The position numbers were made by a program, and so were the translations under genes. From assembly GCF_000179555.1 (NCBI RefSeq), contig NZ_AECZ01000038.1, positions 1-37,659 on the forward strand: DNA of 37,659 nucleotides. Direction: 5' to 3'. Below are positions 1 through 37,659 of this stretch, one piece after another; the first letter of the stretch is position 1; every line of letters starts with the position of its first letter. The DNA comes from Solidesulfovibrio fructosivorans JJ]. Lineage in GTDB: Bacteria > Desulfobacterota > Desulfovibrionia > Desulfovibrionales > Desulfovibrionaceae. The notes beneath the pieces were generated by a model. It was not told the DNA's origin. It saw nothing but the letters and a program-made list of their open reading frames with translations, and did not search any database.

Positions 1-14
1 TCCCCCTCTCGCAT
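1..14. repeat. Partial copy of the GCGAGAGGGGG hairpin repeat
   Basis: The first bases, TCCCCCTCTCGCAT, match the right arm of the hairpins ending at 11605 and 21666. The window therefore starts inside another copy, just beyond the 3' end of the leftward protease gene, the same 3'-flank position as other copies. Confidence 0.6.
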
Positions 15-26
15 CATCCCCCTCTC

Positions 27-1367
27 CTATACAACGCCCATGCGGGCGTAGTAGCCGCGGCCGCCGCGTTCGATCAGCATGATGACCTGCCGGTTCATGC
101 GCGAGAGGTACACGGCCCGGGTGAATTCCTTTTGTCCGGCCAGCTTTTCCCCGCCGATCTGCACCAGCACATCTCCCGGGCGCAGGCCCAGTTTGGCCGC
201 CGGCGAGCCGGGCGTGACGCCGGTGACGGTGACGCCCTTGCCGACCGAGACGGAAAGTCCCCAGCGCTGTCCGGCCACGGCCACGGCTTCCTTGTCCGTA
301 AAGGCCGTGGGCACGGCGGAAAGGCGCGTTTCGCCCTTGCCGCGCCGCACCGTCAGGCTGAGCGCGTCGCCCACGGGCGAGGTGCGCAGGATGCCGAGGT
401 ACTGGTCCTTGTCGTCGATGTCCGTGTTGCCGACGGCGGTGATGAGGTCGCCGCGGCGCAGCCCGGCCTTGGCCGCCGCCGAGCCCTCGGCCACTTCGGT
501 CACGAGCATGCCGCGCGGCCGGTCCAGCTCGAAGTAGCGGGCCAGGCGCGCGTCCACGTCCTGGCCGGACAGGCCGAGCCAGGCCGGGGTCACGCCGTGG
601 CCGCCGACGATCTGTTCCACCACACGGCGGGCCTTGTTGATGGGGATGGCGAAGCCGATGCCCTCGGCCCCGGCCTGGATGGCCATGTTGATGCCGATGA
701 CCTCGCCGGCGAGGTTGACCAGCGGACCGCCGCTGTTGCCGGGATTGATGGCCGCGTCGGTCTGGATGAGGTTGGCGTAGGCCCCGCCTTCGTGTTTGAG
801 CGAACGCCCCACAGCCGAGATCACGCCCGTGGTCACGGTGTTGGTGTAGCCGAAGGGGTTGCCGATGGCGATGGCCGTCTCGCCAATCATGATGTCGGAG
901 GAGTCGCCCATGGTCGCCTGGGGCAGGTTCTTGCCGCCCGTTTTGAGGCGCAGCACGGCCACGTCGAAATCCGGGTCCGAGCCGACGAGGGAGGCGTCGA
1001 GGACCCGTCCGTCGAGAAGCCGGGCCTTGATGGACGCGCCGCCGGCGATGACGTGGGCATTGGTCAAAACGAGTCCCTTGGCCCCGTCGATGATCACGCC
1101 CGAGCCCAGGCTTTCCTGGGTCTCGCGCTGGGGACCGCCAAATCCCGGTCCGAAGAACTGGCGGAAAAACTCGTCATTGAAAAAGGGCCCCATGGCCGGG
1201 CCCCGGCGCTCCACGGTGCGGGCGGCCGTGATGTTGACCACGGCCGGGGCCACGGCGCGAACGGCCGTGACCACGGGCGTCACCCGGGCCTCGCGCCCGG
1301 CCAGAGCCGGCGTCGCGGCGCACACGAGGGCCAGAACGCAAAAAGAAAACGGGAAAAGACGTCGCAC
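27..1367 (-). CDS. Periplasmic serine endoprotease, HtrA/DegP family
   Basis: Envelope protein-quality protease that degrades misfolded periplasmic proteins. The 446-aa product starts with a Sec signal peptide (about residues 1-23, ending near ALA-GR). A trypsin-like domain follows with the full catalytic triad: H105 (TNAHV), D135 (DFDVAVL) and S212 (GNSGGPL). Two C-terminal PDZ domains lie at about residues 255-345 and 365-440, the Do/DegQ layout. Translation starts at GTG (1365-1367), supported by a GGAGG six bases upstream. It lies 57 bp downstream of hsp20 in the same direction, so the two are probably co-transcribed as a protein-damage response unit. Which Deg subtype it is cannot be told from sequence alone. 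Confidence 0.95.
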   Translation of the reverse strand: MRRLFPFSFCVLALVCAATPALAGREARVTPVVTAVRAVAPAVVNITAARTVERRGPAMGPFFNDEFFRQFFGPGFGGPQRETQESLGSGVIIDGAKGLVLTNAHVIAGGASIKARLLDGRVLDASLVGSDPDFDVAVLRLKTGGKNLPQATMGDSSDIMIGETAIAIGNPFGYTNTVTTGVISAVGRSLKHEGGAYANLIQTDAAINPGNSGGPLVNLAGEVIGINMAIQAGAEGIGFAIPINKARRVVEQIVGGHGVTPAWLGLSGQDVDARLARYFELDRPRGMLVTEVAEGSAAAKAGLRRGDLITAVGNTDIDDKDQYLGILRTSPVGDALSLTVRRGKGETRLSAVPTAFTDKEAVAVAGQRWGLSVSVGKGVTVTGVTPGSPAAKLGLRPGDVLVQIGGEKLAGQKEFTRAVYLSRMNRQVIMLIERGGRGYYARMGVV

Positions 1368-1424
1368 GAAAAGCCTCCGGGCGGGAAATGCGAAAGGAAA
1401 GGGAAAACGGCGGAAAACCGGCCG

Positions 1425-1850
1425 TCAGTTGATGGGAATACGGCGGCGCAGGCGTTCGGGCCGGACCTTGGGCACGACGATCTCCAGCACCCCGTCCTTC
1501 ATCACGGCCGTGATCTCCGCCCGGGACACGCCCTTGGGCAGGGCGAACCGACGGCAAAACGGACCGTAGGAACGTTCGAGGATCTGGTACACGCCGCAGG
1601 CATCCTTTTCAAAGGCCCGCCGGCCCTCGACCACCAGAAACCGGCCCCGGGCCTCCACGGAAACATCCTCGCGGGCCACGCCCGGAAGTTCCAGCACGAC
1701 GCGGAAATCCTCGGCCGTTTCCATCACGTCGGCCACCGGCTGCCAGGCATAGGCGGCCTCTTTCATGCCGGCCGGTTCCAGGGCGATGCCCTCGGCCTCC
1801 GCCCGGATTTCGGACAGGGCCATCCACGGGCTCCAATGCAGCTTGGCCAT
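1425..1850 (-). CDS. Small heat-shock protein, Hsp20/alpha-crystallin family
   Basis: ATP-independent holdase chaperone that binds unfolding proteins in the cytoplasm. The alpha-crystallin domain spans about residues 40-135 (ADVMETAEDFRVVLELPGV through GVLEIVVPK) and includes the conserved G-x-L motif near its end. The arginine-rich C-terminus ends RRRIPIN; its I-P-I is the I-x-I motif used for oligomer assembly. I chose the ATG at 1848-1850 because GGAG stands six bases upstream. An in-frame ATG at 1860-1862 would add four residues but has its GGAGG 14 bases away. It lies between the Trm112-like gene and the HtrA gene, all in one direction. Confidence 0.92.
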   Translation of the reverse strand: MAKLHWSPWMALSEIRAEAEGIALEPAGMKEAAYAWQPVADVMETAEDFRVVLELPGVAREDVSVEARGRFLVVEGRRAFEKDACGVYQILERSYGPFCRRFALPKGVSRAEITAVMKDGVLEIVVPKVRPERLRRRIPIN

Positions 1851-1894
1851 GCGCGGCTCCATTTAGCCGGGGGAAACCTCCCCGGGCTTTTGCA

Positions 1895-2098
1895 TCAATC
1901 CTTGACCGAACGTTTGCCGGCATCCCACTCGGCCTGGGGCACGGCTTCCTCGACGAGCATGATGGGAATGTCGTCGCGCACCGGGTAGACAACGCCGCAG
2001 GGCTTGCAGGCAAGGCCTTCGCCCTCGCCGAGAACCGTAAGCTCGCCCTTGCATTTGGGGCAGGCCAGAATGGTAAGCAGATCGGGATTAATGGTCAC
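1895..2098 (-). CDS. Trm112/YcaR-family zinc-binding protein
   Basis: Small (67 aa) member of the Trm112p-like/UPF0434 family. It has a zinc-ribbon core with CPKC at residues 13-16 and CKPC near residues 31-34, followed by the family signature YPVRDDIPIML. In eukaryotes and archaea, Trm112 activates methyltransferases. The role of the bacterial short forms is poorly defined, so the function here is unassigned. It starts at GTG (2096-2098) with AAGGAG upstream. It is the first gene of the leftward Trm112-hsp20-htrA cluster and is 32 bp from hsp20. Confidence 0.88.
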   Translation of the reverse strand: MTINPDLLTILACPKCKGELTVLGEGEGLACKPCGVVYPVRDDIPIMLVEEAVPQAEWDAGKRSVKD

Positions 2099-2128
2099 AG
2101 GGCGTCTCCTTTGCGAGAGTGTGGGCCA

Positions 2129-2157
2129 GTGATAGCCAAATCGAAGGCCGGACGCAA
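2129..2157 (-). promoter_or_regulatory. Candidate sigma-70 promoter for the Trm112-hsp20-htrA cluster
   Basis: Read on the minus strand, TTGCGT (2157-2152) is followed after 17 bases by TATCAC (2134-2129). The start point would be near 2122, about 24 bases before the GTG. The match is modest and no heat-shock (CIRCE or sigma-32) element was recognised. Confidence 0.4.
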
Positions 2158-2163
2158 CGGAGG

Positions 2164-2192
2164 TTCACAATGTCGCCGCGCCGGGCTATGCT
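2164..2192 (+). promoter_or_regulatory. Candidate sigma-70 promoter for the PHP gene, possibly leaderless
   Basis: TTCACA (2164-2169) and TATGCT (2187-2192) are separated by exactly 17 bases. The expected start point, about seven bases downstream, coincides with the A of the ATG at 2199. There is no Shine-Dalgarno before that ATG, which fits a leaderless transcript. Confidence 0.42.
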
Positions 2193-2198
2193 GACTTC

Positions 2199-3101
2199 AT
2201 GGCGCTTATTGACCTGCACACGCATTCCACGGCCTCCGACGGCACGTTCGCCCCCGGGGACCTGGTGGCCCTGGCCGCGCAAAAAAACCTCGCCGCTGTG
2301 GCGCTCACCGACCACGACACCCTGGAGGGACTGGCCGAAGCCCGGACCGCCGGCGAGAGATACGGCGTGGACGTGGTGTCCGGAGTCGAACTGTCCGTGG
2401 CCGACGGCGACAGGTCGGTGCATCTGGTGGGCCTTTTCCTGCCCGACGCCCCCGGCCCCCTGGCCGAGGCGCTGGCCTACCTGCGCAGCCGCCGCCACGA
2501 CCGCAACCGCCGCATCCTCGACAAGCTGCGCGAATGCGGCATTCCCATCGAATACGACACGGTCACGGCCCTGGCCAGGGGAGCGGTCGGACGGCCGCAC
2601 ATCGCCCAGGTCCTCGTGTCCATGGGCGCGGTGACGAGCTTCAAGGAGGCGTTCACCCGCTACCTCGGGACCTACGGCCGGGCCTACGTGCCCAAGGACA
2701 AGCTGACCTTCGGCCGGGCCGTGGAGCTGATCCACGGCGAAGGCGGGCTGACCGTGCTGGCCCACCCTTACATCCTGGGGCTGGCCGGGCCGGCGCTGGC
2801 CGAGACGGCGGGGCGCTACCGCGATCTCGGGCTCGACGCCATCGAGGCCTTCTATCCCGAGCACTCCCAGGCCCAGACCCTGGAATATCTGGCCTTGGCC
2901 CGCAAGCTGGGACTCGGCGTGTCGGGCGGCTCGGACTTTCACGGCGACGCCAAGCCGGAAATCGAGCTGGGGCGCGGCCGGGGCAACCTGCGGGTGGACA
3001 TCTCCGTCCTGGACCTGCTGCGGGCAAGGCAGGCCAAGCGCCAGGCCGGATTGGCCCCGGACGAAGAAAAAGGGCTTGACCAACCCCCCGGGGCAATGTA
3101 A
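2199..3101 (+). CDS. PHP-domain metal-dependent phosphoesterase (RNase AM/YciV-like)
   Basis: 300-aa stand-alone PHP protein of the YciV/TrpH class. Characterised members hydrolyse 3',5'-nucleoside bisphosphates and trim 5' RNA ends. Metal-binding motifs are in family order: DLHTHS near residue 5, LTDHDT near residue 41, a GVELS strand, AHPY near residue 188 and GGSDFHGD near residue 246. It has no polymerase or histidinol-phosphatase extensions, and length is normal. The ATG at 2199 has no ribosome-binding site. Its stop codon overlaps the -10 of the rplU promoter and is 32 bp from rplU. The exact substrate is inferred from family membership. Confidence 0.88.
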   Translation: MALIDLHTHSTASDGTFAPGDLVALAAQKNLAAVALTDHDTLEGLAEARTAGERYGVDVVSGVELSVADGDRSVHLVGLFLPDAPGPLAEALAYLRSRRHDRNRRILDKLRECGIPIEYDTVTALARGAVGRPHIAQVLVSMGAVTSFKEAFTRYLGTYGRAYVPKDKLTFGRAVELIHGEGGLTVLAHPYILGLAGPALAETAGRYRDLGLDAIEAFYPEHSQAQTLEYLALARKLGLGVSGGSDFHGDAKPEIELGRGRGNLRVDISVLDLLRARQAKRQAGLAPDEEKGLDQPPGAM

Positions 3102-3104
3102 AAA
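3076..3104 (+). promoter_or_regulatory. Candidate sigma-70 promoter for rplU-rpmA
   Basis: TTGACC (3076-3081) and TAAAAA (3099-3104) are spaced by 17 bases and overlap the end of the PHP gene. A start near 3111 would give a leader of about 23 bases that carries the GGAGG at 3120-3124. Confidence 0.5.
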
Positions 3105-3133
3105 GCGCCTCTTCCCTATCGGAGGTCAAACCC

Positions 3134-3442
3134 ATGTACGCAATCGTTATGGCTGGCGGCAAGCAATACAAGGTCCAGGAAGGGGCCACCATCACCGTGG
3201 ACCTGCTTCCGGCCGAAGCCGGCTCCCAATACGTTCTGGACAAGGTGCTGCTGGTTGGCGGCCCCGAGGTCAAGGTGGGCGCGCCCTATGTTGCCGGCGC
3301 GGCCGTGACCTGCGAGGTTGCCGGGCACGTCAAAGGCAAGAAGATCATGGTCTTCCACAAGCGCCGCCGGCAGGATTCCCATAAAAAGCAAGGCCATCGC
3401 CAGAGCTACACCACGCTTAAGGTGCAGTCCATCCAGGCCTAG
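3134..3442 (+). CDS. rplU: 50S ribosomal protein L21
   Basis: Large-subunit protein that binds 23S rRNA near L20. At 102 aa it has the normal length. The N-terminus [14 protein letters not shown] and the C-terminal [15 protein letters not shown] block are diagnostic. GGAGG lies nine bases before the ATG. It is followed 24 bp later by rpmA, the near-universal bacterial pair. The obg GTPase gene that often follows rpmA is absent here. Confidence 0.98.
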
Positions 3443-3466
3443 GCCGCAGTTTTAAGGAGCCCCGAC

Positions 3467-3745
3467 ATGGCACATAAAAAAGCGGGCGGCAGTTCCAGAA
3501 ACGGCCGCGACAGCGCCGGACAGCGGCGCGGCGTCAAGCGCTTCGGCGGCCAGCAGGTCGTCGCCGGCAACATCCTGGTGCGCCAGCTCGGCACCAAGTT
3601 CCACCCCGGCGAGGGCGTGGGCATGGGCCGCGACTACACCCTGTTCGCGCTGGTCAACGGCGTGGTGAAGTTCGAGAAGTACCTGCGCAACAAGCAGGTC
3701 AAGACCCGGGTGCTGGTCGTACCGGCTTCCGACACCACCCAGTAG
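3467..3745 (+). CDS. rpmA: 50S ribosomal protein L27
   Basis: Large-subunit protein whose N-terminal tail reaches the peptidyl-transferase centre. The product (92 aa) starts [16 protein letters not shown], with the classical mature N-terminus directly after Met, so it lacks the cleavable leader seen in Firmicutes L27. The family motifs VKRFGGQ and [10 protein letters not shown] are present. AAGGAG precedes the ATG. An intrinsic terminator at 3776-3803 closes the rplU-rpmA unit. Confidence 0.98.
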
Positions 3746-3775
3746 CCTTTCGCGCGTATCACGCCTTTTTTTCTC

Positions 3776-3803
3776 GGGCGGGGGGTTATCCCCTCGCCCT
3801 TTT
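3776..3803 (+). terminator. Intrinsic terminator after rpmA
   Basis: A ten-pair stem (GGGCGGGGGG against CCCCTCGCCC, with one G-T pair) and a TTAT loop are followed directly by TTTT. It lies 31 bases after the rpmA stop. Confidence 0.75.
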
Positions 3804-3930
3804 CGCGTTGGGCGCCGCGTTTCCGTCCGGGCGGTTGCCCTTTGCGCGGGGGATGCGTAGTTTTATGCTCAAGCATCCGATCCCTAAACGGTTCGGCCGA
3901 ATCGGCCGATAGGGCTAGGACGGAGGTCCC

Positions 3931-4998
3931 ATGGCGGAACAGGGGCAGAAAGCCAACATCATCATCAAGCGGGTGAAAAAGGTCGCGGGCGGCGCCCACG
4001 GCGGCTCGTGGAAGGTCGCTTACGCCGACCTGGTCACGGCCATGATGGCCTTTTTCCTGCTGATGTGGCTTTTAAACATGGTGCCCCAGGAAAAAAAAGA
4101 ACAGCTCGCCTCCTACTTCAACGACTTCAGCCTGTTCCAGAACCCCGGCCCCTCGTCCCAGCTGCTCGATTCCGGGGGGCTCGGCCCGCCGGCCGTCGTC
4201 GTCGGCAGCCAGGACGAACGCCCGGACGTGGCCATCGACCGGGGCGGCAAGGAGCCCTCCGGCGGCGCGGGGCAGGATACCGGCGACCTCGACGGCGGCA
4301 AGCGCCTCGAGGCCAAGCGACGGGCCGAAGCGGCGGCCAAGGCCGACGCCGCGGCCAAGGCCCTGGAAGGACAGCTCGAACAGGCCCTGCAAAAGGACGT
4401 CCCGGAGCTGGCCGGCCAGGTGTCCGTCACCCAGAGCAACGACAAGGTGCGCATCGAGATCATGGACAAGGCCGACCGGCCGCTGTTCGACCTCGGCGGC
4501 GTGACGCTTTTGCCCGACGCCAAGCGCATCCTGGCCGCCGTCACCGACGTCATCAAAAAGGAAGGCGTCAAGGTGGCCATCGAGGGCCATACCGACGCCT
4601 ACCGCTATTCCGGCACCTACACCAACTGGGACCTTTCCGCCGGTCGGGCGCTCGCGGCCAGGCGGATGATGATCCAGCAGGGCCTCTCCCCCGACCAGGT
4701 GGCCGCGGTTACCGGCTATGCCGACACCAGGCCTTATGTTCCCGGCAATCTGTACGATCCGAAAAACCGCCGCATAAGCCTCCTGCTCTACCGGCAGCCC
4801 AAACCCGGCGAGAAGGCCGTCGGCGGCGTGGGTGGCGCGGGCGGCGCGGGCGGCGCGGGGAGCCCCGGCGCCGACGACGGCACAGGCGGCGTGGAAAAGA
4901 GCAAGGCCGTGGTCACGCCCAAGACGCCGAGCGTTGGCGATGTCCTGGAGCAGCAGATCGACAACCTTTACGACCGGTCGACCGAGAGCCAGTTCTAG
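3931..4998 (+). CDS. motB: Flagellar motor stator protein MotB
   Basis: Stator subunit that conducts protons and anchors the complex to peptidoglycan. A short basic cytoplasmic start is followed by HGGSWKVAYADLVTAMMAFF and one membrane helix at about residues 29-50. The ion-binding aspartate is D33, equivalent to E. coli D32. A long Ala/Lys-rich segment leads to an OmpA-like peptidoglycan-binding domain at about residues 180-290 (EGHTDAYRYSGTYTNWDLSAGRA, NRRISLLL). The C-terminal tail carries Gly-Gly-Ala repeats encoded by near-identical 9-base units (4828-4860), an insertion typical MotB proteins lack. GGAGG precedes the ATG. It lies upstream of motA, the reverse of the usual order. Confidence 0.93.
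   Translation: MAEQGQKANIIIKRVKKVAGGAHGGSWKVAYADLVTAMMAFFLLMWLLNMVPQEKKEQLASYFNDFSLFQNPGPSSQLLDSGGLGPPAVVVGSQDERPDVAIDRGGKEPSGGAGQDTGDLDGGKRLEAKRRAEAAAKADAAAKALEGQLEQALQKDVPELAGQVSVTQSNDKVRIEIMDKADRPLFDLGGVTLLPDAKRILAAVTDVIKKEGVKVAIEGHTDAYRYSGTYTNWDLSAGRALAARRMMIQQGLSPDQVAAVTGYADTRPYVPGNLYDPKNRRISLLLYRQPKPGEKAVGGVGGAGGAGGAGSPGADDGTGGVEKSKAVVTPKTPSVGDVLEQQIDNLYDRSTESQF
4828..4860 (+). repeat. Tandem 9-base GGCGCGGGC-type microrepeat inside motB
   Basis: Three to four copies of a 9-base unit encode (Gly-Gly-Ala)n in the MotB tail. Repeats this perfect are prone to slipped-strand length change, and the 9-base unit would keep the frame. Confidence 0.7.
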
Positions 4999-5022
4999 GC
5001 GCGGCGACTCCAGGGCGAAACT

Positions 5023-5889
5023 ATGTTCGCAATCATCGGCATCCTCATCGTCATCGGCTGCATCCTGGCCGGTTTCATCCTGGAAAAAGGCAATTTCGAT
5101 CTGCTTCTTTCGGCCGCCCCGCCGGAAATGCTCATGATCGGCGGCGGCGCGCTGGGCCAGCTGGTCTTAAGCGCCCCCAAGGACGTGCTCGGGGCCACCT
5201 TCAAGGGCGCGCTGTCCATCTTCGGCGGCATGACCACCAGCAAGGCCTACTACCTGGAGCTTCTCACCACCCTGTCGGGGCTTTATATGAAAATCCGCCG
5301 CGAAGGACTGGTGGCCATCGAAAAAGACGTGGAACGGCCGGCGGAAAGCCCCATTTTCAGCAACTTCGCCAAAAACAAGAAAAACCACGAAGTGCTGACC
5401 TTTATCTGCGACACCATGCGGATATTCTCCACGGTCAATATCGAAGCCCACGAATTCGAGAGCATCATGGACGCGGACATCGAAGCCACGGTGCACGAGG
5501 AGCTCGTCCCGTCCCACGCCATTTCCAAGACCGCGGACGCCCTGCCGGGCCTTGGCATCGTGGCCTGCGTGCTCGGCGTCGTTCTCACCATGGGCAAGAT
5601 CAACGAGCCGGCCGAAGTGCTCGGCCACAGCATCGGCGCGGCGCTGGTCGGCACGTTTCTCGGCGTGCTCATGGCCTACGGCTTCGTCGCGCCCATCGCC
5701 ACCAACATCGAGCACCGGGCCAAGGAAACCGAGGCCATCTTGCTGACGGCCAAGGCGTCGCTGACGGCCTTCGTGGGCGGCAACCCGCCGCCCGTGGCCC
5801 TGGAGGCCGGCCGCCGGGCCATCCCCATCCACAAGCGCCCCACCTTCGAGGAGCTGGAAGAGGCCATCAAGATCAGCAAGGGCAAGTAG
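5023..5889 (+). CDS. motA: Flagellar motor stator protein MotA
   Basis: Four-helix stator subunit that forms the ion channel with MotB and contacts the rotor. Helices lie at about residues 1-20, 33-50, 172-195 and 205-225. The cytoplasmic loop between helices 2 and 3 carries the charged rotor-contact segment (KNKKNHEVLTF). A conserved proline lies in ALPGLGIVA. The C-terminus PTFEELEEAIK is typical. At 288 aa it has the normal length. It begins 24 bp after motB and is probably translated from the same message; the ribosome-binding site before the ATG is weak, which suggests coupling. It converges with the lipoprotein gene. Confidence 0.95.
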   Translation: MFAIIGILIVIGCILAGFILEKGNFDLLLSAAPPEMLMIGGGALGQLVLSAPKDVLGATFKGALSIFGGMTTSKAYYLELLTTLSGLYMKIRREGLVAIEKDVERPAESPIFSNFAKNKKNHEVLTFICDTMRIFSTVNIEAHEFESIMDADIEATVHEELVPSHAISKTADALPGLGIVACVLGVVLTMGKINEPAEVLGHSIGAALVGTFLGVLMAYGFVAPIATNIEHRAKETEAILLTAKASLTAFVGGNPPPVALEAGRRAIPIHKRPTFEELEEAIKISKGK

Positions 5890-5914
5890 CGCGCCGCGAA
5901 AGCCCGGTCGGCCT

Positions 5915-6397
5915 TCAGCGCAAATAGACGGGCAGGACGATGTCGGCGCAGGGAATGGGAAAGGCCTTGGCCGCGATGTCGGCCACCACGCCGATATCGA
6001 GCCAGTATTCCTCGAAGTAGCCGTCCGCGTTGTAGGCTTGCGCCTTGGCGGCCAGAAAGGCCACGTCGCCGGTAGCGGCGGTCACGGCCAGATCGAGGAT
6101 CAAAAAAAGCCGCTTGGCCAGGGCGTCATCCTTCTCAAGCTTCGGGCAGCCGGTCGCCGCCCGGGCCGGATCGTATTCCACCGAGGCCCGGACCACGGTC
6201 TGGCCGGGATCGCCCGCGAACGTCTCCCAGACCACGTTTTTCACGCAAGGAGAAACGGCGAGCAGCGCATCGAGGGTCAGCCCGCCGACCCCGAGCGGCC
6301 GCCAGTTGCGGGCCGCCTCCTGGGCCTTGGGCGCAAAACAGCCCGCCACGGCCAACACCGTGAGCAACAAGACAGGCAGCATCGGCATCCGTTTCAT
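5915..6397 (-). CDS. Hypothetical lipoprotein
   Basis: Unrecognised 160-aa protein with a clear lipoprotein signal: a basic start (MKRMP), a hydrophobic core and the lipobox VAGC with acylated C20. The mature part contains paired cysteines (SPCVKN, TGCPKL, IPCADI) that could form periplasmic disulfides, but no catalytic motif is seen. I prefer the ATG at 6395-6397 because GGGGA lies about six bases upstream and it gives a compact signal peptide. An upstream ATG at 6412 would add five residues. It stands alone, convergent with motA, and a 426-bp gene-free region lies upstream. Confidence 0.72.
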   Translation of the reverse strand: MKRMPMLPVLLLTVLAVAGCFAPKAQEAARNWRPLGVGGLTLDALLAVSPCVKNVVWETFAGDPGQTVVRASVEYDPARAATGCPKLEKDDALAKRLFLILDLAVTAATGDVAFLAAKAQAYNADGYFEEYWLDIGVVADIAAKAFPIPCADIVLPVYLR

Positions 6398-6446
6398 GCG
6401 ATTCCCCGTCATTGCGGTGAGGCTTTTTCCCTATGGGTCGGTTGAC

Positions 6447-6526
6447 GGCCGGCGGACGGGGGAGCGGCCGCGCGCGGCGCATATTCGAAGAATACGCCTT
6501 CGCGTTCGCTCCCCCGTCCGCCGGCC
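6447..6526. repeat. Nested inverted repeat with 20-bp perfect arms
   Basis: Arms at 6447-6466 and 6507-6526 are perfectly complementary (GGCCGGCGGACGGGGGAGCG and its complement). The 40-base interior holds a second, AT-rich dyad around ATATTCGAAGAATA. This could form a two-tier cruciform or RNA stem. No gene is convincing here. It sits upstream of the leftward lipoprotein gene. Confidence 0.8.
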
Positions 6527-6694
6527 CAGGCCACCCGCGCCATATACGGGAGCGATCCCTTGCGTACGCTACGTAGTGGGATGCTCATAACTCTTGCCCC
6601 GTATGCGGTCTTCCCTCCCCCCGCATATGATCTTCTCTTGCAAAAGGATGAGGAATCAAGCCGTCCCCATCGAATACAACAACGCCTATCAAAC
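6527..6694. other. Gene-free stretch with no recognised content
   Basis: This middle part of the 426-bp gap between the lipoprotein start (6397) and the cyclase stop (6824) holds no convincing ORF, RNA gene or promoter. A leftward reading frame crosses it, but its composition follows the flanking repeats. Confidence 0.5.
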
Positions 6695-6711
6695 CATAAC
6701 AGATCGTTATG
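6695..6711. promoter_or_regulatory. Perfect dyad CATAAC-N5-GTTATG, possible operator
   Basis: Six-base arms (6695-6700 and 6706-6711) are separated by AGATC in a locally AT-rich stretch. The spacing suits a dimeric regulator. It lies about 300 bp upstream of the lipoprotein start, so its target is unclear. Confidence 0.35.
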
Positions 6712-6712
6712 A

Positions 6713-6803
6713 TTCAACTTTAAGCGTTATCCCCGTTGAAAGTTTTTGAAGGGGGTCCAGGGGGAAACTTTTTTCAAAAAGTTTCCCCCTGGCCGCCGGA
6801 GGC
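6713..6803. repeat. Intergenic dyad-plus-hairpin repeat, likely terminator of the cyclase gene
   Basis: A short AACTTT...AAAGTT dyad precedes a 17-bp stem (6757-6773 with 6776-6792, CCAGGGGGAAACTTTTT). It ends in the conserved tail GGCCGCCGGAGGC at 6791-6803. The hairpin lies 32 bases beyond the stop of the leftward cyclase gene and could terminate it. Confidence 0.85.
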
Positions 6804-6823
6804 GTTTCTTCTTCGTCGCCGCG

Positions 6824-7789
6824 TTACGCGGGGGGGCGGACTTCGACGCGGTTGCGGCCGCCGCTTTTGGCTTGATAGAGGGCCGCGTCGGAAGCGGCGA
6901 GCAGCGCTTCTGGCTCCATGTCCTTGTTGGGAACGATGCCCGAGATGCCGATGCTGACGGTGATGATTTCCGACACCGGGGAACTGGCGTGTTCGATGGC
7001 CGCCGCGCGCACGTTGCCCCGGATCAGTCCGGCGATGGACAGGGCCCCGGCCAGGTCGGTGCCGGGCAGCAAGGCCACGAACTCCTCGCCGCCGTAGCGG
7101 GCCACGAAATCGCCCGGCCGCTTCAGCGCCGCCTCGATGGCTTCGGCCACTTGCCGCAGGCACAGGTCGCCTTGCAGATGGCCGTAGGTGTCGTTGTAGT
7201 TCTTGAAAAAGTCGATATCGATCATGAGCGCCGAAAGCGGCATGCCTTCACGCCGCGCCCGCAGCCATTCCTTGTGGAAGACGTCCTCGAAGCAACGCCT
7301 ATTGGGCACGCCGGTCAGCCCGTCCTGGTTGGAGAGCTGTTCGAACTTGCGGGTGAGCGCCTCGAGCTCGCGTTCGCGGGCCTTGCGCTGATCCATCTCT
7401 TCCTTGAGCCGCAGGGCCGAGCGGACCCGCGCCCGCAGCTCCATGCTGTTGACGGGCTTGGCCAGAAAATCCATGGCCCCGGCCTCGAAGGCGCGCTCCA
7501 GGCTGCCGGCCTCGTCCTTGACCGTGACGATGATGACGGGAATGTCGCGAAGGCGCGGATCGGCCTTGATCAGCCGGGTGGCGTCGATGCCGTCCATGTC
7601 CGGCATGACCACGTCCATGAGCACGAGGTCCACGTCCGGGGCATCGTACTTGCGGCACCGCTCGTCGAGCAGGGCCAAGGCCTCGCCGGCCGAACCGGCG
7701 CATAACGGCTCGACGTAGCCGGCCCCCTTGAGAATGGTGGACAGCAGCAGGCGGGAAGAGTCGGAGTCGTCCACGATCAGGATGTTCAT
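6824..7789 (-). CDS. Response regulator with GGDEF output (diguanylate cyclase)
   Basis: Two-domain signalling protein of 321 aa. The receiver domain (about residues 1-120) has the acidic pair at D7-D8, phosphoacceptor D59 (LVLMDVVMPDMDG) and the conserved lysine in FLAKP. A coiled linker (residues 125-150, rich in K/R/E) leads to a GGDEF domain with an intact GGEEF active site at 233-237. RPGD at 224-227, five residues earlier, is the RxxD inhibitory site, so product feedback is expected. It should make cyclic di-GMP on phosphorylation. I start at MNILIVDD (7789); an ATG-like start 15 codons upstream adds residues outside the receiver fold. No cognate kinase is adjacent. Confidence 0.95.
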   Translation of the reverse strand: MNILIVDDSDSSRLLLSTILKGAGYVEPLCAGSAGEALALLDERCRKYDAPDVDLVLMDVVMPDMDGIDATRLIKADPRLRDIPVIIVTVKDEAGSLERAFEAGAMDFLAKPVNSMELRARVRSALRLKEEMDQRKARERELEALTRKFEQLSNQDGLTGVPNRRCFEDVFHKEWLRARREGMPLSALMIDIDFFKNYNDTYGHLQGDLCLRQVAEAIEAALKRPGDFVARYGGEEFVALLPGTDLAGALSIAGLIRGNVRAAAIEHASSPVSEIITVSIGISGIVPNKDMEPEALLAASDAALYQAKSGGRNRVEVRPPA

Positions 7790-7962
7790 GCCGATCCCGG
7801 TGCGTGTTGCCTGGCCAAAAAACACACGGCGCACGCCGCGCGGCTATGCCGGAGAGACGCCCGCCGACTGAAGCGGCGCGAACGTCGTGACGTGATCCGG
7901 CAGGCCAAACACAGTACCTGTCACGTTTTGCATCATGCCCCAACAGGAGAAAAAAGCAACCA

Positions 7963-8739
7963 TCAGCCGGCCTGGCCTCCCGCTGCGGCGCGCACGCGGC
8001 CGGCCAGACGCTCCATGGTGTCCCTGTCCGTGAAGTCGAAACGCAACGGCGTGAGCGTGACGTAGCCTTCCGTGAGAATGGCCCGGTCCGTATCGGGCGA
8101 GAGCGCATCGGGGGGAATGACGCCGGTCAGCCAGTAATAGTTCCGGCCGCGGGGGTCCTGGCGGGTGACGTACCAGTCGTTATAGACGGCGGAGGTCGGC
8201 GGGCACAGCCGCAGTCCCTTGACCTCGTCCACCGGGCAGGACGGAAAATTGAGGTTGAGCACGCAACGCGGCGGCGCGACCTCCCAGGGACGGTTGGCCA
8301 GAAAATCGGCCACATAGCGGCCTTGCCCGGTCAGGTTCACCGGGGCGTAGTCGTCATGGGACACGGCCACGGCCGGGTAGCCCATGAGCGCCCCTTCGGT
8401 TGCGGCCGAGACCGTGCCGGAATAGATGATGTCCACCCCGACGTTGGCTCCGGCGTTGATGCCGGAAACGACCACGTCCGGCGGGGCCGGGCACAGGGTC
8501 GTGAGCGCCAGCTTGACGCAGTCGGCCGGCGTGCCGGAAACGCCCAGGCCCTTGAAGCCGTTTTCCGAAAATTCCTTGACCCGAAGCGGCATGGCGATGG
8601 TGATGGCGTGCCCCACCGCCGACTGTTCGGATATGGGCGCGACGACCGTGACCTCATGGCCGGCGGCCACGAGTCCCTTGTAGAGGTCGCGGATGCCGAC
8701 GGCCTGGATGCCGTCGTCGTTTGTCAACAAAATGCGCAT
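7963..8739 (-). CDS. surE: 5'/3'-nucleotidase SurE
   Basis: Metal-dependent nucleoside monophosphatase linked to stationary-phase survival. The 258-aa protein starts MRILLTNDDGIQA with the metal-binding pair D8-D9. It continues with PISEQSAVGHAIT (phosphate-site serines), GTPADCVKLAL, and SGINAGANVGVDIIYSGTVSAA, all diagnostic of SurE. GGAG stands seven bases before the ATG. It diverges from the OB/HD nuclease gene over a 117-bp gap. The usual surE partners (pcm, rpoS) are not in this window. Confidence 0.97.
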   Translation of the reverse strand: MRILLTNDDGIQAVGIRDLYKGLVAAGHEVTVVAPISEQSAVGHAITIAMPLRVKEFSENGFKGLGVSGTPADCVKLALTTLCPAPPDVVVSGINAGANVGVDIIYSGTVSAATEGALMGYPAVAVSHDDYAPVNLTGQGRYVADFLANRPWEVAPPRCVLNLNFPSCPVDEVKGLRLCPPTSAVYNDWYVTRQDPRGRNYYWLTGVIPPDALSPDTDRAILTEGYVTLTPLRFDFTDRDTMERLAGRVRAAAGGQAG

Positions 8740-8856
8740 GGCAACTCCCCCGGAGCGTTTCCCCCGGCCGTGGCACTATGCCCAAGGCAGCCGGGATTGA
8801 CAACCGCCCCGCCGCCGGGCAATTTTCTTTCTTTCCGCAACAGCAACGACACCACC

Positions 8857-9885
8857 GTGACCCAAAAAACACAGTTCATACAGGACCTCGTCCCGGGGCA
8901 GCCCGCCGCAGACGTGTTCCTCCTCGGCGCGGCCCGGCTTGGACAAGCAAAGAACGGCCCCTTCTGGACACTCGTCCTCCAGGACGCTTCCGGCGAGATC
9001 GAAGCCAAGATATGGAGTCCGGCCGCCCAGTCCTACGCCGACCTGGCCGCCGGACAGTTCGCCTTTGTCGAGGGACAGGTCGGAGCCTACCGCGACCGGC
9101 CGCAGGTCAACATCGAGCGGTTGCGGGTGCTCGCGCCCGAGGAATACACCCCGGACCTGGCCCTGTTCGTGCCCTCGAGCGACGAACCGCCCGAAGGGCT
9201 GCTGGAAAAACTCACCGAACTGTGCCGGGCCGAAATATCCCACGCCCCCTGGCGCAAATTCTGCGCCAAGGTCCTGTCCCACCCTGATTTCCGGGACAAG
9301 CTCATCGAAGCGCCGGGCGCGAAAAACGTCCACCACTCCTACCGGGGCGGTCTGCTCGAACATACGCTTTCCGTGGCCCAGCTGGTCCTTTCCATCTGCG
9401 ACCGCTACCCGGCCCTGGACCGCGACACCCTGCTCGCCGCCGCCGTGTGCCACGACCTGGGCAAGGCCTGGGAACTCACTTCCGGCCCGGCCCGGGACTA
9501 CACCGACGCCGGCCGGCTGCTCGGCCATATCGTCATCACCCTGGAACTGGTCGAGCCGCTGCTCAGGAAATCCAACATCGAGCCGGAACTGGCGCTCCAC
9601 TTCAAGCACATCCTGGTGGCCCACCACGGCGAATACGAATACGGCTCGCCCCGGCGGCCCAAGACCGCCGAAGCCTTCGTGCTGCACTTCGCCGACAATA
9701 TCGACGCCAAAATGAACCAGATCTTCGGCACCTTCGAATCCGAGGACCCCGGGCAATGGTCGCCCTACGTGCGCACCCTGGAACGCTACCTCTACAACCC
9801 GCCGCGAACGCCGCGCGAAACCCCGACCAAAAACAACAAGCCCCGGGAAAAGGACGCCCAATGTTTATTACCTTTGAAGGCATAG
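8857..9885 (+). CDS. OB-fold plus HD-domain 3'-5' exoribonuclease, YhaM-like
   Basis: 342-aa protein with an N-terminal OB-fold (about residues 12-95: FLLGAARLG, GPFWTLVLQDASGEIEAKIW) and a C-terminal HD phosphohydrolase domain. The HD domain carries H159/H160, LLEHT (about 167-170), the HD pair H199-D200 (CHDLGKAWEL) and a later KHILVAHHGEYEYG. This layout matches YhaM/CBF1-type 3'-5' exonucleases of Firmicutes; the substrate here is inferred. No ATG exists in the plausible start region, so I chose the GTG at 8857, although no clear ribosome-binding site precedes it. Its end overlaps tmk by 25 bp, indicating translational coupling. Confidence 0.82.
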   Translation: MTQKTQFIQDLVPGQPAADVFLLGAARLGQAKNGPFWTLVLQDASGEIEAKIWSPAAQSYADLAAGQFAFVEGQVGAYRDRPQVNIERLRVLAPEEYTPDLALFVPSSDEPPEGLLEKLTELCRAEISHAPWRKFCAKVLSHPDFRDKLIEAPGAKNVHHSYRGGLLEHTLSVAQLVLSICDRYPALDRDTLLAAAVCHDLGKAWELTSGPARDYTDAGRLLGHIVITLELVEPLLRKSNIEPELALHFKHILVAHHGEYEYGSPRRPKTAEAFVLHFADNIDAKMNQIFGTFESEDPGQWSPYVRTLERYLYNPPRTPRETPTKNNKPREKDAQCLLPLKA

Positions 9886-10496
9886 AAGGCTCGGGCAAGT
9901 CCACCCAGATCACGCTCCTGAAGTCCGCCCTGGAAGCGACCGGCAAGAGCGTCGTCACCACGCGCCAGCCCGGCGGCTGTCCCCTGGGGGAAACGCTGCG
10001 CTCCATCCTGCTCTCCACCCAGACCAAGAACCTGGACCACCGGGCCGAACTGTTCCTCTACCTGGCCGACCGGGCCCAGCACATCGCCGAGGTCATCCGC
10101 CCCGCCCAAAACGCCGGACACATCGTCCTGTGCGACCGGTTCGCCGATTCCACCGTGGTCTACCAGGGCTACGGCCGGGGCCTCGACGTGGCCATGCTCC
10201 ACGAACTCAACGACATCGCTGTGGCCGGCGCCTGGCCCCAGCGCACCATCCTCCTCGACCTCGACCCGGAACAGGGCCTGCGCCGCGCCCTGGCCCGCAA
10301 CCTCAAGACCGGCAACTGCGCCACCGAAGGCCGGTTCGAAGCCGAAGACATCGACTTCCATACCCGCATCCGCGACGGCTACCTGGCCCTGGCCAGCCTG
10401 CACCCCAGACGCTACGCCGTCATCGACGCCACCCCCGACGTCGCCACCGTGGCCAAGGCCGTCTGGGCCGCCGTCTCCAGCCGTATGAGTGAATAG
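9861..10496 (+). CDS. tmk: Thymidylate kinase
   Basis: Phosphorylates dTMP to dTDP for DNA synthesis. The 211-aa protein has the P-loop FEGIEGSGKST at about residues 5-15, CDRFADSTVVYQGYGRG near residue 93 (the DR motif and substrate pocket) and a lid region around residue 150. The dTMP-binding motif, usually REPGGT, reads RQPGGC here (residues 36-41). The start ATG at 9861 lies inside the 3' end of the nuclease gene in another frame. A composite hairpin repeat begins 14 bases after the stop codon. Confidence 0.96.
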   Translation: MFITFEGIEGSGKSTQITLLKSALEATGKSVVTTRQPGGCPLGETLRSILLSTQTKNLDHRAELFLYLADRAQHIAEVIRPAQNAGHIVLCDRFADSTVVYQGYGRGLDVAMLHELNDIAVAGAWPQRTILLDLDPEQGLRRALARNLKTGNCATEGRFEAEDIDFHTRIRDGYLALASLHPRRYAVIDATPDVATVAKAVWAAVSSRMSE

Positions 10497-10510
10497 GTTT
10501 AAGAAAGGAA

Positions 10511-10658
10511 CCGGGGGGAAACCTTTCTTGCAGAAAGGTTTCCCCCCGGGCCCCCCTTCCAAAGACTCTTAACGATAACAGCTTGTCACCGTTAGAAGTT
10601 TTTGGGAGAGGAGAGCGCGAGAGGGGAACCCTTTTTTCAAAAAGGGTTCCCCTCTCGC
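10511..10658. repeat. Composite three-part hairpin repeat, forward orientation
   Basis: First part: a perfect 18-bp stem, 10511-10528 with 10532-10549 (CCGGGGGGAAACCTTTCT, loop TGC). Second: an imperfect dyad around TTAACGATAACAGC...CACCGTTAG (about 10558-10605). Third: a perfect 20-bp stem, 10617-10636 with 10639-10658 (GCGAGAGGGGAACCCTTTTT). It closes tmk and would act as a terminator in either direction. Confidence 0.92.
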
Positions 10659-10688
10659 ATTTTCCTTCCTCTTCCCACAAGGTGCTTA

Positions 10689-10737
10689 AGGCACGAACGA
10701 GTGCCTGATTGCGCGCGGGGAAAGCGGACCGTAAGAA
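10689..10737 (+). promoter_or_regulatory. Candidate promoter with overlapping dyad for the flavoprotein gene
   Basis: TTGCGC (10709-10714), 17 bases, then TAAGAA (10732-10737). Just upstream is a perfect dyad AGGCAC-N6-GTGCCT at 10689-10706, placed where a regulator could touch the -35. The -10 is weak. Confidence 0.35.
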
Positions 10738-10771
10738 TAGGGAATCTCCCGGTACAACATTGGAGGTTCCC

Positions 10772-11425
10772 ATGAACATTCTGGCCATAAACGGCAGCCC
10801 GCGCAAGAAATGGAACACCGCCACCCTGCTTGAAAACGCCCTCGAGGGGGCCAGGGAAGGCGGCGCGGATACCAAGCTCGTCCACCTGTACGAGCTGGAC
10901 TACAAGGGCTGCATCAGCTGCTTCGAGTGCAAGAAGATCGGCGGCAAGAACTACGGGCGCTGCGCGGTGAAGGACGGCCTGACGCCGCTTCTCGAGGAAG
11001 CCTGGCAAGCCGACGCGCTCATCTGCGGTACGCCGATCTATTTCGGCGCGGAAACCGGCATGATGCGGTCGTTTTTCGAGCGCCTGACCTTCCCCTACCT
11101 GACCTACACCCCGGGCTACGCGTCACTTTCCACGCGCAAGATCCCGACGGCCCTCGTGTACACAATGAACGTCCCCGAGGAAGAGATACCCAAGTGGGGC
11201 TACGACATCTTCATGAAGCGCATGCGCGGGTTGATGGCCCACACCTTCGGGGCCTGCGAGCTGTTTTGCTGCACGGACACCTATCAATTCTCGGACTATT
11301 CCAAATACCTGTCCACGGTCTGGGACGCGGCGGCCAAGGCCAAACGGCACGAGGAAGTCTTTCCCAAGGACTGCGAAAAAGCCCGCGAACTCGGACGGCG
11401 GTTGGCCCAGGGGTTGCCCGCCTAG
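10772..11425 (+). CDS. Flavodoxin-family NAD(P)H-dependent oxidoreductase
   Basis: 217-aa protein of the NADPH-dependent FMN reductase/flavodoxin-like fold family. The N-terminus MNILAINGSPRKKWNTATLL contains the FMN phosphate loop (GSPR...NT). CISCFECKKI at about residues 48-57 carries paired cysteines typical of the iron-sulfur-flavoprotein-like subgroup, but the compact 4Fe-4S spacing is not complete. TPIYFGAETGMMRSFFERL is the usual flavin-contact helix. TGGAGG lies six bases before the ATG at 10772. The electron partner and substrate are unknown. It is flanked on both sides by composite repeats. Confidence 0.85.
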   Translation: MNILAINGSPRKKWNTATLLENALEGAREGGADTKLVHLYELDYKGCISCFECKKIGGKNYGRCAVKDGLTPLLEEAWQADALICGTPIYFGAETGMMRSFFERLTFPYLTYTPGYASLSTRKIPTALVYTMNVPEEEIPKWGYDIFMKRMRGLMAHTFGACELFCCTDTYQFSDYSKYLSTVWDAAAKAKRHEEVFPKDCEKARELGRRLAQGLPA

Positions 11426-11456
11426 GGCCTCGACGCCTTAAGAGTGAAAGAGAGAA

Positions 11457-11605
11457 CCGGGGGGAAACCTTTCTTGCAGAAAGGTTCTCCCCCCGGACCC
11501 CCTTTCCAAAGACTTTTAACGATAACAGCTTGTCACCGTTAAAAGTCTTTGGGAGGGGAGAGCGCGAGAGGGGGACCTTTTTTTCAAAAAAGGTCCCCCT
11601 CTCGC
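11457..11605. repeat. Composite three-part hairpin repeat, forward orientation
   Basis: Same plan as at 10511. The first hairpin is at 11457-11496 with a one-base imperfection. The middle dyad is perfect over 16 bp (11506-11521 with 11537-11552, CCAAAGACTTTTAACG). The last hairpin has 20-bp perfect arms (11564-11583 with 11586-11605). It separates the flavoprotein gene from the convergent end of the psp operon. Confidence 0.93.
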
Positions 11606-11617
11606 ATCTCTTCCTTT

Positions 11618-12004
11618 TCAGGAACGGCGCAGGCGGCGGTCAAAGTCGAACTCCCGCGAGGTGACGTGGTCTTCGAGACGCCGGATGCGCTTATCCAGCC
11701 GGTCGAAGCGGCGCTTGACCCGGGCCAGGGCATGGGTGCGCGACGAGACGTAGTCGTCGTAAAAAGCCCGTTCCTCGTCGGAGTCAGGAGGCAGCACGGG
11801 CTCGGGCTTGATGACGAAACCGGCGATCAGGTAGGCCCCGACCATGGGCCACACGCCCGTGAAAAAGGTCAGGATAACGATAAAAACCCGCATCCAGAAG
11901 ACCGGCACGTCCAGAAAACGGGCCAGCCCCTTGCACACGCCAAGGAACATGCCGGAGCGGGAGCGGTAGAGCTGGCTTAAGCGCAACTGGCTGTAATGCC
12001 TCAT
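11618..12004 (-). CDS. pspC: PspC-domain inner-membrane protein (second pair, canonical)
   Basis: Membrane sensor/effector of the phage-shock response that with PspB relieves PspA inhibition of PspF. The PspC domain is canonical: YRSRSGMFLGVCKGLARFLDVP followed by a membrane hairpin (about residues 30-68: VFWMRVFIVILTFFTGVWPMVGAYLIAGFVI). The cytoplasmic tail has a heptad-rich helix ending RRLEDHVTSREFDFDRRL. A similar VTS...F...R ending is known from enterobacterial PspC. The ATG overlaps the upstream pspB stop (ATGA). It is the last gene of the operon, at 128 aa near the usual length. The tail matches the divergent paralogue at 12375-12806. Confidence 0.93.
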   Translation of the reverse strand: MRHYSQLRLSQLYRSRSGMFLGVCKGLARFLDVPVFWMRVFIVILTFFTGVWPMVGAYLIAGFVIKPEPVLPPDSDEERAFYDDYVSSRTHALARVKRRFDRLDKRIRRLEDHVTSREFDFDRRLRRS

Positions 12005-12249
12005 TGTCCGTCCTCCCTGCCGCGCCCCGGATCGAGCACCAGGGCTTCGAGGTTTTCCACGCGGTCTTCCAGCCGGGACAGACTGCGGTGGATTTCCTGG
12101 AGCAATTGCGCCTCCTCGGCATCATTGCCCCGGGGCTTGGGCGCGCCCGGGCGGACCAGCCGGATGCCGAGCAGGAAAATGGTCCCCAGGATCACCAACC
12201 CGACCACCGTGGCTCCGGCCATGACCAATGCCGTAATCAGTCCCATCAT
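12001..12249 (-). CDS. pspB: PspB-like membrane protein (second copy)
   Basis: Small (82 aa) PspB-type protein: one N-terminal membrane helix (about residues 3-30, LITALVMAGATVVGLVILGTIFLLGI), a basic spacer, then an amphipathic coiled coil with LSRLEDRVENLEALV at about residues 57-71. In characterised systems PspB works with PspC to sense inner-membrane stress. The same LSRLEDRV-NLE motif occurs in the paralogue at 12803-13057. It overlaps the downstream pspC by four bases, and a 125-bp gap with a hairpin repeat separates it from the preceding pspC paralogue. Confidence 0.85.
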   Translation of the reverse strand: MMGLITALVMAGATVVGLVILGTIFLLGIRLVRPGAPKPRGNDAEEAQLLQEIHRSLSRLEDRVENLEALVLDPGRGREDGQ

Positions 12250-12305
12250 TTTCGTTTCCTTATTGCCCTTCTTACCGGCAAGGCTTCCACATTCCCCCGC
12301 GCCCC

Positions 12306-12370
12306 CGTGAAAGTTTTTCGGGGAGGGGGTCCGGGGGAGGGACCTTTTTTCAAAAAGGTCCCTCCCCCGG
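12306..12370. repeat. Hairpin repeat inside the psp operon
   Basis: A perfect 19-bp stem (12331-12349 with 12352-12370, CCGGGGGAGGGACCTTTTT) follows the family leader GAAAGTTTTT. It lies between the two pspB-pspC pairs and may lower read-through to the second pair or stabilise the upstream message. Confidence 0.9.
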
Positions 12371-12374
12371 CATC

Positions 12375-12806
12375 CTACTTCCTCCCCCCGGTCTCGCCGA
12401 GGCGGCGGTCGAAGTCGAATTCCTTGGAGGTCACGTGGGATTCCAGGCGGCCGATGCGCGCCTCGAGATCCTGGGCCCGGTCGCGCACGGTACGGGCCTG
12501 CGCGTCCAGCCGGACGCCGGTGACGTCGATGGTGCGCGGCTCGGCCGCGTATTGCGGTTCAGGGCGAAGGAGCAGCGCGCAGGCCAGATAGATGATCAGC
12601 GCCGGCCAGCCCACGGTGAGAAAGAGCACCACGAAAAAGGCCAGCACCACCCAGGTCGGCAGCCCGAGCCAGCCGGCGAGCCAGGCGAAGCCGCCGCTGA
12701 AAAGGCCTTCGCGGCGGGGACGGCCGCCCCGGTCGAAGCCTGGGCGGGGAGGGCTTACGATGCGGCGGCTGTCCCGCCGTCCGCTACAGCAACCACGGTT
12801 TCTCAT
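12375..12806 (-). CDS. Divergent PspC-like membrane protein (first pair)
   Basis: 143-aa paralogue of the PspC at 11618-12004. The N-terminus is Arg/Gly-rich (CCSGRRDSRR, RPRREGLFSGG). The membrane region (about residues 40-82: FAWLAGWLGLP...LTVGWPALIIYLACALLLRPEP) keeps the PspC topology and the closing RPEP, but lacks the canonical R-x-x-x-x-x-x-x-G-V-C-x-G start. The coiled-coil tail ends RLESHVTSKEFDFDRRL, almost identical to the other copy. The start overlaps the preceding pspB stop by four bases. It may be a specialised stress sensor; a role different from canonical PspC is inference. Confidence 0.8.
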   Translation of the reverse strand: MRNRGCCSGRRDSRRIVSPPRPGFDRGGRPRREGLFSGGFAWLAGWLGLPTWVVLAFFVVLFLTVGWPALIIYLACALLLRPEPQYAAEPRTIDVTGVRLDAQARTVRDRAQDLEARIGRLESHVTSKEFDFDRRLGETGGRK

Positions 12807-13057
12807 GACTTGCCTCGCTTGTCCGCGTCCCGTTCCATCAGGGTCTCCAGATTGCGGACCCGGTCTTCCAGCCGCGACAGGGTGGATTGGACCTCTTCCA
12901 GCAGGGCCACGGCCTCGGTGTCGGCATCGCGTCCGGCCCGCTCCACCCGGTCACGGCGACGGCGCAGGGCGGCGATGGCCGCGATGACCACCACGATGAG
13001 CAGGATTTGCCAGAGGAAATGGCCGCCCCCGTAAAAAAATGCATGATGCCCGTACAC
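12803..13057 (-). CDS. PspB-like membrane protein (first copy)
   Basis: 84-aa PspB-type protein: a glycine/aromatic start (YGHHAFFYGGG), one membrane helix (FLWQILLIVVVIAAIAAL), a basic stop-transfer (RRRRDRV) and a coiled coil with LSRLEDRVRNLETL. I chose the GTG at 13055-13057 because GGAG stands five bases upstream and the membrane helix then starts near residue 13. An in-frame start at 13132 would add 25 charged residues without a ribosome-binding site. It is 198 bp downstream of pspA with a hairpin repeat between, and overlaps the next gene by four bases. Confidence 0.8.
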   Translation of the reverse strand: MYGHHAFFYGGGHFLWQILLIVVVIAAIAALRRRRDRVERAGRDADTEAVALLEEVQSTLSRLEDRVRNLETLMERDADKRGKS

Positions 13058-13165
13058 ATTTTCTCCTTCATGCGCCGGCAACGCCCGCCGGCTGTATCGT
13101 CCCAGGCTGACCTTCCCTTTCCCCCCCGTCAAGAGGTCCGGGCGACATCACGTTCCCGAACCCCC

Positions 13166-13236
13166 TTTGAAAGTTTTTGAAGGGGGGTCCGGGGGGGAAA
13201 CTTTTTGAAAAAAGTTTCCCCCCGGCCGCCGGAGGC
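13166..13236. repeat. Hairpin repeat between pspA and the first pspB
   Basis: Leader GAAAGTTTTTGAAGG, then a stem of about 17 bp (13189-13206 with 13208-13225, one bulged G) and the tail GGCCGCCGGAGGC (13224-13236). It lies just past the pspA stop. It could cause partial termination, giving more pspA than pspBC message. Confidence 0.9.
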
Positions 13237-13255
13237 ATTCCATCTCCCCCCTTCC

Positions 13256-13936
13256 CTATTCGGCCCGGCGGGCCTTGATACGGGCCAGTTCCTGTTCCAC
13301 TTCGTCGTCGGCGGCCAGGCGGTCGAAGCGCGCTTCCAGGGATTCGCCTTCGGCCGGGCGGCGGGTGACGCCGGGCGAACCGGCCAGCTCGGCCTCGGCC
13401 TCCATGCGTTCGATGCGGTTTTCGAATTCCTCGAAGCGCAGCAGGGCCTCGGCGGAATCGGCCCGGGAGATGTCCTCACGCACGCGCTTCTTGCCGGTGG
13501 CCCGCAGATGGCGGTGGAGAAGCGTGCGCTGGCGTTCCTTGGCCGAGGCGAGCTTTTCCTCGAGCCGGCCGATGTCCTCGCGGTAGGCGTCGACCATGCC
13601 GGCGATGGCGGCCTGCTCTTCGGCCAGGGTCGCGGCCCGGCCTTCCAGGGCGCGCTTTTCCATCAGCGCCTCACGGGCCATGTCCTCGCGGCCCTTGTCC
13701 ACGGCCAGCTCGGCCTTCTCTCCCCAGCGGGCGGCGCGTTCCCGCACGGCGTCCAAGCCACGCCCGGACTTGGCGGCCTGGGCCATGGTGCGGGCGCAAT
13801 CGGCCTTGAGCTCGACGAGGGTTTCCTCCATTTCCTGGATCATGAGCCGGATGAGCTTTTCCGGGTCTTCGGCCTTGTCGAGCATGGCGTTGATGTTGGA
13901 ATTGATGATATCCTTGAAGCGACTGAAAATACCCAT
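13256..13936 (-). CDS. pspA: Phage shock protein A (ESCRT-III-like membrane remodeller)
   Basis: Peripheral inner-membrane protein that repairs membrane damage and, when unstressed, binds and inhibits PspF. The 226-aa sequence begins MGIFSRFKDIINSNINAMLDKAEDPEKLIRLMIQEME, the diagnostic amphipathic helix plus first helix. Long coiled-coil helices follow to about residue 190 and a charged C-terminal helix ends the protein. Length is normal. GGAGG lies six bases before the ATG. It is the first gene of the leftward psp operon, read from a near-perfect sigma-54 promoter at 13982-13996 and divergent from pspF. Confidence 0.97.
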   Translation of the reverse strand: MGIFSRFKDIINSNINAMLDKAEDPEKLIRLMIQEMEETLVELKADCARTMAQAAKSGRGLDAVRERAARWGEKAELAVDKGREDMAREALMEKRALEGRAATLAEEQAAIAGMVDAYREDIGRLEEKLASAKERQRTLLHRHLRATGKKRVREDISRADSAEALLRFEEFENRIERMEAEAELAGSPGVTRRPAEGESLEARFDRLAADDEVEQELARIKARRAE

Positions 13937-13950
13937 GGCATACCTCCGGT

Positions 13951-13966
13951 GCGCGAAATGTCGCGC
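13951..13966 (-). promoter_or_regulatory. Stem-loop at the predicted 5' end of pspA mRNA
   Basis: Six-base arms (13951-13956 and 13961-13966, GCGCGA with TCGCGC) and a four-base loop lie within about 20 bases of the inferred +1 (near 13970) and just before the ribosome-binding site. It may stabilise the message or gate translation. Confidence 0.5.
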
Positions 13967-13981
13967 GACGTTTTTCCATAG

Positions 13982-13996
13982 GCAAGGGCCGTGCCA
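13982..13996 (-). promoter_or_regulatory. Sigma-54 promoter of the psp operon
   Basis: On the minus strand TGGCAC (13996-13991), five bases, then TTGC (13985-13982). This is an exact match to the -24/-12 core with correct spacing, giving +1 near 13970 and a leader of about 34 bases to pspA. The divergent neighbour encodes the expected enhancer-binding activator. Confidence 0.92.
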
Positions 13997-14008
13997 GAGC
14001 TGGTGTGC

Positions 14009-14028
14009 CGTAATTTCACTGTGTTACG
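14009..14028. promoter_or_regulatory. Dyad CGTAA-N10-TTACG, possible PspF-binding site
   Basis: Perfect five-base arms (14009-14013 and 14024-14028) lie just upstream of the sigma-54 core in the pspA-pspF gap. It would sit about 48 bases upstream of +1, closer than most enhancer sites, so this could instead be part of a larger site. Confidence 0.4.
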
Positions 14029-14048
14029 CCATCGGCGAAAAATACCTG

Positions 14049-14078
14049 TTGCGAATAAGACCAAAATTGAGTTTATCT
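14049..14078 (+). promoter_or_regulatory. Candidate sigma-70 promoter for pspF
   Basis: TTGCGA (14049-14054), 18 bases, TTATCT (14073-14078), followed by GAGG (14089-14092) and the ATG at 14104. The stretch is clearly AT-richer than its surroundings. Proximity to the dyad suggests PspF may autoregulate. Confidence 0.45.
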
Positions 14079-14103
14079 TGCCACATATGAGGTTAATTTT
14101 ACC

Positions 14104-15213
14104 ATGACAGCCGACACCCCCGGCCTCGTCGAAGCCCTGGGCCAGTCCGACGCCTTCCTGGCCTTCATGGAGCGCGTGGCCGCCGTGGCCCGGGTCGACC
14201 GGCCGGTGGTGCTTGTCGGCGAGCGCGGCAGCGGCAAGGAGCTGGCCGCCGCCCGGCTCCATTTCCACTCCCCACGCTGGGAAGGGCCCTTCGTGGTCGT
14301 CAATCCAGCGGCGCTGCCCCGCACGCTCCTGGAATCCGAACTCTTCGGCCACGAGGCCGGGGCGTTCACCGGAGCGGCCAGACGCCGGCTCGGCCGGTTC
14401 GAGATGGCCGACCAGGGCACGCTTTTCCTCGATGAACTGCAAGCCGCGCCCCGGGCCGTGCAGGAAAAACTGCTGCGGGCCGTGGAATACGGGGCCATCG
14501 AACGCATCGGGGCCGGCGAACCCGTCAATGTGGACGCCCGGATCGTTGCCGCCACCAATGTCGACCCGCGCGAGCTGGTGCGACGCGGCCGGCTCATGCC
14601 GGATCTCCTCGACCGCCTCGCATTTGCCGTGCTCATCGTGCCGCCCCTGCGCAGCCGCCACGGCGACATCGCCTATCTGGCCGAACGCTTCGCCGCCCGG
14701 TTCGCCGCCGAACTCGGCCGGCCCGAGCCGCCCCGCTTCACCGCCGCCGCCCTGGCCGCGCTTGCCGCCCACGACTGGCCCGGCAACATCCGGGAGCTCA
14801 AAAACACCGTGGAGCGGGCCGTGTTCGAGGCCCACGGCCCCCGCATAGATCACGTGGCCATTGACCCCTTTGACCAGGAAGACAGAATCACACCATCCCC
14901 TATTAAAGGGGGCCCGGGGGGAATTATTCCCCCCGGCGGGGTGCAGGGGCGGAGCCCTGCCGGGGTGCAGGGGCAGAGCCCTGTTGGGGTGGTCCAGGAG
15001 GGGCAAAGCCCCTCCTGGCCGCCGGAGGCATCCCTCCCTCCATGGCCCGAAGCCATTGCCGCCTTCGAAACAGACCTGCTGCGCCGGGCGCTGGCGCGCG
15101 CGGGCGGCAACCAGCGCCGCGCGGCCGAGGCCCTGGGGCTCACCTACCACCAGTTCCGGGGGCTTTATCGCAAGTACGCCCAGGCGCTTGACGCCGGACG
15201 CAAAGCCCCGTAG
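14104..15213 (+). CDS. pspF: Sigma-54 enhancer-binding activator PspF, with repeat-derived linker
   Basis: AAA+ transcription activator without an N-terminal receiver or sensor domain, as in E. coli PspF, which is held in check by PspA. Motifs: Walker A GERGSGKE (39-46), the sigma-54-contact loop GAFTGA (86-91), Walker B GTLFLDE (105-111), and an arginine-finger region in [21 protein letters not shown] Fis-type helix-turn-helix lies near the end ([23 protein letters not shown]). The 369-aa length exceeds E. coli PspF by about 44 residues. The excess is residues about 264-310, a Gly/Pro/Gln linker encoded by intergenic-type hairpin repeats (14898-15029). It diverges from pspA and is nine bases upstream of the M16 peptidase gene. 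Confidence 0.93.
14898..15029. repeat. Hairpin repeats captured in frame inside pspF
   Basis: Stem CCGGGGGGAA-TTA-TTCCCCCCGG (14914-14936), two CAGGGGC...GCCCTG units (14944-14959 and about 14968-14983), stem CCAGGAGGGGC-AAA-GCCCCTCCTGG (14994-15018), and the tail GGCCGCCGGAGGC (15017-15029). The same tail closes the intergenic copies at 6803 and 13236. The block keeps the frame and has no stop codon. Confidence 0.9.
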
Positions 15214-15222
15214 CCCCAGCCG

Positions 15223-16482
15223 ATGCCGCATCAAGCCCCATCCGACATTTCGTGTCGCGCCGTCCGTTTGCCAAACGGCGTGCGCGTGGCCACCGAGATA
15301 ATGCCCCAGGTGAAAACCGCCAGCCTCGGCATATGGATCGAGGCCGGTTCCCGCCACGAGGCCCCCGGCCAGGAAGGCATGGCCCACCTGTGGGAGCACA
15401 TGGCCTTCAAGGGAACCGCCAGCCGCGACGCCCTGGCCATCGCCAAGGAGCTGGACATCCTGGGCGGGCTCGCCAACGCGTTTACCTCCCGCGAGGCCAC
15501 CTGCTTCCACATCCGCGTCATGGACGCCCACATGGAGCGGGCTTTTGCCGTGCTTTCCGACATCGTGCTCAACCCGGCCCTGGACCCCGAGGAACTGGCC
15601 CGCGAAAAAGGCGTGATCGTCCAGGAAATCTCCATGGTGGAGGAAACGCCCGAAGACAAGGTGCACGAGGATTTCTGGGCCGCCGCCTGGGCCAACCCGG
15701 CCATCGCCCATCCCATCACCGGCACGCCGGCCTCCGTCATGGCGGCGACGCCCAAGGCCCTGAACGCCTGGCGCAAAACCCGCTACCGCCCCGACGCCAT
15801 CGCCATTGTCGCGGCCGGCTCGGTGGACCACGACGCCCAGGTCGCCATGGTCGAGAAAACTTTCGGCCGCCTGCCGGCCGTTTCCGCCCCGACCCCGAGC
15901 GGCGTCGGGACGTACACCCCGCCGCGGCTGGCCGTGCGCCGGGAAAGCGAACAAAACCACGTCATCCTGTCCTACCCCTCGGTCGGCAACAAAAGCCCGG
16001 AACGCTTCGGCCACACCATCCTGGCCACGCTTCTCGGCGGCAACATGTCCTCGCGCCTGTTCCAGGAAGTCCGGGAACGCCGGGGATTGGCCTACTCCAT
16101 CTACGCCGGCGTCAACGCCCTGGCCGAAACCGGCATCTTCGAGATACAGGCCGCCGTGGAACCGGAACGCACCAGGGAACTTATCGACGTGGTGCGCGCC
16201 GAGCTTGCCGCCGTGGCCGACGGCGCGGTAACGAAGGAAGAGCTGGAGCACACCCGCGAACACCTCAAGGGACTGCTCTACCTCGGGGCGGAATCCACGG
16301 AGAACCGCATGATGCGCCTGGCCCGCAACACCCTGCTTTTCGACCGCCACATCCCGCTCACCGAGACCGCCGCCGCCCTTGACACCGTCACGCCGGCCGA
16401 TCTGGCCGGCATCGCCCGCGCCGCCTTCACCGAAGAAAACGCGGGAATTTGCATCCTCGGACCGGCCGCCGCGCTCCCGTAG
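15223..16482 (+). CDS. M16-family zinc metallopeptidase (pitrilysin/processing-peptidase type)
   Basis: 419-aa single-unit insulinase-family protease. The inverted zinc motif HLWEH is at residues 55-59 with catalytic E58. The third zinc ligand E135 (VIVQEISMVEE) lies at the canonical 75-residue spacing. The C-terminal M16 half (about residues 190-410) has the substrate-closure motif RERRGLAYSIYA. There is no signal peptide, so it is probably cytoplasmic. In many bacteria this family follows rpsO-pnp. Here it begins nine bases after pspF and is probably co-transcribed with it, so a link to envelope stress is possible but only inferred. Confidence 0.93.
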   Translation: MPHQAPSDISCRAVRLPNGVRVATEIMPQVKTASLGIWIEAGSRHEAPGQEGMAHLWEHMAFKGTASRDALAIAKELDILGGLANAFTSREATCFHIRVMDAHMERAFAVLSDIVLNPALDPEELAREKGVIVQEISMVEETPEDKVHEDFWAAAWANPAIAHPITGTPASVMAATPKALNAWRKTRYRPDAIAIVAAGSVDHDAQVAMVEKTFGRLPAVSAPTPSGVGTYTPPRLAVRRESEQNHVILSYPSVGNKSPERFGHTILATLLGGNMSSRLFQEVRERRGLAYSIYAGVNALAETGIFEIQAAVEPERTRELIDVVRAELAAVADGAVTKEELEHTREHLKGLLYLGAESTENRMMRLARNTLLFDRHIPLTETAAALDTVTPADLAGIARAAFTEENAGICILGPAAALP

Positions 16483-16545
16483 TGCCGCATCAGTAAAGAC
16501 GCGACACGAAACCCGGGCACGGCCGCCCATAAGGAGGCCAACGCC

Positions 16546-17100
16546 ATGTCGCTCGAAAAGACCTACGCCCTTGCCCAAGGAATTCTGCGCCTGATCGAAG
16601 GCGACATCACCAAGGACGACGCCGACGCCATCGTCAACGCCGCCAATTCCGCCCTGGCCGGCGGCGGCGGCGTGGACGGAGCCATCCACCGGGCCGCCGG
16701 ACCGGGGCTGCCGGAAGCCTGCCGCGCCATCATCGCCGAAATCGGCCGGCTTCCCGCCGGCGGGGCCGTCATCACCCCGGGCTTCGACCTGCCCGCGCGC
16801 CACATCATCCACACCGTCGGCCCCATCTGGCGCGGCGGCAACGAAGGCGAACCCGAAAGGCTGCGTTCGGCCTACGTCGAATCCCTGGCCCGGGCCATCG
16901 AAAACGGCCTGTCCAGCATCTCCTTTCCGGCCGTCTCCACCGGCGTCTACGGATTTCCCGTGGAAAAAGCCGCGCCCATCGCCCTGACCGCCATGGCCGA
17001 GGCGCTCACGGCCGGCTCGATCCGGGAAGTTCGCGTCTATCTGCACGGAAAATATGCCTACGACCTCTGGCGTTCGGCCGCGGATGCCTTATTTGGGTAA
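16546..17100 (+). CDS. Macrodomain protein (ADP-ribose/O-acetyl-ADP-ribose hydrolase type)
   Basis: 184-aa stand-alone macrodomain of the MacroD/YmdB class. It binds ADP-ribose and typically removes O-acetyl or protein-linked ADP-ribose. Diagnostic motifs: [34 protein letters not shown] (residues about 18-52, holding the catalytic-loop NAAN and GGGVDGAIH) and [14 protein letters not shown] near residue 125. A perfect AAGGAGG precedes the ATG. It follows the M16 gene by 63 bp in the same direction. No ADP-ribosyltransferase toxin partner is visible nearby. Confidence 0.94.
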
Positions 17101-17120
17101 TTTGCGTTGAAGAACCCGGG

Positions 17121-17180
17121 CACTGCCAAGCCCTGCCGGGCTCTGCCAAGCCCTGCCGGGCTCTGGCAGGCCCTGCCGGG
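17121..17180 (+). repeat. Three tandem 20-bp repeats
   Basis: Units at 17121-17140, 17141-17160 and 17161-17180 follow CTCTGCCAAGCCCTGCCGGG; the first two differ at one base and the third at three. They start 20 bases after the macrodomain stop, in a 353-bp gap without a convincing gene. Confidence 0.9.
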
Positions 17181-17256
17181 GCGCTGCCCCGGACCCCGCC
17201 CGGAGAGGCGCTGCCTCTCCGGGACCTCACCGCCGGGGGGCGGGCGCGCCCCCCGG
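17176..17256. repeat. Three adjacent GC-rich hairpins
   Basis: Perfect stems of 7 bp (17176-17192), 11 bp (17199-17223, CCCGGAGAGGC with loop GCT) and 10 bp (17233-17256, CCGGGGGGCG). This is the same GGGGC-GCT-GCCCC style as the block inside pspF. Confidence 0.85.
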
Positions 17257-17351
17257 TCCCCCCATCCGGCTTTGGCGGGGTGGGAGATGGGGCGAAGGGA
17301 GCTGGAAGGGACTGTGACGGGCGAAAGCCCGGTTGCGGGCGGAGCCCGCGT

Positions 17352-17420
17352 GTGGTGCCGGAATTTTCCCGGCGTCGCATGCCGCTTCGCGGCAAGCCGC
17401 CAGGCAAATTCCGGCACCAC
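17352..17420. repeat. Nested inverted repeat with 15-bp perfect arms
   Basis: Arms 17352-17366 and 17406-17420 (GTGGTGCCGGAATTT and complement) enclose a 39-base interior with a second stem GCCGC-TTC-GCGGC. It ends 33 bases before the methyltransferase start. The architecture recalls the element at 6447-6526, but the sequence differs. Confidence 0.85.
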
Positions 17421-17453
17421 GATGGCCCGTGAAAGGCACGCAGGAGTACAAGG

Positions 17454-18221
17454 GTGAAATGGGATTCGGGACAATATTTGAAATTTGCGGATGAAAGGAC
17501 CCAGCCGTCCATCGATCTGGCCGGAAGGATCGAAAAAGAGGACGTGAAGCGGGTCCTCGACGTGGGCTGCGGGCCGGGCAACAGCAGCGAGGTGCTGGCC
17601 AGGCGCTTTCCCCGGGCCCGGGTGCGCGGCATCGACAGCTCGCCCGAAATGATCGGAAGCGCCAGGCAGGCGCATTCCGAAATCGATTTCGAGTTGTGCG
17701 ACGCGGGCAAGGAGCTGGAAAGCCTGGAGGGCGGCTACGACGTCGTCTTCTCCAACGCCTGCATCCAGTGGGTCCCGGACCACAAGGCGCTGCTTAAAAA
17801 CATGATGGGCCTGCTTGCGCCCGGCGGCGTGCTCGCCGTGCAGATTCCCATGAACCAGCACGAGCCCATCCACAAAATCATCGGGGAACTCGTCACCAGC
17901 GACGCCTGGAAGGACGCCTTCCCCAATCCCCGCGTTTTCCACACCCTCACCCAGGGCCATTATTTCGACCTGCTGGCGAAGCTCGCCGCGTCCTTCACCA
18001 TGTGGGAGACGACCTACTATCACGTCATGGAGTCCCACGAGGCCATCCTCGACTGGTACCGGGGCACGGGCCTTCGCCCCTACCTCGCGGCCCTCCCCGA
18101 CGAGAGGAAACAGGACTTCGAACAGGCGGTCCTGGCCAAGGTGCGCACACAATACCCGCTTCAGGAAAACGCGCGGGTCATTTTCCGGTTCCCCCGATTC
18201 TTTTTCACTGCAATACATTAA
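17454..18221 (+). CDS. tam: Class I SAM methyltransferase, trans-aconitate 2-methyltransferase-like
   Basis: 255-aa protein whose full length aligns by eye with Tam, which methylates trans-aconitate, an inhibitor of aconitase. Signatures: [24 protein letters not shown] at the start (Tam begins W-x-x-x-x-Y-x-x-F-x-x-x-R-x-x-P), SAM motif [13 protein letters not shown] near residue 33, and [12 protein letters not shown] near residue 98. It starts at GTG (17454-17456) with AGGAG seven bases upstream. The substrate is inferred. A repeat-filled gap precedes it, and the hslV promoter overlaps its 3' end. Confidence 0.82.
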
Positions 18222-18232
18222 TTTTATACAAT
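18204..18232 (+). promoter_or_regulatory. Candidate sigma-70 promoter for hslVU
   Basis: TTCACT (18204-18209), 17 bases, TACAAT (18227-18232) in an AT-rich patch overlapping the tam stop codon. A start near 18239 would put the 22-bp hairpin at 18281-18326 inside the hslV leader. No other promoter is evident between that hairpin and hslV. Confidence 0.5.
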
Positions 18233-18255
18233 TATTTAATCATACTAACCCCTTT

Positions 18256-18326
18256 GAAAGTTTTTGGGGAGGGTGGGGGTCCGGGGGAGGGGACCCCTTT
18301 TTTCAAAAAGGGGTCCCCTCCCCCGG
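18256..18326. repeat. Hairpin repeat with 22-bp perfect stem upstream of hslV
   Basis: Leader GAAAGTTTTTGGGGAGG, then arms 18281-18302 and 18305-18326 (CCGGGGGAGGGGACCCCTTTTT) with a TC tip. This is the longest perfect stem of the family in the window. It lies between the best promoter candidate and the hslV start. Confidence 0.92.
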
Positions 18327-18370
18327 TTCCTCCTCCGTCTTCACCTCCTCCCCAAAGGAGTTGCACTCGC

Positions 18371-18910
18371 ATGGATTTACGTGGAACGACGATTCTGGCC
18401 GTACGCACGGATGCCGGCGTGGCCGTGGCCGGCGACGGACAGGTGACGCTTGGCCAGTCGGTGGCCATGAAGCATGGCGCGCGCAAAGTGCGCCGCATCT
18501 ATCAGGACAAGGTGGTCATCGGCTTTGCCGGGTCCACGGCGGACGCCTTTACGCTGTTCGAGCGTTTCGAGGCCAAGCTGGAGGAGTTCAGCGGCAATCT
18601 GGTACGCGCGAGCGTGGAGCTGGCCAAGGACTGGCGCAAGGACAAGTATCTGCGCCGGCTGGAGGCCATGCTCATCGTGGCCGACGCGGGCAATGTGCTG
18701 CTGTTGTCGGGCAACGGCGACGTGATCGAACCCGATGACGGCGTGGCGGCCATCGGCTCGGGCGGTCCCTATGCCCTGGCCGCGGCCCGGGCGCTTTTGC
18801 GCAACACGGACATGGGCCCCAGGGAAATCGTGGAAAAAGCCATGGGCATTGCCTCGGAAATCTGCGTCTACACCAATGACCGCATTGTGGTGGAGACCAT
18901 TGACCGCTAA
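18371..18910 (+). CDS. hslV: ATP-dependent protease proteolytic subunit HslV (ClpQ)
   Basis: Threonine protease forming the double hexamer chamber of HslUV. The 179-aa product carries the catalytic start GTTILAVR. Removal of five residues would expose T6 as the nucleophile, a longer propeptide than E. coli's single Met. Family motifs: [10 protein letters not shown] near residue 21, [22 protein letters not shown], and [18 protein letters not shown] stands ten bases before the ATG at 18371. hslU follows after 102 bp, with a perfect 12-bp hairpin in the gap. Confidence 0.98.
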
Positions 18911-18915
18911 CTTCC

Positions 18916-18943
18916 CTTAAAAAATACACCCGTATTTTTTAAG
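18916..18943. terminator. Perfect AT-rich hairpin between hslV and hslU (possible attenuator)
   Basis: Twelve-base arms (18916-18927 and 18932-18943, CTTAAAAAATAC with its complement) around ACCC, five bases past the hslV stop. Its downstream arm contains TTTTTT, so partial termination in either direction or RNA processing could set the HslV:HslU ratio. Confidence 0.6.
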
Positions 18944-19012
18944 AAATATGTCGGTCTCAAAAGCCGCGTCCCGAATTTCAAGGATGCGGCGGACATATTG
19001 CAAGGAGAGCGC

Positions 19013-20398
19013 ATGCACGCCAGTTTGACGCCGCGCGAGATCGTTTCCGAACTCGACAAATACATCATCGGCCAGAAGGACGCCAAGCGCATGGTGGCCA
19101 TCGCCATGCGCAACCGCTGGCGCCGCCAGCAGATCGAACCGAACCTGCGCGACGAGATCGCGCCGAAAAACATCATCATGATCGGCCCCACGGGCGTGGG
19201 CAAGACCGAGATCGCCAGACGCCTGGCCAAGCTCGCCGGATCGCCCTTTTTCAAGGTCGAGGCCACCAAGTTCACCGAGGTCGGCTACGTGGGCCGCGAC
19301 GTGGAGTCCATGGTGCGCGACCTGATGGAAATCGGGGTGAACCTCGTGCGCAAGGAAGAGCTCGACCGGGTCGCGGCCAAAGCGGAAAAGGCCGCCGAGG
19401 AGCGCCTGCTCGACCTGCTCTTGCCCGAGTCCCAGCGCGGCGGGGAAAACCCCATTCCCATGCCGGCCGCCCTGGAGGCCCCGGCCATGGCCGCGACGCC
19501 GAGCGAGCCCGCCGGCGCGAGCACCCGGGAAAAGCTCAGGAAACTCTGGCGCGAAGGCAAGCTCGATGACCGCATCGTGCCCGTGGAGGTCTCCGTGGCC
19601 TCGCCCCAGGTGGAAATCATGTCCATGCCGGGCATGGAAGACATGGGCATGCAATTCAAGGACATGTTTTCCAAGGTGTTTCCGCAGCGCAAAAAGACCC
19701 GCAACATGCGGGTGCGCGACGCCTACGAGGTGCTGCTCCAGGAAGAGTCCGACCGGCTGGTGGACATGGACAAGGTGGCCGAGGCGGCCAAGGAGCGGGT
19801 GGAACAGACGGGCATCATCTTCATCGACGAGCTCGACAAGATCTGCGGCAAGCAGGCCGGCGGCGGATCGGGCCCGGACGTGTCCCGCGAGGGCGTGCAG
19901 CGCGACCTGCTCCCCGTGGTCGAGGGCTGCGTGGTCAACACCAAGTACGGCATGGTGAAAACCGACCACATCCTTTTCATCGCCGCCGGCGCGTTCCACT
20001 TCTCCAAGCCGTCGGACCTCGTGCCGGAGTTGCAAGGCCGCTTTCCGTTGCGCGTGGAACTTCGGGCGCTTACGGCCGAGGATTTCTACCGCATCCTGAC
20101 CGAGCCGAAAAACGCGCTGACCGTGCAGTACAAGGCGCTGATCGGCACCGAAGGCGTGACGCTGGACTTTACCGACGAGGCCCTGCGCGAAGTGGCCGAG
20201 TTCGCCCAGCGCATCAACGAGGAAACGGAAAATATCGGCGCCCGGCGGCTCTACACCATCATGGAGAAAATCCTCTCCGACCTGTCGTTCGCGGCCTCCG
20301 ACCAGAACGGCCAGACCGTGGTCGTGGACCCGGCCTACGTCCGCGACAAGCTGGTGGACGTGGCCGAGAATCGTGATTTATCGCGGTATATTTTGTAG
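19013..20398 (+). CDS. hslU: ATP-dependent protease ATPase subunit HslU (ClpY)
   Basis: AAA+ unfoldase that feeds substrates to HslV. 461 aa. Motifs: [17 protein letters not shown] at the start, Walker A GPTGVGKT (58-65), the pore loop [10 protein letters not shown], the intermediate domain (about residues 110-235, with a Met-rich segment [17 protein letters not shown]), Walker [10 protein letters not shown] near residue 270, and the C-terminal docking tail DLSRYIL that inserts into HslV. AAGGAG lies six bases before the ATG at 19013. Its stop is followed by a composite hairpin repeat and then argB. Confidence 0.98.
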
Positions 20399-20412
20399 GA
20401 GAGGAAGAGGGT

Positions 20413-20572
20413 GCGAGAGGGGAAACCCTTTAAAAAGGGTTGTCCCCTCTCGCGCTCTCCCCTTCCTAAACTTTTTAACGTTATCCGTGTTACACCGTTA
20501 GCTCTTTTCTATTAGAAGTCTTTGGAAAGGGGGTCTGGGGGGAAACTTTTCTTCAGAAAAGTTTCCCCCCAG
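20413..20572. repeat. Composite hairpin repeat, reverse orientation
   Basis: Hairpin GCGAGAGGGGAAACCCTTT...CCCCTCTCGC (20413-20453, one interior mismatch), a decayed dyad around TTTTTAACG...GAAGTC, then an 18-bp perfect stem (20535-20552 with 20555-20572, CTGGGGGGAAACTTTTCT). The order of parts is inverted relative to 10511 and 11457. It lies between hslU and argB. Confidence 0.9.
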
Positions 20573-20620
20573 AAAATTCTCGCGAAATAAGCTCTCTACA
20601 CCACTTTTGGAGTGCGGCAC

Positions 20621-21517
20621 ATGATGGGACGCGAACACGCCAAGGCGCGGCTTTTGCTTGAAGCCCTGCCCTACATCCGCAAGTTCTTCGGCAAGACGGT
20701 GGTCATCAAGTACGGCGGGCATGCCATGGTGGACGAGGAGCTGCAAAAGAGCTTCGCCCTCAACATCATCCTGCTCAAGTACATCGGCATCAATCCGGTC
20801 ATCGTGCACGGCGGCGGGCCGCAGATCGGGCATATGCTCAAGCAGCTCGGCATCGTCAGCGAGTTCAAGCAGGGCCTTCGCGTCACCGACGACGCCACCA
20901 TGGACGTGGTGGAGATGGTGCTGGTCGGCAAGGTCAACAAGAACATCGTCAACCTGCTGAACTTAAACGGCGGTTCGGCCGTGGGCCTGTCCGGCAAGGA
21001 CGGCCACCTCATCGCCGCGCGCAAGCTGGAGATGGTCATCGAGAAGGGCGACGCGCCGCCCGAGATCATCGACCTCGGCAAGGTGGGCGAGGTGACGGGC
21101 ATCAACACCACGCTCATCACCACCCTACTCGGCCAGGGGTTCATTCCGGTCATCGCCCCGGTCGGCGTGGACGAGAATGGCGCGACCTACAACATCAACG
21201 CCGACACCGTGGCCGGGGCCGTGGCCTCGGCGCTCGGGGCCAAACGGCTGGTGCTCCTCACCGATGTGGCCGGGGTCCTGGACAAGGACCGCACGCTCAT
21301 TTCCTCCCTGGACATCCGGGAAGCCTCGCAGGCCATCACCACCGGCATGCTGACCGGGGGCATGATCCCCAAGGTCCAGTGCTGCATGGAGGCCGTGGAT
21401 GCGGGCGTGGAAAAGGCGCACATCCTGGACGGGCGGGTGGAGAACTGCATCATGCTCGAATTTTTTACCAACTCCGGCATCGGCACGGAGATCGTCTGTA
21501 AAAGGTGCGAACTGTAA
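20621..21517 (+). CDS. argB: Acetylglutamate kinase
   Basis: Second step of arginine synthesis, phosphorylating N-acetylglutamate. The 298-aa amino-acid-kinase fold protein has [10 protein letters not shown] (phosphate-binding lysine, near residue 29), [10 protein letters not shown] (substrate loop), [20 protein letters not shown] and LTDVAGVLD, closing with [27 protein letters not shown]. The N-terminal segment ([22 protein letters not shown]) resembles the helix of arginine-feedback-inhibited hexameric forms. GGAG lies eight bases before the ATG at 20621. Other arg genes are not adjacent; hslVU-argB order is seen in related Desulfovibrio genomes, to my recollection. Confidence 0.97.
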
Positions 21518-21523
21518 AAGCAG

Positions 21524-21666
21524 GCTGGGGAAAAAACTTTCCCGTGGAAAGATTCTCTCCCCCTTTCCAACAACTTTCAACGATAACAACCTACCACCGT
21601 TAAAAGTTTTTGGGAGGGGAGAGCGCGAGAGGGGGACCCTTTTTTCAAAAAGGGTCCCCCTCTCGC
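21524..21666. repeat. Composite hairpin repeat, forward orientation, first part decayed
   Basis: The first hairpin is degenerate (about 21524-21562). The dyad AACTTTCAACG...CGTTAAAAGTT (about 21572-21609) and the perfect 20-bp last hairpin (21625-21644 with 21647-21666, GCGAGAGGGGGACCCTTTTT) remain. It separates convergent argB and the methyltransferase gene. Confidence 0.9.
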
Positions 21667-21688
21667 ACTGTTTCTTTCCTAAACTTTT

Positions 21689-22672
21689 CTACCATCGCCC
21701 CGGCATGGCGGAGAGCCATGCTTCGGGGATGTATTGGCGGAAGGATTTGCCGATCTGCCACAGTCGCGTCAGCCGGCCTTCGAGGACGATGGAACGGGGC
21801 CGGGGGCGCAGGTGCCGGTAGTGGCGCGGGATCTGGAAGCGGTTGTTTTTGGAGAGCACCACGTCGAGTTCCGCGTCCCGGTCGCGCACGACCAGGGCTT
21901 CGGGGAAGAAGAACGCGTGCTTGAGCCGCCTGGACAGGACGGAGAACAGGGCGGCGTGGATGGCGCAAAAAGGTTCGGCCGTAAGCCTGGACGTGGGCGC
22001 GGCCACGTTTTCGTTGGCCACGTAGGCCACGGGGCCGTCGGGCAGTCCGGCGTACACGGCCGGATCGCGGGCGTCGGCCTCGATCGTGGCTCCGATGCCG
22101 AGCCCCGCCAGCACTTCCCCGGTGCGGCGGGCCACGTCCGCATCGCATTCGATGCCGTAGAGCTGGGTTTCGACCACGCCGTTGCGCTTGGCCTGGAGCC
22201 AGCCGGCGGCCAGCAGGATGCCGGTGCCGGTGCCGCAGTCGATGCCGAGGTACGGGTCCTGGACCAGGGCCGGCGGCAGGGGCCGGTTGGCCACGGACCG
22301 GAAAATATGGGCCGTGCGCGGCAGATCGGCCAGCATGCGCAGCGGATAGGCGCTGAGGTCGCCGGGCAGGGGCGGCATGCTATCCGGGCCGTATTCCGAC
22401 CACAGGTCGTAAAACCGGCCCAGTTGCAGGCTGACTTCCTCCAGGGGCACGGCATGGCCCTCGGAGCCCGGGTAGAGCACGGCATAAAAGTACTTGAGCA
22501 GAAGGCTTAAAATGTCGGGTTCGCTCATGGGCATGGCCGGGCTGGCCAAGCGCTCGAAATCATCGGCGAGCGGCCCGGGGCGGAAGGCCTCGCGGGCAAT
22601 GACGGTTTCCCGGACTTCCCGGGCGTCAAAATTCGGTCGGCTGGATCGTAGGGCGTCTGTCTGTCGCGGCAT
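21689..22672 (-). CDS. SAM-dependent methyltransferase of unknown substrate
   Basis: 327-aa protein with a class I methyltransferase core starting at residue 143 (LGIDCGTGTGILLAAG, SAM motif I). An acidic strand end (GIECDAD) and EADARDP (motif III region) follow, then VANENVAAPTSRL instead of a recognisable N/DPPY catalytic motif. An N-terminal helical extension of about 135 residues precedes it, and a C-terminal region rich in His/Arg closes it. The layout recalls protein- or small-molecule PRMT-like enzymes, but I do not recognise the subfamily. The ATG at 22672 has AGGAAGGAG just upstream. It is convergent with argB and divergent from the RNase H-fold gene. Confidence 0.72.
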   Translation of the reverse strand: MPRQTDALRSSRPNFDAREVRETVIAREAFRPGPLADDFERLASPAMPMSEPDILSLLLKYFYAVLYPGSEGHAVPLEEVSLQLGRFYDLWSEYGPDSMPPLPGDLSAYPLRMLADLPRTAHIFRSVANRPLPPALVQDPYLGIDCGTGTGILLAAGWLQAKRNGVVETQLYGIECDADVARRTGEVLAGLGIGATIEADARDPAVYAGLPDGPVAYVANENVAAPTSRLTAEPFCAIHAALFSVLSRRLKHAFFFPEALVVRDRDAELDVVLSKNNRFQIPRHYRHLRPRPRSIVLEGRLTRLWQIGKSFRQYIPEAWLSAMPGRW

Positions 22673-22707
22673 GCGCGCTCCTTCCTTGGACTGAGGACTG
22701 ACGATAA

Positions 22708-22735
22708 CGACCCGGCGGCAAAATAATCCGGGTCG
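22708..22735. promoter_or_regulatory. Dyad CGACCCGG-N12-CCGGGTCG in a divergent promoter region
   Basis: Eight-base perfect arms (22708-22715 and 22728-22735) around an AT-rich core AAAATAAT, in the 108-bp gap between two divergent genes. It could be an operator acting on both, or a hairpin in either leader. Confidence 0.4.
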
Positions 22736-22780
22736 GCGTAACCCTTGCAGGTTTGATGCCGTCATGCCGGCCGGCCATGG

Positions 22781-23653
22781 TTGAGCCCGGCGCGCAAAAC
22801 GCGTAAGCCCGACTCCGTGTTGCAGCATACCTTTCTGCATCTGCCCGGCCTTGGACCTTCCACCGAGCGCCGCCTGTGGGCGGCCGGCATCCTGACCTGG
22901 GACGATTTCCTCGACGCCGACACGCCTCCCCTGGCCTCGGTGAAGGCTCCCATGTGGCGCGACGAGCTGCTTGCCTCCAAGGAACGCCTCGCCGCCGGCG
23001 ACGCCGACTTTTTCGGGGAACGCCTGCCGCCGGCCGAGGCCTGGCGGCTTTTTTTCGACTTCCGCGACAGCCTTGCCTGCGTGGACATCGAAACCGACGG
23101 CACGCCCCAAAACGAGGTCACGGCCGTATCCCTCTACGACGGCATCCACACCGTGCGCACCTATGCCCACGGCCAAAACCTCCATGATTTCGCCACGGAC
23201 ATCCTGGAGAGCAAGGTGCTGGTCACCTTCAACGGCCGCTGCTTCGACGCGCCGGTCCTGCGTTCGCACCTGCGGGCCACGCTGCCCAAGGCCCACATCG
23301 ACCTGCGCAACGTGCTCACCGGCATCGGCGTCAAGGGCGGGCTCAAAAAGTGCGAGGCGCGCTACGGCGTGGACCGGGGCGACCTGACCGGGGTCGACGG
23401 CTATTTCGCCGTGGTGTTGTGGCGGGAGTATATGAAACGCGGCGATCCGGCGCTCATGGAAACCCTGCTCGCCTACAACGCCGCCGACGTGCTGGCCCTG
23501 CCGGTGCTGCTGGCCCACGCCATAAACGAGCTGCTCGAGACGACGCCCTTTGCCGGGCGCTACGCCCTGCCCATTCCCCACCCCGGGCACAATCCCCACG
23601 CCCCGGACCCGGATGTGCTGCGCCGGCTGTCCTGGGCCATCGGCCGCAAGTAA
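22781..23653 (+). CDS. RNase H-fold 3'-5' exonuclease (YprB-like)
   Basis: 290-aa protein of the ribonuclease-H-like/DEDD exonuclease superfamily. A helix-hairpin-helix-like N-terminus (LHLPGLGPSTERRLWAAGILTWDDFL) is followed by the catalytic strand CVDIETDG (D and E, near residue 105), VTFNGRCFDAPVL (third Asp), and AYNAADVLALPVL (last Asp). This fits YprB-type proteins, whose biochemical role is unsettled; DNA or RNA processing is the best inference. The start is uncertain: TTG at 22781, GTG at 22817 and TTG at 22820 are in frame and none has a good ribosome-binding site. Homology seems to begin near LQHTFLHLPG, favouring the later starts. Confidence 0.78.
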   Translation: MSPARKTRKPDSVLQHTFLHLPGLGPSTERRLWAAGILTWDDFLDADTPPLASVKAPMWRDELLASKERLAAGDADFFGERLPPAEAWRLFFDFRDSLACVDIETDGTPQNEVTAVSLYDGIHTVRTYAHGQNLHDFATDILESKVLVTFNGRCFDAPVLRSHLRATLPKAHIDLRNVLTGIGVKGGLKKCEARYGVDRGDLTGVDGYFAVVLWREYMKRGDPALMETLLAYNAADVLALPVLLAHAINELLETTPFAGRYALPIPHPGHNPHAPDPDVLRRLSWAIGRK

Positions 23654-23663
23654 GTTTCCGGCC

Positions 23664-23691
23664 ACGGACCGTGGTCCGCGCAACTTTTTTT
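23664..23691 (+). terminator. Weak candidate intrinsic terminator
   Basis: A short CGGAC-CGTG-GTCCG type stem shortly after the exonuclease stop is followed six bases later by a run of seven T. The gap between stem and T-run makes it weak. Confidence 0.35.
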
Positions 23692-23779
23692 CAAATTCGT
23701 CAATCGCGCCAGCCACCGCCGGGCGTGACAAGCGCAATTGCTTCCGCTAGTTGGAGTAAAAGCGGCAAAGGAGAACGCC

Positions 23780-24280
23780 ATGGAAGAAGCGTTGCGGGAA
23801 CTGGCCGCCCGGCTGGGCGCGGCCCTGACCGGACGGGGATGGATGCTCGGTTGCGCCGAATCGTGCACCGGCGGGCTGCTTTCGAGCGTCCTGACCGATA
23901 CGCCCGGGTCCTCGGCCTGGTTCGCCGGGGCCGTGGTCTCCTACACCAACGACGTCAAGCGCGACGTGCTGGGCGTGTCCCAGGAAATCCTCGACACTGT
24001 GGGCGCGGTCAGCCGCGAGACGGTACTGGCCATGGCCCGCGGGGCGCGCGGGGTGCTCATGGCCGATGTCGGCGTGGCCATAAGCGGCATCGCCGGCCCG
24101 GCCGGCGGCACGCCCCAAAAGCCGGTCGGCACGGTCTGGATCGCCTGGCAGAGCCCGGACGCGGTCAGCGCCGAGCACTTCCAGTTCACCGGCGACAGGC
24201 AGGCCGTCAGGCAGCAGGCCGTGCGCGAGGCCATGCTCGGGGTTCTGGCCCTGGCCGAACGGTTCGACGCCGGAAACTGA
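23780..24280 (+). CDS. CinA-family nicotinamide-nucleotide amidohydrolase, PncC-like
   Basis: 166-aa protein comprising only the C-terminal CinA domain, the NMN deamidase module that recycles pyridine nucleotide by converting NMN to NaMN. Motifs: LGCAESCTGGLLSSVLTD (nucleophile region, about residues 24-41), GAVVSYTNDVKRDVLGV, GAVSRETVLAMARGA, and AISGIAGPAGGTPQKPVGTVWIA, all diagnostic. It lacks the N-terminal COG1058 (MoCF-like) domain found in full CinA. AAGGAG lies six bases before the ATG. Small genes on both sides give no functional clue. Confidence 0.92.
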   Translation: MEEALRELAARLGAALTGRGWMLGCAESCTGGLLSSVLTDTPGSSAWFAGAVVSYTNDVKRDVLGVSQEILDTVGAVSRETVLAMARGARGVLMADVGVAISGIAGPAGGTPQKPVGTVWIAWQSPDAVSAEHFQFTGDRQAVRQQAVREAMLGVLALAERFDAGN

Positions 24281-24376
24281 CGCGCCGCATGCGTCCGTAA
24301 CCGCCTTGTCGCGGGCCGGTCACCGGGCCCGGCTACAGGGGGGCATGGCCGTCGACAGGCGGCCGGGGAGGACGTC

Positions 24377-24634
24377 ATGAGCGTGAAAACAGCCCGCATG
24401 GGCGGGGTGATGGGCGTGTGGGAGGCGGCGGACCGCCTGGAAGCGCTGGCCCGGGAGCTGCGGGCCGGACAGCTCGGGCTTTCGGCCGGCCGGGTGTCCA
24501 TGAACCTGTCGCCGGCGGTGATGCTCGACGTGGAAATCAAGGCCAGCCAGGCCGAGGACCGCGAAGGGCTGGCCGTGCGGCTGTCGTGGTGCCCGCATCG
24601 CCCCGAAAGCGCGACCATGCGGGGCGAATTCTAG
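24377..24634 (+). CDS. Amphi-Trp domain protein
   Basis: 85-aa protein with the short amphi-Trp domain signature: EAADRLEALARELRAGQLGLSAGRVSMNLSPAVMLDVEIKASQAEDREGLAVRLSW (residues about 16-71), in which an amphipathic helix precedes a strand ending L-x-W. The domain is found mostly in archaea and sulfate reducers, and its function is unknown. GGAGG lies close before the ATG. It stands alone between the CinA-like gene and a convergent unknown gene. Confidence 0.75.
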   Translation: MSVKTARMGGVMGVWEAADRLEALARELRAGQLGLSAGRVSMNLSPAVMLDVEIKASQAEDREGLAVRLSWCPHRPESATMRGEF

Positions 24635-24710
24635 TCGCGCCGTCTTGGCGCAACCCGCTTAACGCACAGCTTTTTTCAAGGAAGCGACGCGGCCGCGCCC
24701 TTCTCTCATC

Positions 24711-25244
24711 TCAGTCCGAATCGGCCCCGCTCGCGGCAACGGCGCAGACCTTGGGCGGCGCGGCGGCGGCGCGCAGGGCGGCCAGGCCCTTGTTGGAGAC
24801 CACCCAGCCCTTGGCCTTGGCCTGGCCCTTGACCCGGATGCGCAGCAGATAGCCGTGGGTGAAAAGGTCGCGGAGGTCGTCGCCGTCAAAGGCGCCCTTG
24901 GCCAGATCCTTGGGCATCATGCCGTGGAAGCTCGAGATGCGCGAGTAGTGGTAGACATCGCTTAAAATGCACAGATGCTCGGCCGCCAGCTCGCCGCATT
25001 CCTCCGGTTCGATCTCGGGCAAAAAAGCCCTGCCCGCCGGCGTCAGCCGCCATCCGGCCATGGATTTACCGCAGGGATAGGACAGCTTGACCTTTTCGAG
25101 CAGCCCGCCGTCCTCAAGGGCGCCGAGGTCGTCCTTGGCGAAAAAGAGCGCCTGCCGTTTGGGCAAGGTGCCCTGATAACGCTCCACGGGGGCGAAAGCC
25201 GCCACGGCGCGCAGGATCTCGAACTGTTTGGGCGTGGGTTTCAT
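24711..25244 (-). CDS. Hypothetical protein, possible winged-helix
   Basis: Unrecognised 177-aa protein. The N-terminal part (TPKQFEILRAVAAF... DLGALEDGGLLEKVKL ... GWRLTPAGRAFL) has the alternating pattern of a winged helix, and the C-terminal half repeats a related pattern (DLAKGAFDGDDLRDLFTHGYLLRIRVKGQAKAKGWVVSNKGLAAL). So it may be two winged-helix modules. No signal peptide or membrane segment is seen. I start at MKPTPKQ (25244); a start 15 codons upstream adds a basic segment. DNA binding is only a structural guess. Confidence 0.6.
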   Translation of the reverse strand: MKPTPKQFEILRAVAAFAPVERYQGTLPKRQALFFAKDDLGALEDGGLLEKVKLSYPCGKSMAGWRLTPAGRAFLPEIEPEECGELAAEHLCILSDVYHYSRISSFHGMMPKDLAKGAFDGDDLRDLFTHGYLLRIRVKGQAKAKGWVVSNKGLAALRAAAAPPKVCAVAASGADSD

Positions 25245-25413
25245 GGGGACCGCTTCTTTTTTTGCAATTCTAGCAATTTTCCCTGGCATGAGGCAAGGAG
25301 TGGGATTCCGGGGGGTTGGCCGGCCCAGCCCAGGTTTTCCCAGCCTTTACAATTTGTCCTTTTCTGGTAAGGAATCTGGCTGCTAAGCGATTGTGAAGAA
25401 AGGGACATTTTTC

Positions 25414-25956
25414 ATGCTTAAATTAGTGGATTTTCTCGTTCTTGAGCAAAAGGACGTGCTCGATCGCTGGTTCGATCTGATCCTCGGCACCTACGCCGAA
25501 AACACGGCTGTCCTCTGGAAAAAACAAAAGGACCCGTTCGCCAATCCCGTGCGCCACAAATTCGAGACCGGCATGCGGGGCATCATCCTGGCCCTGGCCG
25601 CCTGCGGGGAGAAGATGCCCGACGTTGCGGTCTTCACGCCCCTGCTCGACGAGATCGTGCGGGTGCGGGCGGTGCAGGACTTCACCCCGTCCCAGGCGAC
25701 GGCCTTCGTGTTTTTGCTCAAAAAAGCCGTGCGCGAGGCGCTGTGGGGCCAGATCACCGAGCACGACCTCTACGTCGAACTGCTCGCCCTCGAATCGTCC
25801 ATCGACGTTCTGGCTCTTTTCGCCTTTGACATCTATTGCCAGTGCCGCGAAAAGATTGTCGAATTGCGGATAAACCAGATCAGGAAACAGTATGACCGGC
25901 TCCTTAAGCGGGCCAATCTCCTCTGCGATTCACCCGCCGAGGGAGAGGAACCGTGA
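25414..25956 (+). CDS. RsbRD N-terminal-like sensor protein next to dsrMKJOP
   Basis: 180-aa all-helical protein without enzyme motifs. The start (LKLVDFLVLEQKDVLDRWFDLILGTY) and the downstream pattern fit the RsbRD N-terminal domain family, a globin-like sensor fold found in stressosome RsbR paralogues, but no STAS domain follows. It ends 37 bp before dsrM in the same direction, so it is likely co-transcribed or co-regulated with the dsr genes. I chose ATG 25414; GTG 25393 would add seven residues. A redox, gas or energy-sensing role for the Dsr complex is a hypothesis only. Confidence 0.62.
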   Translation: MLKLVDFLVLEQKDVLDRWFDLILGTYAENTAVLWKKQKDPFANPVRHKFETGMRGIILALAACGEKMPDVAVFTPLLDEIVRVRAVQDFTPSQATAFVFLLKKAVREALWGQITEHDLYVELLALESSIDVLALFAFDIYCQCREKIVELRINQIRKQYDRLLKRANLLCDSPAEGEEP

Positions 25957-25993
25957 GGCGCTTTCGGGCAAACCTTTAACGAGGTGAGGGTAC

Positions 25994-26995
25994 ATGGCAG
26001 CGTTTTATTCCTTACTCGCGGTCTTGGCGCTCATCGTCATCCCCTGGCTGGGCGCCGGGATGGGGATGGGGGCGCTGTTCGGGATCGTCCTCCCGTACAT
26101 CGCGATCATTGTTTTCATGGTGGGATTCATCCTGCGCATCGCGAACTGGGCCAAGAGCCCGGTTCCTTTCTGCATCCCCACCACCGGCGGTCAGCAGAAA
26201 TCGCTGCCCTGGATCAAAAACAATCCTTGGGACAACCCCTATGACAAGCGCGGCGTGGTCATGCGCATGCTCTTCGAGGTGCTGACCTTCCGGTCGCTTT
26301 TCCGCAACACCTCGGTGAAGCTGCAGCAGGACGGCCCCAAGGTCGCCTACAGCTCGGAAAAATGGCTGTGGGGCTTCGCGCTGATCTTCCACTACTGCTT
26401 CCTGGTCATCCTGATCCGCCACCTGCGCTTCTTCCTGGCCCCGGTGCCCTGGGCCGTGCACGTGACCGAGTTTCTGGACACCATCATGCAGATCGGCCTG
26501 CCCATCATGTACCAGACCGACGCGCTGATCGTCATCGGCCTGCTCTTCCTGCTCGGCCGCCGCGTCTTCGACGGCAAGGTGCGCTACATCTCGCTCATGC
26601 AGGACTACTTCCCCCTGCTCCTGATCCTCGGCATCGCGGCAACCGGCATCTGGATGCGCTACGGCGTCAAGGTCGACGTGATCGCGGTCAAGGAGCTGGC
26701 CATGGGCCTGGTCACCCTGCACCCGCACCTGCCCAAGGAGCAGCTCGACCCGGCCGTCTACGCCCACCTGACCCTGGTGTGCGCGCTTTTTATCTACTTC
26801 CCCTTTTCCAAGCTCATGCACATGGGCGGCGTCTTCCTCTCTCCCACCCGCGTCGTGCCCAATATGAGCCGGCGGGCCATGTGGGTGAACCCCTGGAACG
26901 ACCCGAGCGTGAAGCCCCATTCGTACGAAGCCTACGAGGATGATTTCCGCGAGAAGATGATCGAAGCCGGTCTCCCCGTGGAGAAAGAAGCCTAA
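25994..26995 (+). CDS. dsrM: DsrMKJOP complex subunit DsrM (membrane cytochrome b)
   Basis: Membrane b-type cytochrome, NarI-like, that exchanges electrons with menaquinone and passes them to DsrK. The 333-aa product has two N-terminal helices (about residues 3-50), a cytoplasmic loop, then four helices (about 123-147, 165-195, 208-228, 252-275). Candidate haem histidines lie in HYCFLVILIRHLRFF and FSKLMHMGG. The C-terminal soluble tail ends EKEA. A GAGG-containing ribosome-binding site precedes the ATG. It is the first gene of dsrMKJOP, essential to sulfate respiration. Confidence 0.97.
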   Translation: MAAFYSLLAVLALIVIPWLGAGMGMGALFGIVLPYIAIIVFMVGFILRIANWAKSPVPFCIPTTGGQQKSLPWIKNNPWDNPYDKRGVVMRMLFEVLTFRSLFRNTSVKLQQDGPKVAYSSEKWLWGFALIFHYCFLVILIRHLRFFLAPVPWAVHVTEFLDTIMQIGLPIMYQTDALIVIGLLFLLGRRVFDGKVRYISLMQDYFPLLLILGIAATGIWMRYGVKVDVIAVKELAMGLVTLHPHLPKEQLDPAVYAHLTLVCALFIYFPFSKLMHMGGVFLSPTRVVPNMSRRAMWVNPWNDPSVKPHSYEAYEDDFREKMIEAGLPVEKEA

Positions 26996-27039
26996 GCGGG
27001 CCCAAACCTACCTATTCTGGAGAGAAGTGAGGAGCGACC

Positions 27040-28653
27040 ATGGCCAAGTATCCGCCACCGGAAGAACTCATCAAGATCAACTACACCACGCCGGTCAAGT
27101 CGTGGATGGACACCAAGACCCCGTTTAGGCCCGGCAACTTCAGCTACCCGGCCAAGCCCGACATTCTCAAGTACCTCGGCATGCCCAACCCCAGGGTATG
27201 GAGCCCCATGGACGAGGACTGGAAGCTTCCGCCCGACTGGAAGCGCATCGTCATGGAGAAGTTCCGCGAGAAGCTCAAGAAGTACCGATCGTTCAAGATC
27301 TTCATGGACGTGTGCGTGCGCTGCGGCGCCTGCGCCGACAAGTGCCACTTCTTCATCGGCGGCGGCGACCCCAAAAACATGCCGGTGCTGCGCGCGGAGC
27401 TTTTGCGCTCCATCTACCGCGGCGAGTTCTCGACCGCGGCCAAGGTGCTCGGCAAGCTGGCCGGCGCCCGCAAGCTGGAAGAAGACGTGGTCAAAGAATG
27501 GTTCATGTACTTCTACCAGTGCACGGAATGCCGCCGGTGTTCGCTTTTCTGCCCCTACGGCATCGACACCGCCGAAATCACCATGATGGCGCGCGAGCTG
27601 CTCCATGAAGTGGGCTGCAATATCAACTGGATTCTCGAGCCGGCCGCCAACTGCAACCGCACCGGCAACCACCTCGGCATCCAGCCCCACGCCTACAAGG
27701 ACATGATGGACTTCCTGTGTGACGACATCGAGGAAGTCACGGGCAAGCGCATCCGGCCCAACGTGAACAAGAAGGGTTGCGAAATCCTTTTCATCACCCC
27801 CTCCGGCGACATCTTCGCCGACCCGGGCATCTACACCTTCATGGGCTACATCATCCTGTTCGACTACCTCGGACTGGATTACACCTGGAGCACCTACGCG
27901 TCCGAGGGCGGCAACTTCGGCCTGTTCACCTCGGACAAGATGATGAAGAAGCTCAACGCCAAGATGTACGCCGAGGCCAAGCGCCTGGGCGTCAAATGGA
28001 TCCTTGGCGGCGAGTGCGGCCACATGTGGCGCGTGATCAACCAGTACATGCTGACCATGAACGGCCCGGCCGATTTCATGGAGACCCCGGTCTCGCCGAT
28101 CACCGGCACCAAGTTCGACGCGGCCGCCGGCACCAAGATGCTGCACATCTGCGAGTTCACGGCCGACCTGATCAAGAACGGGAAGCTCAAGCTCGATCCT
28201 TCCCGCAACGACAACTTCGTCACCACCTTCCACGACTCCTGCAACACCGCCCGCGGCATGGGCCTGCTCGAGGAGCCGCGCTACATCCTCAAAAACGTCT
28301 GCCGCCAGTTCTACGAGATGCCCGAGAACACCATCCGCGAGCAGACCTTCTGCTGCGGCGGCGGCGCGGGCCTCAACAACGAGGAATTCACCGAGACGCG
28401 CCTTCGCGGCGGCCTGCCCCGGGGCAACGCGGTCAAGTACGTGCGCGATCGCCACGGCGTGAACAACCTGGCCTGCATCTGCGCCATCGACCGCGCCACC
28501 CTGCCCCCGCTTTGCGACTACTGGGCCCCGGGTGTCGGCGTCTCCGGCGTGCATGAGTTGGTGGGCAACGCGCTCATTCTCGACGGCGAGAAAAAGCGCA
28601 CCACCGACCTCAGGCAAAACCCCCTGCCGGGGATGGAGGACGAGGAGGAATAA
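27040..28653 (+). CDS. dsrK: DsrMKJOP complex subunit DsrK (HdrD-like iron-sulfur reductase)
   Basis: Catalytic cytoplasmic subunit related to heterodisulfide reductase HdrD; thought to reduce the DsrC trisulfide formed by DsrAB. The 537-aa product has two 4Fe-4S motifs, CVRCGACADKC (about residue 90) and CTECRRCSLFCPYG (about residue 165). A CCG-type region follows with HDSCNTARG and FCCGGGAG (about residue 445), which binds the special catalytic cluster. An N-terminal extension of about 85 residues is typical of DsrK. GAGGAG precedes the ATG. Only three bases separate it from dsrJ. Confidence 0.97.
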   Translation: MAKYPPPEELIKINYTTPVKSWMDTKTPFRPGNFSYPAKPDILKYLGMPNPRVWSPMDEDWKLPPDWKRIVMEKFREKLKKYRSFKIFMDVCVRCGACADKCHFFIGGGDPKNMPVLRAELLRSIYRGEFSTAAKVLGKLAGARKLEEDVVKEWFMYFYQCTECRRCSLFCPYGIDTAEITMMARELLHEVGCNINWILEPAANCNRTGNHLGIQPHAYKDMMDFLCDDIEEVTGKRIRPNVNKKGCEILFITPSGDIFADPGIYTFMGYIILFDYLGLDYTWSTYASEGGNFGLFTSDKMMKKLNAKMYAEAKRLGVKWILGGECGHMWRVINQYMLTMNGPADFMETPVSPITGTKFDAAAGTKMLHICEFTADLIKNGKLKLDPSRNDNFVTTFHDSCNTARGMGLLEEPRYILKNVCRQFYEMPENTIREQTFCCGGGAGLNNEEFTETRLRGGLPRGNAVKYVRDRHGVNNLACICAIDRATLPPLCDYWAPGVGVSGVHELVGNALILDGEKKRTTDLRQNPLPGMEDEEE

Positions 28654-28656
28654 CTT

Positions 28657-29073
28657 ATGTACAATGCCAAATACATCATACCCGGCATTCTGTTCTTCCT
28701 GGCCCTCATCTTCGTCCCCGTCGGCTACAATATGGGGAAAAGCTTCGATGTGAAGCCCGAGCTCCCGAAGGACCAGAAGGACTGCATCGAGGACGCCCAG
28801 GTCATGCGCGACACGCACATGCAAATCCTTAACGATTGGCGCAACTCGGCCGTGCGCGACGGCGAGCGCATCTACGTCAACTCCAAGGGCAAGAAGTTCG
28901 TCAAAAGCCTGACGAACACCTGCCTGGGTTGCCATAAGGACAAGGCCAAGTTCTGCGATCGGTGTCACGATACGGTTGGCGTGAACCCCTACTGTTTTGA
29001 CTGCCACAACATTACGCCGAACCAGAAATCGCCCATTCCCCCCGTCCAAAACGGCGAAGCGGGCGAACACTAG
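28657..29073 (+). CDS. dsrJ: DsrMKJOP complex subunit DsrJ (triheme cytochrome c)
   Basis: Periplasmic triheme c-type cytochrome held by an uncleaved N-terminal helix (about residues 5-24). Exactly three haem sites are present: CLGCH (89-93), CDRCH (100-104) and CFDCH (113-117). An extra cysteine, C43 in KDCIED, matches the unusual axial cysteine ligand reported for DsrJ of Allochromatium. At 138 aa the length is normal. The ribosome-binding site lies in the end of dsrK. It should relay electrons between DsrO/P and an unknown periplasmic partner. Confidence 0.97.
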   Translation: MYNAKYIIPGILFFLALIFVPVGYNMGKSFDVKPELPKDQKDCIEDAQVMRDTHMQILNDWRNSAVRDGERIYVNSKGKKFVKSLTNTCLGCHKDKAKFCDRCHDTVGVNPYCFDCHNITPNQKSPIPPVQNGEAGEH

Positions 29074-29114
29074 GCCGGCGCGCCGGTGACACCTCCACCG
29101 AAGGGGATCATACC

Positions 29115-29891
29115 ATGAAAAGCAACAGACGAGAGTTCCTCAAGCTGGCCGCCGTGTCCGCCATGGGCGTCGGCGCCGCTCGCCTCGGCTTCCTGGGCGA
29201 CGCCCCGGCTTTCGCCGGCCCGTTGCCCACGGCCGCGGACTTCGAAAAAGGCCTCAAGGCCAAGCACTGGGGCATGGCCGTCTTCTCGGCCAAGTTCACC
29301 CCCGAACTCATCGAAAAGTGCCGCACGGCCTGCCATACCGAACACAACGTGCCCGACATCCCGGGCAAAAAGCAGATCAAATGGTTCTGGGGCGCCTCCT
29401 ACCACGAGGCCTTCCCCACCGAGCACGGCGAGTTCCTCTCCGAGGACGTGGAACACCGCGAGTTCCCGCTTTTGTGCAACCACTGCGAACAGCCCATGTG
29501 CGTGCGGGTCTGCCCGACCCAGGCCACCTTCCAGCGGCCCGACGGCATCGTCATGATGGACTTCCACCGCTGCATCGGCTGCCGCTACTGCATGGCCGGC
29601 TGCCCGTTCGGCGCCAGGAGCTTCAACTTCCAGGATCCGCGCCCGTTTATCCACCACTTCAACCCGCACTTCCCCACCCGGATGCGGGGCGTCGTGGAAA
29701 AGTGCGACTTCTGCGCCGAGCGCCTGGCCATCGGCAAACTGCCCGTCTGTGTCGAAGCCGCCGGCGGCGCCCTCGTCTTCGGCGATCTGGGCGACGAGAA
29801 CTCGGATATCCGCAAGGTGCTGCGCGAGCACTTCGCCATCCGCCGCAAACCAGACGCCGGCACCTCGCCGAGCGTGTATTACATCCTGTGA
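29115..29891 (+). CDS. dsrO: DsrMKJOP complex subunit DsrO (periplasmic ferredoxin-like protein)
   Basis: Tat-exported iron-sulfur protein that pairs with DsrP. The signal peptide starts MKSNRREFLKLAAVSAMG, with RR followed by EFLK, and ends near AFAG (about residue 35). Cluster motifs: CRTACHTEHNVP, CNHCEQPMCVRVCP, CIGCRYCMAGCPFGA, and CDFCAERLAIGKLPVCVEA. Thirteen cysteines are visible in the mature part, fewer than the sixteen of typical four-cluster relatives. The last motif reads CVEAAGG where C-V-x-x-C-P is common. It sits between dsrJ and dsrP, nine bases upstream of dsrP. Confidence 0.96.
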   Translation: MKSNRREFLKLAAVSAMGVGAARLGFLGDAPAFAGPLPTAADFEKGLKAKHWGMAVFSAKFTPELIEKCRTACHTEHNVPDIPGKKQIKWFWGASYHEAFPTEHGEFLSEDVEHREFPLLCNHCEQPMCVRVCPTQATFQRPDGIVMMDFHRCIGCRYCMAGCPFGARSFNFQDPRPFIHHFNPHFPTRMRGVVEKCDFCAERLAIGKLPVCVEAAGGALVFGDLGDENSDIRKVLREHFAIRRKPDAGTSPSVYYIL

Positions 29892-29899
29892 GGTAAGCC

Positions 29900-31096
29900 A
29901 TGCTGGAAAAAGCACTCAAGGGAAGCCCTCGATACTGGGGCACGTTGATCGGCCTGGGCCTGCTCATGCTCCTCGGCATGGGATTCTGGCTCTACCAGCT
30001 GGTCCACGGCTTGGTCATCACCGGCATGAGCCGCGACGTGTCCTGGGGCTTTTACATCGCCCAGTTCACCTATCTGGTCGGCGTGGCCGCCTCGGCCGTC
30101 ATGCTGGTGCTGCCCTACTACTTCCACCACTACAAGCAGTTCGCCAAGATGATCATTCTCGGCGAATTCCTGGCCATCGCCGCCGTGACCATGTGCATGG
30201 GCTTTATCGTGGTGGACCTCGGGCAGCCGCAGCGCATGCTCAACGTGATGCTCAACGCCACGCCCCATTCCATGCTCTTTTGGGACATGTGCGTTTTGAT
30301 GGGTTACCTGTTCCTCAACATCCTGGTCGGCTGGACCAGCCTGCAGGCCTTTAAAAACGACATGGCCCCGCCGCACTGGTGCAAGGTCCTGGCCATCGTC
30401 TCGGTCATCTGGGCCTTCTCCATCCACACGGTCACGGCCTTCCTGATCGCCGGCCTGCCCGGGCGCCACTACTTCCTGACCGCCGTCATGGCCGCACGGT
30501 TCCTGGCCTCGGCCTTCTGCGCCGGACCGGCCATCCTGCTGCTGCTGACCCTGCTCGTGCGCAAGCTTACCGGCTTCGATCCCGGCGACAAGGCCCTCAA
30601 GCGCCTGGCCGTCATCATCACCTACGCCATGTGCGTCAACGTGTTCCTGTATCTGTGCGAACTCTTCACCGCCTTCTACAGCAACATGCCGGCCCACATC
30701 GCCCCGATCCGCTTCCTGTTCTCGGGCCTGGACGGCCACTACGAGCTCGTGCCCTTCATGTGGACCGCCGTGGTCCTGGGCCTGGGCTGCCTGGTCATCC
30801 TCATCCCGACGTCCATCCGGGAAAAGACCCCGGCCCTGGTCCTCGGCCTGATCATGCTGGTCATCTCGACCTGGATCGACAAGGGTCTGGCCCTGATGAT
30901 CGGCGGCTTCACGCCGAACCCCTTCGAGACGGTCACCTCCTACCTGCCCACGGTTCCCGAACTCATGGTTTCGGTCATGGTGTTCGCCCTTGGCGGCATC
31001 ATCCTCACCGTGCTGTGGAAGATCGCCATCGAGGTCCGGGTCGAGGTGGAAGGCGGCAACCTGTCCATGGTGCCGCCCCCGGCCGAAAGCGAATAA
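29900..31096 (+). CDS. dsrP: DsrMKJOP complex subunit DsrP (NrfD-like membrane protein)
   Basis: Integral membrane protein of the NrfD/PsrC family, expected to bind quinol and link it to DsrO. The 398-aa product has about ten membrane helices, starting at residues 14-35 (YWGTLIGLGLLMLLGMGFWLY). Conserved features are SRDVSWGFYIAQFTYLVG, DLGQPQRMLNVMLNATPHSMLFWD and IHTVTAFLIAGLPGRHYF. The C-terminus ends in a short charged tail. GAGG overlaps the dsrO stop region. An intrinsic terminator follows at 31119-31153. Confidence 0.97.
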   Translation: MLEKALKGSPRYWGTLIGLGLLMLLGMGFWLYQLVHGLVITGMSRDVSWGFYIAQFTYLVGVAASAVMLVLPYYFHHYKQFAKMIILGEFLAIAAVTMCMGFIVVDLGQPQRMLNVMLNATPHSMLFWDMCVLMGYLFLNILVGWTSLQAFKNDMAPPHWCKVLAIVSVIWAFSIHTVTAFLIAGLPGRHYFLTAVMAARFLASAFCAGPAILLLLTLLVRKLTGFDPGDKALKRLAVIITYAMCVNVFLYLCELFTAFYSNMPAHIAPIRFLFSGLDGHYELVPFMWTAVVLGLGCLVILIPTSIREKTPALVLGLIMLVISTWIDKGLALMIGGFTPNPFETVTSYLPTVPELMVSVMVFALGGIILTVLWKIAIEVRVEVEGGNLSMVPPPAESE

Positions 31097-31118
31097 TCCC
31101 GCTTTACAGCGACACGCG

Positions 31119-31153
31119 AAAGGCCCGCTTCCGGATGGAGGCGGGCCTTTTGC
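31119..31153 (+). terminator. Intrinsic terminator of the dsr operon
   Basis: Ten-base arms AAAGGCCCGC (31119-31128) and GCGGGCCTTT (31141-31150), with a 12-base loop that can itself pair partly, followed by a T. It lies 22 bases after the dsrP stop. Confidence 0.88.
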
Positions 31154-31169
31154 TACCGGCCGGACACGA

Positions 31170-31199
31170 TTGACGGCGCACCCGTCGCCGCAGTACTGC
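31170..31199 (+). promoter_or_regulatory. Weak candidate promoter for dapL
   Basis: TTGACG (31170-31175), 18 bases, TACTGC (31194-31199). The -35 is good, the -10 poor. It is the best candidate between the dsr terminator and dapL. Confidence 0.3.
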
Positions 31200-31234
31200 C
31201 AAGAATCCTCTTCAAAAAAGGACGAAACGACTCC

Positions 31235-32473
31235 ATGAACGAAAGCTACATCCAGCAGCTCTTCGCCGACCGCATCGGCGGCAATCAGTTCGGCAAGGAT
31301 ACGGTCCTCTACAAGTTCGAGAAAATCAAGCGGGCCAAGAAGGCGGCCCTGGCCGCCCATCCCGGGGTGCCGCTCATCGACCTCGGCGTCGGCGAACCCG
31401 ACTGGATGGCCGCGCCCGAGGTGGTCGACGTGCTCTGCGCCGAAGCCAAAAAGACCGAAAACCGGGGCTACACCGACAACGGCGTCCAGGCCTTCAAGGA
31501 CGCCGCCGCGCGCTACATGGACAAGGTCTTCGGCGTGCCCGGCATCGACCCGGCCGGCGAGGTCGTCCACGGCATCGGCTCCAAGCCGGTGCTGGCCCTG
31601 CTCCCCCTGGCCTTCATCAACCCCGGCGACATCACCATCATGACCGTGCCCGGCTACCCGGTCATGGGCACCACCACCCGGGGCCTCGGCGGCGAAGTGG
31701 TCAATCTGCCGATCACCCCGGAAAACGACTTTTTGCCCGATCTCGACGCCCTGACCCCGGACCAGCGCAAGCGGGCCAAGCTCCTTTATATCAACTATCC
31801 CAACAACCCCACCGGGGCCACGGCCACCCCGGCCTTCTTCGAGCGCGTGGTGCGCTTCGCCAAGGAAAACGACGTCATCGTCGTCTCCGACGCCGCCTAT
31901 GCCGCGCTCACCTTCGACGGCCGCAAGCCTTTCAGCTTCCTGTCCACCCCCGGGGCCAAGGACGTGGGCGTGGAAATCCACTCCCTGTCCAAGGCCTACA
32001 ACATGACGGGCTGGCGTCTGGCCTTCGTGTGCGGCAACGAACTCGTGGTCAAGGGCTTTGCCGCCGTGAAGGACAACAACGATTCCGGCCAGTTCGCCGC
32101 CATCCAAAAGGCCGGGGTCTACTGCCTGGACCACCCCGAGATCACCGAGAAGACCGCGGCCAAGTACTCCCGCCGCCACGACATGCTCGTCGCGGCCCTG
32201 TCCGGCCTGGGATTTTCCGTCAAAAAGCCCGGCGCGTCCTTCTACCTCTACGCCCGGATTCCCTCCGGCACCAAGGACGGCCGGAAATTCGCCTCGGCCG
32301 AGGACTTCTCCCAGTTCTGCATCACCGAGAAGCTCATCTCCACCGTGCCCTGGGACGACGCCGGCCCCCACGTCCGCTTCTCCGTCACCTTCGAGGCGGC
32401 CGACGAGGCCGAGGAACGCCGCATCGTGGACGAAGTCGCCCGCCGGCTGTCCGAAGTGGGATTCGTTTTTTAG
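31235..32473 (+). CDS. dapL: LL-diaminopimelate aminotransferase
   Basis: PLP enzyme that makes LL-diaminopimelate from tetrahydrodipicolinate in one step, bypassing the succinylase route. The 412-aa class I/II aminotransferase fold has the DapL start (QLFADRIGGNQFGKDTVLYKFEKIK), LIDLGVGEPDWMA, GYTDNGVQAFKDAAARYM, NYPNNPTGA (about residues 187-195) and PLP lysine K253 in SLSKAYNMTGWR. DapL is common in sulfate reducers. It converges with the block containing dapF, the next enzyme of the pathway, across a composite repeat. Confidence 0.95.
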   Translation: MNESYIQQLFADRIGGNQFGKDTVLYKFEKIKRAKKAALAAHPGVPLIDLGVGEPDWMAAPEVVDVLCAEAKKTENRGYTDNGVQAFKDAAARYMDKVFGVPGIDPAGEVVHGIGSKPVLALLPLAFINPGDITIMTVPGYPVMGTTTRGLGGEVVNLPITPENDFLPDLDALTPDQRKRAKLLYINYPNNPTGATATPAFFERVVRFAKENDVIVVSDAAYAALTFDGRKPFSFLSTPGAKDVGVEIHSLSKAYNMTGWRLAFVCGNELVVKGFAAVKDNNDSGQFAAIQKAGVYCLDHPEITEKTAAKYSRRHDMLVAALSGLGFSVKKPGASFYLYARIPSGTKDGRKFASAEDFSQFCITEKLISTVPWDDAGPHVRFSVTFEAADEAEERRIVDEVARRLSEVGFVF

Positions 32474-32497
32474 AGGGAGAGAAGAGTGGAAGAGGGT

Positions 32498-32664
32498 GCG
32501 AGAGGGGAAACCCTTTGAAAAGGGTTGTCCCCTCTCGCGCTCTCCCCTTCCTAAACTTTTTGACGTTTACGGCTGGAGTAACGACAACACACCGTAACCG
32601 TTAAAAGTCTTTCGAAGGGGGGGGCCCGGGGGGAAACCGTTTCTACAGAAAGGTTTCCCCCCGG
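32498..32664. repeat. Composite hairpin repeat, reverse orientation
   Basis: Hairpin GCGAGAGGGG...CCCCTCTCGC (32498-32538), a decayed dyad ending CGTTAAAAGTCTTT, then stem 32626-32644 with 32647-32664 (CCGGGGGGAAACC..., one bulged base). Same order as 20413-20572. It separates convergent dapL and the VOC gene, where a bidirectional terminator is expected. Confidence 0.9.
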
Positions 32665-32668
32665 TCTT

Positions 32669-33247
32669 TTATTCGTCCTTGACGTCCACCAGCTCGCGCC
32701 CCTCGCCGGGGTAGATGCGGCGGTCGGCATAGGGCGTGGGCGTGGCCTCGGGCCATTTGCCGGGCTGGGGCTCGCTCCCTTCCCGGGCCGTGGCGCTCGG
32801 ACGGGTGTCACCCATGACCGGCGTGGTGCGGATATCCACTCCCGGCACCGGGCAGCTGAACTCGATGGCGATGTTGTTGGGGTCGAAGGAATAGACCGAG
32901 AAGATGAATCCGTGGTCGATGATCTCCGACACCCAGAACCCGGCCGCCTCCAGCCGGTCCCTGATTTCCCACAGGTCGTCGCGGTCGCGCACGCCGATGG
33001 AGACGTGGTCGAAGGCATAGGGGCCCTTGACCGGCACGCCGTGGTCCTTTTCCGGGATGGGCGCGACGTCCGGCCACTCGAAAAAGGCGATCATGTCGTT
33101 TTCGGAGATTTCCAGGAAATAATGCCGGTAGCCCGGCCGGCCGAGCCCGGCCACCAGCCGCATCCGGAGCAGATCGCGCCAGAAGCGGATGGTGGCGTCC
33201 ATGTCCCGGGTGGCCAAGGCCAGATGGTTGATCCCGGTATATCGCAT
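32669..33247 (-). CDS. VOC-superfamily (glyoxalase-like) metalloprotein
   Basis: 192-aa protein with the paired beta-alpha-beta-beta-beta units of the vicinal oxygen chelate fold. The first unit begins INHLALATRDMDATIRFWRDLL (metal His H8) and the second FDHVSIGVRDRDDLWEIRDRL. A probable metal-ligand Glu lies in NNIAIEFSCP. The C-terminal 50 residues are an extended Pro-rich tail outside the fold. It may be a dioxygenase, lyase or binding protein; the reaction cannot be assigned. It is the last gene of the leftward block, 31 bp after dapF. Confidence 0.82.
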   Translation of the reverse strand: MRYTGINHLALATRDMDATIRFWRDLLRMRLVAGLGRPGYRHYFLEISENDMIAFFEWPDVAPIPEKDHGVPVKGPYAFDHVSIGVRDRDDLWEIRDRLEAAGFWVSEIIDHGFIFSVYSFDPNNIAIEFSCPVPGVDIRTTPVMGDTRPSATAREGSEPQPGKWPEATPTPYADRRIYPGEGRELVDVKDE

Positions 33248-33278
33248 GTCGGCCCCCCTTCTCGGGGCGACAGGGCTG

Positions 33279-34145
33279 CTACGACTCGATGCCCAGGCTT
33301 TGCGGGTAAAACCCGCCCCGGAAAACCAGTTCGGCCGCCCCGCGCAGATAAGTCTTGCCGTCGCGCAAAATCACGCCCAGTTCCTCGCCACCCGTGGTGG
33401 TGATCGCCGTCTCCTCACCCGTGAGCCCAAGCTCCTTGGCGATGACCGCCGAAGCCACGGCCCCGGTGCCGCAGGCGTAGGTCTCGTCCTCCACCCCGCG
33501 CTCATAGGTGCGAAGCGACAACTGCCCCTTGCCCGTCACGGCCACGAAATTCATGTTGGTCCCGGCCGGATTGAAAAACTCGTGGTGCCGCACCGTGCGG
33601 CCAAGCTGCCACACGTCCACGGTTTCCAAATTATCCACGAAGGCCACGGCATGGGGCACGCCGGTGTTGACGCTGTGCAGCGTCATCTGGTGGTGCCTGC
33701 CCTCGACCTCCATCTCCATGTCGATGTTGAGCCGCAGGTCCTTGGGCGAGGTCAGCCGCACCGTCACCAGATTGGAGTCGGGATCGACCGCCGCCTCGAT
33801 GGGGCCGGCGTCGGTGCCGAAGACATGGCTGGCCGGCGCGATGCCGAGCATCCAGGCGAGCCGGGCCGCGCAGCGCGAACCGTTGCCGCACATCTCGGCC
33901 CGGGAACCGTCGGCGTTGAAAAAATGCCAGATATAGGCCAACCCCGCGCCCTCGGGGGCATGGTCGAGAAAGATCATGCCGTCGGCGCCCACGCCAAAGG
34001 CCTTGCGGCACACCGGCACCACGATATCGGGCATCGCTTCCGGGTCGTAGCCAAGTTCCCGGTTGTCCACGCAAACGAAATCATTGCCGCAGCCCTGCAT
34101 CTTGAAAAAAGGCACCGAAGGGCCGCAAACGGCTTCCAAATCCAT
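33279..34145 (-). CDS. dapF: Diaminopimelate epimerase
   Basis: Converts LL- to meso-diaminopimelate for lysine and peptidoglycan. The 288-aa product has both catalytic cysteines, C86 in EMCGNGSRCAARL and C225 in YACGTGAVASA, plus the opening FFKMQGCGNDFVCVDN. I start at MDLEAVCG (34145) because GGAG lies six bases upstream; the start at 34172 would place that site inside the gene. It lies 26 bp after the pabB-pabC fusion in the same direction. Its substrate-forming partner dapL is the convergent neighbour. Confidence 0.97.
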   Translation of the reverse strand: MDLEAVCGPSVPFFKMQGCGNDFVCVDNRELGYDPEAMPDIVVPVCRKAFGVGADGMIFLDHAPEGAGLAYIWHFFNADGSRAEMCGNGSRCAARLAWMLGIAPASHVFGTDAGPIEAAVDPDSNLVTVRLTSPKDLRLNIDMEMEVEGRHHQMTLHSVNTGVPHAVAFVDNLETVDVWQLGRTVRHHEFFNPAGTNMNFVAVTGKGQLSLRTYERGVEDETYACGTGAVASAVIAKELGLTGEETAITTTGGEELGVILRDGKTYLRGAAELVFRGGFYPQSLGIES

Positions 34146-34171
34146 GTCGCACTCCTTGCACGAAAACGTCA

Positions 34172-35965
34172 TTACGAACTAGCAGAACCGCAGCTCCCCG
34201 TCGAGGGACCGCCGGCCGGGGCCTCCCCGACCAACACCGCCGGTGTCCACAGGCGCACGGAATTGACGAGCCACAGCCGCCCGGCCCGGGCCAGATCAGC
34301 CGGCGTGAGCGCCGCCTCGGCCAGAACCCCCCTGGCCAGCAGGCGCTGCCGCAAGGTGCCGGCAAGCAGTCCGCAGTCAAGGGCCGGGGTGAGCAGCCGT
34401 CCGTCGATGGCGGCCACGAGGTTGGCCCGGCAGCTTTCGGTCACCTGCCCGGCCTTATTGAACAGCAGCACGTCGTCGCAATCCGGCCGGGCGGCCAAGG
34501 CCCGGTCGTAGCGCGCCCGCCGCGTGGTCTTGTGGAAAAGGGCGGCATCGGAGGCCTCGACCGGCGTGTCCGCCCAGCCCAGGCGCACGGGACCCGCCCG
34601 GCGCTTCCCCAAGGGAAAATGTTCGGTGCGCACCGCGCCGTCGCGGGAAAGCAGCAGCCGCACCCGCAGGCGCCGCCCGGGACAGGCCGCGGCCACGGCC
34701 TCGAGGGCGGCCGACACGGCCGCGGCGTCGTGGCGAAATCCGTAATACGCGGCCGAACGGGCCAGTCGGGCGAGATGCTCGGGCAGAAAGGCGAAACGCC
34801 CTTCCGTCAAGAGCAGGGTTTCCAAAAGGTCGAAGGGCTCCGGGGGGGTATGCAGAAACGCGGCCTTGATCCGGCATTCCTCGTATTCGTCCCGGGCGTC
34901 GGAATAGTAGGTCACGCCGCCGCCCACGCCGAAGCGGCACTCCCCCGTGTCCGCGTCGCAAACGACGGTGCGGATGGGCACGGAGAAAACGCAATCCCCG
35001 TCGGGAGCGACGTGGCCGAACGCCCCGGTGTAAAAGCCGCGCGGCCCGCCTTCGAGCTCCCGGATCAGCCGCATGGCGCTGCGTTTGGGCGCGCCCGTAA
35101 TGGAACCGCAGGGGAAAATCGCGGAAAAAATGGCGGTGAGCCCGAGCTCCCGGGGGACGCGGGCGGTCACGGTCGAGGTCATCTGCCAGGCCGTGGACAG
35201 CCGCGACACCTCGAAACAGGCCGGCACGGCCACGCTTCCGGACCGGGCGAGTCGCCCCAGGTCGTTTCGCAAGAGATCGGTGATCATGCGGTTTTCGGCC
35301 CGGTTCTTCGGGCAGGCGGCCAGAGCCTTGGCCCGGGCCACATCCTCCTCCAGGGTGCGGCCCCGGGGCATGGTGCCCTTCATGGGCCGCGCGACCACCA
35401 GTTCTCCCGCGCGCCGGAAAAAAAGCTCCGGCGAAAACGACAACACCTTGTGTCGGCCCAGGTCGAGCCGGCAACAGAAACCGGCCGCCTGTTGCCGGGC
35501 CAGCCCCTCGAACCAGCCCGACGGGTCGCCTTGCAGGCGGCTGGCCAGCTGGAGGGTGTAGTTGACCTGGTAGACCTCGCCCCGGCGGATATTGTCCCGA
35601 ATCACGCCGAGGGCCGCGTCGTAGCGCCGTCGGGAAACGAGCGGCCGCCAGGGGGCGACGAAAAAATCCCCGGACGCGGCCGCGCGCGCCGGGGGCTCGG
35701 ACGGGGCGGGATAGGCGGCGGCAAAAGCCAGGGGCGTTTCGCCCGGGGCATGGGTTTCCAGCCTGGGATCGAAGGCCGGAGCGGCTTCGTAGGCAAGGGC
35801 CAGCACGAGCCAATGGCCTTGGCGACGCCAGGCCTCGGCCGCCTCGAGCAGGGGCATGACCTCGGAAAGCTCCCAGGCCGTCGCGGTCCAGGCGGGATCG
35901 TGAAAATACCGTGTCCAGCCGGCATCGCCGGCGGCATAAGACGAAAACAGCGCCTCACCGAACAT
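34172..35965 (-). CDS. Aminodeoxychorismate synthase component I fused to aminodeoxychorismate lyase
   Basis: Bifunctional 597-aa folate (p-aminobenzoate) enzyme. Residues about 1-375 are PabB-like chorismate-binding domain: PMKGT near residue 194 with K196 as covalent-intermediate lysine, ENRMITDLLRNDLGR, CGSITGAPK and GFYTGAFGHV. Residues about 378-597 are a PabC-like class IV aminotransferase/lyase: FHKTTRRARYDRA with the PLP lysine and NKAGQVTESCRANLV. The fusion makes p-aminobenzoate from aminodeoxychorismate without a separate lyase. The glutaminase PabA is not in this window. The start ATG has no clear ribosome-binding site and follows an upstream gene by 21 bp, suggesting coupling. 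Confidence 0.93.
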   Translation of the reverse strand: MFGEALFSSYAAGDAGWTRYFHDPAWTATAWELSEVMPLLEAAEAWRRQGHWLVLALAYEAAPAFDPRLETHAPGETPLAFAAAYPAPSEPPARAAASGDFFVAPWRPLVSRRRYDAALGVIRDNIRRGEVYQVNYTLQLASRLQGDPSGWFEGLARQQAAGFCCRLDLGRHKVLSFSPELFFRRAGELVVARPMKGTMPRGRTLEEDVARAKALAACPKNRAENRMITDLLRNDLGRLARSGSVAVPACFEVSRLSTAWQMTSTVTARVPRELGLTAIFSAIFPCGSITGAPKRSAMRLIRELEGGPRGFYTGAFGHVAPDGDCVFSVPIRTVVCDADTGECRFGVGGGVTYYSDARDEYEECRIKAAFLHTPPEPFDLLETLLLTEGRFAFLPEHLARLARSAAYYGFRHDAAAVSAALEAVAAACPGRRLRVRLLLSRDGAVRTEHFPLGKRRAGPVRLGWADTPVEASDAALFHKTTRRARYDRALAARPDCDDVLLFNKAGQVTESCRANLVAAIDGRLLTPALDCGLLAGTLRQRLLARGVLAEAALTPADLARAGRLWLVNSVRLWTPAVLVGEAPAGGPSTGSCGSASS

Positions 35966-35986
35966 CGGGAAAAACCGTTTCGCCGG

Positions 35987-36751
35987 CTAACGCGGCAGAT
36001 GCGCCCGGGCCACCCGCCACAGGTCCTCGTAGGAATAGCGGGCGCGAAGCCCGAGGCACATTTCCTCGGACAGGGCGAACTTGAGCGATGCGTCGGCCAC
36101 AAGCGAGCGCCGATGCGCCTCAAGGCGTTTGCGCAAAAAGGCCGCGTCGAAGCCGTCGGCCACAAGCCCGAGCCCCTCGGCGAAAAAAAGCGACCGCGTG
36201 GAGTCGATCAGCCGTCGGCAGGCCTCCCGGCCCTCCCGGCGCGCCACGGCCAAGCAGTACATGAGCCGCACCAGGAGCACGTCGGGAGGCAGGGCATGGT
36301 CCACGGCGGCCGGGTCCTCGTTGCCCTGCTCCCCGGCCCGGACCTTTTCCAGCAAGGCGTACACGCGGTCCATGGCCGCCGCCTCGCGGATGGGCGGCAC
36401 GGGGAAAAAGGCGGTCAGAAGCGGCAACACCCGCTGCGGATTGTCCCCGGCCGCCATGGCCAAAAGCGTGCGGGCCATGCAGTCGAGCTTGCGGCGCACA
36501 TCGGCCAGGGCCTGGCGCCGCCCGGCCTGGTACAGCCGCCGCACCGCCTCCTCGGGCAGGCTCGAACCGAAGGCCGTTTCCAGAAGCAGGCGGATGTTGG
36601 GCTCGGTGACGGCCTCCATTTCCTCCTGCACGACCTTGCCGCCCTTCTTGGCGTCCATGAGCTTTTTGAGCGACAGCCAATACGCGGCCACAGCCGTGGC
36701 CGGCATCTCCACGATATCCAGATCGGCGCGTGCGGGGACTTCCTGCGTCAT
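35987..36751 (-). CDS. Hypothetical all-helical protein
   Basis: Unrecognised 254-aa soluble protein, predicted almost entirely helical, with no signal peptide, membrane segment, metal site or nucleotide-binding motif. It begins TQEVPARADLDIVEMPATAVAAYWLSLKKLMDAKKGG and carries regular Leu/Ala/Arg helices such as RRKLDCMARTLLAMAAGD and LRKRLEAHRRSLVADASLKFAL. It is the first gene of the leftward block with pabB-pabC, dapF and the VOC gene, and diverges from the OmpA-like gene. The amino-acid pattern hints at a scaffold or regulatory role, which is only a guess. Confidence 0.7.
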   Translation of the reverse strand: MTQEVPARADLDIVEMPATAVAAYWLSLKKLMDAKKGGKVVQEEMEAVTEPNIRLLLETAFGSSLPEEAVRRLYQAGRRQALADVRRKLDCMARTLLAMAAGDNPQRVLPLLTAFFPVPPIREAAAMDRVYALLEKVRAGEQGNEDPAAVDHALPPDVLLVRLMYCLAVARREGREACRRLIDSTRSLFFAEGLGLVADGFDAAFLRKRLEAHRRSLVADASLKFALSEEMCLGLRARYSYEDLWRVARAHLPR

Positions 36752-36877
36752 GGGGCGGTGGCCTTTTGCGGGGAATGCGGATAATCATGACCCATCCCCG
36801 CCGACATCCGGCAGGGCGCGACAACCATAGGACGAATCATTCGCCGCCGGCAAGGCCGGACGGCGCGGAGGCCCGCT

Positions 36878-37659
36878 ATGCGCGGACGTTTGCTCAAAGT
36901 GCTCATGGTGGTGCTGGTGCTCATCCCAGTGGGGTTGACGGCCTACCTGGCCAACAACCTCTACCACCGCAAGGGCGTGCCCGAAGCCCTGGAAAACCTG
37001 ACCAAACAACTCTTCCGCTCCAAGGCCGACGAACGCAAGGCCGAAGCCCGGGCCGTGGAGCTGGAACGCAAGACCCAGGAACTGCAAACCGCTTACGACG
37101 CCCTGGTGGCCGACCTGCGCGGCGAGGTGGACAGCCGCGACATCCGCGTGCGTCAGTTCCGGGAAAAACTCGAAATCAACTTCGTGGACAAGATCCTCTT
37201 CGCCTCGGGCAGCGCCGAGATCACCCCGCGCGGCCGGGAAATCCTGCGCAAGGTCGGGGGCGTTCTGGCCAAGGTCAAGGACAAAAGCATCTACGTCGTC
37301 GGCCACACCGACTCCAACCCCATCCACTCGGCCCTCTACCCCTCCAACTGGGAGCTCTCCACCGCCCGCTCCGCCTCGGTCATCCGCTTCCTTTCGGAAT
37401 CCGGCGGCGTGACGCCCGAACGCTTCACCGCCATGGGCCGCGCCTTCTACCAGCCCGTGGCCAGCAACGCCACGCCCGAAGGACGCCACGAAAACCGCCG
37501 CGTGGACATCATCGTGGCCGAGGTGCCGCTTCTGGCCGGGGAAACCGGCTCCGAATCCATGCGCGGCACGGTCAATACCGGCCAGCCCTCGGAACACGAC
37601 CTGACCGGCGGGCAAGCGGCCCCCATCCGGGAAACCGCGCCCCAACCCGCCGCGCCGCC
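36878..37659 (+). CDS. OmpA/MotB-type peptidoglycan-associated membrane protein, 3' end cut by window
   Basis: 260 codons are visible, open to the window edge. One N-terminal membrane helix (about residues 8-25, VLMVVLVLIPVGLTAYLA) is followed by a periplasmic coiled coil (about 45-95, rich in K/E/A/R) and an OmpA-like domain (about 105-215). That domain has ILFASGSAEITPRGREIL, VVGHTDSNPIHS, NWELSTARSASVIRFL and NRRVDIIVAE, the residues that grip diaminopimelate. It ends in a Pro/Ala-rich tail. It lacks the MotB channel aspartate and a motA partner, so a TolR/Pal-like or stator-unrelated envelope anchor is likelier. GGAG lies seven bases before the ATG at 36878. Confidence 0.88.
   Translation, partial: MRGRLLKVLMVVLVLIPVGLTAYLANNLYHRKGVPEALENLTKQLFRSKADERKAEARAVELERKTQELQTAYDALVADLRGEVDSRDIRVRQFREKLEINFVDKILFASGSAEITPRGREILRKVGGVLAKVKDKSIYVVGHTDSNPIHSALYPSNWELSTARSASVIRFLSESGGVTPERFTAMGRAFYQPVASNATPEGRHENRRVDIIVAEVPLLAGETGSESMRGTVNTGQPSEHDLTGGQAAPIRETAPQPAAP

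Follow-up and report, generated by a model that had tools for sequence, protein, structure and literature searches.

Palindromic repeats inside open reading frames are already known, in the portions of the published accounts drawn on here, from Rickettsia, Wolbachia, REPs and the enterobacterial RU sequences. The Rickettsia and Wolbachia palindromic elements (RPE and WPE) are described there as lying in frame within ordinary proteins, with inserts occupying one shared site among orthologues and in some cases belonging to different repeat groups (PMC3767692). The GTAG/CGTC REPs are presented as mainly intergenic hairpins with some intragenic copies, clusters of which encode 43 to 82 amino acids, and different REPs occur at about one site in recB (PMC3733652). 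The RU small mobile sequences (Delihas 2007) are likewise given as intergenic units of 103-168 bp that are also found in the frames of annotated genes (PMC2759123). For potential intrastrand triplexes, the excerpted class I rule of ITxF allows stems of 6-15, loops of 1-6 and the triads GGC, AAT and TAT, in the order purine/T stem A, loop, purine stem B, loop, pyrimidine stem C, and the same source describes TM-ECO as class II (pyrimidine-purine-purine) and always intergenic in E. coli MG1655 (PMC4666352).

The locus considered here lies in 37,659 nucleotides of Solidesulfovibrio fructosivorans JJ (contig NZ_AECZ01000038.1; this whole stretch is called the window), where a block inside pspF belongs to a family of modular hairpin repeats dispersed through the genome, with a similarity beyond chance. 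As far as those descriptions go, the family resembles the intragenic REPs in consisting mainly of intergenic hairpins with some copies in genes, and RU in that an intergenic repeat unit is found in a reading frame.

A repeat block translated within PspF

The gene pair that contains the block was annotated as follows.

13256..13936, minus strand: pspA (TIGR02977, 243.9 bits, above the cutoff of 242.95)
13982..13996, minus strand: sigma54-like -24/-12 promoter of pspA, TGGCACGGCCCTTGC, called with a relaxed pattern
14104..15213, plus strand: pspF, sigma54 activator of 369 amino acids with an AAA+ domain and a C-terminal Fis-type HTH

The pspF frame has no internal stops, and its product contains the Pfam domains Sigma54_activat (1.2e-53), AAA_lid_14 and HTH_8 (residues 318-351). 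TIGR02974 PspF was the best-ranked family for this product, at 414.6 bits against a cutoff of 443.55, and the top nine Foldseek matches of the modelled protein were all PspF AAA domain structures. pspA and pspF form a divergent pair, and the pspA promoter, identified against the sigma54 consensus, was present in 14/14 genus genomes. Near pspA, positions 12803-13132 of the window encode a possible PspB, scoring 30.9 bits with TIGR02976, below the cutoff of 51.7.

The block and its two relatives in the window are arranged as follows.

14898..15029, plus strand: linker segment from the repeat, PspF residues 265-309 (in-frame translation, repeat matches, AlphaFold2)
14905..14936, plus strand: head unit, AAAGGGGG followed by a CCGGGGGGAAT hairpin, with a third-tract mirror score of 7/7
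14937..14985, plus strand: middle modules, within an imperfect 24-nt direct repeat (D1, D2) with AGGGGCNGAGCCC cores
14986..15018, plus strand: terminal unit, fitting the class I potential intrastrand triplex at 7/7
15019..15029, plus strand: constant tail CCGCCGGAGGC, translated PPEA
6736..6803, plus strand: sub-type A relative, AT-cored, outside pspF
13167..13236, plus strand: sub-type A relative, directly downstream of pspA (itself on the minus strand)

The sequence-only reading had proposed that a repeat normally found between genes has become, as a stop-free, in-frame block of about 45 residues, the linker joining the AAA+ and DNA-binding domains, and both the in-frame block and its copies elsewhere in the genome bear this out. 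The best match to the block has an E value of 6e-19 (91% over 67 nt, C17:72042-72108), and its 3' half matches C8:89934-90011 at 1.8e-16. The insert was also said to be rich in Gly, Pro and Gln, which holds for glycine (11) and proline (9) and fails for glutamine, with just 5 of the 45 residues, alongside 5 each of serine and valine. The tail CCTGGCCGCCGGAGGC terminates at 15029, and its relatives terminate exactly at 6803 and 13236; contrary to the sequence-only reading, the copies there differ in type, belonging to sub-type A (a AAACTTTTT core), the pspF block being a GC-rich multi-hairpin composite of sub-type B (free of T-tracts and often composed of at least two units). The block is a row of hairpins with a predicted RNA fold of -91 kcal/mol (z -3.9); in the mRNA such hairpins may, as the sequence-only reading suggested, slow translation between the domains. 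An Rfam scan of the window at gathering scores returned 0 matches, and an origin of the repeat from phage or plasmids was set aside, with 0 exact matches of the terminal-unit pattern (one pattern) to viral contigs and no match of the block to a plasmid collection at E 1e-5.

The repeat family within and beyond the genome

Across the 4.67 Mb genome (G000) the tail pattern occurs in 100 copies, mostly non-coding, compared with 0 for a reversed control pattern, and by eye a hairpin lies beside 98/100 of them; the remaining two (C32:372 and C34:10835, loci L127 and L130) lie within genes and look, by eye, like chance matches. Tails number 108 to 319 in 13 other genomes of the genus and 0 to 36 in 45 genomes outside it. 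When 96/100 stretches were read in all three sense frames, 27/32 of sub-type B were open throughout compared with 3/64 of sub-type A, although the two chance sites may sit among the former. This prevalence of open frames in sub-type B fits the observation that both coding copies, in PspF and CobB (described below), are of this type.

Comparison with G004, of which 1.6 Mb was covered, allowed 33/100 G000 sites to be paired, with the exact tail kept in 26; of the other seven paired sites, at least two retain the element (C3:247399 and C8:47632, where the segment end cuts it or one change is present). The module type differs between the two genomes at some sites, such as C3:245777, C23:20316 and C18:36176. 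A second repeat with a GCGGCGCATATTTGAAGAATACGCCTTCGC core adjoins several elements in G004 and is missing at the same places in G000; it is also present in the G004 stretch orthologous to the window at about 13150. A third family, of TTGCCGCAATC / GATTGCGGCAA inverted repeats, adjoins several copies in the G000 regions C27:30545 and C23:57035. Tails also lie within about 100 bases of contig ends (G000 C2:44, C17:83, C22:33, C59:9717, C62:64 and C66:5824), suggesting that the repeat breaks assemblies.

Mobilisation by a RAYT is unsupported. Y1_Tnp had no match in G004, G010, G011 and G012, nor in G002 (69% complete) and G007 (89% complete), each with more than 100 tails, and the 4357 nt around the single G000 Y1_Tnp gene contain neither the tail nor the unit pattern.

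The pspF linker across the genus

Orthologues of pspF were compared from 14 genomes of the genus (apparently Solidesulfovibrio) and 14 others. The tail is present in 14/14 genus genes and 0/14 outside; the 13 genus genes free of ambiguous bases all read it in a single frame. Linker DNA matched other G000 repeat copies at E<1e-4 in 14/14 genus and 0/14 out-of-genus genes. The repeat-derived linker is not peculiar to this genome. An ordinary linker shared with distant genera at the protein level, without DNA repeat similarity, had been named as the case that would speak against a repeat origin, and it was absent from these out-of-genus genes. In the core tree the genus groups together (0.999) and a W-PPEAS unit is found on either side of the first split, although support does not exceed 0.1 at several inner nodes and the order within the genus is accordingly loose. 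The repeat in pspF is not recent, and the likeliest course is that it entered once, early, and then changed.

Those changes are visible as differences in module content. R-PPEAS units are present twice in G006 and once each in G008 and G013, a second unit is found in G005, G007 and G009, and G000 and G011 each have a head unit. In G004, the nearest relative, the upstream module is a different, inverted composite, matching the reverse of C21:12592 at 97% over 62 nt (E 2e-26); the flanks around the module are about 93% identical between G000 and G004, which makes this swap a recent one. By comparison, the tail codons CCG CCG GAG are the same in 13/13 genes (G002 left out), while elsewhere in pspF single-codon columns account for 0/14 conserved prolines, 0/13 conserved glutamates and, over nine residue types, 21/128 columns, chiefly alanine (8/24) and glycine (5/19). 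The fixation of the tail codons where others vary indicates that the DNA, and not the peptide alone, has been conserved or homogenised.

A second coding copy in CobB

The repeat was also found in cobyrinate a,c-diamide synthase (CobB; NF002204, 507.8 bits), between the ATPase and GATase_3 domains. The CobB linker matched repeats at E<1e-4 by BLAST in 12/13 readable genus genomes and 0/5 outside, and GCCGCCGGAGGC was present within the 200 bases tested in 6/13 readable genus linkers; in G001, where the stretch has a long C run, the repeat was recognised by eye only, and the G007 gene, split over two contigs at the linker, falls outside the 13. The frame of the cobB tail varies by species, giving AAGG or PPEA, which argues for repeated change and against one conserved peptide. 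In G013 (L329) the two halves of the gene, on either side of the repeat, do not share a frame, and the length of a G-run in the repeat differs from that of G008, whether through slippage, phase variation or assembly error; this interruption at the repeat means that the frame is not always kept. Another copy, L040 (G000 C9:5911-5983), falls within the N-terminal portion of the CobB open frame, in either a 5' untranslated region or an N-terminal extension.

Translated copies are uncommon: with 41/93 spanning ORFs scanned, PspF and CobB are the only ones with Pfam support on both sides among the 98 hairpin-bearing G000 tails, so that any generalisation rests on these two loci. The screen used spanning ORFs and Pfam, a codon-score classifier being too weak, and comprised 93 spanning ORFs at 60/100 sites, of which 41 were scanned, including pspF; coding copies in unscanned ORFs or Pfam-less proteins could escape it. 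Five further loci with the repeat ahead of a domain, L019 (TPM), L021 (UmuD-like), L026, L100 and L103, were judged to be upstream copies or start-codon artefacts. In the 1.6 Mb of G004, 44 tail sites gave 29 spanning ORFs, of which 15, pspF not among them, were scanned; the sole hit, in an aminotransferase whose domain lies about 120 residues beyond the repeat, was judged an artefact. A further 23 BLAST-matched places in G000 gave 22 spanning ORFs, of which 10 were scanned, and a partial methyltransferase hit among these places was not counted.

A mirrored third tract in each unit

In each unit, a purine tract upstream of the hairpin is the mirror image of the purine arm of the stem. Among the 91/100 G000 sites that could be parsed, 91% of positions were triplet-compatible (G.GC, A.AT or T.AT) in the true register, compared with 68% and 71% one base off. 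The terminal B units of G000 and of the 1.6 Mb of G004 were tested in tail orientation (121/144 tails parsed), giving 26 distinct combinations, which are not fully independent because the two genomes are close relatives. Compatibility was 0.921, whereas the permutations averaged 0.775 and peaked at 0.865; 0/5000 reached the observed value, compared with 56/5000 and 2061/5000 in the off-by-one registers. At position 2, an A in the arm was accompanied by A or T in the third tract in 14/16 cases and a G by G in 10/10; agreement at position 4 was 9/9 and 16/17. For A units the observed value was 0.882 against a mean of 0.823, reached by 1/5000 permutations. A permutation set that mixed both strands and unrelated hairpins, in which GC-only units gave 0.418 against a mean of 0.376 and a maximum of 0.405, was set aside in favour of the tail-oriented one.

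The terminal unit in the window consists of the tracts GGGGTGG (14986-14992), TCCA, GGAGGGG (14997-15003), CAAAG and CCCCTCC (15009-15015), followed by TGG, and conforms to the class I potential intrastrand triplex rule (at most one mismatch, loops of 1-6) at 7/7 with the loops TCCA and CAAAG. Mirror scores of forward units that start in CC range from 4/6 to 7/7 in the pspF genes of other genus members, and G002, with ambiguous bases, scores 2/7; the inverted G004 module read forward scores 1/7, as expected from its inversion. At the level of sequence, then, the third purine tract mirrors and covaries with the stem in the manner of class I potential intrastrand triplexes. Set beside the partial published description, the pspF unit is like ITxF class I in fitting the search rule, as a potential triplex, and unlike TM-ECO (CCCTCNCCC then two GGGNGAGGG tracts) in being ordered purine-purine-pyrimidine, with a coding copy in pspF. 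This covariation provides sequence evidence for a triplex-type constraint on a bacterial repeat family, and whether such repeats fold in cells becomes directly testable.

How the linkers may have arisen and what they may do

In the AlphaFold2 model of PspF (21 sequences; mean pLDDT 86.2), pLDDT falls below 50 at residues 1-9, 264-299 and 301-308, the latter two coinciding almost exactly with the insert. This predicted disorder, and the fact that sequence is not conserved outside the repeat, suggest that the insert most likely acts passively, as a flexible spacer that joins the AAA+ ring to the DNA-binding domain, although a binding role for the recurring WPPEAS motif is conceivable. The account that we consider probable is that translation-permissive modules of a dispersed repeat occupy, and keep rewriting, permissive linkers in PspF and CobB, with the insert acting as a passive spacer. 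Under this account a unit would comprise a purine third tract, TCC and a hairpin with a mirroring purine arm, the last unit ending in the tail GGCCGCCGGAGGC, and the GC-rich modules, being mostly stop-free, could be read through. Entry of such a unit into the pspF linker would most likely predate the radiation of the genus, and the unit would have survived because the linker tolerates disordered Gly/Pro/Ser-rich sequence. The species comparison shows that modules were then gained, swapped for others and inverted at this position, presumably via copying or recombination among repeats, with selection presumably acting mainly for an open reading frame; the CobB linker would have followed the same course. 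We entertain more tentatively, from the sequence patterns, a stronger version in which triplex-constrained repeats swap between genomic sites and catch ORFs on the way, so that DNA structure more than protein function may rewrite the PspF and CobB linkers genus-wide. If true, this would be a natural source of variation in the linkers of core proteins.

The same observations bear on several other explanations. The repeat may instead be kept in pspF for a role at the DNA or RNA level, as a triplex or hairpin acting in transcription, replication or recombination, with the peptide as a by-product; the conservation of the tail codons beyond protein need, the third-tract covariation and the strong fold all point this way, but copy-to-copy homogenisation accounts equally well for the tail identity, the repeat is missing from out-of-genus pspF, and stem and loop vary by species along with the mirror scores, making this an unlikely explanation overall. 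That the resemblance is a coincidence, in an ordinary Gly/Pro-rich linker, would accord with out-of-genus linkers that are mutually unrelated and, by eye, without predicted order motifs, but has a negligible probability and is refuted at the DNA level by the E value of 6e-19 to genomic copies, the tail in 14/14 genes and the identical codons. Nor is pspF at all likely to be a decaying gene whose frame is open by chance: the G002 frame is broken, though at ambiguous bases, while in 13/13 clean genus genomes the frame stays open across the repeat and on to a conserved HTH, and the pspA promoter persists in all 14.

The remaining explanation, advanced in the sequence-only reading, is that the insert makes the tether longer and changes enhancer reach, and the predicted disorder of the insert would suit such a tether. 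Linker length, from WPGN to the NQR motif and with G002 and G027 left out, had a median of 110 (range 84-125) in the genus (n=13) and 97 (range 84-113) outside it (n=13; p=0.033). The two ranges overlap, with genus linkers also at the short end: G010 and G012 measure just 84 and 86 despite each carrying a unit. An excess of 44 residues over the length of E. coli PspF had been taken as matching the insert, but is weak evidence because repeat-free orthologues have overlapping linker lengths. The pspA promoter lies 95-108 nt from the start of pspF, and the trend linking this distance to linker length (rho 0.54, p=0.056, n=13) ignores kinship and rests largely on one clade, the short distances (95-98) being those of G001, G003 and G010, and also G002; G012 combines its short linker with the common distance of 107. 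Neither the lengthening nor the enhancer effect is established by these data, and although a length effect is still conceivable given the slightly longer genus linkers and the trend, we regard tuning of enhancer reach as improbable. The passive, repeatedly rewritten spacer thus remains our preferred account.

Comparison with known systems

Among the titles found in searches of open-licence papers, none concerned this repeat or PspF or CobB linkers derived from repeats. By comparison with the partial descriptions of RPE and WPE, the pspF repeat is alike in being palindromic and inside an ORF whose frame is intact, and is set apart by its GC-rich modular units, mirrored third tract, constant tail and occurrence in a genus of sulfate reducers. 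It differs from the GTAG/CGTC REPs, as these are portrayed in the text cited, in having no such terminal tag and in its lack of association with a RAYT: GTAG or CGTC on either strand was found in 5/100 copies over a 12-nt stretch (the last 4 nt of the tail and 8 beyond) and in 22/100 within 30 nt to the 5' side. Within the literature searched, what appears to be new is the mirrored, covarying third tract, the host group and the tracking of two linkers across a genus. These results add to the known cases of coding palindromic repeats a genus for which many genomes can be compared, and in which the turnover of the PspF and CobB linkers is traceable species by species and mostly non-coding repeats feed protein evolution.
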